From positions 1 to 64,000 of the forward strand of contig WHVA01000372.1 of NCBI GenBank assembly GCA_015179125.1: a stretch of 64,000 nucleotides of DNA. The letters run 5' to 3'. Below the pieces are notes generated by a model, which had not been told where the DNA came from, did no database searches, and saw only the letters and a program-made list of their open reading frames with translations. Below are positions 1 to 64,000 of the stretch, piece by piece. Made by a program: the position numbers and the translations under genes. Source of the DNA: Gautieria morchelliformis (Eukaryota > Basidiomycota > Agaricomycetes > Gomphales > Gomphaceae). Each line of letters opens with the position of its first letter. The stretch's first letter is position 1.

Positions 1-456
1 GAAGATGATGGGGCCAGTGATGAACCATCACGCCGGGTAAAGGATGTCGATCATGTTTGATGGCATGCCTGCTGGCGAATGATGTGAGCGGTGAATGTGG
101 CGAAGGATGAATGCAGCGATCATCGATGAGGTGTGGTTGGATGGCAGGGCGAATGCAATGGAGGAGTGGTGAAAGGGAAAACAGGGATAGCTGGGTGCAA
201 GAAATACACGGGCCGTGACAATCCGGCCATAGGAACATCCAAAGGGGTTGAGCCGAGGAGGTAAGAGGGCCAGTGATGAACCATCAAGCCAGTCAAAGGA
301 CGTCGATCGTGCTTTGATGTCGTGGCCATGGTGAGTGACGCGAGTAGCCAAGATCATTCAGAGAACTCGGCGAGGGGCGATCGGGGTGAACATAGAGGTG
401 GAGTGATGAAGGGGAGGACAGAGCCATTGGGTATAGGAAATAAACACATCATGACA
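1..456 (+). repeat. 3' portion of a family B LTR
   Basis: This stretch closely resembles the second half of the complete family B LTR at 28874-30141 (same order of blocks, ending in ...AAATAAACNCNTCATGACA). It starts before the window, so its 5' end cannot be seen. No protein is coded here; the frames across it are shadows. The terminal CA lies at 455-456. Similarity to the other copies was judged by eye, so percent identity is not given. Confidence 0.7.
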
Positions 457-729
457 TGAGGGTGGATGTATATCTCCCTCACCTAAAGATATTGATCATA
501 AGTCAACGGTGCATGGGTTTTCAAGTACCAGAGGGCAGAATCTAGCAATTTCACAGCCCTGTTGAAGCATGTTCTTCATAATTCTGTCAAGACGTAGAAT
601 CCGATAATAGCGATCGACATCTTAGTCGGACGTCTCGAGAAAACAAGCCGAGAGAAACCCAGGTCTGCTGCTGTAGTCATCACGCATCCCTCTGAAATTT
701 TCACACTTTTCCATGTTTCACACACACGT
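457..729. other. No gene recognised
   Basis: I see no open frame with coding character, no repeat shared with the rest of the window and no clear regulatory site. Confidence 0.5.
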
Positions 730-1476
730 CGCCGCTCCAGCGTCTTTGCAATTTTCGATTCTCATCCTCGACTCTTTCCCACTCTGGCAAACAGAACCAA
801 TTATATTACCGGGCTTCTCCAAAAAGACCCAAGTCTTCTGTCGGGAGGCTTGCAATGGGAGGTCCAGCCTCTTAATCAATACTCTAGCCACGTTTTCCTT
901 ACAAGCAACAGCTACAGTTTTGATGTGGACGACGTGAGATCTATGTAGGATGCCAATATGGATATCCTTGAGCTCAAATCCCGTCTACCGGATCTGGAGG
1001 GAAAAAATAAAGGACTTACCAATGAAAACTCGGCTCTACTGGAACGAGTTGTGCAGCTTGAAGACGCATCGCTGTCAGACAATCCCACGCAGAGAATTCA
1101 TTGGGGAGAAAGTGGAGGCTCGCGTAGATCCTCCTCCCCTGTTGCTGGACCTTCCAACCATCGGCAGGCGTTGAAGCTTGGGACATCATCCTCGAACAAC
1201 GTTCCCAACAATATCTAACGGCATATTTCTTCCAGATCCAACGGTCACCTTGGTCACGGCAAAGCTAAGTCAAAGAGTCCGTTGCATCACAAAGAAGGCG
1301 GGGAAGAAGCGGACTGGGAAGCAGCCTGGCGCGCTCAGGAGGAATTCGATAGAGAGCACAATGCACTGAGACGTGCACGCACGGCGCAAGTGCGCGAGCG
1401 AGTGTGGGCCGTACCCACGCGCGCGCCGTTCGTTAATACTAATACGCAGCGCTCGCGGATAAGCAGGCGAGCATGA
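730..1476 (+). pseudogene. Decayed coiled-coil protein gene
   Basis: One reading frame stays coding-like from about 730 to 1476 but carries two nonsense codons, TAG at 943-945 and TAA at 1216-1218. Around 958-1070 the frame gives a leucine/glutamate-rich coiled coil (MDILELKSRLPDLEGKNK and onward), then a serine-rich linker. After 1282 comes a charged segment containing WRAQEEFDREHNALRRA. The segment around EEFDRE recalls the helical region before RING domains in some basidiomycete RING proteins, but no Cys/His cluster follows, so family membership is only a guess. The TAA sits where a glutamine (CAA) would fit, consistent with a C-to-T change. The start codon is not identifiable. Confidence 0.4.
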
Positions 1477-1843
1477 CGCACTTGACGTATATGACCCGCG
1501 AAGGAGGAGACCTGCGCGAGGAGGGTCTTCACGTTCTGTCCTATCCTGTTCTGGACCCCGAACGCTAAGGCATAAGTCTGCCTCTCGAGCAGCACGACAC
1601 GGATCGCAGACACGGGCGCCGTGAGGGGCGGGTCGAGGAGCGTGAAGAGGCCCAGCGGCGGGGCTGCCACACACGGTGTCGAGTAGAATCCTTGTCGTCA
1701 ACACGCTGAGCAAGAGTTGTGGGAATGGAGAGGCACATAAAGACTCGGAGTGTGTTGTGTGCGATGACAACCGTAGGACTAGTCGAGCAGCACTCAGAGG
1801 CGCCGAAGCAACGCAGGCAAATAAAATGGAAAGTTGAAGCTGC
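1477..1843. other. No supported gene
   Basis: GC-rich sequence up to the left target duplication of the element at 1852. A minus-strand frame (1670 to 1335) has mildly protein-like composition, but I recognise no family in it. Confidence 0.4.
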
Positions 1844-1913
1844 GACGAGCGGAGAGCAACCCGGCCGCAAGAAGAATGTCCATGGACACGTCCGTGGACC
1901 ACCTAACCCTAAT
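1844..1913 (+). repeat. Left target duplication and terminal inverted repeat
   Basis: GACGAGCG (1844-1851) is followed by the TIR from 1852. Inside the TIR two near-palindromic boxes, GTCCATGGAC (1878-1887) and GTCCGTGGAC (1890-1899), start 12 bp apart and are followed by CCTAACCCTAA. These are probably transposase-binding repeats. Confidence 0.75.
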
Positions 1914-2065
1914 ATTAGTAATACATGGAACCATTGTCAACGACGCTCATGACGACGACGGCCTCACGCTGCGACGTAGTGGCGGCAACGTCACCCTTCT
2001 GCACTCTCCTCTAGTATATTCACTCTTTTTCCTCCATGGCTCCAAATTCACCCCAATACTCACGT

Positions 2066-3436
2066 CGCTCTACCATGCGTCACCGTCCCATTGGAATTGG
2101 CGTTCAAGGCCCGGCTGACACATTCATGGCATTGCGCATGCCATTTGACTCTACTGCTGCTAAAGAACTCAACATACAGATATTTGAAACCATTTACCAC
2201 GCAGCAGTTTGGCCAGCGTGGACATGGCTCAAACGCACGGCCCTTACGAGTCATGGGAAGGCAGCCCAGCCAGCTAAGGCCGGCTTCAATTTGACTTGTG
2301 GGACGTCACCCCGACGGACCTTTTGGGAATGGGACGGGCTTAAGGGGAGGGTTAAGCGTGTGGGGATGAGGACCCACTGCTTTGCGCTCCAATGCCCACT
2401 ACATCGACAAGTCAAATCTTGGGCTTCAATGAGTGCTTCGAACCCTACGCAAGGTGTGCTGTTTCTTGCATGCGTCATTGAATGTACTATGCTGATGAAC
2501 ACAAACCTTCAGCAACATCTATACATGTCGTATTCTTGTTGGGGAGTTCCAGATTGTGTGCCCTTGGTTACTCAAGGAACTTGTTGAGCTCAGCTCTGGG
2601 ATGATGACATGAAGAACCAAATCATTGCCGCGAACGGTGAGTAGCGCCCTGTTGTTCCTGGCGCCCTCGCTCACGAGCACTTGGGTAGGTCGATCCAGAG
2701 TATCCCTACTATCCCAGATGACGTGAAGGCCATCTACAAGACCGTGTGGGAGTTAAGTCAAAAGAAGGTGGTAGACCTCGCTGCTGACCGTGCGGCATAC
2801 ATCTGTCAAAGCCAGAGCTTGAATGTGCACCTGGCAAACCCGATCATGGGTCAGCTGGTGGGTACCTGTCTTGTTCTGGTGAGAAGATGATGCTGATGAT
2901 CAATGTTCAGACAGGTATGCACTTCTATGGGTGGAAGAAGGCTCTGAAGGCCGGCATGTAGTAAGTGCTTGCTTATAGATTCAACGTGTTATCTAACAAT
3001 ACCCGCCGCTAGTCTCCTGCGAACTCGTCCGGCCGCTCAAACCATCCAGTCCACAATTGATCAAAGCTTCTTGAAGAAAAAGACACCAGCAGTGATGCCG
3101 ACACCGTCGCCCTCTCCCTCTCCCTCGCCAACATCCAAAGCGAAGGCCGAGCCCTCGACACCCAAAGTCAATGGCACAGCGATCGTCAAAGCCGAACCTG
3201 TCATACCCACCGTGTCAAGCTGCGCGGGACATAGTCCGAGTCGCCGTCACCATCCCCGACTCCCACCACACCTTCAGATGCTGAGCTTGTTTCGCTCGAC
3301 CCGAGAACGGCCAAGGCGGCATCTGAAGACCCAGACTTTGCTGGGGCGCTGGAGAGGCAGCGGATCGCGAGCTCTAGGAGGCAAAGTTGATGTTCTCGTT
3401 GGAAAATAAGGAAGCATGCACTATGTGCTCGGGATG
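2066..3436 (+). pseudogene. RNR1: Ribonucleotide reductase large subunit, C-terminal fragment
   Basis: The frame from 2066 reads MRHRPIGIGVQG, then FMALRMPFDS and AKELNIQIFETIYHAA, hallmark class Ia R1 sequences. Further blocks follow in order: [76 protein letters not shown] and LLRTRPAAQTIQSTIDQS. The end is ENKEACTMCSG plus stop at 3434-3436, which is the redox-active C-terminal tail of fungal R1. Introns with GT-AG borders are retained at 2454-2512, 2637-2688, 2858-2910 and 2961-3012, so the copy came from genomic DNA and not from mRNA. The frame is disrupted between about 2210 and 2400 and again in the C-terminal region, and the N-terminal half is missing, so it cannot make an enzyme. It lies inside a KDZ-ended transposon. 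Confidence 0.9.
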
Positions 3437-3508
3437 ATGTAATTTGGCCGTAGCCTACCCAGTCTGCTTTTCTGTTTTCGTGTTTGTTGCAACGCTTGTC
3501 CGGTGCCG

Positions 3509-4010
3509 CAGCCCTGGTACTGTGGAGCGCTATGATACCAGTATTACCGTAATTCTCTGAGAGGAAATTAACACCAAACCTGTTGATAAGAGTTCCTAAA
3601 GTTTCTACTCGTTGGGGTCTTGACAATAGAGGGAATATCGTACTCGGCCGTGCACGCGTATCGAACGCAGTACAATCTTGCTGTGATTCGGCGCAGTGGA
3701 TCACTTCAAACTTGCAGACAACCGTGTGTCCTTTTCCAGGACAGCGATGATGAATGAAAGAATGGGGTGCCACATGGCCCACAGCCCTGGCACTGTGGAG
3801 TGTTATGATATCAGTATTACCATGATGCTCTGAGAGAACATTAACACCAAACCTTTTGATAAGCTTTCCTAAAGTTTCTACTTGTTGAGGTCTTGACAAC
3901 AGAGACTCGGCCGTGGACGCCGCACGCGTATCGAACGCAGTACAATCTTGCTGTGATTTGGCACGGTGGATCACTTGCAAGACAACACCCGTGTGTCCTT
4001 TTCCAGGACA
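3509..4010. repeat. Tandem duplication, two diverged units
   Basis: Unit 1 (about 3509-3781) and unit 2 (about 3782-4010) align along their length: both begin CAGCCCTGG, share CAGTATTACC, CCTAAAGTTTCTACT and a CGCGTATCGAACGCAGTACA block, and end in GTGTGTCCTTTTCCAGGACA. Unit 2 carries small deletions. It follows the RNR1 fragment directly and may be part of the captured locus or a transposon-internal repeat. Confidence 0.8.
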
Positions 4011-4183
4011 CAAGGTATAACAGCAGCGTCAACCTGCATACTTATGCCCGCTAACGCCACTCATTTTTTCTGCTAAGTACTATTAGTTATACTATATTAG
4101 GAAATATAACATCACATAATCATTGTGGGTGCTGTGGGCGACCATGCCTCCCAGCGGGTGCTATGGTAATTTGAGGGCGTCAT

Positions 4184-4262
4184 AGGGTTAGTGGGTCCAT
4201 GGGTGTGTCCACGGACCCGTCCGTGGACAAACTTCCGGCGGCAGGGTCTTTCTGGACGAGCG
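4184..4262 (-). repeat. Right terminal inverted repeat and target duplication
   Basis: Three boxes starting at 4195 (GTCCATGGGT), 4207 (GTCCACGGAC) and 4219 (GTCCGTGGAC) are spaced exactly 12 bp apart. The TIR ends at 4254 with GGGTCTTTCTG, followed by GACGAGCG at 4255-4262. Confidence 0.8.
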
Positions 4263-4412
4263 CGGCGAGTTAAGCGCTACAACCGGGCTGATTAAGGTAG
4301 CTGAAGTAAGCCCCCTTCCATAAATAGCAGAACTGTCATTCTCGTGCGGACACTCCTTTCCTTTCGCCTCCATCTACCCCCTCTGGTAGGACGCAGGCGG
4401 AAGTTTTCTCTT

Positions 4413-5927
4413 ATGGCTCCCGCATCGTACCCCAGCGGTTCTACGGGACATCCTGAGCCATCCACACCGTCTAGGTCAACACCGACGTCATCTTCCACGC
4501 CGAGGCCCCTTAACCCCGGCACCCACTTTAACACCACTACCGGGTCCACGGCCCCTCCAGTACCAAACCCGAGCCCCACGACCATGGCGCCACCTCTCAG
4601 GCCGTCCACCAGGAGACCAACCTCTTCACGCCGTGCCGGTCAACGCACCAGAAGGCTGACACCGAACGAGGTCTTAGACCAGATCAACGGTCTCATCGCA
4701 GCCAGGAACACGGTCAGGGCCGGACGCAGGGCCAGCAACGAGTCCAACGTCTCCGAAGACGAAGACATCCTAACCAGGGCCGACTTCACCGCAATGTACC
4801 TGCAACCCACGCATGGCCCCACACAAACTGGCCCCACACCGACTATCCCCACTACCGCCGCCCAAGCCAATAACCCCATCCAACCCACCATCACCAACCT
4901 ACCGCCTACAGTCAACCCAGCAACGACCGCACCGCCAGCAGAGGTGCCACCGGTCCCTAACAACTCCGCGCCCACATACGCCTTCAGTGACGCAGATGCA
5001 GACACGAACACCCAACAACCGAACAACCACACTATTCCCACCCAACTCATCGCCATGGTCAAAGCCCGTGCATATATCCCACTATCGTTCTTCCTCAGAG
5101 AGAGTATGGACCGGATTAGGCTTGAACTCGACCTAAAGACAACCAAATCAATGACGAAGTCAATACGCCTGATCGACCCGTCCAACTTCATCGACGAGAA
5201 GCAGCTAGACTTTGCCTTATTCAGCGAGGCTTATCACAATTTTATCAGATGTCTCAAACTTTGCATGGCGCCAGGCTCCAAACTCCCGCTGGCCTGGGCA
5301 GATCATTTCAACCGTTGCAGCACCGATCCCCGAATGAAATCAGCCTTCAAGACCTTCTTATATATGGACATCAAGATGTGCCAGCAACTTTTCGACAAAC
5401 CGTTCTCACCGGACACACACAGCACCGAGTACTCGGACGCGTGGCTACTGGCGGACAGGGAGGTGAACGAGGAGAAGATCGCAGACTTGATAAGAGCCTC
5501 AGTCCGCTCTGAACTCGTGGTACACCCACGCTCACAACCCAACAGAAACAACTACAGATTCCAACCTTACGGCCCCCCTGGCCCGAGCGACGCCGGCCCT
5601 TCACGTCACAGCGGCGGACAGAGCCACGCGCCCTTTCAGGCAAAGGCAGAGCATGAGATGAGGCCGAAGCTCTGCCTCAAATGTGGCCTCCCCGACGCTC
5701 ATATCTCCATTCAATGCACCTCAGCTACCATACACGGACATGCCGACCGCAAAACCAACGTCGTGGCTAGAGACAAGAAGCTCTTCTATACCACGGACTC
5801 TGCCGCCGTCTGCTTTAAATTCAACCTCACCGGTGCCTGCACTGCCACCACCGATGGACACCCCCCCCACCGCTGCACCCTCTGCCTCGCAGGTTCCCAT
5901 GGGGCAGTCCGCTGCCCTAGAGTTTGA
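4413..5927 (+). CDS. Gag-like protein of the tyrosine-recombinase retrotransposon
   Basis: An open frame; the ATG at 4413 (MAPASYPSG) is preferred to the upstream ATG at 4344 because the product then begins with a typical disordered Pro/Thr/Ser-rich region. Residues of about 1-210 are low complexity. The middle contains a helical block (about 220-370) with the sequence AFKTFLYMDIKMCQQLF. The C-terminus has cysteine/histidine clusters, first LCLKCGLPDAHISIQC, then a second containing CTLCLAGSHGAVRCPR. Such clusters fit a nucleic-acid-binding structural protein. The end overlaps the next coding block. Confidence 0.65.
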   Translation: MAPASYPSGSTGHPEPSTPSRSTPTSSSTPRPLNPGTHFNTTTGSTAPPVPNPSPTTMAPPLRPSTRRPTSSRRAGQRTRRLTPNEVLDQINGLIAARNTVRAGRRASNESNVSEDEDILTRADFTAMYLQPTHGPTQTGPTPTIPTTAAQANNPIQPTITNLPPTVNPATTAPPAEVPPVPNNSAPTYAFSDADADTNTQQPNNHTIPTQLIAMVKARAYIPLSFFLRESMDRIRLELDLKTTKSMTKSIRLIDPSNFIDEKQLDFALFSEAYHNFIRCLKLCMAPGSKLPLAWADHFNRCSTDPRMKSAFKTFLYMDIKMCQQLFDKPFSPDTHSTEYSDAWLLADREVNEEKIADLIRASVRSELVVHPRSQPNRNNYRFQPYGPPGPSDAGPSRHSGGQSHAPFQAKAEHEMRPKLCLKCGLPDAHISIQCTSATIHGHADRKTNVVARDKKLFYTTDSAAVCFKFNLTGACTATTDGHPPHRCTLCLAGSHGAVRCPRV

Positions 5928-7829
5928 ACAATCCAGGATCGTCACGCCGTACATAGCCACCGCATTCCGTCATTCACTAGAACGCTTCAATCTCTCGACT
6001 GTATATCCTAACATTGTACTAGATATCACCCAGGGTTCACCGATCGGCACACCACCCAACCTTACTGAGACATTCATTCCCCCGAACATGAAATCAGCTC
6101 TAGACCAACCCAACCTAATAGACGAACATCTACAAGAGGAAATCGCCGCTGGTCGTATCACCGGCCCGTTCACGGTCGAGGAAGCCCATACCATCTTCGG
6201 CGGCCACTTCCGAACATCGCCTCTAGGCCTCGTTGAAAAAGAACCCGGCTCCAACAAATGGAGACTTATCAGAAATGCATCCAAAAGAGACTCGCACGGC
6301 ACATCAGTCAACGACATGCTTGACTCAAACGATTTCCCAACGCGGTGGGGCTCAGCGTGGCTCGTAGCCCAATACGTAAGTACCACACATCTTCACTCCA
6401 CATCACATCCCGACCCCACATCACCCACCGCGTCCGCGTCACGCAACACCATGAACCGCATCCACAACAACGAGTTCACACCTCCACATCACATGACGCG
6501 CACACATGCGCACGCGATCGGCGCCACATCCCAACCAAACACCCCACACACACACCCATTTCACACACCGTACCGTCACACACCATGCTGACGCGCGATC
6601 ATCCCCACAGCTCGCCACAGCACCACCCGGCACTCAGGCAGCCTGCCTAGACCTGCAAAAGGCCTACCGGACTTGCCCCGTCCTGCCCGCACAAGCGTTA
6701 CACCGCCGTCTCATGGCGCGACGGCATCTACGTTGACCATGTCCTCCCGTTCGGGCTAGCCACAGCCGGCGGCATACAGGGAACGATCGCCGAAGCCATC
6801 GTGGACATCCTAGGTGGCCACGGTTTAAAAACAGTTTTCCGTTGGGTCGATGATTTCCTAGCCATGCGCGAGCCATCTGACGCTCCCACACACGCAGATC
6901 TCTCAGCCCTGATCCCACACACACGTGCCCAAGACGCCTTCTCCTATGACGTCGACCTGACAACAATCATGGAGGCAACAGACCCTCTGGGAGTTCCTTG
7001 GCACCCGATAGGGACCAAGGGCCATGACTTCACATTCACGACGGAGTACATCGGCTTCACGTGGGACCTAGCAGACCGCACAGTCGCGATCCCTGAACAT
7101 AAGCGCATCAAATACCTCGGCCGCGTCATCTCGTACTCTTCATGCCACAGAGCCCAGCTCCTACCAACCATGAAGCTCCTCGGGACACTGCAACACGTCA
7201 TGTTCGTCCATACGACGGGCCGCTCTTTCCTACCAGCGCTCGCGAGTACCATCCCGAAGTTCACTGCCAATAGATTTTCCTGGCGCTTCATCAACAGGCA
7301 CGTCCGCCTTGACCTTGAGTGGTGGAAGGAGACACTCCGGGTCCCCAACCTCTCCCGATCCCTACTACCACGCTCCACCAAGGACATCGACCTCTGGGTC
7401 AACGCTTCAACATCATGGGGGGTCGGCCTAACGGTCGGAGATGGTTGGGCGGCCTGGCGCCTCAAACCAGGCTGGGACAGAGAAGGACGGGACATCGGCT
7501 GGGCAGAGACGGTGGCCGTAGAGCTCGCCGCCCTCTGGATCCACGCCCTAGGCATCACGGACTCACACGTATGCGTGAACAGCGACAACACGGGTGTTAT
7601 CTTCGCCCTGGCAAGGGGTCGCTCACGCAACCCACAATGCAATGCATCCATCCGTCGCACATCCATCCTACTCACACCCTCGAACGTCACGCTTGACACA
7701 AAGTATGTACCATCCGCGGAGAACAGGGCGGATCTCGTCTCTCGCGGTGAGATGGGCCCACCCGACACGCGCCTCGGCATCCCTTTCACGCTCCCCACGG
7801 AGCTCACACCCTTCCTTGTGCATGCTTAG
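5890..7829 (+). CDS. Reverse transcriptase and RNase H region (tyrosine-recombinase element)
   Basis: Fossil coding block. Early RT features are seen in 6180-6374 (LGLVEKEPGSNKWRLIRNAS). After a CA-rich stretch at about 6375-6610 the RT core resumes with ACLDLQKAYRTCPV, and FRWVDDFLAMRE supplies the catalytic VDD. RNase H features follow from about 7390 (DLWVNASTSWGVGL, GWAETVAVELAALW, CVNSDNTGVI and YVPSAENRADLVSRG near 7710-7745). The 6375-6610 stretch begins GTAAGT and ends in an AG, so it may be a spliceosomal intron; this is inference. No DNA methyltransferase domain is seen between RNase H and the recombinase, which favours Ngaro over DIRS1 type. Confidence 0.65.
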
Positions 7830-7935
7830 ACGACGGGAAATATCGGCTGCGCGCTGTGCCAGCCCATTGCAAGCAGGAGGAGAGGTGGCCGACAACACCT
7901 CCCTACCGCAACCTGCTCGACAACGTAAACCGCGA

Positions 7936-8301
7936 ATGTCACGCGACCCCAACAATTTTCTTGCCCCATCCCCGTTTCGTTCCCATGTTCTTGCTGCAGA
8001 CCGCGCCACATCATGGCGCACTCCTTATTCTATAGAACCAAATCTAATATCCCATTCATCCTTCCCCCCTGAGCACATCGCGCGAATGCGCGAGATTTGT
8101 TCCAGCAGCATGGTCAAGGGCACCCGCCAAGGTTGGGGTGCCGGCATCTTAAGATTCAACCAGTATTGTGACTCAATTGCCTTACCTGAGAGAGACCGCA
8201 TGCCAGCCTCCGAGGTACTACTAGCCCTCTTTGTGACCAATTGCGGGGCCGGCTCCGTGAGCGAATCGTGTATTTCTACCTGGCTAGCCGGCTGTAAATA
8301 A
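7936..8301 (+). CDS. Tyrosine recombinase, N-terminal region
   Basis: The 121-residue frame has the SAM-like core-binding region of phage-type recombinases: KGTRQGWGAGILRFNQYCD, ASEVLLALFVTNCGAG and SCISTWLAG. The catalytic R..HxxR..Y part was not recognised in the sequence that follows. It closes the coding part of the retrotransposon fossil. Confidence 0.55.
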   Translation: MSRDPNNFLAPSPFRSHVLAADRATSWRTPYSIEPNLISHSSFPPEHIARMREICSSSMVKGTRQGWGAGILRFNQYCDSIALPERDRMPASEVLLALFVTNCGAGSVSESCISTWLAGCK

Positions 8302-8340
8302 CCTGTGTATCTACATGTACATTAGTTATTACATAATCCC

Positions 8341-8363
8341 AGTGGGCCCCTTAGGGACCCACT
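8341..8363. other. Hairpin after the retrotransposon coding region
   Basis: AGTGGGCCCC TTA GGGACCCACT is a near-perfect inverted repeat with a small loop. It may belong to the element's 3' end or act in transcript ending. Confidence 0.5.
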
Positions 8364-8645
8364 GTATAGTTTATGCGTGGGAACCGGCCAGCGGCCCCCA
8401 TCGCATCTTACTCTTACCTGTTACTACGTAGCATTCAGAATACCACTCATTGGTCAAGTTCTGTTGTGCCCTTGTGATACAAGGTCTTAAGATCGACATC
8501 CTTTACACCTTTTTGAACTATCCTGCGGTTGATCGCCACGCGACCAACCGATAGTGGATTCGAAGCAATCTTGAAAAAGATCGCTGCGTCGACGACTAAA
8601 CATCGTTGAGACCCTCCAGTAGACCCTCTACTGTCAGCTGCGAGC
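8364..8645. other. No gene recognised
   Basis: The sequence lies between two mobile elements. A minus-strand frame near 8447-8640 has no recognised domain. Confidence 0.4.
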
Positions 8646-8955
8646 ATGATGATTCCACGCAGTCGAAGACGGACACGAGCGACGAGCTCGAGGTCCACAC
8701 CCCAGGCGCAGCCCAGTGACACGACAGCTGACGCTACCCTGGACCAAGAGACCAGGACGATAGAAGACGGAGAGATCGTAGATCTCACCGCCCTCGTCCC
8801 CTCAGCAGAGGACGAGGAAAATCGCGACCACGTCTCGTCAAGCGTGGCCGAAGAGGAGACGACGCCGGGCAATGAGTCAGCGCCGCCCCCCCATCTCTCT
8901 CTGCCCAAGGACAAAGGAAAGGGCAGAGAAGTCTCGCCGTCGTCAGACGGTAGAG
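8646..8955 (+). pseudogene. Start of an acidic low-complexity protein cut by an LTR element
   Basis: The frame opens MMIPRSRRRTRATSSRS and is rich in Glu, Asp, Ser and Thr. It reads coding-like (IEDGEIVDLTALVPSAEDEE, then LPKDKGKGREVSPSSDGR) up to the exact first base of the family A LTR at 8956. I do not recognise the family. Whether it was a host gene or part of an older element is open. Confidence 0.35.
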
Positions 8956-9663
8956 TGTTACGACCGTTCATTTCCGACTTCCGACCCTCAGTTCCGCCAT
9001 ACATTCCGCCTCTCCAATAGTTCTGCCACACGTTCCGCCCCTCCGACATTTCCGCCATTCCGCCCCTTGTACATTTCCCTTGTTCTTTCGACTCTATTAC
9101 TCGGACCCACCGGATCTACCTCGCCATTCATCAAAACCATATATCCGGTCACCCTTGTAGTTCGTTGTCAGATATGTTTTCCCGACCCCTTGTTCTTTGC
9201 CATTTGTTCTACCTTACCCTGAACCCCCCTTGTAGTCCCATTGTTCCCAGTTAGTTAGTTCCCACACATTGTACTCGACTTCCGCTTCCTCCGGAATTTG
9301 CTTAGTACAACACCATTACTTGTTGCTCTGCGCTTTGTATAAAAACCCCCTCATGTATGTCTGTTATTCTGCAATCAGATAATCACCTTCGATACTTGAT
9401 TTCCTTCGCTCCATCTCCTGTTCTTAGCACAGCGAGTCTAGCAAGATCTCAGTCTCTCTCTCAGCCTTCCGTCTTCCGTCTTCCGCCTTCCGCCTTCCGC
9501 CTCAGTTCCGACTCAAGTTCCGACCAAACCTCTGGTCCAGTACTTTCCGACTTCCGGCTCATTTCCGAAATACCTAGGACGATAGTTCATTGGGGGCGCA
9601 ACCTATAAGTTGAAGCCGCTGTCCTTTCCAGTTCCGACTTAGTGGAAATCTCGATACGTAACA
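8956..9663 (+). repeat. 5' LTR, family A
   Basis: The 708-bp repeat runs TGTTAC...CGTAACA and aligns with 16314-16997. It contains a TATA box and short TTCCG-rich repeats near its start and 3' third. Confidence 0.9.
9338..9344 (+). promoter_or_regulatory. TATA box in the family A LTR
   Basis: TATAAAA follows CTTTG. The same CTTTGTATAAAA context recurs in the 3' LTR near 16694-16705 and, on the other strand, in the solo LTR near 60806-60816, so it is a conserved LTR promoter element. Confidence 0.6.
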
Positions 9664-9696
9664 GTATTATCTGATTCCCACCCGATAACTATCACT

Positions 9697-11136
9697 ATGC
9701 CTCCTCGTACCACAGCTACTTCAGCTCGAGCAGGAGCTGTCGAAGCTCTCTCTTATTTTGGCAATCTTAGATCCGCAACACCAAGGCACGCGGAACCCTC
9801 CAGCAGCTCTCGTGCCGACGATGAGCTTCCCGATGCTTTTCCGCAACGTTTCGAAGAAGTTCCCGACGCTAATCCCGACGACAATCCCGACTACGACGGG
9901 AATTCGACGAGTAGCAGCGGCGAACAAACAGCAGCGTCATTCCGACGCCCAGCTCCACCAGCACCACCTCCACCAGGACCACCTCCAGGCGGCCCACCAG
10001 GCGGCCCTCATGGCGGCCCACCCGGCGGTCCCCCAGGCGGTCCTCCCGGTGGTCCTCCACCTCCAATTCCACCTCAGATTCCCGCCAACCCAGTTCCGCC
10101 CGCGCCAGTTCCGGATCTTGCACAAGCCATCGCCATGCTAGCCGGACAACTCCAGCGCCCGGCCCAAGCACCACCACGCCCCAAGACAAAGGTCCGCGAA
10201 CCAGATCAGTTCGACGGTTCCGACCCCAAGAAGCTCCAGCCATTTCTGGTTCAGCTTCAACTCAATTTCCGTGATCGACCCGACGCCTTTCCCGACGACG
10301 AACGAAAGGTCAATTATGCCCTTTCCTATCTCCGAGGCACGGCGCTCGACTATTTCGAACCCGCCCTCATGGATCCGTTCGCTCTCGTCGACTGGGCCGA
10401 CGATTACACCAATTTCATTTCCGAACTCCGCAGCAACTTCGGACCATTTGATATGGAAGCCGATGCGGAAAACGAACTCGATAAGCTTCGCATGAAAGAC
10501 ACTCATAAGATAGCTAAATATATCGTCACGTTTCAGCAGCTCGCTCCTCGAGTCCAATGGGGAGAAGCCGCACTCCGACGCCAGTTTTACATGGGCTTGC
10601 CACCCCGCATCAAGGATGAAATTGCCCGCGTCGGAAAACCCGCCACCCTTACCGACCTCCGCAACCTCGCCCAATCCATCGATTCGCGCTACTGGGAAAG
10701 ACACTCCGAGATTGCTCGTGAAACATCCACCCAGAGCAAGAATGACAAGTCTTCCGACAAGAAGTCTGATAAAGACAAGAAGAAGACCAATTCCGGAAAC
10801 ACCAACTCCGGAAACAACAACAACAACAGTTCCGGATCCAACTCCGGCAACCGGAACAACAACAACACCCCTCGGAACAACCAGGCCTCTGGTTCTAACA
10901 CCAATGCCCGGAAGAGCACCCAGGATCTTTCCGACAAACTTGGGAAAGACGGAAAACTAACCCCTGTAGAACGCCAGCGTCGCATGGACAACAACCTTTG
11001 CCTCTTCTGCGGCAAAGGAGGTCATGTCGCTCGCGACTGCACTCGCGCTTCCGCCTCCGCTGCTAAGGCCAAAGGCCGCGCAGCAAAGACGGAAGAGAAA
11101 TCCGAAGCGGTTCCCGCTGCGGATTCAAAAAAATAG
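9697..11136 (+). CDS. Gag polyprotein, family A chromovirus
   Basis: An open frame of 479 residues starting 34 bp after the 5' LTR. The order is an acidic N-terminus, a Pro/Gly-rich tract (about 85-135), then the retrotransposon gag core (about 165-330; KVREPDQFDGSDPKKLQPFL and LRGTALDYFEPALM), an Asn/Ser/Lys-rich linker, and a CCHC zinc knuckle CLFCGKGGHVARDC near residue 435. It ends in a Lys/Glu-rich tail. This is the particle-forming protein of the element. Confidence 0.85.
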   Translation: MPPRTTATSARAGAVEALSYFGNLRSATPRHAEPSSSSRADDELPDAFPQRFEEVPDANPDDNPDYDGNSTSSSGEQTAASFRRPAPPAPPPPGPPPGGPPGGPHGGPPGGPPGGPPGGPPPPIPPQIPANPVPPAPVPDLAQAIAMLAGQLQRPAQAPPRPKTKVREPDQFDGSDPKKLQPFLVQLQLNFRDRPDAFPDDERKVNYALSYLRGTALDYFEPALMDPFALVDWADDYTNFISELRSNFGPFDMEADAENELDKLRMKDTHKIAKYIVTFQQLAPRVQWGEAALRRQFYMGLPPRIKDEIARVGKPATLTDLRNLAQSIDSRYWERHSEIARETSTQSKNDKSSDKKSDKDKKKTNSGNTNSGNNNNNSSGSNSGNRNNNNTPRNNQASGSNTNARKSTQDLSDKLGKDGKLTPVERQRRMDNNLCLFCGKGGHVARDCTRASASAAKAKGRAAKTEEKSEAVPAADSKK

Positions 11137-11199
11137 TCAGCAGTCCTCCGGCCTCCGCACGAGCTGAGGGCTGTGTTGACCCCATTCGTGCGACAAACG

Positions 11200-14100
11200 A
11201 GGTTAAACTCAACGCATCCGCTCTTTCGTCCTCCGACTCTCTCTCTGTTCCGCTCACTTCCGACACCATTTCCGCACCCCTGTTTACAGCACTGGTCGAC
11301 TCCGGTTCGACTCATTGTTTCCTCGATTCCGACTTTGTTTTGAAACATAAACTTCCGACCCGTAACATTCCGACTATTCCGCTCCGCCTTTTCGACGGGT
11401 CTTCCAACACGGGAATTTCCCAAGTTGTGGATCTGTCTATCCGTTTCGCTACTGGGGACAACCATGAAGTTACGTTTTACGTTACTCCGCTAGATGCTAG
11501 CTGTTCCGTTGTACTAGGACACAATTGGCTCACCCGATATAATCCGTCGATTAACTGGGCATTGGGTCAAATACAGTTCCGTACCCCGGATCAACTTCCG
11601 TCTATTCCGACGTCTTCTGCAAAGATGGCTCAGGCCTCTTCCGCAACTCCGCTCGTGGATTCAGTTCCGCACTCCGGTCCCGCTTTAGCACCTCCGCCCC
11701 TCGAAGCTCCTCGAATTGCGCTCGTTTCCGCCACCGCTTTCCGCGTATTGCAACGGCAAGATGATACGACCGTTTTCCAGCTTCACCTCTCCGATTCGGC
11801 TTCAGTCAAGGCTCGTTCCGCCTCGACTTCCGCTCCGGTCGACATGAGCTCAGTTCCGGAAGAATATCGTGACTTCCCGGACGTGTTCAATAAGGCCAAA
11901 GCCGACAAACCTGCTGAACATCGACCTTACGACTTGAAGATAGATCTGGAAGAAGGAGCATCTCCGCCCCTTGGACCGATCTACTCTCTTTCGCAAAGTG
12001 AACTCCTAACTCTCCGAGAGTTCGTCGATGAACATCTCAACATGGGCTTTATCCGCCCTTCGCTGTCTCCGCACGGCGCTCCGGTCCTCTTCGTCAAGAA
12101 GAAGGATGGATCTCTCCGCCTCTGCGTCGATTTCCGCGGACTCAATGCCCTCACTAAAAAGGACAAATATCCGCTTCCGCGCATTTCCGATTTACTCGAC
12201 ACTCCCCGCAGGGCGAAGATCTACACCAAAATTGACCTCCGGCACGCTTATCACCTTGTCCGCATCCGGGAAGGTGACGAGTGGAAAACCACCTTCCGCA
12301 CCCGCTACGGTGCCTTTGAGTGGACTGTCATGCCTTTTGGTCTAACCAACGCTCCCGCCGCTTTTCAGCGATTCATGAACGACGTATTTTCCGACCTCCT
12401 CGACGTATGCGTTCTAGTCTACATTGACGACATCCTCATCTATTCCGACACACCGGAAAAACATCGGGGACATGTCCGCGAAGTACTCCGCCGTCTACGC
12501 AAACACCATCTCTACGCAAAAGCAGAGAAATGTGAATGGCATCGCGACACGGTCGAATACCTCGGCTACATCCTCTCTCCAACAGGTCTTACCATGGCAG
12601 AGGACAAAGTCAAGGCAATTCAAGAATGGCCGGAACCCCGACGTGTTAAGGATGTGCAGTCTTTCCTTGGCTTCGCCAACTTTTACCGACGTTTCATTTA
12701 TAATTTTTCCGACATTACTGTTCCGCTCACGCGTCTCACCAGAAGGGTGCCCCATGGAATTTCACACCGGAATGCCGTTCCGCATTTGAAGCCCTCAAAT
12801 CGGCCTTCACCACGGCTCCCATACTCGGTTTCTGGATTCCTGATGCCCAACTTGTACTCGAAACCGACGCTTCTGACTACGCGCTAGCCGCCATTCTTTC
12901 CATCATTTCACCCGACGACGGAGAAATTCATCCGATCGCCTTTCATTCCCGCACTTTTCCGCCGCGGAACTCAACTACGACGTCCACGATAAGGAACTAC
13001 TTGCGATTTTCGAAGCCTTCAAAATCTGGAGACATTACCTCGAAGGTCCAACTTATCCGATCGACGTTGTAACGGATCATAAGAACCTTGAGTATTTTGC
13101 AACCACTAAGATTTTGACTCGCCGTCAAGTCCGCTGGTCTGAATACCTCTCACAGTTCAACATGGTGATCCGTTTCCGCCCCGGAAAGCTCGGAGCAAAA
13201 CCCGACGCGCTCACTAGACGTTGGGACGTCTACCCGAAAGAGGGAAGTAGCGACTATGCCAGCGTTAATCCGCACAATTTCCGCCCAGTATTCTCCACTG
13301 AGCAACTGGCATCGTCCCTGCGTGCCACAGCATTGCAGTTTCCGCTACTCCGCGCCTCAATTATTATGGACACCGAGTCTCTCCATTCCGACATCCGTTC
13401 CGCACTCCGTTCCGACCCCACCTCCGCAGCCCACCTCGATGACCGCACCAGTCCTGGATGTCCCTCGATTCCGACGGATTTCTCCGGTACAAGTCCCGGA
13501 TTTACGTTCCGGACACCAACGATCTACGACTTCGCGTGCTCCAGCAAAGCCACGATCATCCGCTCTCAGGACACCAAGGCCAGAACAAGACCCTCGACAT
13601 AATCCGACGTACCTATACTTGGCCCTCCTCCGCACGATGGTCCAAGACTACTGCAAGTCATGCACCACCTGTATGCGAGCCAAGCCTCAACGTCACAAAC
13701 CCTACGGCCTCCTGAAGCAACTTCCGATCCCGGAACAACCGTGGAATTCAATATCCATGGATTTCATTGAGAAACTTCCTAAGTCATCCGGCTATGATAC
13801 CATTCTAGTGATCGTTGACCGCCTCACAAAGCAGTCCATCTTTATTCCGACCTACGACACCATAACTTCCGCCCAGCTCGCACAGCTCTTGTGCTCCACG
13901 TCTTTTCCAAGCACGGAATACCTTCCCATGTCACTTCCGACCGTGGATCCGAATTTGTGTCCTCCTTTTTCCGCACACTCGGCAAGGCTCTCGACATGAA
14001 GCTCCACTTCACTTCCGGTTATCACCCGAAGGAGACGACAAACGGAACGTACTAATCAGACCCTTGAGCAGTATCTCCGGTCTATTGCAACTACCAACAT

Positions 14101-14790
14101 AGCAATTGGTCCGACCTTCTTCCGCTCGCGGAATTTGCCTACAACAAGCGCCTTCCGCTACCACCGGAATTTCACCCTTTTACGCCAACAAGGGCTACCA
14201 CCCGAATCTCGCCATCCACCCGAACGCGACCTCGCCTCTGCAAGAGCCCGAGATTTCGTTGTGGAACTTGACGACCTTCACCAGCACCTCCGAGAGAACA
14301 TTCCGCTGCCCAAAGAGATACCAAACTTCCGCCGATCGGAAACGCCTTCCGCAACCGGCATTCGAGATAGGCGACAAAGCTTTGTCAAAGCGAAAACTTC
14401 CCACCACTCGCCCCTCGAAGAAGCTCTCTGAGAAATACCTTGGCCTTACGAGATCATCGCTAAGGCCGGCAGTCGTTCTTTCACCCTCAGACTTCCTGAC
14501 AATATGCGCGCAGTACACCGGTATTCCATGTCTCCATGCTTGAACCCGCAGTTCCGAATACAATTCCGAATCGAGAACAACCTCCGCCTCCGCCAGTCGT
14601 CATCGACGGAGAACCGGAATATGAGATTCGGAAATTCTCAACTCCAAGCTTGACAGAGATACCGCTGCCAACTCCAGTACCTAGTCAAGTGGGCAGGCTA
14701 TGAAAACACGACGAAGAGACTCGTGGCTTTCCGCCATGGAACTAGACCACGCCTCTGACCTCGTCTCTGATTTCCACAAGTCTATCCTGA
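11200..14790 (+). pseudogene. Pol region, family A chromovirus (fossil)
   Basis: Recognisable domains in order: aspartic protease (ALVDSGSTHCFLDSDF near 11290), RT with DLRHAYHLVRI and VYIDDILIYSD (near 12235 and 12420), RNase H region (DHKNLEYF near 13075), integrase zinc finger ([16 protein letters not shown], then CKSCTTCMRA near 13550-13680), integrase core (SMDFIEKLP near 13755) and a chromodomain (YLVKWAGYE near 14685). The block is broken in several places. Chromodomain presence places it in the chromovirus branch. Confidence 0.85.
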
Positions 14791-14926
14791 TAAGCCTGGC
14801 CCCATTTCCACGCCCTAGTCAATTCCGACCTCATTTCCGACGCCCATTGCATTCTTACAGTTCTCAATCATTGTTAAAATCCGATTAATTTCCGTTATGC
14901 TAATTTCCGACACTTCAAGAAAAATT

Positions 14927-15727
14927 TTACAAGTCACCCAGACCCCTACTCCTCCCGCATTGTTTCCGCCTCGACCTCCTCCTCTGCTTCCGGCTCTTTT
15001 TCCGCCTCCCTACCTCGACACTCACCAACTCCGTTTCCACCCTTTCCCTCGTTTCCGCCCCCCCGCTCGGACCCGCTTCCGCCCCAATTCCTTGCTCCCA
15101 CAGCCGCACATCCATTCGGTCCTGGACCAGATCGTTCTGCCACCGCATTTCCCACGTCAACTGCTGCAGTACGGTAGACATAACAGTCATCTGGTTCTGA
15201 ATTGACAGAACCTGATGCTGCTGAACCTCGGCCATATCGATCATGATATCCCGGATTTCGCGCTGCTGCTCCTGCATGGCCCTCAGCGACCCGGCAATGT
15301 CAAGGAGTGGATACGACATGGTAAAACGGTTCAAAACCGCCTGTCCCGACTTTCCGGTCACCGGAAACGATTCCTCGGCCCTCCCTCCGCTCGGTCCCGT
15401 TTCCGCCTTCGGATTCGACTCCTCAACCTTCTGTTTCTTTCGCTCCAGCCTCGAAGCGCACCCGTCCACAACGCAGCGCCTTTTCCTGTCACGGCACTGA
15501 TCGCACGACGTTTCCCATGGATTACTCGACCACGTGCAATCCCCCCCCTTAGACTCGCATGGGTCGCAAGGAGCCTTTTCCTCCTCATCGCCGTCCCGAG
15601 TTTTCCGCTTCTTAGTCGCGGGATTCTCCGGCCCCAGTTCACGCAGTTCCAACATCTGACTCAGTTTATTCTTCCGAGCCTTCTGGAATGCATCCGCCCA
15701 ATGTTTCCGTTCCGCCACAAGGTTCAC
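14927..15727 (-). CDS. Antisense ORF inside the chromovirus, cysteine-cluster protein
   Basis: A minus-strand frame of 266 residues lies between the chromodomain and the 3' LTR, opposite to gag-pol. It contains a Cys-rich segment with CDPCESKGGDC followed by CDQCRDRKRRCVVDGC, resembling a basic Cys-cluster DNA-binding motif; it is not a canonical Zn2Cys6 spacing. After this come a helical stretch with MSYPLLDIAGSLRAMQEQ and a basic Lys/Arg-rich tail. Family unknown to me. Extra antisense ORFs at this position are known from some plant Ty3/gypsy groups, which makes this plausible but does not prove homology. Confidence 0.5.
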   Translation of the reverse strand: MNLVAERKHWADAFQKARKNKLSQMLELRELGPENPATKKRKTRDGDEEEKAPCDPCESKGGDCTWSSNPWETSCDQCRDRKRRCVVDGCASRLERKKQKVEESNPKAETGPSGGRAEESFPVTGKSGQAVLNRFTMSYPLLDIAGSLRAMQEQQREIRDIMIDMAEVQQHQVLSIQNQMTVMSTVLQQLTWEMRWQNDLVQDRMDVRLWEQGIGAEAGPSGGAETRERVETELVSVEVGRRKKSRKQRRRSRRKQCGRSRGLGDL

Positions 15728-16191
15728 CGGAGTAGCAATTTCCTTTTGCTTCCCTTTTCCTTCGGGAGATGGTGTACTTTCCGCTGAACTTTCCGAGTCT
15801 GACTCTGACTCGTCCTGAACATTATTCTGGAAGAACTTTTAGTTGGTTTCAAGAACCTTTCTGCCGGACATTCCCGACTCACCTGTTCCCTTTCCGCCTT
15901 CTCTGCAGAAGCTTTCTCCGCAGCAGCCTTCTCTGCAGCAGCCTTGTCCGCAGCAGCTTTCCATGCCGCGTTCCGTTTCCGTTTCTCTTCACGGACGCGC
16001 TCCTCCTCCTCGCGGCGCTCGCGATCCTTCCTCTCCTGTTCCTTCCGCTCTTTCTCCCGACGTTCCTTCTCTTTCCGCGCAGCTTCCTCAGCCTCGCGTT
16101 TTTCAGCCAATTCCTTTTGCGCGAGCATATCAGCAAAATGCTGTTTCATCTCGGCGCTGGACATTTTGGAGAAATCTACTGGAGCACTCAT
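15724..16191 (-). CDS. Antisense ORF inside the chromovirus, charged coiled coil
   Basis: A minus-strand frame of 155 residues starting MSAPVDFSKMSSAEMKQHF, followed by about 70 residues of nearly uninterrupted Glu/Lys/Arg (single long helix or coiled coil) and an Ala/Glu/Lys heptad-like stretch. It sits directly upstream, in the antisense direction, of the Cys-cluster ORF. A function in transcription or in packaging cannot be told apart from sequence. Confidence 0.45.
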   Translation of the reverse strand: MSAPVDFSKMSSAEMKQHFADMLAQKELAEKREAEEAARKEKERREKERKEQERKDRERREEEERVREEKRKRNAAWKAAADKAAAEKAAAEKASAEKAEREQVSRECPAERFLKPTKSSSRIMFRTSQSQTRKVQRKVHHLPKEKGSKRKLLLR

Positions 16192-16300
16192 GATGGAATG
16201 GAAAGAAGACGTGTTTGTTCCTCAGCCTATTTTTTAGAACTCCGACGTGTTTGTTCACAGGTCACGTGATCCGACCTGTGGTCTCGCGGGGCTCGACCTT

Positions 16301-16313
16301 AGAAGGGAGATAC
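16301..16313 (+). other. Polypurine tract before the 3' LTR
   Basis: AGAAGGGAGATAC immediately precedes the TGTTAC start of the 3' LTR, the usual position of the plus-strand primer in Ty3/gypsy elements. Confidence 0.65.
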
Positions 16314-16997
16314 TGTTACAACCGTTCATTTCCGACTTCCAACCCTCAGTTCCGCCACACCTTTCCGCCCCTCCGATATTTCCGCAACACATTCCGCCCC
16401 TCCGATATTTCCGACATTCCGCCCCTTGTACATTTCCCTTGTTCTTTTGACTCTATTACTCGGACCCACCGGACCCACCTCACCGTTCATCAAGACCACA
16501 TATCCGGTCACCCTTGTAGTTTGTTGCTAGATATGTTTTCCCGACCCCTTGTTCTTTGCCATTGTTCTACCTTACCCTGAACCCCCCTTGTAGTCCCATT
16601 GTTCCCAATAGTTAGTTCCCACGCATTGTCTATTCGACTTCTGCTTCCCCCGGAATTTGCTTAGTACCATATCATTACCTGTTGTCTCAGCTCTTTGTAT
16701 AAAAGCCTGTTATGTATGTCTCTTATTCTGCAATCAGATAATCGCCCTCGATACTTGATTTCCTTCGCTCCATCTCCTGTTCTTAGCACAGCGAGTCTAG
16801 CAAGATCTCAGTCTCTCTGCCTTCCGCCTTCCGCCTCAGTTCCGACTCAAGTTCCGACCAAACCTTTGGTTCAGTACATTCCGCCTTCCGACTCAATTCC
16901 GAAATACTTGGGACGATAGTTCATTGGGGGCGCAAGCTATAAGTTGAAGCCGCTGTCCTTTCCAGTTCCGACTTAGCGGAAATCTCAATACGTAACA
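16314..16997 (+). repeat. 3' LTR, family A
   Basis: The 684-bp repeat matches the 5' LTR from TGTTAC to CGTAACA, with small indels between them, so the insertion is not brand new. Confidence 0.9.
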
Positions 16998-17050
16998 AAT
17001 GAGCTGAGAGCAACCCGGCCATTCGCATGGACCTGGTAACCCTAATTCGT
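16998..17050 (+). repeat. Left target duplication and TIR of the KDZ element
   Basis: AATGAGCT, then GAGAGCAACCCGGCC and a shortened box region (CATGGACCTGG), ending in TAACCCTAAT as in the other KDZ-ended element. It has fewer 12-bp boxes than the right end. Confidence 0.7.
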
Positions 17051-17365
17051 TAGTAAGATGAGTGTACATGTGGGTGGCGACAATAATAGATACATACCAT
17101 TGCCTCATACAGGCGACTCAGAAACTCGACCGTGTCGTTCCCCATAACGTCGTGCTCGCTGTTCTTCAGATAGATGTTGGCCCTGAGCTCATCGCCCGCC
17201 ACAATGAGCCACCTTAAGCCCACGTATGGAAAATGTTCCTCATGGCGACCGTATCGAAGGCTTCCCTGTACGACATATCGCACCGGCCCAGATCCCCGTG
17301 TTATTTTCACATATGACACATTCCTTCACCTGCGTCCTTTGCCGCCTTGTCTCCGATCCTCGTCG

Positions 17366-19702
17366 ATGGCCCAACGACGTCTGCTTTCAGTCCTGGTAGA
17401 GACACCTGAGCTAGCTCAGCTTCCATTTGACATTCTCGTCACCTTCGTAGACCTTATTCGACACGTCAAGCCACATCTCATGTGGAACCAACACTCCCAG
17501 CTCACTGATCCCCCCAGCACACTGCCTGTCAGCATCCATTGCTTCATGCGCGACGCGTTAGATATCACCGATGAACTCAGTAAAGTTTTGTGGGAGACAT
17601 TGAAGGGGTTTGCCTGGGCAGAACCAGATGACGATACGAACAAATGGCTGGCGAAGAGGTCAGTAGCATTGCTACCTCTATTCCTCCGACACGGACACGT
17701 CTATGGAGTTGGTGAGTCTTATTACATTGCAGGCCAGGTAGATTAGAACTAATCTGAGGATGATACTAGGATTCTATGATTTTTACCCACCACATCGCAC
17801 ATGCATCAACCCCTGCATGTGAAAAGCGAACATGGTCCGGTGATCACCAGGTGTACGAGCATCCAGAGCTCATGGAGCCGATTACATTCGTGGCCACCGC
17901 ATTAACCAAAGACTTTGGTGCGCTCCCTAGCTACAACACGTCGCTGGCCTGTAGAAGTAAGTTGGATGTAGTTTTCATAATCGATGCAATCCTAACAATC
18001 AAATAGGATGCAGTATGCGTTACTACTACAACTATCGGGTTGGCACGGGTATACGCACCTATTACCAGGGTATCCCTCGCTTCATACAGGCTTCACAACG
18101 CTTTTTTATTGAAACGGCACTCTGTGAAGTATTTGCTACTATGATGAATTGCGCCTGGTAAGTCTTGATTCCCAAAATCATAATAATTTGACACATGCGT
18201 TTATACTGCTGGCCAGGACCTCTGCAACCAACTGCGCATGCATCTATAACATATCGTTTGTGCCCGACGATATCAAGCCATTCCTTCCGATGGAATGGAA
18301 ACCAAAGCTCTCTCTCTACTACGATGATGTTTGGGATTCATTTTTCATCTATAGCCTCCTACTCGATAATGCACAATGCAGGACCATCCTCCAAGTACCC
18401 AATCAAGCGAAAACGCAAGCCGATCGACTACGACCAGCATTAGAAGCAAGGACACAGCGTATGATGGGCACTGGGCAACCTGAATGGAACCATGCATGTG
18501 AGACATGCACCCACATAATGAAGACAGAAAGCGGCGAACTACGTTTGTCAGTCCTGATATTGCCTATATTTCAATTCTGACGATTCTTATCAGGCAAAAT
18601 ACGCTCCGTTGTTACAGACGGCGTTACATTGGGACACCCATGCTGTGCTGGTGCTTTAGACTGCAAGATACCGCTTGAAAACAATAAGTCAATCTACTGT
18701 CCACAGCACGAGTACAAACTGAAGATATGCGCGGTGGTTACCTGCAACCGAACAGTCGACACTGGTTTCAAGACATGCAGCGATCCCGAGCATCATGCAT
18801 GTGAAGAGTACCATAACAAGATGGGGAAGGCGATGTTTCAGCTCAAGTCCCGTTTAGAACGAAATAAAACCTCTCAGCCTACTTCTTCTTTGCCTGTGGA
18901 GGTCACGGAGACATCTGAAATACAACACAGCACCATTTGTGCCGAAGACGCCCTTCAGGAATCTTTTCAGCAGAATGAGGGGGTGGGTGCCAAAGATGAA
19001 CAAGTGTTTATTAATAAAGATGGTTCACTCGAAGCTCCTCCCCCAGATCCTGCAGCTTCTTGCCCTGATAAACCTGACATGGGGAACCGTAAAGTCAAGG
19101 CGCGCTTCGGATGCAAACGAACGCACAACGAGGAGCTGTGCATTGCTTCGTGCGGTGGAATATTGGGCCGTGCTACATTCTACGGTTCAGAAGGTGCCAA
19201 TGGTGTTCGTGTAAGTCATGTTTCGTTTGCATCGAGTCAACAGTTACTTACCCATATACAGGAATTTTGGCATGGTGTATTCCCTACAAAAGTGTCTCTG
19301 CCTGAAGTCCTGTGGATGGACATGAACTGCCTCATCGCCGCGATGCTGGCTGCAGAGGGCGACACATGCTTCAAGAGGTGTGCCCTCCCTGTTGATGTCT
19401 TCCACTATGATGGTAAACACAAGAAGACTGATTCATTTTGTGTGCAAAATTGCAACCCGCGTCTCTGGCCAGAACTCGTCACACCTGATGGTCGCTGGTG
19501 TTTTAACTCATCAGTTGCAGAACAAACAAATGCCTGGGTTGGGGGGTTTATCTCCATTGTTCGAGAGATGCGTGTGGACCAGTATAACTTCTTTTTAGAT
19601 GAAATGATTCGGCGGTGCAACGACATCATGGTGGGTGAGCTGTGGAAGAGGCACCAGGCACCATATAACATCCCACGAGAGGAACTGCTCTGCACGGACT
19701 GA
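17366..19702 (+). CDS. KDZ transposase with CxC5/CxC6-type cysteine clusters
   Basis: Six exons: 17366-17711, 17770-17956, 18007-18157, 18217-18542, 18594-19210, 19262-19702, with GT-AG introns of 50-59 nt. The product is about 688 residues once one extra C in the run 17810-17813 is allowed for; as it stands this is a frameshift. The N-terminal half carries the CxC5-like cluster (FYDFYPPHRTCIN, CEKRTWSG). The central part holds CxC6-like cysteines (GHPCCAGALDCKIPL, YCPQHEYKLKICAVVTCNR). The C-terminus has the RNase-H-fold catalytic region: ALPVDVFHYDGKHKKTD with Asp, FCVQNCNPRLWPEL, and NSSVAEQTNAWVGG with the likely catalytic Glu. This enzyme would cut and join the element ends. An ATG at 17174 in another frame was not used. 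Confidence 0.85.
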
Positions 19703-19984
19703 TTCACACTCATACGTGGTGCGTTGGTAGTAGGTGCAGAGACTGGTACTTACGCATTTGCAGTATGCAGTAACATATGCATGTCGCAAGAGGTTTTATT
19801 GAGACAGCTCAAGGACAGAGTTCATAGTAACAATAGGCAGTAGAGTTTAGCAATGATAACGGAGTTGGGATATAATGACGAATATTTGAGCAATAATGAC
19901 TTGCGAATGATTGAATGCAGTATTGAGAGAATCGGCATCTACGATGATAAGAAATAATAAGCGATAGAAAGATGAAGCCTACAC

Positions 19985-22731
19985 TCAGTCATCGATAATA
20001 ATAACCTCCCCTCCATTAGGCGTTGTAATGACAGGATAATCCTCTACGGCTCGTACATCGTCATCAAACTCCTCATGCTTCATGTGGATGATCGATGATT
20101 CATCAGGCATCACACCTTTCCCCTTGTTACATCGGTGACGTCGCCTACTCTGGATCCAGCTCTCCATCCTCGAAAACTCGACAAATGTCGCTTCACCCGC
20201 TGTCCCAGTTGCAAGAGGAAATCGGGAGGCGCCCCACATGCAACTCATCTTCAAAATGTCCATGTCTTTGCTGCGTCTGCAGCGTTCACGCACTGCGATC
20301 AGAGAGCAAGCTATCTCCGGAGCAAGGACGAGTCGAAGGAACTGAGGCATGTTCATGGGTTTAATAGATTGCGGAGTGGGAGTATTGGGAGGACATAGTT
20401 CCTGCATCATCTCATGAATAACAAGGAATCCCTGTTCTCCAAAACTGTGGAATTATATTGGTGAATATATAATGTACAATTAAACAAAAGAATGAGACAC
20501 ATACTATCCTGCGCTTCTGATAAAGCCAAGACTGTTAAAGTAGTCATCAAGTGAAGGCTTAGAGAGGTCTTCGCCATCTTCCAGCGCTTCCTTCGCCTCA
20601 ATAAAGAGCTCGTTGGCTGGCGCATGTGCAACCAAAGTGTAGCAGTGATCTGTAAGCTTGCTAACTGTGTCCCGGATCCAGTCTTCATCAACAGTTATTG
20701 GCCAATTCAGCTCAGATCCAAGCTTTGTGGCTTCATCGGTGTCAAAGCGGTGGACAGCACAAAGGAGCTGTGTATGTTCATCTGTGCGGGATTTTTTGGG
20801 GGCATGTCCATTCTTATACCATATGTAGAGCTTCAGCAAGTGTTCAAGCCGTGTGGAGATAATTTCAGGCAGTTTTTCCTGGCAAGCTGGACATGATTCT
20901 GGATACAATACTATTAGAGATGGTTTACGACGGAACCAATATGTACATACTCATCGTTTCGGTATCCATAGCCGGCATATCAGCAATAAGAACCAAGTCT
21001 CCTTCCTCAGCCATCGCCACAACCCTTCTCTCTGCTTCATCGGACACCGCTCGTTCTTTCAGTTCTTCTTCCTCGCTCTCATCAGCATCATTGATAGATA
21101 TTCTTTGAAGCAGCATAATGTTAATAAGGCATCATTGTAATAATATAATCACTTACCTTTTCTCTTCAGTGAACGTAGATGCTGTCCCTGCTGCAAGTTT
21201 CGCCAACCGCTTCTTTCCTCAGACCGGTGTTCCTTCAACTCTAGCCTCAAAGTACGGCCATCTTGCTTCCTCCACACGTCCCTTTGCAATATAAGCATCA
21301 TAGATTGCTTTGTTGTAGTCGCAAGCCTTTTCGAGTATACGACACTTGTTGATAAGGGTCTGGCGCACACATGGTAGACCAAATGCTGCCTTAAATGCTT
21401 CTTGCTGCTGCTGTCCTTGCTTTAGATTTAAGTCATATGCTTCCAATCCCTGAATAAGATCGAGAACAAAGAAGTCGTTCGGCCATTGCATTACTCCAAG
21501 GGTGGCTGTATTTGGAAATGAAGACTTATGTGGGTACTCCATGTCATCTTGCATGAGTGTCGTGCTGGTAGAGGTTGATACCGAGTGTGTTTTATATGTG
21601 CAGGCCATAATGGCATCAATGTTAGCAGTGGGTGGAGAATATGAATCACGATATGTGGTAGTAGTGACTGCGGGCTGAAGGGCCGCGTCGACAGATTGTT
21701 GACGATGAGATGATGGTTGATATGCATATAGCTTGTCATGAATGCCCGAGGATGATGAGAGCTTTGCTGATTTGGAATAGGGAGAGACTGAATCTTCGCC
21801 TTTGCGCTTGATATTCTTTGCTTCGATGTTTTGGTAATGCGGTTGTCGGTTGATTTCAATCTGCAAGTTAACACACACATTCTCTGGGAGGTCATAAGCT
21901 CGGTAGAGTAGTCGTTGACCTGGTTGTATTTTCCAGCGAGTAGACATCTGGTGGGTGCGCCATTCACCTTGAGTAAACGCATGACAGAGTGACCTCGGCT
22001 GGAGCCCAAGAACCTCCATGAGATCAAAGTTCAGTGTTTTGATGCTATCAACGGACATGTAAGGGGTTGGCACCTGGATCGCAATAATAAGTGGCGGCCT
22101 ATCAGGCTGCAAGGGAATATTATTGTAATTAATTAACTAGAATAAATTGAATAATATGCACCTCTGCAAACCAAACAAAGCTATGTGACTGTTCAATTTC
22201 TGTCTGTTTTTTTTGGAGCTGGCGCTCATGGGCCAAGGCCATTGCCTCGACATTCAGGGCATTTTGTCGGGCATCTTGCCACCCAGGCGCCAATGGATAT
22301 GACAGGCTCCGGAGAGGTACAGAAGGCACTGAGGGACAAGCAGAGGTGGCTGAATGAGCAGGAGGGAGAGTGGGAGGAGGAGGTAGTGGAAGAGCGACAG
22401 GTAGTACAGCCGGTTGTAAAGCTAAGATCGGTTGCTGGACATTTACTGCGTTCTCTTGTTGTGGGAAGCCATTTCTTCGTAGTTGATGAGCCCAGTAGTT
22501 ACAGAGAGCGCAAGTAGGGTTTGCCATTGCAGCATTAACACAGCAATCTTTGCAACAGCCATCGGTGCAGTCCTTGTTCCCGCGCAAGCTCCCACAGCGT
22601 GGACATCCACTGCTAGCTGGAATAGACGACACATGCGGTTGAGGGATAATAACAGGTGCAAGTGGAGCGAGCCGAAAAGGAAAGGCAGGGACTGGTGCTG
22701 GCTGGTCATTATTCGGTGGAATGGCGGCCAT
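19985..22731 (-). CDS. RTC4-like accessory gene of the KDZ transposon
   Basis: Five exons on the minus strand: 22731-22162, 22106-21157, 21102-20951, 20898-20505, 20444-19985. Together they are 2526 nt, a multiple of three, so all junctions agree. One in-frame TGA (21221-21219) breaks exon 2, probably from CGA. The product (841 codons) starts with a proline-rich region and a zinc-binding Cys cluster (GCPRCGSLRGNKDC, CCKDCCVNAAM, CALC). A long Ser/Thr/Gln-rich middle follows, then an acidic patch (DADESEEEELKER). The C-terminus resembles the RTC4 domain: ESCPACQEKLPEIIS, a helical block, GYFGEQGFLVIHEMM across the last junction, and LRLVLAPEIACSLI. RTC4 domains were named for a yeast telomere-capping factor; a transposon role is unknown. 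Confidence 0.7.
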
Positions 22732-23277
22732 TTGGTGGTGGATAAAGATGCTGCCGCAGCTAATACACTGTAGATATAGCTATAGTAGTAGCTTATAGGC
22801 ATGAGGAGAATACAAGATCGTACCTTTTGGTATGCTTTGCCCACGTTATTTCGCTTCGATGTCTTCACAATGTTCGGCTCACCATACTCACCCACACAGC
22901 TAGAGGCTCTGCAAATTGTTCTCGCGGCTATTCGTCGTAACGGGTTACTGGGACTCAGTTGTCGTTTATCGGTTCGAATTGTGAATGGGACAACACAATG
23001 GTTCACTTGCATCCAAATGGCCGCGGTCAAAGGGAGGGAAAGACAAAATTTTTAATCCAGCGGGTAGTATTACACAATTGGTCTATATATGGGCATGGAC
23101 ATGTGGAAGACATCGTAATATCCTCGCGGTAAAAAGGGGGCATATGAAAATATTTTAGTTCGGCTGCTGGATACTCATCTGTCTATATATGGCAGATATG
23201 GACGCGTTCTGGTGGTTCATGGGTGGGCATGGTTCGTGGGGTTCAGTGGGTGTTGAGGTCACATGACTTTATGTTTT
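22732..23277. other. Non-coding interior of the KDZ element before its right end
   Basis: Probably the promoter region of the minus-strand accessory gene. I see no supported gene in it. Confidence 0.5.
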
Positions 23278-23356
23278 AGGGTTTGTGGGTCCATGGATGC
23301 GTCCATAGACGTGTCCATAGACCGGGTGCGAGCGGCCGGGCCTTTCTGAATGGGCT
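23278..23356 (-). repeat. Right TIR and target duplication of the KDZ element
   Basis: AGGGTTTGTG, then three boxes beginning at 23289 (GTCCATGGAT), 23301 and 23313 (both GTCCATAGAC), exactly 12 bp apart, then GGCCGGGCCTTTCTG and AATGGGCT. Confidence 0.8.
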
Positions 23357-23430
23357 GGGCTCCATGCTTCATTGAGCCCGAGCCTGCTAAAGCCCGGGCT
23401 TTCGAGCCTAGCCCGGCCCGCACATCACTA
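23357..23430. repeat. GC-rich palindromic segment
   Basis: Repeated GAGCCCG/GCCCGGC words around the perfect palindrome AAAGCCCGGGCTTT (23389-23402). It may be a short MITE-like remnant; limits are unclear. Confidence 0.4.
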
Positions 23431-23831
23431 GGACTCAGAAACCCTCGGTCTGATGCGTCAAACTGGACCGAGCTTATCTCTCGGCTTTGACACCGGGCTT
23501 CGACCAACTTTGGTTTCACACGGGGCATCTCAAATAGCAGCTTATACAAATCCTTAACGTCGCTGTGTATACTTACAGAATCCATGCCTTATATTTAGTA
23601 CAGGTTGCTAAAATAGGAATAGTATGACACTTCAAAATCAAGGTTCTTCCATTGCATATGAGGTCTAATGGAACAGCAGCTTACTTATAGCGTTCCCAGT
23701 GCGCCCAATACTTCGTGGCCAAGTAATCTGGAGGCTTTAAACAGGCATTTCAGATTCGATCCATCATCGACCAACTCTGGAGCATATTTAATAGTCACTG
23801 TTCCTCCAGTCACTGCATCGCAACTTCCGCC

Positions 23832-25754
23832 ATGTTGACTCTCCCCCACCAACTTGTAGAGCTCATCACAAAATCTCTAGCCACCGTGGAGGCCGCCTGT
23901 ACCAGCAAGGGGCTGACGATCCCTGATCTATACGAGCCCTTCCATCCAAGTTCCGAAGCCTTCCGTGCGGATCCCCATGTTGCAGAGGCTGCCGCCATCA
24001 TCAGCGCCGCTGCTTTGCACCTTGAAGCAATATTCACCCCTCCTCAAGTGTCGTTGTATCATGTCGTCAGCGGTGTATGTGCTGAGCTCTCATTTCGAGT
24101 CCATCTACGATTACTGACTGGTTCGAACCGCCTGTAGTTTTTCAAGTCCACTGCCTTGCGTGTCTGCCTTGAATCCAATGTCACGGAAATTCTCCGAGAA
24201 GGAGGCCCACAGGTTAGTCCTGCAGATGAACGTCCCAGATCAGATATCCAATTTCGCTAGGGTGTGCACATTGACGCCATAGCCGCCAAGAATGGCCAGG
24301 ATCCCCAAAAGCTCGGTTAGCCATACTTCAAATCGGGAATGCTGCAAGCATAAACTTGACGCCATCACTAACAGGTCGTTTCATTCGCTACCTCGCCACG
24401 CACCACATCTATAAAGAGATCACACCTGATGTTTATACGAACACACGCGTTTCCAGTGTGATGGACACCATGAAACCGAGCCAAGAGATTATCAGCCAGC
24501 AAGTATTTAGTTCTCAACTGCATTCAATGTGCCTCATTCCGCCCCATTCAGCCCGAAGCAAAAGCACGATAATACAATGGGCTTGGCTGCTCTCGTGTCA
24601 CATCAGTAGGTTTCTTGGCTATCCTTATTCCCATACCATAACTGAGTGATCTTCCCAGTCTAGATGAGGCATTCAAGGCGAGTGCTTATGGATGGGAAAC
24701 ACTCGCAGATGCCACAATCAGCAAGTCTACTGATGTCAATGCCACCCCATTCTCTCGCGCATTCAAGACTAATGACACTCTATGGGAGTTCTACAACCGA
24801 CCTGAACAGAGTTTCCGCCACCATCGATTCGGTCTCGGTATGCGGGGCGTTGAGACATTGCAGCCTCCTAACGCCATTATTAAGGGTACGTTGTTTTATC
24901 CTCCGTAGTTCGCAATTGAACTCAGTATATCTATTATGAAAAGCTTTCGAATGGAGAAGCCTCGCCAAGGGATCTGTGGTTGTAGACGTCGGTGGTGGGA
25001 TAGGTACTTCAAGCCTTCCCCTCGCTCGAGACTTCCCAGACATCAACATCGTACTCCAAGATCTGCCTCGCGTCATCGAGGATGCTAAAAAGGTTATGAT
25101 TTTAATCTGACAGTCTCTTTCATAACTAATCTCCCCCTTATATACAGCACTGGGACAAGATCATGCCGGATGCTGTGAAAACAGGAAGAGTCAAACTTGA
25201 AGGTATTATTTATCACAATGATATGTTGAGCTTCGACTCTCACAACGACTCATCAAGCGCACGATTTCTTTGAGGCACAGCCTCAGAAAACAGCCTCCAT
25301 TTTCTTACTCAAACAGATCATGCATGACTGGTCGGATGCTTACTGTGCCAAAATTTTGATTAGATTGCGCGCAAGCGCGATACCGACCACAAAGCTTTTG
25401 ATTTTGGACTCTATCATGCCCTTTACCTGCCACGACCCTTCTGCGGATAACGATTCCAGAATCCCGGGCGCCGTACCGAAAGAAGCTCCAGCTCCGTTGT
25501 TGGCCAACTTCGGTGCAGTAAGTGAGTTGATCTACTGTGCCGACAGTACTGTAAATCATTCCGATGCCTGGACCTGGAATACAACTAACGACTTGGTTCT
25601 TCATTGGTAGATGTTTACGATGTTCAATTCCCAGGAGCGCACTATTACCCAATTTGAGACCCTTCTTCTTAACACGGGTTGGAAACTGACTATTGTACGC
25701 CGCCAGGAGGGTGACAGTACCTTCCTACAGTCTATCGAAGCTGTGCCGACGTAA
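23832..25754 (+). CDS. SAM-dependent O-methyltransferase (COMT-like)
   Basis: Ten exons: 23832-24074, 24138-24212, 24261-24315, 24375-24502, 24559-24605, 24659-24885, 24944-25092, 25148-25202, 25258-25517, 25611-25754. The sum is 1383 nt, giving 460 residues. An N-terminal dimerisation/winged-helix region (ALRVCLESNVTEILREGGPQ, GRFIRYLATHHIY) is followed by the SAM-binding motif VVVDVGGGIGTSSLPLARDF and LQDLPRVIEDA. Then comes LKQIMHDWSD, whose His is the usual catalytic base, and NFGA|MFTMFNSQERT. Such enzymes methylate hydroxyls of phenolic or polyketide metabolites. Exon 5 needs the acceptor at 24556-24558 (GAAG); the more typical acceptor at 24550-24551 would shift the frame. No cluster partners are visible, only transposons on both sides. 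Confidence 0.82.
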
Positions 25755-26698
25755 GTGCTTAGGGGCTGGGCGGTGGAGGTGTTTCAACCCTTCATCCACA
25801 GAATTAATGACCGAGGGCTTAGTCTCAATTGTTTCAACGGCTGAGGAAATTACTGTGTAATACATGAACCCGATAACAATGTCTGTACTATTTCCACCTG
25901 GTCAGTGCCCGTAGTACCTTTGAAACCCAGTTAGACATTGAGCACGCGCAGGCCCGATACCGGTGACAGTGGCACTTAAGGTGACTCTGGAGACTGACCC
26001 ACATACGAATCAAGAAAATGGTCCTATTAGGCCGTTGGTTCGAAGGCAGTCCTCGGGCTCAGTCCCCATATCCTCCACGGACTGGTCTCTCCCGATCGCG
26101 ACTGCCTCCAGATCAAGGTGTCCTAAACTCGCGGTCGCTTGTGCATCGTTTTTAGATGCTACACAGTGGCATTTCCTGTCTAATTTGAGTGACATGGTAG
26201 GCAGGGTGAACAACATTGATCAAAGTAGTTCTCCAAAGTAATTTGCCACTGGAGATTCTGTAGTTTTCCAAGAATCATCATAACCATTTACATTCACTGG
26301 AACCCAAACGCAAGGCAAGGGTCTAACCGGCGCATATACCCTGAAATGGGATTTTTTTGATCATCGACCTAGTATGTGGGATAATATCTTGTCAATACTG
26401 TAGATGTTGTCAATGAAAGAGGATATGTGGATGGTATAAAGGCTGCCAAGAAGAACAGCAAAAGCGTTGTTTTGGGTAAAGCAATCATATATATCAGGTG
26501 ACTTGAACACCTACCTTCTTAAGCCATGGCTGATCATGGTTTAGGGCTCTATGTAATATGTAGGGAGCTGAATCTGAAGTGAGAAGCAGATTCTTCTGTC
26601 TCGCCTAGTCACTAGTGAATCTAAAAAACACTATGAGACAAATAAAAATAGACCATGTGTAAAAACAGGCTATGTTTGAAATCACCGTACAGGGAGCG
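25755..26698. other. No gene recognised
   Basis: Downstream sequence of the O-methyltransferase gene, then AT-rich spacer. The frame at 25963-26241 shows no domain. Confidence 0.5.
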
Positions 26699-26701
26699 TA
26701 G

Positions 26702-27506
26702 CACTGGGGGCATAGGAAAGTTTTCCCATGGGAAAAACCCTGAGTAAAACTGGAAAAAGTGGTTGAATTATATCATAATATTTTTGGCAAGAAAAACCAT
26801 AACAAACCTGTGAATCTCCCCATGATTTGGTGTGTGATGAAAATCCAAGCAAAGTCATAGGATTCTATCAGGTAAAACTCTAAATAAAACCTTGAGAAGA
26901 CATAGTATTATAAGTAGGTTGTTTTTCATGGCAAGACTTGGTGAAACATGAGGTTTAACATGAATTTTGCTGACCTGCAAGATCTTAGCAAAATATTTTG
27001 CAAGCTAAAATTATGAACAAATACATGGCATTACCCAGGGTTTCCCTGGGGGGGGGAATGTAAAGCAAACAGTGAGTCTTCATGAGAGGAAAAATCATAA
27101 TGATAATACTGGTAAATGGTTTCCCCTGCCATGAAGACTCACTGTTTGCTTTACATTTACCCCCCAGGGAAAACATGGGTAATACCATGTATTTGTTTAT
27201 AATTTTAACTGGCAAAATATTACCATTTTGTTAACTCGCAGGTCGGCAAAATCCATGCAAACCTCATGTTTTCACCAAATCTTGCCATGACAAACAACCT
27301 ACTTATAATTCTATCTCTTCTCAATTTAGAGTTTTACCTGCCAAAATCCTATGGTTTTGCTTGGATTTTCATGGGAAGCCAAATCATGGGAGAATCCACA
27401 GGTTTGTTATGGTTTTCCCTGCCCAAACTTTTATAATATAATCCAACCACTTTTTCCAGTTTTATGCAGGGTTTTCCCATGGGAAAACTTTCCTATGCCC
27501 CTAGTG
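26702..27506. mobile_element. Foldback (MITE-like) element 1 with CACTG-type ends
   Basis: An 805-bp near-palindrome. Left arm from CACTGGGGGCATAGGAAAG to about 27080; right arm from about 27125 to CTTTCCTATGCCCCTAGTG at 27506. The flanks carry the 3-bp repeat TAG (26699-26701, 27507-27509), as in CACTA/EnSpm-type insertions. No protein is coded. The end sequence resembles that of foldback element 2. Confidence 0.75.
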
Positions 27507-27514
27507 TAGCTCCC

Positions 27515-28015
27515 TGTCAAGATTGGTTTTTGGGTGTTTAGTATCATGTGTCAGTGAAGGATGTGTTTTAATTGTAGGAGTGAACGCGTAAGCTGAGAGC
27601 AAACCGCAGCACCCTGTGTCACACCATGTGACAAATCCCTTAGGGTGCCATTGTTGTCTCAAGGCTCCATTGTTCATCGCTATAGATAGTTTATGCGTAG
27701 TCTATTGTTCTATTCCACCATTGTTCTCTTTAGACTATAAAGTAGATAGTTAGAAGTCTTTCTTCCTCAGTATCTTGCACACGAGCATATACTGAGAAGT
27801 ACTTGTATAGTTTATCTATTATTGCATTAATGAAGACAGCCGAACCAGTAAGTATGTAGAAGGTATAGGGTGACCTAATAAAGGACCCATATCTACAGTC
27901 CAAGTGAATAGCTCACAAGGCTCCATGATGTGGTGTGTGGGGCTCTGTGGAAAGGCCGTTCAGTGAGGAACAATCCTTTCATCAGCAAAGGCTCTCCTTT
28001 AGAGACCTTAGAGTT
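27515..28015 (+). repeat. Family B LTR fragment with an internal insertion
   Basis: Begins TGTCAAGATTGGTTTTTGGG like the other family B LTRs and resumes similarity from about 27840 (CTACAGTC, AACAATCCTTTCATCAGCAAAGG). The part between about 27600 and 27838 is foreign, possibly another solo LTR (TGTGTCACACC...GAAGACA); no target duplication was found for it. Confidence 0.5.
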
Positions 28016-28165
28016 ATTGTCCATACTTGCTTCTCCATTCTGTCATTGTACATCTAACAAGCTTCATATATACTTCTAACATATACTCATATTGTCCATA
28101 CTTGCCTCTACATTCTATCATTATACATCTAATAAACTTCATATATACTTTTAACATATAGTCAT
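28016..28165. repeat. Tandem duplication, two 75-bp units
   Basis: 28016-28090 and 28091-28165 are near-identical units beginning ATTGTCCATACTTGC and ending in ACATATA(C/G)TCAT. Confidence 0.8.
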
Positions 28166-28398
28166 CCAAATCCTATCTGAAATTGCTCTGTTATCTCAAC
28201 ACACATTATGTTTCAGCACATACAAATATTCAAAAACTTTTAGGATATCCACAATATACAAATTGCTCAAAATGATGGACTTGAATTTGGTTAGGGTTGA
28301 TACTTTAAAAGATATCTAATATAACCCAGAAGAATGTACATTATTGTCAATCTGAACATCCTCCTTGTGGGATGGTGCAGATTCACTGTACATGTAGC
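28166..28398. other. AT-rich spacer, no gene recognised
   Basis: No frame with coding character and no clear repeat boundary are seen here. Confidence 0.4.
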
Positions 28399-28614
28399 TC
28401 TGTTGTTACATATCCGAAATCCCGGAGATCGGAACTAGAAAGGACAGTGGCTTCAACTTATGTGTTGTGCCCCTGATGAACTATCGTCCTAGGTATTTTG
28501 GATTTGAGTTCCGGAGGTTGGAGGAGGCGGAGGTTTTGCGGAGGGTACTGAAGGTCAGAGGTCGGAGAACAGAGGTCAGAAGAGGTGGAAGACAGAGTAT
28601 CAAAGGCAGAGATA

Positions 28615-30916
28615 TGTCGTGACTTGTTTATTTCTTGTACCCAGCTATCCCTATTTGCCCTTTCACCACTCCTCCTCCATGTTTGCTCGGCTTCGCCCTT
28701 CCCTTCGACCACACCTCCTCTATGATCGCTGCATTCGCCGTTTGCCGCATTCGCCGAATGACCATTCACTGCTCACATCATTTTCCAGCAGGCACACCAT
28801 CAAACATGATCAACATCCTTTACCTGGCATGATGGTTCATCACTAGTCCCATCACCTTCTCGACTCAACCCCCTGTCAAGATTGGATTTTTGGGCGTTAA
28901 TATCGCATGTTAGTGGCGAATGCCCGAATAGCGTGTGCGATCTAGCGAATCGCCCAGCGAACAGTACCGAAGAGGTAAGAGTTAAGAAGTAAGAGGGTTA
29001 CTCTAAAGGAATTCGCCCTGATCTACAGTCATAGCGAAATAGCCCATGGCACTTGACGATGTAACATGCAAGGTGTCATGGAAAGGTTGTTTAAGCAGCG
29101 ACAATCCTTTCGTCGGTGAAGGCACTCCTTTGGAGCCCTTCGCTGACAGCACAGAAAATAACTCGAAGGCTAAGGTAACAAAGATGAAGTATGAGAACTC
29201 ACCAGTGATGCCTAAGTCCTCTTCTGGTCAAAGATAGAAATCTACAGGAGAAGGCTCAAGACGATGGTCACAGCGAGGTCAAGTTTACACAAGATGGATG
29301 TATGATAATTGAACTGGGGAATATACATGCGAATGTAAACTACTTATATCGAATGCTCGTAAGGTATCAGCGAATAGGAAAGAGGCCGTCACAAGTCAGG
29401 GTTAGATAGGGGTGCGCAGCCATGATACAACATAGATGAAATAAACATACAATAGAATGTAAGAAGAGGGAGAACATGAAACGATGGAGAGTAGAGGTGG
29501 TGAAGGCACTTATGGACAAAACCATGTCTTGGGACCCACGTACATGCTACCCTGCACGGACTCTTGGTCTACTGGGTTGATTCCGCACGGCCTATGGAGG
29601 GGATGTCCTGCGAACATACTTTGACCATACGAACGCCCAATGGGGTTGGATTTAAGAAGACGATGGGGTTAATGATGGACCATCATGCCGGGTGAATGGT
29701 ATCGATCATTTTTGATGGTGTGCCTGCTGGCGAATGATGTGAGCAGCGAATAGCCATTCGGCGAAATGCAAGGAAAGGCGAACAGAGGTGACATAGGGGA
29801 GGAGAGGTCGAGGTGGAGGGCAAAGCCGAGCGAACACTGAGGAGGAGTAGCGAAAGGGAAAATGGGGATGCCAAGGTGCACGAAATGCACAGGTCATGAC
29901 AACCCAACTATTAGGACACCATCGGAAGAGGGTCGAGCAGAGGAGGTGGTAGGCCCAGTGATGACTGCCGAGTCAGTCCCAGGACATTGATAGTGCGTTC
30001 GACGGCGCAGCTATGGTAGTTGGCGCGAACAGCGAGAGTTGGTTGCCGAACATAGCAATGGTGATCGGAACGAACATGAAGGTGGGGTGAGAAAATAGGA
30101 AAACCGAGCTTCTAAGTATGGGAGATAAACGCGTCATGACACCCCCTTTGGGTGTTCCTATGGCCGGAATGCATTCGTGGGACGTCCTACCCGTAGATTG
30201 TGTGGGATCAACCCAGCAGATGAAGAGTCCGTGCAGGGTAATGTGTATGCAGGTCTCAAGGTGTATTTTTGTACATAGGTACCTTCGCCCTCTTTCCTCC
30301 CCATCGTTTCATGTTTGCACTCCTCTTTCATTCCATTGTATATGTGTTTCATCTATTTGTATCCTGACTGCACACCCCTATCTGACCCTGACTCAAGACA
30401 GCCTCTTTCCTATTCGCTGATATCATATTGAGCATTCGATATAAGTAGTTTACATTTGCATGTATATTCCCAGTTCAATTATCATATGTCTATCTTGTGT
30501 AAAACTTGACCCCACTGTGACCATCGTCTTGAGCCCTCACCTACAGATTTATATCTTCAACCAGAGGAGGACTTAAGCACCACTGGTGAGTTTTCGTACC
30601 TCACCTTCATTACCTTAGCCTTCATACTATTACCGGCGCTGTCGGCGAAGGGCTCCGAAGGAGCATCTTCGCCCATGAAAGGATTGTTGCTGTTTAACAA
30701 CCTTTCTGTGACACCTTGCATGTTACATCATCAAGTGTCATGGGCTACTTCACTATGACTGTAGATAGGGCAAGCTCTGTTCGGGCAGCCCTCTTACCTT
30801 CTGAACATTTATTGGTTCATCCTATTTGCTGAACGGCACACTTCTTCACACAAGCTATTCGGGCATTTGCTGTGTTCACTAATACACAATATTAACACCT
30901 AAAAACCAATCTTGAC
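28615..30916 (-). repeat. Solo family B LTR (minus) nested in the family A LTR
   Basis: In minus orientation it reads from TGTCAAGATTGG (30916) to CACGACA (28615). The flanks are AGATA (28610-28614) and AGAGA (30917-30921), a 5-bp duplication with one change. It is itself split by the next family B LTR. Confidence 0.75.
28874..30141 (+). repeat. Complete solo family B LTR (plus), innermost of the nest
   Basis: 1268 bp from TGTCAAGATTGG to CATGACA, flanked by CCCCC on both sides (28869-28873, 30142-30146). It is the best reference copy of this LTR in the window. No internal coding region accompanies it. Confidence 0.8.
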
Positions 30917-31411
30917 AAGAGAGAGACAGAGCTTGCAAGACTCGCTGTGCTAAGAACAGGAGATAGTGCGAAGGAGTTCACATCTCAAAGTCGATTATCT
31001 GATTGCAGAAACGGAGACATACATGCGGGGTTTTATACAAAGAGCTGAGACAACAGGTAATAGGGTAGTACTAAGAAAATTCCGGAGGGAGGGGAAATCG
31101 GATAGACATATGGGGTAAGTAACTAATGTGGAACAAGGGGAAAACAAGGGGGTGCAGGGTAGAGTAAGAACAATGGCAAAAGAACAAAGGGTGCATAAGT
31201 ACAATGGGCATCGGAACAAGCAGAAATCTGGAAATGGTATCTGCTTTGCTAAGGGTCAAGCACGGAGGCCGATGAATAGAGTCATCCAGGGGCACTGAAA
31301 AACAAAGGGTCGAGATTGTGGGATGCAGAGGTTGTGGAATAGAGTCGGAGGTGCTGCAGAGGTGTTCCAGAGGTGGTGGAGATGGTCAAGCGGCATGGTC
31401 ATAACATCTGT

Positions 31412-32753
31412 GGAAGGTGCATTGCATGCACCCTAATTGGCATGTGTGGATGGTGCATTGACACCATACATATATATCTTTCCAGAAGCACTATGTGTGC
31501 AGACCTTGGGGTGTATTTGCACCATACATGTAGACCTGTGGAGAGGTGCAGATGCAGACGTAAGTCCCTTTACCCCATGAAATTTATGGCCACAGTCACA
31601 AATCTTGTAAACCTTGTCAGACCTTACTTTGCCGGAATTACGGCAGGGTTCCAAACTTGGCACATGCCTGGACATGTGCCAAGTTACCGGGCAACCGGCA
31701 GTCAGCATGGTCACATGCATTCATGCTCTTTCTTGCTCTGATTGCACTGAGGACCTACAGTTGCCTTGCAGTCAAAGCAGGCAGGGAGGCAGGGGGGTCA
31801 CACATCTTGTATGGTCATGCACACCATTTTGCACACTGTCCCCCTGGACCTGGTGAGAGGAGCTGGTGGTGGTAAGGACCACATGGAACCTTTTGTCAGT
31901 CACATGCCCTTTCAAACTCAGTCGGTTCACCGAGTTGCATCATCCTTTGTGTCACTCTCCTTCAATCCCACCATGTCATCAACATTTTATCGTGGCATGA
32001 TCACCCTCCACTGAACTCATCACCCTGGAAAATATCTGTTCCCTTCGTCCATTATCCAATCAGTTCACCAGCTCCTCCAACATTCACATCATTCACCCTC
32101 GCTTCCATCATCATGTATGAACAGATACTCCTGCCCAATACCCAATACTATAATACACCATTATCCCCATCATCTGTTATATTATGGATGGGAGATCAGG
32201 CTCTATCCTAGCACTCTTGTGCTCATACTCGTGCATATACGCATTACCGCCCGCGATGCATTAGATGCGCATGTGACATCACTCACATGCGCATCTTGCT
32301 GGCCCCTTTAACCCTGAGCCTGGTTCCGGGGCTGCTCCATCATTCCTGAATATATGTAGTCGCTCCACAATAGTATAGAAAGCTCCACAAATCAAGGCAC
32401 TAGTACCTAAATGATCAGATAGGTACATAGCCCAGCACTGGTGCACATATCATGCACTGGCGGCACCTGCTTGCTCACAAGCATCTTTCATAGCATAGCT
32501 TCATTCCAAGCTAGTTAAATAGCTAGGAAACATGTATAGAACTTTAGGCAGTAAGAAGCTACATTTGTGCTATTGTAGCTGGCTGTTTGAAGCCACAGTT
32601 CTCATCGTATTGGTCCCAGACTCGCTTCAGCCCTTAATTGGTGCTTGAATCTATTTCTCCTTAACTCCCTTCACCCTCTTCATATATGTATGCAGTAGCT
32701 TGCGTGCCGTGCTTTACAAAAGATTACAAGTCTCAGTCTTACCAGAGCTTAAA
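31412..32753. other. No gene; two hairpins
   Basis: Perfect inverted repeats lie at 31655-31684 (12-bp arms ACTTGGCACATG) and 32263-32296 (14-bp arms AGATGCGCATGTGA). The first sits in a short repeat that recurs at about 37527 and 38273. No supported coding region. Confidence 0.5.
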
Positions 32754-33640
32754 TGGCTATTATGTTTGCCATGCACCCCAAGCATGACATTCATAAATTC
32801 AGGGAGTTCCGGCCCAAGCTCGGGCGGGATAATTGGGTCTCTTGGAAATGCAAACTACTAGCCACGGCTTGGGATTGAGGTCTCTATGCCATGATAACCA
32901 GCACTGACCTGATTCCAGAAGCTATGAACCCTGCATGCACTGTGACGGCCGGTGTACCGCACATAGGGATGGTGCCGATCACACAATTACTTGATGAGTG
33001 GAATGACAGAAATAATTCGTCTTACAACCAGATATTAATATGCATTTCATCCGAACTACAGACGACCCTTGATGATACGGACCAGGCAAAGGATGCCTGG
33101 GGCATACTCATCCAGAAATTTGAGTCCACTGATCCTAGCAAGATCAGTATTGTCAGGACTCGATATGAGAACCACCACCACATGGCAGAGGGAGAGTCTG
33201 TGGTGACATACCTCACTATTATGAAGGAATACAGGACACAGCTGAAGAAAATGGAAGAAATTATTGCAGATTCTACTCACAGTGCAACAGTACTCAGAAA
33301 TGTCCCAGAATCCTGGAGAGCCATCGCCTCTACTATCAGGATGATCACCAGGATCCCTGAAGAGTTGAGGAACGACTGGAGGGACATGAAGCTGATCTGA
33401 ACTCACTTATACTGTCAGATCAGATGGCCACCGTATTCATCGCGAAAGCGAGGCTGCAGAGCTCCTCTCAGTCTAGATCCCATAGAATCTCACAGAACAA
33501 TTGACACTCCAATAGCTCACAGATATCTGACGATTTGGGACTGCATTTCTCATGCAACAACTGCGGGAGAGGCAGGCATTCGACGGCTCGATGCTATGCA
33601 CCTGGCGGTGCGGTCGAGAATCATAACCACCAGATGAACA
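32754..33640 (+). pseudogene. Copia-like gag remains (fossil)
   Basis: Translation gives FREFRPKLGRDNWVSWKCK, then a gag core with LDDTDQAKDAWGILIQKFES and VVTYLTIMKEYRTQLKKM, typical of Ty1/copia gag (UBN2-type). A zinc-knuckle-like CNNCGRGRHSTARC lies near 33555. The element looks broken, and no polymerase region was recognised in what follows. Confidence 0.6.
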
Positions 33641-34851
33641 GACCTGGACTCTATGGTACTGTCATTCGACCTTGTCATCAGCATTCTGAAACACAGAACG
33701 AGAGACTCTCACCTGATGCTGCCAGCTTCGAAAGAGTCATGTCCGCGCACATCATCAAACCCCCACACTCCTCAACACTCACATGCAGCAGAAACACGAT
33801 TCCACACTGTCCCAAGCTCCAAAAGCTCTATGTGCGCATTGAATCACATGGGACTAGTGAGATGATGAAGAAAATTGAAGAAGAACTGTCTCCGGCACCA
33901 CATACACCATATGTGGATGTCCTGCCGTTCGCTGACATCGACTGCGCTACCGTGCCACAGGAATTGAGAGCCACTGTGATATCAGTATGGGATATAACTG
34001 ATAAGCTTCCCATTAATCCATTCGAACGAGATTTGAGACTTACTGCCACTGGAGGCATATAAAGATTTTCTGGTCTGAAAAACTGTTCAAAAAACTGTAA
34101 AGATATTCCAATTTTTTTTAGTGTTTTTAATGTAAAAAAACTTTAACAAAATGTTGTGTTTTTGTAAGAATTTGTTGAGTGAGGAAATTGGAAAAAAAGT
34201 TTAAAGTTTTTTGCAGGGTTTTTTATGTCTTTTTATAAGTTTCTTTGTGAAAACACAAAGAAACCCATAAAAAACCCTGAAAAAAACTTTGAATTTTTTT
34301 ACAATTTTCTTGCTCAACAAATTCTGATAAAACACAAAATCTTTTTATAGTTTTTTTTACATAAAAAAACACTAAAAATTTTTGGAAAATTTTTACAGTT
34401 TTTCAACAGTTTTTCAGACAAGAAAACTTTTATATGCCTGCAGTGTGCAATCAAAACTCATGAGAAACCACGCGGCTTTCGAGGTGCAAAGACCACTGTA
34501 ACCCTCACCATTATCACTGCCATCATCACTCTCATACTCGCTCAAATATCATGGAATCCCTTTGACACTATCAAAGGCATTAGGGGACGAGTCCAAGACC
34601 AGTGGGATCGATTGCCAGCTGCATTCTCGAACGGAGATCACACCGGCCCTCTGATACACTCGACTCTAACCACCTTGCATGTACCTATGGAGCCACTCAC
34701 CGGCATTCATTTCGAGACACAGGATGGACAGGGGCTTAACTACTCGTCTATAGAACGACATTTATATCACCCTATTGAGCACCCCATCATTTTTTCATAT
34801 CTGGTCATTGATGCCCATTCGAACCTTGCATTTCCTGCATACCCTGCATAG
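33641..34851 (+). other. Coding-like region of unknown family, split by foldback element 2
   Basis: Open sequence 33641-34046 (with LPINPFERDLRL near its end) and 34449-34851 flank the foldback element. The downstream part has a hydrophobic stretch TVTLTIITAIITLILAQI that could be a membrane helix, and a segment WNPFDTIKGIRGRVQDQWDR. I do not recognise it. It may be the rest of the copia-like element or another gene. Confidence 0.35.
34047..34445. mobile_element. Foldback (MITE-like) element 2 with CACTG-type ends
   Basis: A 399-bp AT-rich near-palindrome whose left end is CACTGGAGGCATATAAAG and right end CTTTTATATGCCTGCAGTG, flanked by TGC on both sides (34044-34046, 34446-34448). Its ends resemble those of element 1 (CACTG..GGCATA..AAAG), so both probably answer to one transposase. 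None is coded here. Confidence 0.75.
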
Positions 34852-36041
34852 ATATTCGATCATATGATCCAAAACAGCTCGTATCATGCTACCCGATCTC
34901 AGGGTAGTACCCCTGAAAGTGAAAGTTAAAATTAAATATTCGATTTTATTTAAATCTTTATTCCAAAGCCAGGAAACAAGTTACCACTCGATTCCTATCC
35001 CTGGAAAACCCCCGGACAGTTATTCTTTGGGCAAGTGTGTTCCCCACACTCATTATTTCTTGTGGAACACAAACTTGCAGGGGTGTGTTAGAATAAATGG
35101 GATAGTTATATCACACACTATTCTAAGGTCTAAATAACGTCTAACTGAGCTAACTACCTGGGAGAGATCATCCATGCACCAGTAACAGTGCCTGCCCTGG
35201 AAAGCAGGCACCTGGGCCCTGGTCAGAAGAAATATTGCTATGGGACTAATAGTGCCATACAGGGACATCGGACACAATGGAAATTACAGTATACAGTCCT
35301 ATCTATGGACTTACTGAATAGCTACCTCGGGAGAGAGGTACAGAGATGGCAAATGCCTTGCCAAGGCTGCTGTAGGCACACAGCACAGGAGACACACAAG
35401 ATTCTTTTCTATTCTATTCCCCTGACTAGCTCCACTGATTACGAACTGTATTTCATGTTGAAAGGGGCTTTATATACTGCTCCAAGGTCCCATCTTAGAT
35501 ACTTGTCAGTAGGACAAGTATCCCCATCATTGTTCCTGCCCCACAGCTGTATGCAGCCTGTGGAGCATTTTCAAAAGACATTATCCTGACCCATTCACTC
35601 ACTATCTTGAACACTGGTAGTCACTACTATTATAGTATAAGTAGCTACCATAAATGTATGCACAAAACATCCAGAATAATCCAGAAATTACTTCACCCCC
35701 TGAAGTCACTGTAGACTTGTTTGATAGCTACAGAGCTTAATTCTTGATAGTTTTCTCTAATTCTTTGTTGAGAGTCTACTATAACTGGCTACTGGCTACA
35801 CTATACTGCTCCAAAAGCGAATGCTTTGGACCTCTTGTTCCTCTGTTATCATCTATTTCCTCCTTGACTCGGTCATGTGACCTACACCAAGCAGTGACGT
35901 GCTCGCTCCACAGAGCTTAGTGAGCTCATGCATACATCACACACAGGGGTGCATGAAGGGTTCCCACTCCCTGAGCATTTGGAATATATCTATTCTGATA
36001 TATCTGATATTAATTCTAAAAGGCAGATATTAGTGAGGCAC
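34852..36041. other. No gene recognised
   Basis: A possible copia-type LTR start, TGTTAGAATAAATGGG, lies at 35086, but no matching end was found. The frame at 35188-35589 has no domain. Confidence 0.35.
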
Positions 36042-36497
36042 TGTCAGGGGACACCCTGTTTTCCAGTTCTAACACTACCCTGAGTTCCACTTCCATATCT
36101 GATTCCGATCCTGGTATCATTTCCACTTCTGGGGGAGTTCCCACCAGTCCTCGCTTCACCAATTCCGCCCCATTTTCTGACTTCCACTTTTGGAACAGTG
36201 TTGGAAGTCAAGCAACTTGCATAGTATGCAGCATCCAGGGTTGGCTAAGGGTTGGAGAGGCCAGGTGAATGCAGGGTTGATGGTGAGTGCTGGGTGTTGG
36301 CCCTGGCCATGGACTAGCATAGGATAATACTGGGTCACTGGCATTGGAGGTCCTTAGACTTTTCTCTTCAGATTTCCACTTGTCAGGTGAGAATCCCCTC
36401 TCTTGTATATTCTGTTCATTTATGTATGTACTTCAGATTTCCCCTTGTCAGTTGTGTGGTAGTGTGATCTCCACAACTAGCTAGGATTGCCCTTACA
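36042..36497 (+). repeat. Solo family C LTR (plus)
   Basis: 456 bp from TGTCAGGGGACACCCTG to GATTGCCCTTACA, flanked by a perfect GGCAC duplication (36037-36041, 36498-36502). It is the reverse complement of the LTRs bounding the element at 39040-45204 and shares the extra repeat present in the 44721 copy. Confidence 0.8.
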
Positions 36498-36861
36498 GGC
36501 ACCCCCTGCAGAAGACCATTTCAGGAGTGTGGATTACAATGCATCAGAAGCAGAAGAAGCATTGGATTTTGTGACACATAGCAGGCAAAATGTGTGCCCC
36601 TGCTGCCTGTACATAACTTTCCTGTCTTGAAGTAGAGAATGAGATATCCTCACTCCACTCACTTTGGGCAGACCTGTGTCTCCTTACCTAAGGTGTGACT
36701 GTATAGCTACTGAGTGGGCCAATCTACTGGACATAGACACAATAGGGGAAGTATGAATCTCAGAAACAGGGAAAGGGGGAAATATAGAACAGAATAGGTG
36801 GAGATGGAGATACAAGATAGAAAATAAACCTGCAGGTTCTCCTTGACAATTCCTCACTGGC
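36498..36861. other. No gene recognised
   Basis: Spacer between family C LTR copies. Confidence 0.4.
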
Positions 36862-37124
36862 AGTGAGCCCATACTATAAACTACTCAACCATAATCAGGG
36901 TCATTGTTCAGTACTTATCAGTGACCCTGCCCTCCTGCCCAACCCTGGTTGCCATGTAGTACATGAGCTGCTTCACATCCAATGTCATTCTGAAAGTGGA
37001 GGTGGGGAGGTGGAGCAGAAGTGGTGGAGTGAGTGTAACTGGTGGAGGTGCTTCCAGAAGTATAAGTGGATTGGAGCAGAACTTGGAGCAGAGTCAAAGC
37101 TAGATAAGGGTGTGTCCCCTGACA
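36862..37124 (-). repeat. Partial family C LTR (minus)
   Basis: Similar to 39130-39460, ending GTGTCCCCTGACA. Its other end is not found. Confidence 0.6.
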
Positions 37125-38365
37125 AGGAGGAGGTATGGCTTCAGGCTTTATCTGGTGATGGCATTGGTGCAGTGGCTAACCAAAAGCTTGCAACAATGCA
37201 TGACAGATTTGACCCTCAGGATTTTTTAGAAGATCCCTAACCACTGTTACCGCTGTTTAAGAGTTCATTCTCACTTACCACCATGGCCACAGGCTCAACT
37301 AGACAAATTCATTTGGGAAAAATTGGCTACTACCAGTGACAACAAAGTAATTCAAATGTTATCCCAGAACCTAAAGAATTGTGTCACAGCTACTATGCAT
37401 CATACCTAGGGAAGATGGTAGATTTCCTTGCTACATTCCATTGCTAATAATGTGTAGAATGACAGATATACTTTCAGCCCTTCCAGGTCAGAAAATTTAC
37501 AAGGATATACTTATCAGTCTGTACTTACTTCACCAGATTTACAGGGGGTTACAGCAGGGTTTGAAAGCTGCCAGTGGGCACTACCAAGTTACCCAGTGAT
37601 GGTTTGAACTATGGTATGGTGGTAGCTATAGCAGCATTGCCCTGCATGTATAATTCAGTCTAGATAATTTATTGAAAAGTTTAGAGTATAGAATTGAAGT
37701 TTTCACTTGAAATATCATCAGATAGCAACAGAGAAGCAGTGCCAGTTATGCTTGGTGGTGAGCTTCACCTGTAGCTCATAGCACATCCATAAGAGCTCTA
37801 GTGTTGTTTTACAGAGCAGTAAATCTGGCATAAATCTGCACTTACCACAAGACTTACCAGCAGTTACCTGTACTTACCCTGTAAATCCAGCACTCACACA
37901 CAACCACACTCGCCCAGCCAGCTGGTTGGTAATATAATAGCATGCTTAGTCATTGCTGCTAGCTATTTTTTATATTATTATTGGTTGCTTACTGCTCACA
38001 CCAAGCTTGTATGCTCACCTGGCAGCTGATTTTGACACCCTGCCCATCTCAAAAGGCAGTAAAAATTTTCCAAGGCATTTTTTAACATAACAAATTCATT
38101 ACTAACTAGTTACAGGGGGTACAATAGGTCAGCAGATGCGTGCAGCACTCCCTGCACCTGCAGCTGCTTGCGAGCAGGCAGCTGGCAATGAACTGCTCCT
38201 GAGGCCAGTGTGCCAAGCACCTGAAGGATCCCACCAAAAAGCTTGGTCCAATTAAATTTCCATGGGGTACCTCTACTTACTTGGCTGGATTTATGGCAAG
38301 GTTTGAAACTTGCCTGCAGGTGCCACTGAGTTACAAGGTGATTGTTCAAACTCAGCATGTGGTAG
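37125..38365. other. No gene; short dispersed repeat copies
   Basis: Two copies of a roughly 95-bp repeat lie at about 37527-37625 and 38273-38365 (shared GCA(G/A)GGTTTGAAA and AAGTTAC/GAGTTAC words); a third is at about 31620-31700. No protein recognised. Confidence 0.4.
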
Positions 38366-38645
38366 TGTCAGGGGAAGCTTCCTTTTCCAGTTCCAACTCA
38401 GCTCCAAGTTCTGCTTACTGTGCTCCCGGTTCTGCTTCAACTCCCAGAAGTATTTACACCAGTCTTCTCACTCCATCATTTCCACTGTTCCACTGCACCT
38501 CCCCACCTCTGCTTTCAGAACAACATAGCTGCTCACATACTATATGACATCCAGAGTCAGGCAGAGTTTGGGCAGGCCAAGGTTGGGCAGGGTCACTGGT
38601 GAGTACCAAGCTATGGCCCTGACTGCAGTTAGTAGCGTATATTAT
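38366..38645 (+). repeat. Partial family C LTR (plus)
   Basis: Starts TGTCAGGGGAAGC and follows the LTR order (CCAGTTCC, GTTCTGCTT, GGTGAGTACC) before similarity stops near 38645. Confidence 0.5.
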
Positions 38646-39039
38646 GGATTTCTATCCCAAATGCGATCACCTTTGTTCCAGGAATATTTGGTAAGTTAGA
38701 TAATATTTAACACTGGAATGGTGCGCAAACTATTCAATGCATCTGACTCTGGGAAATCAACCAGTCTTCAAAGGAAGTGGGCCAGCATGAATGGAATAAG
38801 TATTAGAAAAACACTTTCCACCCAGTTCAAAGCTATCCTTTCCTTGGTAATAGAAAACAGACAGCCTTGAACATCAATGGATGGCATGTAGTTGCAAACA
38901 ACCTGAGGATAATCTAATCTGTCACAACTGTATGTTTTGGAAAACTAGCTAACCATAGATCCATGGTGTAATGTGTTCCAAATGTAGAATATGATGTACA
39001 TTGGCCTATCAGGAGTTGGCTGCAACTTGGTGACGAGTC
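38646..39039. other. No gene recognised
   Basis: Spacer between family C LTR copies. Confidence 0.4.
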
Positions 39040-39460
39040 TGTCAGGGCAACCCTAGCTGGCTGTGGAGATCACACTACCACACAACTGACAAGGGGAAAT
39101 CTGAAGAGAAAAGTCTAAGGACCCCCAATGTCAGCGAGCCCGTATTATACTACGCTCCACAGCTAGGGACAACACTTGGCACTCACCATCAACCCTGCAT
39201 CCCCCTGACCTCCCTGACCCTTGATCAACCCTTGATGCCACCTATTACGTGAGTTGCTTGACTTCCGACACTGTTCCGAGAGCGGAAGTCAGAAAGTGGA
39301 GTGGAATTGGCAAAGCGAACAGAACTGGTGGAAGTTCTCCTAGAAGCGGAATCATTTCAGAAAGTGGAGTCGGAGATGAAATCAGAACCGGAAGCGGAGT
39401 TGGAAATGGAGGCAGAACTGGGTGTGGTGTCAGAACTGGAAAACAGGGTGTCCCCTGACA
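39040..39460 (-). repeat. 3' LTR of the family C element
   Basis: 421 bp, TGTCAGGG at one end and CCCTGACA at the other on the plus strand. A purine-rich tract (AGAGGGGGGTGA, minus strand) lies just outside it. Confidence 0.8.
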
Positions 39461-42400
39461 TCACCCCCCTCTAGCCTGCTGCGTCCTCGAAGCATGGGAC
39501 ACGAACGGATTCGGTGAGGGGCACCAGGGTGTGTCCTGTAGAACTCAAGGAGTTTGTCCAGAGTGGAGACATCTTGCTCCGGGACCCATAAATTCTCCTC
39601 GTACCCATACCCTTCCCATTTCACAAGGAATTGGAGTCGTCCTCACACAAACCGGCTGTCCAGGATCCATTCCACCACATAATGCTCTTCCCCATCTACG
39701 ATTTCCGGTGGAGGTGGTGGACGAGCCTTCCGACCTGGAATTGGGTCCTCAAGTGCAGGGAGCAACTTCACTATGTTGAAGACGGGGTGGCGGGGGGACA
39801 TGGAGTTTGGGAGTTGGAGGTGGTACGTGTTCCGTCCAACCCTCCACATCAATGTGAAGGGCCAAAGATAACAGTGGGCAAGCTTCTGTGAAGGGCATGT
39901 GGTGCGGATGTCACTTGCATCTAAATACACCTTGTCTCCCACTTGGTACTCCAGGGCAGGAACCCAGCATTGGTTGTAGTACCTTGCCATTTCATCCTTG
40001 GCCTTCGCAAGGACAGACTTGGCTTCTGACAGGGTGGAGTCCATGCGGTCTCGGAACTCATTGACCGTCTCAAGTCGGGACTCTGCCTGGCATGGCTCGA
40101 AGCCCATCCGTGGGTGCCGTCCGGAGTCGAGCATGAAGGGAGTCTACTGCGTGGCAGAATGTACATGGTTGTTGTATTGGAATTCCACCAATAGAAGTAG
40201 CTCATCCCAGTCATCCTGCCTCTCGTTGACAAAGAGGCAGAGATATTTCTCCAGCTCCTGATTGACACATTCCGTCTGTCCATCACTCTGCAGATGGTAT
40301 TCTGTGGTGGTAGCCAGCATTATTCCAAGCAGGCAGTAGAGCTCTCGTGTCAGTTCCGTGATGAACTGCAGACCTCGGTTGGAAACGACTTGCTTCAGGA
40401 GCCCATGCAACTTCCAGACATGCACAAGGAACAGGCGTGCCGCTCTGAGGGCTGTGATTGTCCTGTGTGTCAGAATGAAGTGGGACATCTTGCTTACCGA
40501 GTCCACGATGTTCATGATTGTGTCGTAGCCATGAGACTCTGGGAGTTCAACGATGAAGTCGACACTGATGGTGTCCCAGCGGGATTCTGGAATCGGGAGT
40601 GGAACAAGCTCTCCAATGGGTGGATGCCACTGTGCTTTAGTCCAGAGACAAAGGTCGCACGTCTTCACATACTGTCCAATGTAGTGGGACATCTGAGGCC
40701 ACCAGTAGTTCCGAGCCACTAACTCCAGTGTCTTCCACCTGCCAGCATGCCCTGCAACCCGGATGTCATGGTGTTGGAACACGATGTGGCGGCGGAGGTC
40801 CACCCCGTCTATGTACCATAGACCTTGCCCCTGAAGTGGAGCAACCCATCACGTTCTGACCACTCCACTGCCCATACCGACCATGAATGCCCTTTCTGCA
40901 GCTCCTCGACCACCTTCACCACCGATTCCTCCTTCTCTCCATTCTGGTACTGCCTCCGGATGTCCTGGAGCATTCCCACTTCCACCCCAACTGCGGTCAC
41001 TCCTTCGAGGGCATGGATTGCAAAGAGGCTTGGGCAGAGCAATGTCATGTCAGCATTGCCTCTGCTTCCGCTTCCATGATCCGTACGGTGGGATAGGGAA
41101 TCAGGCTTGCCCATGGTGCAGCCGGGGCGGTGATGGAGCATGAAATCGAACCGAGACAGGTATAGGGACCACCGTGCTTGTCGTCGGTTTAATTTCTTGG
41201 ATGTGCGAAAGCACTCTAGGTTCTTGTGGTCCATCCAGATCTCGAATGGTCACAGAGCACCTTCGAGGAAGTGTCACCACTCCTCCAGCGCTCAGATGAT
41301 CACCAGCATTTCCTTGTCGTGGATCTCATAATTCCACTCCACCGGACTAAGGCTCTTGGAGAAGAAGGTAATCGGATGCCACCTGTCACCATCTTCCAAT
41401 GACTGCTGTGACAAGACCACTCCGGTGGCTGCATCAGAAGAATCTGCCTCAACTCAATAAGGGCGAGAGTCATCGGGAAAGATCAGGACCAGCGCAGAAG
41501 TGATCAGTTCCTTGAGTTTGTCAAAGGAGGCCTGTTCTGGCTCACCCCACCGTCATCCAACGTCCTTCTTGGTGAGGTCAAAGAGGGCACAGGCATGGCA
41601 GGAGAAGTCCTTGATGAACCGCCGGTAGAAATTGACAAACCAGATGAAGGACTGGACTTCCTTCTTGTTCCGCAGTGCAGGCCATTCCGACACACCAGAA
41701 ACTTTGACTGGGTCCATTTCCACCTTTCCTTCCGACACGATCACCCCAAGATACTCTATCCACATCCACTCAAATTTGCACTTCTCCGGCTTGAGACACA
41801 GGTTGTACTCCCAGAGCCGTTCCAGCACTCTCTGCACAATCTCCTGATGTTCCGTCAGTGTCTTTGTGAAGATTAGGATGTCATCAAGGTAGATGCAGAC
41901 AACCACTTCTGCTATCATGTCATGGAAGATGTCATTCATCATCGTCTGGAATGTGGCAGGACTGTTGGTGAGGCCAAAGAACATGACCTGTGGCTCAAAG
42001 AGTCCTCGGTTGGTGCCAAATGTGGCCTTCCACTCGTCTCCCTCACAGAGCTGAACATTGTTGCAACCCCAGCGGACATCCAGCTTAGTGAAGTACCTTG
42101 CCCCACGGAGTTGTGTGATCAGTTCGGAAATGAGTGGAATGGGGTACTGGTTCTTGATCGTGATCGCATTCAAGGCCCGGTAATCCTGCACAAGTCTGAG
42201 CAAGCTGTCCTTCTTCTTGAAGAAGAACACTAGAGATGCCATTGGTGACTTGGAGGGGCGGATCCTCACTGTACGGAGGTTCTCCACAAGGAATGCATCG
42301 AGCTCTACTTGCTCCCTGGGTGACAGCAGGTAGACCTTGCAGTTGGTGGGCTTTGACCCAGGCTCCAACTCGATGGCATGGTCCCACAACTTCCGTGGAG

Positions 42401-42600
42401 GCAGGGCATCAAACGACTCCTTGGCAAAGATATCCTCAAACTCCCACAGACACTCCAGAATCTCCACCTCCACTTTATCATTCTTCCTGGAGGTTTCTAC
42501 AAGGCATTGCAAAATATTTCCGGTGGCATGGATGTGTTCTGCTTCGCGGAAGGTTTATGTACAGCAAGCACTCCCCTTCTGCCAGAGTGTCTTCCACGCT
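39461..42600 (-). pseudogene. Pol region of the family C element (fossil)
   Basis: Minus-strand blocks: RT at 42512-41553 (KLDVRWGCNNVQLCEGDEWK, CIYLDDILIFTKT), RNase H at about 41550-40810 (MDHKNLECF), integrase at 40803-40144 (NYWWPQMSHYI, CDLCLWTKAQ, SVDFIVELPE, YHLQSDGQTECVNQ), and the C-terminal part at 40134-39430, with a chromodomain-like MKWEGYGYEENLWVPEQDV. Broken in many places. Confidence 0.8.
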
Positions 42601-44398
42601 GAGTCAGATAACGTCGGAGTCTGAGTCAGAATCTGAATCAGAAGTGGGAGCTGGTTCAAATTCCGCTTCAAAACCCTCTTCTGAAAGCAGTGGATGAGGG
42701 CCAGAATGACATGTCTGTATGAGCCGTTCGGTCTTCCACTGCTCCTGACGCTCCTTCCGCACTTCCGACCGGCACATGTGACACTTGGTCAGGCATCGAC
42801 TCATCAGCACCTTCCGAGCCTGCCAGTTGATCTCTGGGTTGCTCCTGCAGCCAGGTAAACCCAAGGATGATGTCTTGCTTCCCCAGGCTGGTGACTGCAA
42901 AGGAAGTGTGTTCCATGTGTCCATCATAGCGGAGAATTGTGTCTACTATTTCTGTAATGGAACCTGCCTCATTGGGGCTTCCATCCACATTGAACACTGG
43001 GATTGCACATTGCAACTTCTGTGTGGTCAGTCAGTTCTGTTCCACATAGTCCTGGTCCATAAACTCACCAGTGGCCCTGCAATCAACAAGTGCGGGTCCA
43101 GATTTGACTTCCGCCATTTCTGTCATCTGGATCTCCACCTTAATGACCAGTGACTTGGGGCCAGGGGTGGTAGCAACAACATAGCGCTTTGGGAGGTGTC
43201 TCTCCAAGGGCGGATGTGGAATGGACGGGATGTCGGATTCAGCTTTTGTGTGACTTTATATGGTGGGTCTGCATGAAGCAAGGGGAGTGTGGGCTTCTCA
43301 TTTTCTACTTCAAGACAGGCAAACTGGCTATGTACAGGCAGCAGGGGCACACATCTCACCTGCTGCACGTCACAAAATCCAATGCATCTTCTACTACTGA
43401 CGCACCATGTTCCGCATTTTCAGAACTTTCTTCTGCAGTGGGCACTCTGCTTATGTCTGCCAGCATGAGGAACTCTGGGAGGAGCTCAAGTTTCTCCTCC
43501 ATGGTCATAAGCTGGATATTGAAAGCTTGGGGGCACTCGTGGGCATAGTGGCCTGGCTGCTGGCATCAGAAGCAGGTGACGGTTGGGTTGCCATTTCCGC
43601 GCATGCGGTCAACATCCATTGGGGCAGGGCCACTCTTCGAGGGAGGGGGCTAGGGTTCCTAGCAGGGGCAGGTGGAGCAACCATCAGAAATATCTTCTGT
43701 GTCAGAATGAATGCTGTTCTGGGTTTCGGCACAGGTGGAGTAGGACGAGCGGAACTGCCTGTCATCTTCCAGTTTGTCTCCACAAAGGCATCATTTGCTT
43801 CCCTGTTTCAGGACATCCTTTGCACAGCTTGGTACCACCCTTCCGGGTCATAGAAATCCAGAGCTCCATCCCCAAGCAGTGCGACTTGGCTCTGGAGTGT
43901 CGGATCTAGTCCTCATCGGAATTTGATGACAATCGTCTTGTCATCATTGTATTCTCCGAGGTCAATGAGCTCCTGGAAGCGATCAATGTAGTCATCGACC
44001 AGATCCATGGCCTGGTACCAGCTGGTCCCCTTGAGCTTCTTAAGGGCTGTGAGTTGCTTGTTTTTTGGGCAGAACTGGTCGGAAAAGGTCTTCTCGAAGG
44101 CATCCCAGTCCCAGAAGTAGTTGCCCTTGCCCTTTGCTTCATGTTGGATCACCTTGTTTGCAAAACAGGCTGCGCGGTCCGACTTGAAAAAGGACAATGC
44201 CCAGTGAATCCGAGCCTGGTCATTCAGAAAGGGGTCTCCGACAATTGCAAAGTAGATGCTGCATGTGTTGAAAAATGCGCATCCCTTCTCCCGATCTCCA
44301 TCAAAGTCCACTGGAGTCGCGGGTTTGACTTTTGCCAACTTCGTGGACATCCTCTCTTCCACTACTTCTACTATTCCGAAATCCAATTCATCCTGCAT
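42601..44398 (-). pseudogene. Gag and protease region of the family C element (fossil)
   Basis: The gag core is at 44398-43913 (PATPVDFDGDREKGCAFFN, YIDRFQELIDLGEYND). A protease-type segment lies at 43015-42668 (TSLGKQDIILGFTWLQE). The frame is not continuous. Confidence 0.7.
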
Positions 44399-44720
44399 TG
44401 CATTTCCACCACTTCATGGAATATCTAACTTAGCCAAAATCATTTGTAAGGCTGTTTCAATCCCGTTGGTCTTCATCCAGTTCCGTGTCAACTCTTCCTC
44501 CATATTCCGAAGACGATTGTCTGGATCCATGCCCGAAGGAGGAGAAGTATGGGATGGGATTTCCGGGGTTGGGAGCTCTACATAAGAAGAGGGGCTGTCA
44601 TACACCGTGAGCATGGAAGAGGTTGCAATCTCCAAGTCGCTATCTCCAATTCCAAACACACCTATGGGGAATGCAATGCGCAGTACGAACACCGGTCCTC
44701 TAGGGGAGAGACTTTTCTGC

Positions 44721-45204
44721 TGTAAGGGCAACCCTAGCTGGCTGTGGAGATCACACTACCACACAACTGACAAGGGGAAATCTGAAGTATTAAATGAACA
44801 GAGTATACAAGAGAAGGGATTCATTCTCACCTGACAAGGGGAAATCTGAAGAGAAAAGTCTAAGGACCCCCAATGTCAGTGAGCCTGTATTATACTACGC
44901 TCCATAGCCAGGGACAACACTCGGCACTCGCCATCAACCCTACATCCCCCTGACCTCCCTGACCCTTGATCGACCCTTGATGCCACCTACTACGCAAGCC
45001 ACTTGACTCCTGACACTGTTCCGAAAGTGGAGTCAGAAATTGAAGTGGAATTGGCAAGGCAAATGGAACTGGTGGAAGTTCCCCCCAAAGCATAACCATT
45101 TCCAAAAACGAAGTCGGAAATTGAAGCGGAACTGGAAGTGAAATCAAAAATGGAGTTGGAACTTGGTGCAGTGTCGGAACTGGAAAACAGGGTGTCCCCT
45201 GACA
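44721..45204 (-). repeat. 5' LTR of the family C element
   Basis: 484 bp; longer than the 3' LTR by an internal duplication around CTGACAAGGGGAAATCTGAAG, also found in the solo LTR at 36042. Confidence 0.8.
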
Positions 45205-45697
45205 CATAGTGTGTGTGGAAGAGGTTGTGATTTCCAAGTTGCTATCTCTGATTCCATAGCCACCTATGGTGGTGGAATGCCATATGACTGCTGGTCTTCT
45301 TATGAGAGACTTTTCTGCTCTAAGGGCCACCCTTGGGCATTGCAAAGATCACACAATCATGTGGGCTGACAGAGGGGAAATCCAAGGAGAAAAGCCTAAG
45401 GACCCCTGCTGCTAGCAAGCCTATAATATATTACACTTGATGCAGTCAGGGTGATCACTCGGTACTCACCAGTGACCCTGCATGCCCCCTCAAAATCCTC
45501 TCTGACCCTGGATGTCTCATACTATTTCAAGTCGCTTCGTCTCCAGTGCTATTCTGAGAGCAGAAGTGTAGAAGCAGAGCAGAAGTGGCAAGATGTTCAG
45601 AACGGATGGACATGGTCCTGGGAGCAGAAGCAGAATCAGAAACACAGAAGTGAAACTGAGAGCAGAGTCAGAAGTGGAAAAGGGGGTCCCCCTGACA
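45205..45697 (-). repeat. Second leader fragment and LTR, tandem to the family C element
   Basis: 45205-45318 resembles the leader at 44610-44720 (GGAAGAGGTTG, CTATCTC, GAGACTTTTCTGC). It is followed by a more diverged LTR, 45319-45697, ending CCCTGACA. This LTR-internal-LTR-internal-LTR pattern suggests an older related insertion. Confidence 0.6.
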
Positions 45698-46524
45698 ACC
45701 TCCCCATTGTTTCACATTTGTATCATCAATTAGTTCAATTGTATATGTCTCCCCTATTTGTAACTTGAGATCCACCATGACCTCTTTCCCATTCACTGAT
45801 AGCATACATGTCTTTGGTATAAGCAGTTTACATTGGTAAGTATGTTCTCCAGTTCAATTATCATATGTCTACCTTATGCTTATTTTTCCTTTTTTTTTAT
45901 AATCCAATTTATTTTCTATTGGGGCAATGCCCTATATAAGACAACACATACAAAGTGCTGGTCTCAAATGAATGCTCTATCTACCCTATTTTTCTCAGTC
46001 TCTACTTGAGCTCCACAGGCAAGGCCCTTGGGCATTTCCATGCCTATGTGGGTGGGGTGAGATATTTCCATGTGTTCTGTTCACCTGCTCCTGCTCTCCC
46101 CTCTACCCTGCCCTTTCTTACCCTCTACATTATATAACCTTGCACATTGTAAATAACACCTTCTGTCCTCCCCTCCAGACCACTATCTCTGAGAAAAAGG
46201 ACTTGTACTTTACTCATGAGCCTTCACCTCTCACTTTCACATCTTCGGTTTGAGTCATCATCATGCTGTTGGCAAAGGCCTCTGAAGGAGAGCCACTGTT
46301 TGTCTCTGGACAGCCTTTCCACAAAGCCTCACACATTACTCCGTCAAGCAACATGAGCCATTCACTACAACTGTAAATTAGAGTACTTTACTTGGAACAC
46401 CCTCTACTTTCTGGTTCAGCATTCTTTGCAATGCAACATACTTCACTGTACAAGGTGTTCAGGCATTCACAGTTTGCATGCATCCAGTATTTGCTGATAC
46501 ACAATATTAACCCCAATCTTGACA
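45698..46524 (-). repeat. Family B LTR fragment (minus) with a poly(A)-type insertion
   Basis: Ends CCAATCTTGACA at 46524 and follows the order of the reference family B LTR. A segment at about 45889-46212 is foreign. On the minus strand it ends in a run of A residues after AATAAATTGG, as a retroposed sequence would. Confidence 0.5.
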
Positions 46525-47838
46525 ATGGTACACTACTTCTTGTGCTGGTATGGGCTAGCAGTGTGACTTGTCCAATGAGATTCATCTGTACATGGCCCCT
46601 TCCATGTAGAACTTGTGAGCTGAAGGTTGAATACGGCAGCGGCACCAATGTTCAAGAACAGCGGGGCCATAGCAGTGCATCAACGTCGGCTCAGTCTATT
46701 CATACTGGCGAACCACCTGGACACGATGGGAATCCACGCACTAATTTGCCAGGGATATGAGACATGCCACTAATTGGGAGACATTTGTCTTCGAGTAATG
46801 GAACAGCGTATACGGCAGTTAGCGACAGATATGAGTTGAAGTTACTTACCCGATGATGGTGGGTATGTGTATGCCAGTCGTCCCATGTGAACTGTCAAAG
46901 CCCTACCGAAGCGATAGCAGAGGGGAATTCTCATCTGTATATTTGCCCAAGCCGATTATAGGTATCGTTGAATTCCATGAATAACGTTGTCAAGTGTTGC
47001 CAGACGATGAAGCGGCGTAGCATGAGTCTAAGCGTTCCGTATTCCGGTATGAACATTGGGAAGATCGGGTAGTTTGGCGAAGCGTGATAAACTGCCGCGC
47101 GAGAAATAAACCTAAATCGTGTGAGGTTCAGCGCTCCTTTGTGAGAGTTCCCGCGTCCGTTGCTTATTATACCAATTGACACGGCCTTCTTGAACGGAAG
47201 CGAAGATGGACAGCTCTGAGAAGGTTGATGTAAGAAATTCCCCATCCGGGTTCTTCCTTCTTGAGTAGAGCATGTACTGTATACACACTCACGTGGGTGA
47301 CCAAAAGATGTCAATATTCTTGGTGTCTTATCAGCGCCCCAGGTCTAGTATGCGACAATAGAAAGATCAAATGATACTAAGTGCACAATAAACAAAACAA
47401 CACCCCACTGGGGTGGTGGACGTTGGCCAGTACTTGCCAAATGGGCCTCCAGTGCGCAGCGTGGGTGCAGAATCTTCATTTCTTTTACGTTTCAAATTGA
47501 GGAGTTAGTTTGGATATGTAGATCGCCAACCCTCCCGTTGTTCGAGAAGTCACCCGATATACCGGGACATCATTGGCAAGCATCTAATTTCCGTGAGCTA
47601 TGGATAGCGAATGGACAGATCCATGTCCCCGAAACTAACCGAACTCGCCAACAGATACGGAGCCATGCCGCAGAGACCACCCGAGAATGTTGTTGATGTG
47701 CCTTAGCACCGAATGCTTGTATAAAAAATCATCATTGAATTAGGATATGTATCTGAACATGAGTTGAATTGTGCCCAGGAGGTGCAATGGTTGGGTTCAA
47801 TCCCACCTGATCAACTTGAACCGAATGATGATTACTTG
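46525..47838. other. No recognised gene
   Basis: A minus-strand frame of 127 residues (47314-46931) has balanced composition but no domain I know. Sequence character changes here from repeats to host-like. Confidence 0.4.
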
Positions 47839-49308
47839 CTAGTAGGCTAGATCCAAAACCTCGCTCCTGGAACGCGATTTTGAATCCAAGAATGGCTTTT
47901 CGCCAATGCTGACCACACGGTCGCCTGCTCTGCGGCTATTGCCATAATCATTTCTGTGGAACTTTCTAGTCATCCTATACACCAATGATTTAGAAGGAAC
48001 GCTTACGTTGCCGTGTGATATGTGCTTCGATTATCCCAAATGGCAACATCGTTAGCTTCCCAACGATACCGCACTTGCAAATCGTGGTTCTCCGAGATAT
48101 GTTTGAAAAGATATTCCAATAGTGCATCTGATTCCTCCGGGAGCAATTCCACGATTCGCTTCGTAAAACTGGTGGACAAAGGTTTAAATTTGACGTTATG
48201 GTGGCATGAATTACCCACGTTTTGTTGACAAAAAGACACTTAAAGCCTGTCACCGGATTGGTCCGGATAACAGGACTACGCTGGCGTTAGGCGAAACACG
48301 AAACGTAAGACTATTCCAGACTCACTGCACGGCAGTTAAATCGGATCCGGTGTTGTCAGGGGATCCGCGTGGGTCATGAATAGCTTGCCCATTCTGTTTT
48401 GCATACTGAACATACATCGCTTAGCACGAAGGTTCTTAATAACAGTCATAATTTACCTCAACGAAGAAATCGGCATTATGAATCGCCGTCAGACCTTCCA
48501 AGAAAGACCTCAGGGTAGGCGAGAGACGATCATAGGCTTCGTAACCGCTGGGGACGTCTTAGCGATAGTCAATATAGCCACGAGAATACCCACCTGGCCC
48601 ACTGTAAACAACGTCCATCGTAAAGCATGTTGCAGAGCGACAATGTAATTCGTGCTCACCAATGTGTCACCGCCAACTAGCAAAAGAATCGTCAGCCCTA
48701 ACTGATTATTGACTTATTAAATCAAGTACCTGGTGGAAGCAGATGCATCTTGAGAAGCTAATGGATAGGTGGTCAGCTTCGTGGGCTGACCAAGGAAATC
48801 GCAGTCCCCACAGTATAATCGGCCGGAACGTGCTCAAAGGTGATATCAGAGTGCCATCCATTGCTGGCACGATTGCCTTTCATATAGTCTGCACGAGCGA
48901 TACCCCTGGTACGTGCAACACAGCGCGTTAGCACCGACCATGACACCGAGATGCCGCAACGCACCCTTCAGAGGAGATAACAGATATATCTGCGCCCAGC
49001 TCAGGCGTTGACTCGGAAATGGGATGTTTATGAAGCGTGCTTGTCGTTGGCTTGCCGGATAGTGTTCCAAGTCGCGAGCCAAGCTCCTTAAGTTGTCTGA
49101 CAGAAAGTCTCTGGTTCTTGAAGAATACGACTCCACGGTGAGATACCAAAGTTGCGAGGTCGCGAAGGAATATGTCAGAATTGGTATGGACAAGGATATC
49201 ACAGAGCTGGACGTTGGGGCTTGTGAACAGAGTACCAATCGCAGGCGTCTCATCTCGCGAGTCAAACTCTGAGAGGGATCCAAGGAGAGAGAATGGAGCT
49301 GGGGCCAT
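47839..49308 (-). CDS. TauD/TfdA-type Fe(II)/2-oxoglutarate dioxygenase
   Basis: Ten exons on the minus strand: 49308-48965, 48905-48812, 48748-48730, 48676-48660, 48601-48594, 48547-48457, 48405-48326, 48275-48219, 48168-48007, 47953-47839. The sum is 987 nt (328 residues), fully in frame. The metal triad is present: WHSD (His, Asp) and RSTYHT (distal His). Other family motifs are DLATLVSHRGVVFFKNQ, LSGKPTTSTLHKHP, DITFEHVPADYT, PPVGGDTLWASGYEAYDRLS, AVHPVIRTNPVTGFK and a C-terminal DRVVSIGEKPF containing the probable 2-oxoglutarate-binding Arg. Substrates in fungi include sulfonates, but this is not readable here. Three consecutive exons are 19, 17 and 8 nt. The start could be further upstream, since a family-like RFHDKDPDY is coded near 49400. 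Confidence 0.88.
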
Positions 49309-51198
49309 GGTGGTGACGATGGTGGGAGGGAAGCCAGATATAGTGGCAATTCGGGTGTTTTTTTATTGCGTAAGAACGGAACGCAATAATCAGGGTCTTT
49401 GTCGTGGAATCGATTGGAAAGCCGCGGGGCGGGCTTGTAAGCTGGGTATAGCACGCCAGAAGCACGCCAATCTGCGACACCGGTCACGATTGGTTCGCCA
49501 AAAGCCGAAACGTACCTGCATAATAATAAGGTCACGTGACCGCAAGGACTGCCTGCCAGTGCATGTTTGTTTTGTATTATTAGCCAAGGCATCAATTTCT
49601 ACTCACCGTGGGTCTTGAAATCCACACAGAAACAGTATCTTGCTAAGTAAGGGGCTGCGCGCCCTCCGAGACCTTCCGTTAGGGACACAAATGTATAGTA
49701 ACGTACGCAACGTAGAAATCAGGCTATGTTGTTCACATGAGGCCCAGTCGTGCCACTGTACAGAGGGGCCCAACGGCCCGTCTCCGCACGTTCACTTGCT
49801 TAGTTCAGTTCGGTCCAGCCTCATGATCAAGGTAAAGTTGGGACGTAGTAAAACAATGGAAACTTACGACAAGCTGCTGTCATAGGCGTGGGTGCCATTT
49901 AGAACCCAAAATGGATAAAACTACAAGTCGATCTCCGTCTGCCAAGCCACTTTCATATCAGATATGCTTGGACTGCCCGTGGTAAGGCTGGCTCATCACT
50001 GTAGAAGATGACCGGATTCACAAAGGGCTAACGAAAATTAAGCTTACTAGAGAAACGTGCCTGGACAGGACGAGCCTCTTAACGGTGAATGATAGTTGGC
50101 GATAAGTAGTGCAGCTAGAGGTAAACGGGAAGATGAAGACACTTTAATGGCTTTCTTACGGTCAGAAGAGGAAGTCTCTGGCGCGATCTCTAATCTGGGT
50201 ACACTCCATTTGATTCACCCACTGGGTAAGTCGATATGGAAGTTTGGGGCCTGGAAACGACATTGATGCTTGGTTGGCACGAATGTGGAGTGGTGGTGGT
50301 GAGCAAACCATTCCTGTCACGTGACTGTAACTCCTAAGGTGCCTTCGGATTCAGAAGCGCCTTTTTCATCCTCCTACCTGCGCGACCTTCTCAGAGGTGA
50401 TCACTTATCAGAAATTACCACGACCATCAACAATCAACAATCATACATGAAGATGCCAAGTCTGCTACATCTATTTTCCGAGACAAGATGGGTTTGTCGT
50501 TCGCAGGATATTTCCTGTCAATACTTGTGTCAATTTCTTTACTTCGATTCTACCCCCAGTGCACATAGGGGTGCATATCTGCCGGTTCGCTGCACATGGA
50601 CCTCTCTATATGAGTGTTTGACTTCCTACTTTCTCATGTATGTATCAGTGATGGCGGACCAGCTCGCCAACAAGTGGAAGTCTGGAGACTCGATGGTTTC
50701 TTTCCGTTCCTACTAGTCGGAGAGCCCAGAGACCACCAAGGCATATGCCTCATGCAACGGGTTAACCTAAATTAACAAGTTTACTAGTGAGTTGCCAGAT
50801 CCGTTGACTCAGCTGGACCACAATTATAGACAGTACCTAAGAAACCCCCTCGATGTAAGGCCGCATCGCGTAGGGCTGGCCTCAAAGATATTCCCGATGG
50901 TCAGGCCTCAGGGAACCTTGAAGCTGTCGAATTCACTCCATCTTTGAGTTTGCGCTTCTGCGACCTGGATTTGAGAGCAAACAGCATGATAACAAGCGGG
51001 TATTCCCAGTCTAGTTTTCACGTAAAGGTCATATCTGATTTGCATACCTATGTCTCCTAAGTAACTTCATCAAAGAGTACATGTGGGCTCGATCCAATGA
51101 GAGCAATGGAAGACCAGAAATTTTCTTTACGATGATTAGCTGGCGCGTGATCGTGGGAAACTGGGCAACGGACGCGATCGACGGTTTTCGTTTAGGGC
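49309..51198. other. Intergenic region between divergent host genes
   Basis: Presumably holds promoters for the dioxygenase (minus) and Nup107 (plus). A frame at 50321-50716 has no recognised domain. Confidence 0.45.
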
Positions 51199-54100
51199 AT
51201 GACAGACTCGCTGTACTCCTCTTGTGCTCAGATTTTCTACGCTTTCCAATCTTCTCAGGGCGATATCAGCGCTGTACTACATCCCACACATGGCTTCGCA
51301 CCGCGAATGCGAGATGCCTGCCAGAAAGCGTCAGTCCCTTGTATCTCAACACGCGTATTAACTCTAATCAACTGGATTAAGTCTCATCGAAGTGGAGTCA
51401 CGTTCAAGAGACCTTACCTATGAGAGAGATGACCTGGAGTTTTTGAGATTGGAGAGAGACACATGGGATCTGCTTCAGCACATCTACGGGTGAGTGGCAC
51501 GGCAAATGGTCTGTTCTGGTAGTTTTCCATTGATACTCACAGAGCCCGCAAGACATCTGTGTCACCTCTACCCACTGCGCGCGCCCTTCTGCACGAAAAC
51601 CCCTATGCTACCCCGATGAGCCTGGCCAACCATATCATCCATCACTCCCCTATTCTTTCAGAACTAATCATCACACGTGAATGGCTACAAGACACTGCTC
51701 CACCGCCGCAGATCATCGAAACCGCGACTACATACTGGAACTTCACAAAACTAAGCCTGATGCACGCCCGGCGCTCAGGCATTGCGTCAACCCAAGCGAA
51801 GTTAGTCAAGGAGTTGGATCCGGATGTTGTCAATAGAGAGTCTGGCGCTGTCTTGGCGGCTGAGGATGCTGTGAGTGATTGTGAATACCACAGAGACATT
51901 CTGTCTCCTGACGATGTGGGAATTAAGGCGTACGAGAAGGCGCTGGCTCATTCATTGTACACATATATCCGTGCTGGTCAAGGCGAGCAGGCGATGGAGC
52001 TGTGTCGCTCCGCCCGTAGACCTTGGCGTGCTGCAGCTTTACAAGGCTATAAGTTGTTCGACTGGACAGCTTTATGTACGTGAGGTGGTTCATATGATAT
52101 TGCCGGCTTACGACTTGCCCCTTCAGCCAGGAATTTCAACTTGGAAGATGATGCCATGGAGCAGGACCCCAATGTACAGGTGTCGGGGAACAAGCGGCGG
52201 CGATTATGGAAAGCCTCTTGCACTCTGGCAGCTCTCAACGTACACTTTTAACACTCCAGTATGAAACCGCGACGCTAATAGATTCACCTAGAATAAGCTT
52301 TCAGTTTCCGATCGCTTGTTACATGCTGCATTGGCACCTTCTCCTCAGACGCTAGGTGTCCTAACGAAGGAAGGGTGCAAGACATGGGAGGACCATCTCT
52401 GGGCCCGCATCAGCGCTCTCTGCGAAGAAAAGTTGTCAGAAGCAATGGGACGTCTAGGTCCCAACTTCTGGGAGTACGGGACAAAAGCTTTCAATGCACC
52501 AGCGGCGACAGAGGAGGTTGTTATCTCTGAGCATACGACACTTGACGAAGTGCGAAGAGTCCTGGGGAAAATGAGCGAGTTGAATGTAGAAGAGGGGTTA
52601 GTCGCTCTCCATGAGAACGTGAGGAGTCACTGAACATTCTGGCGCAGGCCTGGAGCTGGAGATCCTTTCCATGTTACCCAGCTGCGTGTTGTTCTCGATC
52701 AAGCCGATTCACTTCTCGATGATTTTGGAGATTACCTGGGGTCCTCGGAGCTCCCCCACAGCGCGCCAGAGTCCTTGCATGTGCTCTACAAACTTAGTCC
52801 TCTACTAATGCGAATCTTGACAGATACGCCCGTCTAACACGTTTTTTTTCCCATCTATGCCTCTTCTTCGATCACATTGAGGTCCCTGTGTCTCCGTTGG
52901 CATCACAGAAGATCTTGGAGGCTTACGTCAGCGTCCTCGAGGTGCGTATTCAATATTTCATCTGTGGCTTTTGAGGTCATCATGAATGTAAATGTACTCT
53001 TGTAACAGGACCAAGGCCAGACCGATCTGATAGCCCAGTATGCTGCGGCATTGGGAGACAACGCTGTCAGCCGTTATGCGCTTTTCTTGGCTGAATTGCC
53101 TGTATCAACTTCATCTCACGAACGACGTGGAGCCTTGCTCCGTGCTCATGAGTTTGGACTAGACATTAGTCGAGTAGCCCTTGGAACAGCGGATATGTGC
53201 ATGGATCGAGCATTCAAGGTGCGAACCCGGGTTTTCTAATATACATTGAAACGCACCAACTAGTCTTGGCAGGCCCTCCCCAGCCTTTTGGGACCTTATC
53301 CACCTGTTTCTTCCGATCCCCGCAAGTTATCTGATGCTGAGCAGGCGCTCATCAACGCCACCGACTGGCTCACTTTCCAAGAGTCGACCTATCGTCCTGC
53401 TGTCGTTCGAATCAACTCAGTTCTACGGTACTTTCTGGGCAAGTTGTCGCGTTTGTGTAAGATATGTTCAGTGCAAGTCTTGATGATCTTCTCTGAACAG
53501 GTACCGGGAATTTGCATGCCTGCCATGAGCTGCGTGAACGGCGACCAACCACCTTAAGAGATGACCCGCCCGGCCAACCATCTGATCGTTACGAGTCACT
53601 GCATTTTGAGAGATTCTTTATAGCATGGGCGGCTTTGGGCCTAGCAGACCACCGTGGCTCTCAACTCACGCGCCCCATGGCAAATTCACAAACCCGGGAG
53701 CAAGAGATCAATTTGTACGAGGTCCGCTGAGTATGCCTTGTGTTGTCTGAGCATACTGTCTGACCCCTTTTCCTAGACCACCTTGAAAAGGGCGCAACAA
53801 CAAGTCTTGGACCTGCTCACTCACGGTTGGCTACAGCTGGATCAGCTAGGGGAGACATCTGGTAAAGGTGTGGATACTTGGCCCTGTGTTTTGGTCTGAC
53901 AGGATACTTTAGATGCAACCAGATGGTCTGAATTGGCTCGGGTGAGGGAAATATATATCCCGGAACTAGTTATTCGCCTCCATCGATGCTTATATGACTC
54001 ACGTACCGTGATCCCTCGGTGTGTTTACACTGTCCTGCCACTTCTACTCTGCCCTAACCTCGGTGACAGTAACATCAAGTCGGCGTTGATGCTGGCGAAC

Positions 54101-54250
54101 ATAGTGGCGGACTCACGATATGAGCTCTACGACGCGTTCCAAAATCCATACGGGAATAGGCTAGGAGAATATTTGCAATGCGTCAAAGAGGCTATTCTGG
54201 GAGGACTAGAAGGCGGCAGCTCAGATCCATTTAGGGTCGTCGCAGCCTGA
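51199..54250 (+). CDS. NUP107: Nucleoporin Nup107/Nup84, Y-complex scaffold
   Basis: Thirteen exons: 51199-51329, 51382-51489, 51543-52075, 52127-52239, 52292-52596, 52648-52770, 52824-52941, 53009-53218, 53273-53438, 53501-53721, 53777-53861, 53913-54018, 54070-54250. The total is 2400 nt (799 residues plus stop), in frame throughout. The product is an alpha-solenoid: an N-terminal LYSSCAQIFYAFQSSQGD, YEKALAHSLYTYIRAGQ with ELCRSARRPWRAAAL, TWEDHLWARISALCEEK, NLHACHELRERRP, VREIYIPELVIRLHR, ANIVADSRYELYDAF, and the highly conserved C-terminus GLEGGSSDPFR. It would sit in the Y-shaped Nup84/Nup107-160 complex of the nuclear pore. Intron 9 (53439-53500) uses a GC donor (GCAAGT). No lesion seen; it should be functional and single-copy. 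Confidence 0.93.
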
Positions 54251-55434
54251 AGTGTATATGATACATTGGGAAACAGTTTTACGCGGGACATGGCAATTCA
54301 CTAAGGTCGAAGCTCTGATCTCTTTTTCAAGGGACGTAGAAGCTGGCACGACTCTCTGACCCCATAGTACTGGTACGGTCTCCATGTAGTGTACAAGGGA
54401 GGTGTGTACGGTAAGCTAGGTTGGACCGCGTAGTCGGATGGAACTCGTATAAATAGTAACGGCAAATATAACGCGCGATGTTGAATTCCAAATCACTGAC
54501 ATCTATCTATATCGACGCCCGACGTACCTTGGAATGCACCAACACGGGCACTAGTGTCAGGTAGGTTAGGTTATGTGTCTCTGTTTATCTGGCGAGAAGG
54601 CCACTCAAACACACAATGACCTTGGATGTATTCAATGTTGAGTCTGTAGAAAACAGCCTGGCAGGATATCTGGGAGCGGGTAGCGGAATGGTCTTGGATG
54701 GCGAAAACTGAAGTCCTATGAATGTAAGGATGGACTGCAGTCATGAGTAAAATGAATTTAGGCTGCTGTAAATGAGATTTACAATGACTTCGGCTTAAAA
54801 GAAGATTAGTTTATTCAAACGCACAGAAGTCTGACACACCTATCTAAAGTGCCACCAAAATTACAGTCACTACAAGGCAAGTGAGTCCAAAGTACATATC
54901 CGAGTCACTTGAAACACATTAACCTATTTTGCTGTCATGATATAGCGCGTATATCCGAAGTATGATGAGCGATATGATCACACGGCGTCTTCACTGCCAC
55001 AAAATAGCAAAAAAATGTTAGTACATGGGTGTTCATCAATGCGACATAGCTTTCATTAGTGTGGGGGCCGTGCCTTGGGACCCTGCCTTCGGCCAGTGGA
55101 TGAAATCGCTCTTGGCAAAGTCCCATCAACGCGGCTCCGAGTCTATTTCTCACCTTTAATGGCATGACGAGAGCTGTGACGGAGGAAAATGCGAGAAAGC
55201 ATGCTGGATGGGAACATGGATTCGGGGATAAACCTGGAGGGATATTACTTGCCAGTAGTTCTGGACGGTGAGACTTTGGCTCAAGATCCAGTAGTGTACA
55301 AGTTCTAGTCCGACTCGGGAGTCGGGACTTGCGTGGAGTCGCGGTAACATTCCGGTTCTGGTGACCATCATATCCTGAATCACTTCATGCATCAGGAGAA
55401 AAAACAGGGTGTTGCTTAGCTTCACGTGGCGTAT

Positions 55435-55634
55435 CTAGTAGGACTTTTAGGGCCGTAGCAACCCCCCGCGCCCCCCTGTCACGTACTACCCTTCGTAGTT
55501 GACCTAGTGCCCATCTAGTGCACCATAGTGCCCAGTAGCACCCACGTATGGTTGTGTAAGTGTCTGTAGCCTGCTCATGCTAGCCTGTATAGTTGCGTAG
55601 ATCTTACGGAAGGCTACGGAGGCTACTAGTAGGA
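55435..55634. mobile_element. Candidate short insertion with 9-bp direct repeats
   Basis: CTAGTAGGA occurs at 55435-55443 and 55626-55634, bounding 182 bp. The inner edges share CCGTAGC in inverse orientation (GGGCCGTAGCAAC on the left, GGCTACGGAGG on the right). This fits a small MITE with a 9-bp target duplication but is not proven. Confidence 0.35.
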
Positions 55635-56229
55635 TCCATAAGCAGTGGCACGTAATTTGGGCGCTACTACCAGCGTTTCGTTTTTCGGTGAAGAGAGCCT
55701 CGCACTCTAGTGAGCTCAAAGATCTAAGCCATCAAAGGTATACCTATGTTTTCCAAATTGCTTCCAGATTCGGAGGAAAGGTATCACCGCTGCTGTGCTT
55801 CATATTTCCTACTCCTGCCACGAGCGCTGAAAATATAGCGCGATCACACTAGCACCACCCGGGTGATGACACCGAGGCCAAATACGTCTGCGAGAAGCTA
55901 CAGCTAATCGCGTCGAGGGCTTGCCATCGAACCTGTAGGTTTGCAATACTATGCGCACAATCGACTAATATACACCCCACGCGTGTAGCTTGCGGCGTTA
56001 GTTAATTTATGCATCACACCCATCCCCGGTGGACTTGTTGGATACTGTACGGTAGACAAAGATGCCAGTGACTCACAATACTGATTAATACAAGTTCAAC
56101 AGGCAACGGCACACACCTGGAGCACCCTATCTGCCAGCTGAGGTTGATGGTGATTCACTCCAAAGTTCCCTTACCAGCGTCCAACGACAAGCTCACTATC
56201 AGGTTTACGATGATACTGATCGTCGAGCA

Positions 56230-56376
56230 TATATAACAGCTTCCCATATCAGCTAGGAAAAGTGGACGCCGGTCACCGATCCTTACCATTACCGAATATC
56301 CACCACCTCCACTGTACTATGGATTCACAAATTGCGGAGCTCACTGCGGGGTTTCGGGTCAACATCATCAACAGCA
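56230..56376 (+). other. Orphan promoter and first exon candidate
   Basis: A TATATAA box at 56230-56236 precedes, by about 80 bp, an ATG at 56319 in a good context that opens MDSQIAELTAGFRVNIINS and runs into a GTAAGG donor at 56377. No downstream exon is recognised. Confidence 0.25.
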
Positions 56377-57495
56377 GTAAGGTATACGTTGATCATTTAT
56401 TCATGTCATTTACCCTGAATCCCTGAAAGTGGCCGCTACAACATTGCTGTTGTACGAAATATTGATCACCTCTGGCCAAGAAATAAGATATATCTGGCTG
56501 TATGAACCATACCACCCGTAATTTTTCTGTGATGTTACTCACACTACTTGTAGTAGAAGTTCTTGGACGAAGATCAATGTTTTACACATCCTTATCCGAT
56601 ATTACGCCTTGGGCTACCTGCTTATCAGCGCATATTGTATATATAAAGCCTTTCCTGTGTATTCTACTTATTTCTATCTAATATGCTAATGTAGCAGCAG
56701 CCAACGCAAATTTATCTGTAGAGGTGATACCATTTATTGTGTTTGTCGCGCGACATTGCTCACTCTGCTGTGTTTTGGCAGTTGTATGACCAGTCTTCAT
56801 GCTGCTGTGAAAAGAGTATCTTGATCTGTTCACGTATAGTTGCACAACCTTCAACGGATTCGAATTCTGGTATGAGGTGTTAATTTGCCTTATTTATACC
56901 ATATAAACTTACAATGTTGGATGGGGGCCGCGGTCTTTGTCCCTTTCGTTGATCTGCTCATCATACTTCGAATATACGCGCTATATCATGACAGAAAAAT
57001 AGGTTAGTTGGTTTCAAGTGATATGTAATTTGGACTCATGTGCCTTGTAGTGACTGTAATTTTGGTGGCGCTTTGGATAGGTGTGTCAGACTTCTGTGCG
57101 TTTGAATAAACTAATCTTCTTTTTAGCCGAAGTCGTTGTAAATCTCATTTACAACATCCTCGATTCATTTTACTCATGACTGCAGTCTGTCCTTATATTC
57201 ATAGGACTTGAGTTTTTGCCATCCAAGACCATGCCCGATCCACTCCCAGGTATCCTGCCAGGTTGTTTTCTACTAGAATCAGCATTCAATACATCCAAGG
57301 TCCTTGTGATGTGTGGGTGGGTGACCTTGCCAGATAAATAGAGACACGTAACCTAACCTACCTGACACTAGTGCCCTCATTGATGCATTCCAAGGTACGT
57401 TAGGCGTCAATATAGATAGACTTTAGTGATTTGGATAATCAACATCGTTAGCCATATATTTTTCCCTTACTATGTATAAGTTGTTTATACGAGTT

Positions 57496-59093
57496 AAATC
57501 ACTTGGCTTTTCTATGACTCCAATATTGAAAGTGTTCTTCAGGTGAGTTCAAATCTTTGTCTTTCCATCATCTTCAACTAAGCACACTTGTGTAGGGATG
57601 GAGTGGGGTACTGCTTGATGTGGGTTTCATATTTCTTCTCAACAAGATTCACAAGCTGATAATCTGTAACTCCTGTTTTCAAGTGTCTTTGGTGAGTGAT
57701 AACCTATGTTACTTTCTTTTTTTATTGGGGAGAGGAACAGCTATGTACCTTCTTTCCATATTGTTGCTCACCACTGCAGCTCCACAGTTACAACGATTTG
57801 GGCAGCTGTGTGTACATCCCCAACTGATTGATGATCCATGATTTACTTCCAGGATTCCATAAAGATGGATCATGTCCATTGTCACAATCTCAGTAAGATT
57901 CATTCCCTTCACTTGCACCACATTCTCATGCAAGAGATTTAGGCTGGGAGGTTAGTTTTGAACCTTAGAGATGTTGCAGCTGACAAGTCGGGTCACTGGG
58001 GGCACTGGATGGCAAGTGGATGGAGACCGCCATTGCCATGGGCCTCCACATCAACTATCATCAGTTAATAGAGTGAACATGTCACAAATAGTGTATGGTA
58101 CATGTCAGGTCTCTCATTGAATGGACCTGAAGGGGAATGTATATAGGATTAGTTGCATCAGATACAAAGATATATTCCCACTTGATATAATACTGCTGAC
58201 AAGTCCTGAGGTCACCATGCAGAATGAAAAAGTCATGGTGTTTGTACTGTAAAAGTACACAACTATGCTGAGAGACTTCATTTGCTTCCAATTTTGCCTC
58301 CAAATCCTGCTATATGATATCCTGGGGTCCTTAACAGGCCCCTTAGTCTCAGTGAGTATTACAATGTGGGAGAAGAGAAAGAGGATTAGAAGCGCTCAGG
58401 GCTGTGTGGGAAAAGATTCCATGCACAACAAGTAATACCTCAGCATCTCAATAGTTTTCCAACATCAGCAGTATCATGAATGTCACCTTGTCCACACACA
58501 CACACACACACAGAGAGAGGCTACATCTAACTACTATTCTAATGTTCTCCTGTTAGTTAGACTGCATGATATGGCTCCCATATATAATGAGCCAGTGTAT
58601 TGCTGGAGCATCACAGACATGGCCTCAAATGCCAAGTCCAAAGAGGGTCAGAGTTGGTGAGGTGTGGATAGGTCTGTATGCTCTGTGAAAGCATCATGTG
58701 TCAGAGAATTGTTGGATGGCAGTGGAAGTGTAACAGTGTGGTCTGTCATATTGCATAGGGCTCAGCACCATACCATACATGGGTACAGCCACTTTATGGT
58801 GTCACACATACCATATCCGTTCCATACCCAGGACCACCAAGATGCTTGATGGTATGTGTAAATCCACCATATGCCCATGAACTTGGATCGAATTATAGTA
58901 GCTATTCCCTACATCCTTATTCACCACTGGAACTCCTTTTGTACTCCGACCACCACCACTGGAAGGGTGCTTAACAAAGTTCTACACACATTTCCCTATT
59001 TCCTCACATAGACACCCCTCTAAAAGACTTTCCGCTACATAACCTCATATCTACACACGTATACACATCGAAAACCCACCAGCCCCAGCTCCG
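57496..59093. other. No gene; one microsatellite
   Basis: A (CA)n then (GA)n run lies at 58493-58519. The rest shows no supported frame. Confidence 0.45.
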
Positions 59094-60518
59094 ATGTCGA
59101 ATGACGCGTCAACAAGTGGGGCGAGGGGTAGGAACATGCCGATGCAACGTCCAACGACCCCGGCCATGGCGCAGGCCAAGTTAGATGCCCAGGGACGCAT
59201 CCAGCCTCGAACTGCGACGGGAACAGAGAAAAGCTGACAGAGCCAGCGAAGCGTGCAGGACAACCCCTGGAGAGGTGGGCGCCAATGACCCGACCGACCA
59301 CTAGGGGAGCCACAGCTGACACGGAAACGCTGACACCCGAAGAAATCAGGGATCTTCCGGGGCAGGAGATAAAGAATGCTGAAGAAGGTAAGCATTATCT
59401 CAAACACACGCTACTGACAGTGCCAGGTGCCTCGTGGATGATTGACACGCTGTCCACTGCCCTGATACAAGTCACGCAGTACAAGGGGGTGCCACGACAG
59501 GCGGTCAATGCGATGAGGTCCATCGGCTTCGCACTAGAAAGAGTCGAGGACGATGAGAGGAGCCTGAGGGTTGTGAACTTAATAGGGGCGAGCATCGGGG
59601 CAGAGAGTGCTGTGCTCGCAAACAGGATACAGGAAGCCACGGAATTGGTCGACAAAGCTGCTGCAGTCGCCGGAGAGGCAGCTAGGGCGTCCCAGCAGGC
59701 CACCAAGAAAGCGACAGCTGTGGTGGAGACGATGCAGACTACGTCCTCTGCGGTCACTACCATGGCGACCAAGATTAGCAAGACCACATCCAGTTATCGA
59801 GACACCATACTCAAGGCTTCGACGGCACCGCAGCAGGTATCAACAAGGGCGCACACTCTAGACGCCAGGGTGCGGGCAAGAGAAGGAATTAAGCAGCGAC
59901 AGGCACTTGTCAATGCCGCAGCCCTGGGGGATCACATTCTAGTGGACCTAGACAACACCATGCTCGTGCTGAAAGCCAACGAGGTCATCGGTGATATGGA
60001 ATCGGACGGCACCCAAGCCGTCGTTAGTGCCAAGAGGCTTGCCAACGGAGGCGTTCTGTTCGAGCTCAACTCCGAGGGCTCGGTGAGGTGGCTCAATGAA
60101 GCATGGCACAGAGTACAATTCATGGAGGCTCTGGCGCCCGATGCCAGGATAAAGGCACGGCTCTTCCCACTCATGCTCCAGTTCATACTGCTGCACTGTG
60201 AGCCGGAGAGGGAGGGCGAGCTGCGGGGGATGGAGGAGAACAATAAGCTCCCCCTTGGCGCGATCAACAAGGCCAGGTGGATCAAGCCCAAGCAGCGTCG
60301 CGCCGCCAGCCAGACCTGCGGCCACGCACTGATTACCTTCACCACACCAGAGATCGCCAACAAAGTCCTCACCGACGGATTGATAGTGTGCCAGAAATGG
60401 GTATACGCAGTGAAGTGTATAAAAGAGCCCACGTGATGCCTCAAATGTCAAGGGTGGAATCACCTATCTTATGTCTGCCCGCAAATCTGCGACATGTGTG
60501 GTACCTGTGGTGGGCGGC
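59094..60518 (+). pseudogene. LINE ORF1 (nucleic-acid-binding protein), broken
   Basis: The ATG at 59094 opens MSNDASTSGARGRNM. A single missing base in the A-run near 59230 shifts the frame, which then runs open from before 59285 to a TGA at 60434-60436. The middle is helical and Ala/Thr-rich (ATELVDKAAAVAGEAARASQ), consistent with a trimerising coiled coil. The RNA-binding-like part ends HALITFTTPEIANKVLTDGL, and zinc knuckles follow (CLKCQGWNHLSYVC, CDMCGTCGG) until the LTR insertion. The TGA replaces a residue where Arg (CGA) is usual. Confidence 0.75.
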
Positions 60519-61196
60519 TGTTACGTATCGAGATTTCCGCTAAGTCGGAACTGGAAAGGACAGTGGCTTCAACTTATAGGTTGCGCCCCCAATGAACTAT
60601 CGTCCTAGGTATTTCGGAACTGAGTCGGAAGTCGGAAAGTACTGAACCAAAGTTTTGGTCGGAACTTCAGTCGGAACTGAGGCGGAAGGCGGAGAGAAAC
60701 TGAGATCTTGCTAGACTCGCTGTGCTAAGAACAGGAGATGGAGCGAAGGAAATCAAGTATCGAAGGCGATTATCTGATTGCAGAATAACAGACATACATG
60801 AGGGGGTTTTATACAAAGAGCTGAGACAACAGGTAATGATATGGTACTAAGCAAATTCCGGAGGAAGCGGAAGTCGAGTAGACAATGCGTGGGAACTAAC
60901 TATTGGGAACAATGGGACTACAAGGGGGGTTCAGGGTAAGGTAGAACAATGGCAAAGAACAAGGGGTCGGGAAAACATATCTGACAACGAATTACAAGGG
61001 TGGCCGGATATATGGTCTTGATGGACTGTGAGGTGGGTCCAGTGGGTCCGAGTAATAGAGTCGAAAGAACAAGGGAAATGTACAAGGGGTGGAATGTCGG
61101 AAATAACGGAGGGGCGGAAGGTGTTGCGGAAATATCGGAGGGGCGGAAGGTGTGGCGGAACTGAGGGTCGGAAGTCAGAAATGAACAGTCGTAACA
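60519..61196 (-). repeat. Solo family A LTR (minus) inside the LINE
   Basis: 678 bp, TGTTACG at 60519 to GTAACA at 61196 on the plus strand, flanked by a perfect GCGGC duplication (60514-60518, 61197-61201). It is closer in sequence to the 8956/16314 LTRs than the 28404 copy is. Confidence 0.9.
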
Positions 61197-61201
61197 GCGG
61201 C

Positions 61202-61955
61202 ACAAAACCTCAACCTGTGATCAGACGAAGCAGTACTGCATGTCATGCAGGACAAACAACCACACCAGTTGGGCAAGGGCCTGCCCCACCTTCTTAGGTA
61301 AGTGTGCAGAGATGGATGCTAAACTACTTGAGAATCAGATGCCCTACTTCCCCACTGAAGAAGCCTGGACTCATGTGTCACAGCCCCCAAACCGCCTCCC
61401 CCTATAATCCCATCGGCCGCTCAGCCTCTCATGCCGACATATGCCAGGGACTGGGAGACAGTCACACACAGAAAGGGTGGCTACAGGCAGGCGACCCTGC
61501 CCTACAGACGCAGGTCACCTCCCCCTCAAAAGGGATGGCAGACGCAGCCAGGACCCCCACAGCCACATGCCAGCCCTCTCACCACTCCCAACAACATCAG
61601 CCTAGGCCCCACTGCTTGAAGGGGAAACATAGATGGAAACGACGGGCCACCCCCACCAACCCAGTAGTGATGTCTTACGTGCTAGAACCATCACCAAAGA
61701 GACTGAGAATATACCAACAAAATCTCAATAAATCCGACAAGGCCCAATACGGCCTCATCAACTCTACAATACGCGTGGAGAATGACCTAATACTGCTACA
61801 AGAACCCTACATAGACACGCTGGGAAACATGAAGGCTAACCACAACTGGCGAGTACTATATCCTACTTCCTATCTTACTGACCCAGCTGCCAAGCATTTG
61901 GTGATACTGGTGAATGCAGCACTGGACACCGACACATGGTCACAAATTTTTTTCA
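61202..61955 (+). pseudogene. LINE ORF1 tail and endonuclease start
   Basis: Just after the solo LTR the sequence codes the rest of the zinc-knuckle region (QYCMSCRTNNHTSWARACP, then MPYFPTEEAWTHVS). From about 61670 comes the endonuclease/exonuclease/phosphatase fold: KRLRIYQQNLNKSDKAQYGL, DLILLQEPYID with the catalytic Glu, and NWRVLYPTSY. The fold is cut at about 61955. Confidence 0.7.
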
Positions 61956-61964
61956 CTGGGTCAA

Positions 61965-62363
61965 TGTCAGGGTTCACGTGTTTCCTTCCACAAGTTTCTA
62001 TTTCCTTCCATGAGTTTCCGTCACCTTCCATCAGTTTCCATAACCTTCCGTCAGTTTCTATAACCTTCCGTCAGTTTCCGTGACCTTCCATCAGTTTCCG
62101 TCACCTTCCGTAACCTTCTACAAGTTTCCGTCTTCCCTATTATGTAAGCCTTGCCAGCGCTATAAGACTGTAGCCCATGTGGTGGTGTTTCCTCAGCTTG
62201 ATCTCTGAGGATACCCACTACACAGGCAAGTCCCCATGTATCTATCGTTGGTAGAGTTATAAACTGAGGATACCAACTACACAGTTGGTCATTGTCCTAG
62301 TATTGGCTCTTATCTCCTTAAGTATCTTTTGGTTGTGGCTTCGTCATTAGTGTTGCCCTCACA
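61965..62363 (+). repeat. 5' LTR of family D with an internal minisatellite
   Basis: Starts TGTCAGGGTTC and probably ends CCCTCACA. Between about 61980 and 62135 a 19-20 bp motif (variants of TTCCGTCACCTTCCATCAG) is repeated about eight times. The end is inferred, since the partner LTR is outside the window. Confidence 0.6.
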
Positions 62364-62399
62364 GAAGATCAAGCTCATAGGACGACCCCACACACTTTT

Positions 62400-63530
62400 C
62401 TTAACCAGCCTTCATCTCAGCCTATAGCAGACCAACTCCCAGACGCATACTGGGACTCCCTGGGTGACCATGGGCCATTTCTTCGAGGCCTCCTTTCCAG
62501 CCAAGCACTGCAGCTGCAGCAACTTCAACTGCAGAATCAGGAACTGCACAATCAGATTGTTAACATTCACGACCACTTAGCCAATGCTGCCACCAACGCT
62601 GCTGTTGCTGCTGCTCAGCCCCTCAGTACCTCCCAGTGTCCCTCCATCTACTCACTCTATCAAAGCAGCAGAACCGGAGAAGTTCAATGGAGACCATGCA
62701 GAGACTGAAGGGTTTATCAGGTCTATCAAGTTGTCCATCGCTGTCCAGCCAGCATTCTTCCCAGATGAGCGCACAAAGATCCTATATGCTCTTTCCTTCA
62801 TGACGGGAGGCTCTGCGGAGATATGGGCACACAACGAGACACAGGCTGTCATTGATGCACCTCCTCTATATCCACTCTGGAGGGGTTTATTGAATGTGTG
62901 GAGGAGGCCTTTGGGGACCCAGATCGTGCCAGAACGGCTCGCACTAAGCTGCATGACCTTAGGATGGCGTCAGGAATGTCAGCAGATGAATACACGGCTC
63001 AATTTGAGATCCTGGCAGGCAGGACAGGCTTTAATGATGAGGCACTCGAGGATGCCTATGCTCGTGGCCTTCCAGCAGGTATCCTTGACAAGATCCACAC
63101 CCAGCCCTTTCTTCCATCCAACCTCAAAGCCTGGAAGGAAGCAGCCTGTCAGATTGACCGCAATCATCGCCGTCTGTTAGAGGTCAGGAAGGCACAGACA
63201 CCTCATGTCCCTAATCGCCCTCCTCCTGCCCGACCACTCCACACTCCTGCTATGGCTCCTGTTGTCACAGCACCACCCAGTAATGCGACACCTATGGACA
63301 TTGACTCATCCCACCGCCGCACCGAAACATGAACCTGCTACAACTGTAAGAGACCTGGTCACATTTCACCAGACTGTCCTGAACCTCGCAAGCCACGAAT
63401 CTGTGCAAACCTCACAGAGGCAGACATTGCAGCAATTGTCTCTAAATCTGTAGCAGCGGCAATGGAGGAACGCAAACAGAAGGTGGAAGCCCCTGTCCAA
63501 GAGGAAGGAAAGGGTTTTTAGGCCAGTCAG
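62400..63530 (+). pseudogene. Gag region, family D gypsy (fossil)
   Basis: A Gln/Leu-rich coiled coil (LQLQQLQLQNQELHNQI) is followed by the gag core (PEKFNGDHAETEGFIRSIK, FFPDERTKILYALSFM, ARGLPAGILDKIH) and a CCHC knuckle CYNCKRPGHISPDC near 63332. The frame is not continuous. Confidence 0.7.
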
Positions 63531-63689
63531 CGGTGAAAGACATGCCCCGCTCGATGAATCGGTTTTCAGTTCTCGAAACATGTACAATAGGGATCACAGG
63601 CGATATGATGCATCCTTCTCCTACCCCTGATCGAACTGAAACCAAACCAGCCATGCCAAAAACCCAACCCATCGCTCCAGTTGCTAATG

Positions 63690-64000
63690 CAAACCTTCCA
63701 GTCCCTCTATATGTCCGTACTGCTGACCTCCGCCGATGCACCAAAGTACCTCTCAAGGTCCACTCCGTTGACACAGGGCATCCACTTGCAATTGACTCCC
63801 TCCTTGACAGTGGTGCTACAGGGATGTTCATCGATGTGGAGTTTGTAAGGGAACACAGACTTCGGACCCGTCCCCTACCCCGTGCCATCCCCGTCTACAA
63901 TATTGAGGGTACCCCAAATGAGGCTGGCTCAAACAAGGAAGAAGTCGACCTCATTTGCACCTTTGGGAATCATACGGAACGTGCCACATTCTCTGTCACG
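63690..64000 (+). CDS. Protease region, family D gypsy, cut by the window end
   Basis: IDSLLDSGATGMFIDVEFV near 63790 is the DSG active-site motif of retroviral-type aspartic proteases. The frame is open to the window end. Confidence 0.65.

Follow-up and report, generated by a model that had tools for sequence, protein, structure and literature searches.

A probable Pack-TIR element of Gautieria morchelliformis with an intron-containing RNR1 fragment, and the family of copies sharing its ends

Mutator-like elements (MULEs) generate target site duplications (TSDs) of 8–10 bp and have a record of gene capture. For Pack-TIRs, gap filling and fork switching have been proposed as models (PMC8277862). 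In a fungus, gene capture by transposons with terminal inverted repeats (TIRs) was reported for hAT and Tc1/Mariner elements of Pyrenophora tritici-repentis (PMC3538342), and KDZ elements (Kyakuja, Dileera and Zisupton) carrying TET/JBP genes have been described (PMC12730594). Kyakuja elements are characterized by 7-bp TSDs, CA..TG termini and no TIRs, and Zisupton and Dileera by an 8-bp TSD, a length also usual for hAT elements (PMC12730594). In Cryptococcus, the TSD of KDZ1 is 8 bp long and the TIRs of KDZ1–3 span 139–241 bp (PMC12810828). The first-pass annotation of the locus analysed here knew of no established description of gene capture by KDZ elements; apart from the TET/JBP genes, no report of host fragments captured by KDZ elements was found in the literature covered, subscription papers being mostly outside that coverage.

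Element structure, RNR1 cargo and target site

The genome was searched as one assembly of 122 Mb in 1,113 contigs. The element is located on contig C418, near the start of the window, i.e. the whole stretch of 64,000 nucleotides that was analysed. It is 2,403 bp long (window 1852–4254) and is bounded by the perfect 8-bp target duplications GACGAGCG on the left (1844..1851) and on the right (4255..4262), neither of which is assigned a strand, in agreement with the unit of about 2.4 kb with a perfect 8-bp duplication described earlier. The ends form an imperfect TIR in which 36 of 49 positions match, and a TIR as good was obtained in none of 20,000 shuffles. The termini are GAGAGCAACC.. and ..GGTCTTTCTG, i.e. 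GA..TG with a TIR of about 49 bp, the first base being unequal between the two ends. The left arm (1852..2062, + strand) contains the TIR and the palindrome TGTCCATGGACACGTCCGTGGAC and closes with nine arm-encoded codons from an ATG (MAPNSPQYS; 2036..2062, +), which are in frame with the captured piece. This piece, a frameshifted 3' portion of RNR1, occupies positions 2063..3501 (+). The right arm (3504..4254, +) has the TIR at its 3' end and an internal tandem duplication (3506–3743 and 3779–4010, 82%). The edges of the cargo are sharp, as the left arm runs up to 2062, RNR1 from 2063 to 3501 and the right arm from 3504.

The interior of the element matched the Ribonuc_red_lgC domain (PF02867; window 2015–2584, 1.5e-15), and window 2063–3501 aligned with C637:219888–221328 with 93.0% identity over 1,448 columns. 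The captured stretch runs from the middle of an exon ('RRSxMRHRPIG') to about 64 bases beyond the stop codon. It contains four introns of 52–59 nt (2454..2512, 2637..2688, 2858..2910 and 2961..3012, all +), which are all the introns of that stretch and, as read by eye, retain intact GT..AG ends. The RNR1 copy itself is disrupted by several single-base gains and losses. Nine PF02867 matches were detected in the genome, five on C637, two in this element and one each on C175 and C207. The first half of the profile was covered on C637 alone, which makes C637 the only intact-looking RNR1 found, and no family ends were present around it in the 7.4 kb examined. The first-pass annotation had recognized the C-terminal third of RNR1 with at least four introns in place, and the PF02867 match together with the four retained GT..AG introns bears this out. 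Its further claim that the fragment had been picked up as DNA agrees with the retention of introns and a parent gene situated elsewhere, on C637. The alignment with the intact locus that it had proposed places the capture junctions at 2063–3501 against C637:219888–221328, and the parent locus on C637 speaks against a fragment sitting at its ancestral position.

The joined flanks with one GACGAGCG were used as a query, giving 61 candidates, 40 of which were scored; two of the 40 were the window's own flanks. At 19 of the 40 listed places, the insertion point was crossed without a break, which argues that the element was inserted as one piece, about 25 bp from the edge of a repeat copy whose other copies are intact at this point. 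The uninterrupted places included C160 (155 bases, equal length on both sides, 99%), C499 (203 bases at 94%) and C281, with the lowest identity at about 75%. They are without both arms and without RNR1, and the alignment ranges suggest that the 8-mer occurs there once. The target is a multicopy repeat beginning near window 1827. For four long ORFs downstream of the element (4305–8301), no Pfam match at 0.01 was obtained; they are followed at window 9643–12884 by a gag of the Ty3 type and a frame for protease and reverse transcriptase.

Related copies, their cargos and a shared joint in the left arm

Searches of the genome with the element ends, which the first-pass annotation had suggested, revealed 33 left and 31 right matches. 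After merging and dropping (split matches of C992, C188, C291 and C959; C291:65051 and one C238 row), these gave 29 left and 29 right ends. Colinear pairs of ends were located on eleven contigs; eight copies were examined whole, and C301, C295 and C230 also carry both ends. Perfect 8-bp duplications, differing from copy to copy, were present in all eight whole copies (C418, C715, C1093, C133, C256, C187, C992 and C291), each with a TIR matching at 32–36 of 49 positions. Of the ten copies with both ends in the sequence examined, nine had perfect 8-bp duplications and one (C599) a single mismatch. The C186 copy is 511 bp long and has its own perfect duplication, AGCACGCG. It was listed by one end, as was the C599 copy, and because the two have the left 8-mer in common they may represent one insertion that was copied later. 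The duplications of the family copies, taken together with the uninterrupted sites, argue against the two ends belonging to unrelated insertions.

At one-ended loci, no matching duplication was detected in the stretch examined, either for the left ends at L051, L050, L049, L034 and L019 or for the right ends at L023, L021, L022, L033, L035 and L030. On C188 (L031), a left and a right end point apart, without a common duplication. The C133 and C187 copies have large insertions, read as nested from the comparison of shared parts, and the C133 interior contains a 518-bp inverted pair. A search for the end palindrome that allowed up to three mismatches found 57 sites in forward and 58 in reverse orientation, compared with 10 and 9 when the palindrome was reversed as a control. 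Variants of the palindrome (such as TGTCCATGGACGCGTCCGCGGAC) were also seen at C192:133603, C219:16410, C414:21094, C419:61695, C500:39220, C559:220658 and C239:7359, places absent from the lists of ends, which perhaps belong to a sister transposon family.

The RNR1 piece was present at three loci at least (C418, C175 and C207), with a more diverged one in C1004. The C175 and C207 pieces were 97.9% and 97.3% identical to that of C418, and identity to C637 was 91.3–94.5% for C175, 91.8% for C207 and 93.0% for C418; a second C175 piece that takes in the arm gave 93.2%, with a single gap of 29 bases. In the first exon, C418 and C175 have the loss of one base and the gain of one base in common, and C418 and C207 share further single-base losses. 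These shared frameshifts indicate that the RNR1 frame was disrupted before the copies diverged, if not in the source already, and the spread of a piece with a frame lost by then would be independent of RNR1 function. The C1004 fragment, 82–87% identical to C418, C207 and C637, reaches the same right-hand limit to within about 8 bases. The left arm–RNR1 joint of C418 recurs in C175 amid different flanking sequence. At C175 a left arm was recognised but no right arm, and at C207 no arm at all, so that these two copies are only presumed to have been moved by this element. The C175 locus (L019) is without RNR1 query positions 493–984, and the armless C207 locus (L020) holds nearly that part (479–952).

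Other family members differed in their interiors. The C992 interior is common to C295 (97%), C301 (95%), C188 (94–96%) and C226 (81–84%), and C793, which is in neither list of ends, matches it at 86–90% and is a candidate source. The C715 interior is common to C166, C156 and C827, and 1.5 kb of it was found at 95% on C363, likewise in neither list of ends and a candidate source. Judging from these alignments, different family members carry different cargos, and for two of the cargos there are candidate sources where no family end was listed. The C256 interior was rejected as a cargo, as it is a high-copy repeat nested in the element; the matches listed include 10 full-length copies, C256 among them. 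In the Pfam analysis of cargo and arm ORFs, only RNR1 in the window and a sugar transporter at L050 were above the cut-off, and with no right end found at L050, that locus is a candidate member only. Matches below the cut-off were an RTC4-like domain (0.002), DEAD (0.0016), an aspartyl protease at L051 (7.5e-5) and weaker others.

On C156 and C827 (L021, L022, L053 and L054), a longer version of the C715 cargo was observed, with minus-strand frames directed inward from the right arm; these frames include an RTC4-like match below threshold and a stretch that, by eye, is rich in cysteine. The left edge shared by C156 and C827 showed no known family end. On C166 (L023:2300–3062), a high-copy repeat, which replaces the left arm, ends within about 12 bases of where the cargo shared with C715 begins. 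Other copies of that repeat stop at about the same edge, so that C166 is no more than a possible donor of the C715 cargo. One copy of the repeat, 100% identical, was located at a distance of about 16 kb, oriented the other way.

The left arm through the start-codon stretch is also present in C175, C715 and C448, and is common to these contigs and C418 up to ATGGCTCCAAATTC(A/G)CCCCAATA. Beyond this point, C418 and C175 continue into RNR1, and C715 and C448 into a different, unrelated sequence, the joints of the two cargos to the arm differing by no more than about 4 bases. Read from the ATG of the arm, each cargo is in frame, RNR1 in its native frame and the other in that of a long C166 ORF. 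The chance of two in-frame joints is 1 in 9, so the shared in-frame joints are suggestive only. The left arm, with an upstream region and nine codons from the ATG, might be a reusable acceptor and the family a cargo-swapping platform for gene fusions, which we consider unlikely. The same pattern could arise from one ancestral joint in the arm with the cargo replaced later, instead of independent joining at the same point. If the acceptor point is real, the site at which TIR elements join captured DNA becomes testable.

Origin of the element and candidate transposases

The element is very probably a Pack-TIR (transduplicating) transposon, non-autonomous and moving by cut and paste. It combines TIRs and a target duplication with a host gene fragment whose parent lies elsewhere, and the uninterrupted sites indicate that the whole unit moved. 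Intron-bearing host DNA with its parent elsewhere, sharp edges and arms of an existing family fit the models proposed for Pack-TIRs, in which gap filling or fork switching precedes transposition (PMC8277862). While an element copy was being repaired or replicated, synthesis would have switched from the left arm to RNR1 (C637) and then to the right arm, filling the element with host DNA, and the chimera may then have been moved by a transposase that acted on its ends in trans.

No transposase was found in any family member in this one assembly, nor was a KDZ, hAT or MULE domain found inside any element with these ends. The genome contained 91 KDZ, 42 MULE and at least 152 hAT domain matches (150 of 240 hAT candidates were scored). 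The comparison of positions covered at least one row per KDZ contig, every one of the 42 MULE rows, and 26 hAT rows, among them the hAT rows of end-bearing contigs.

It is plausible, if short of probable, that the family, still as a Pack-TIR, was moved by a hAT or Mutator-like transposase. The TSD length and the capture record of MULEs stated at the outset would fit, and 42 MULE matches were detected. An 8-bp TSD is usual for hAT (PMC12730594), hAT domains are abundant here, and transduplication by a fungal hAT has been published (PMC3538342). However, no hAT match lay within 18 kb of any family end among the matches listed, and the first base is unlike between the two ends. The MULE match nearest to the ends, on C186, was 3 kb away and outside the 511-bp copy, and the next was 48 kb off. 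The open MULE frame on C186 was rejected as the transposase, since the left end 3 kb from it belongs to the 511-bp copy with its own TSD. That copy is most likely a passenger near the MULE, because it has its own duplication and the C599 copy has the same left 8-mer. Apart from C186, no end palindrome was seen by eye beside a KDZ, hAT or MULE domain among the matches listed.

Alternatively, the family, still Pack-TIR, could belong to the KDZ group, of the Zisupton/Dileera kind, its autonomous partner being missing, diverged or unassembled, which seems possible but rather doubtful. The genome is rich in KDZ domains, and the 8-bp TSD of the family matches that of Zisupton/Dileera (PMC12730594) and Cryptococcus KDZ1 (PMC12810828), but TSD length does not decide the superfamily, as hAT elements usually share it. 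No KDZ (PF18758) match was detected within 45 kb of the 29 left and 29 right ends, and the family end models, compared with the 10 best of the 91 KDZ loci (with flanks of about 1.5 kb), gave a single weak partial match (L045, E 0.005). Moreover, the TIRs of Cryptococcus KDZ1–3 exceed the approximately 49 bp observed here (PMC12810828), and GA..TG termini with a TIR are unlike those of Kyakuja. The KDZ-type ends named in the first-pass annotation were thus not upheld, there being no KDZ match within 45 kb of the 58 ends and no likeness to published Kyakuja ends; with no transposase found in any member, a KDZ origin is kept among the alternatives.

In another reading, the RNR1 piece came to a transposon already in place through segmental duplication or ectopic recombination, instead of capture into a mobile unit. 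This would agree with a DNA-level copy with introns and no long homology at its edges, but is made highly improbable by the uninterrupted sites without both arms and RNR1, the same left arm–RNR1 joint with other flanks in C175 and the frameshifts common to the copies.

Comparison with known systems

Taken as a Pack-TIR, the element is of a kind already known, since transduplication by fungal DNA transposons has been published for Pyrenophora (PMC3538342). What is added here is the family, the cargo it carries and an acceptor that may be fixed. The capture can be traced stepwise within one assembly, through the parent gene, the capture edges, the spread after decay, the nested insertions and the uninterrupted targets.

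As in the Pack-TIRs of animals and Pack-MULEs of plants (PMC8277862), host sequence lies between the ends, the parent is located elsewhere and some elements are multicopy with distinct TSDs; in contrast to them, the host is a fungus, and two cargos meet one acceptor point behind the start codon of an arm. The hAT and Tc1/Mariner elements of Pyrenophora tritici-repentis (PMC3538342) are likewise fungal TIR transposons with non-transposon genes, and an in-frame chimera occurs there too. In Pyrenophora, a long form with a hAT transposase is described and the H3-like copies are mostly identical (PMC3538342), whereas here no transposase was found and the cargo is broken. The TET/JBP-carrying Kyakuja, Dileera and Zisupton elements (PMC12730594) are also basidiomycete DNA transposons with acquired genes, with an 8-bp TSD in Dileera and Zisupton. 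The family described here differs from them in that no KDZ transposase was found and the cargo is not TET/JBP, and it differs from Kyakuja, with its 7-bp TSDs, CA..TG ends and no TIR (PMC12730594), in having 8-bp TSDs, GA..TG ends and a TIR.
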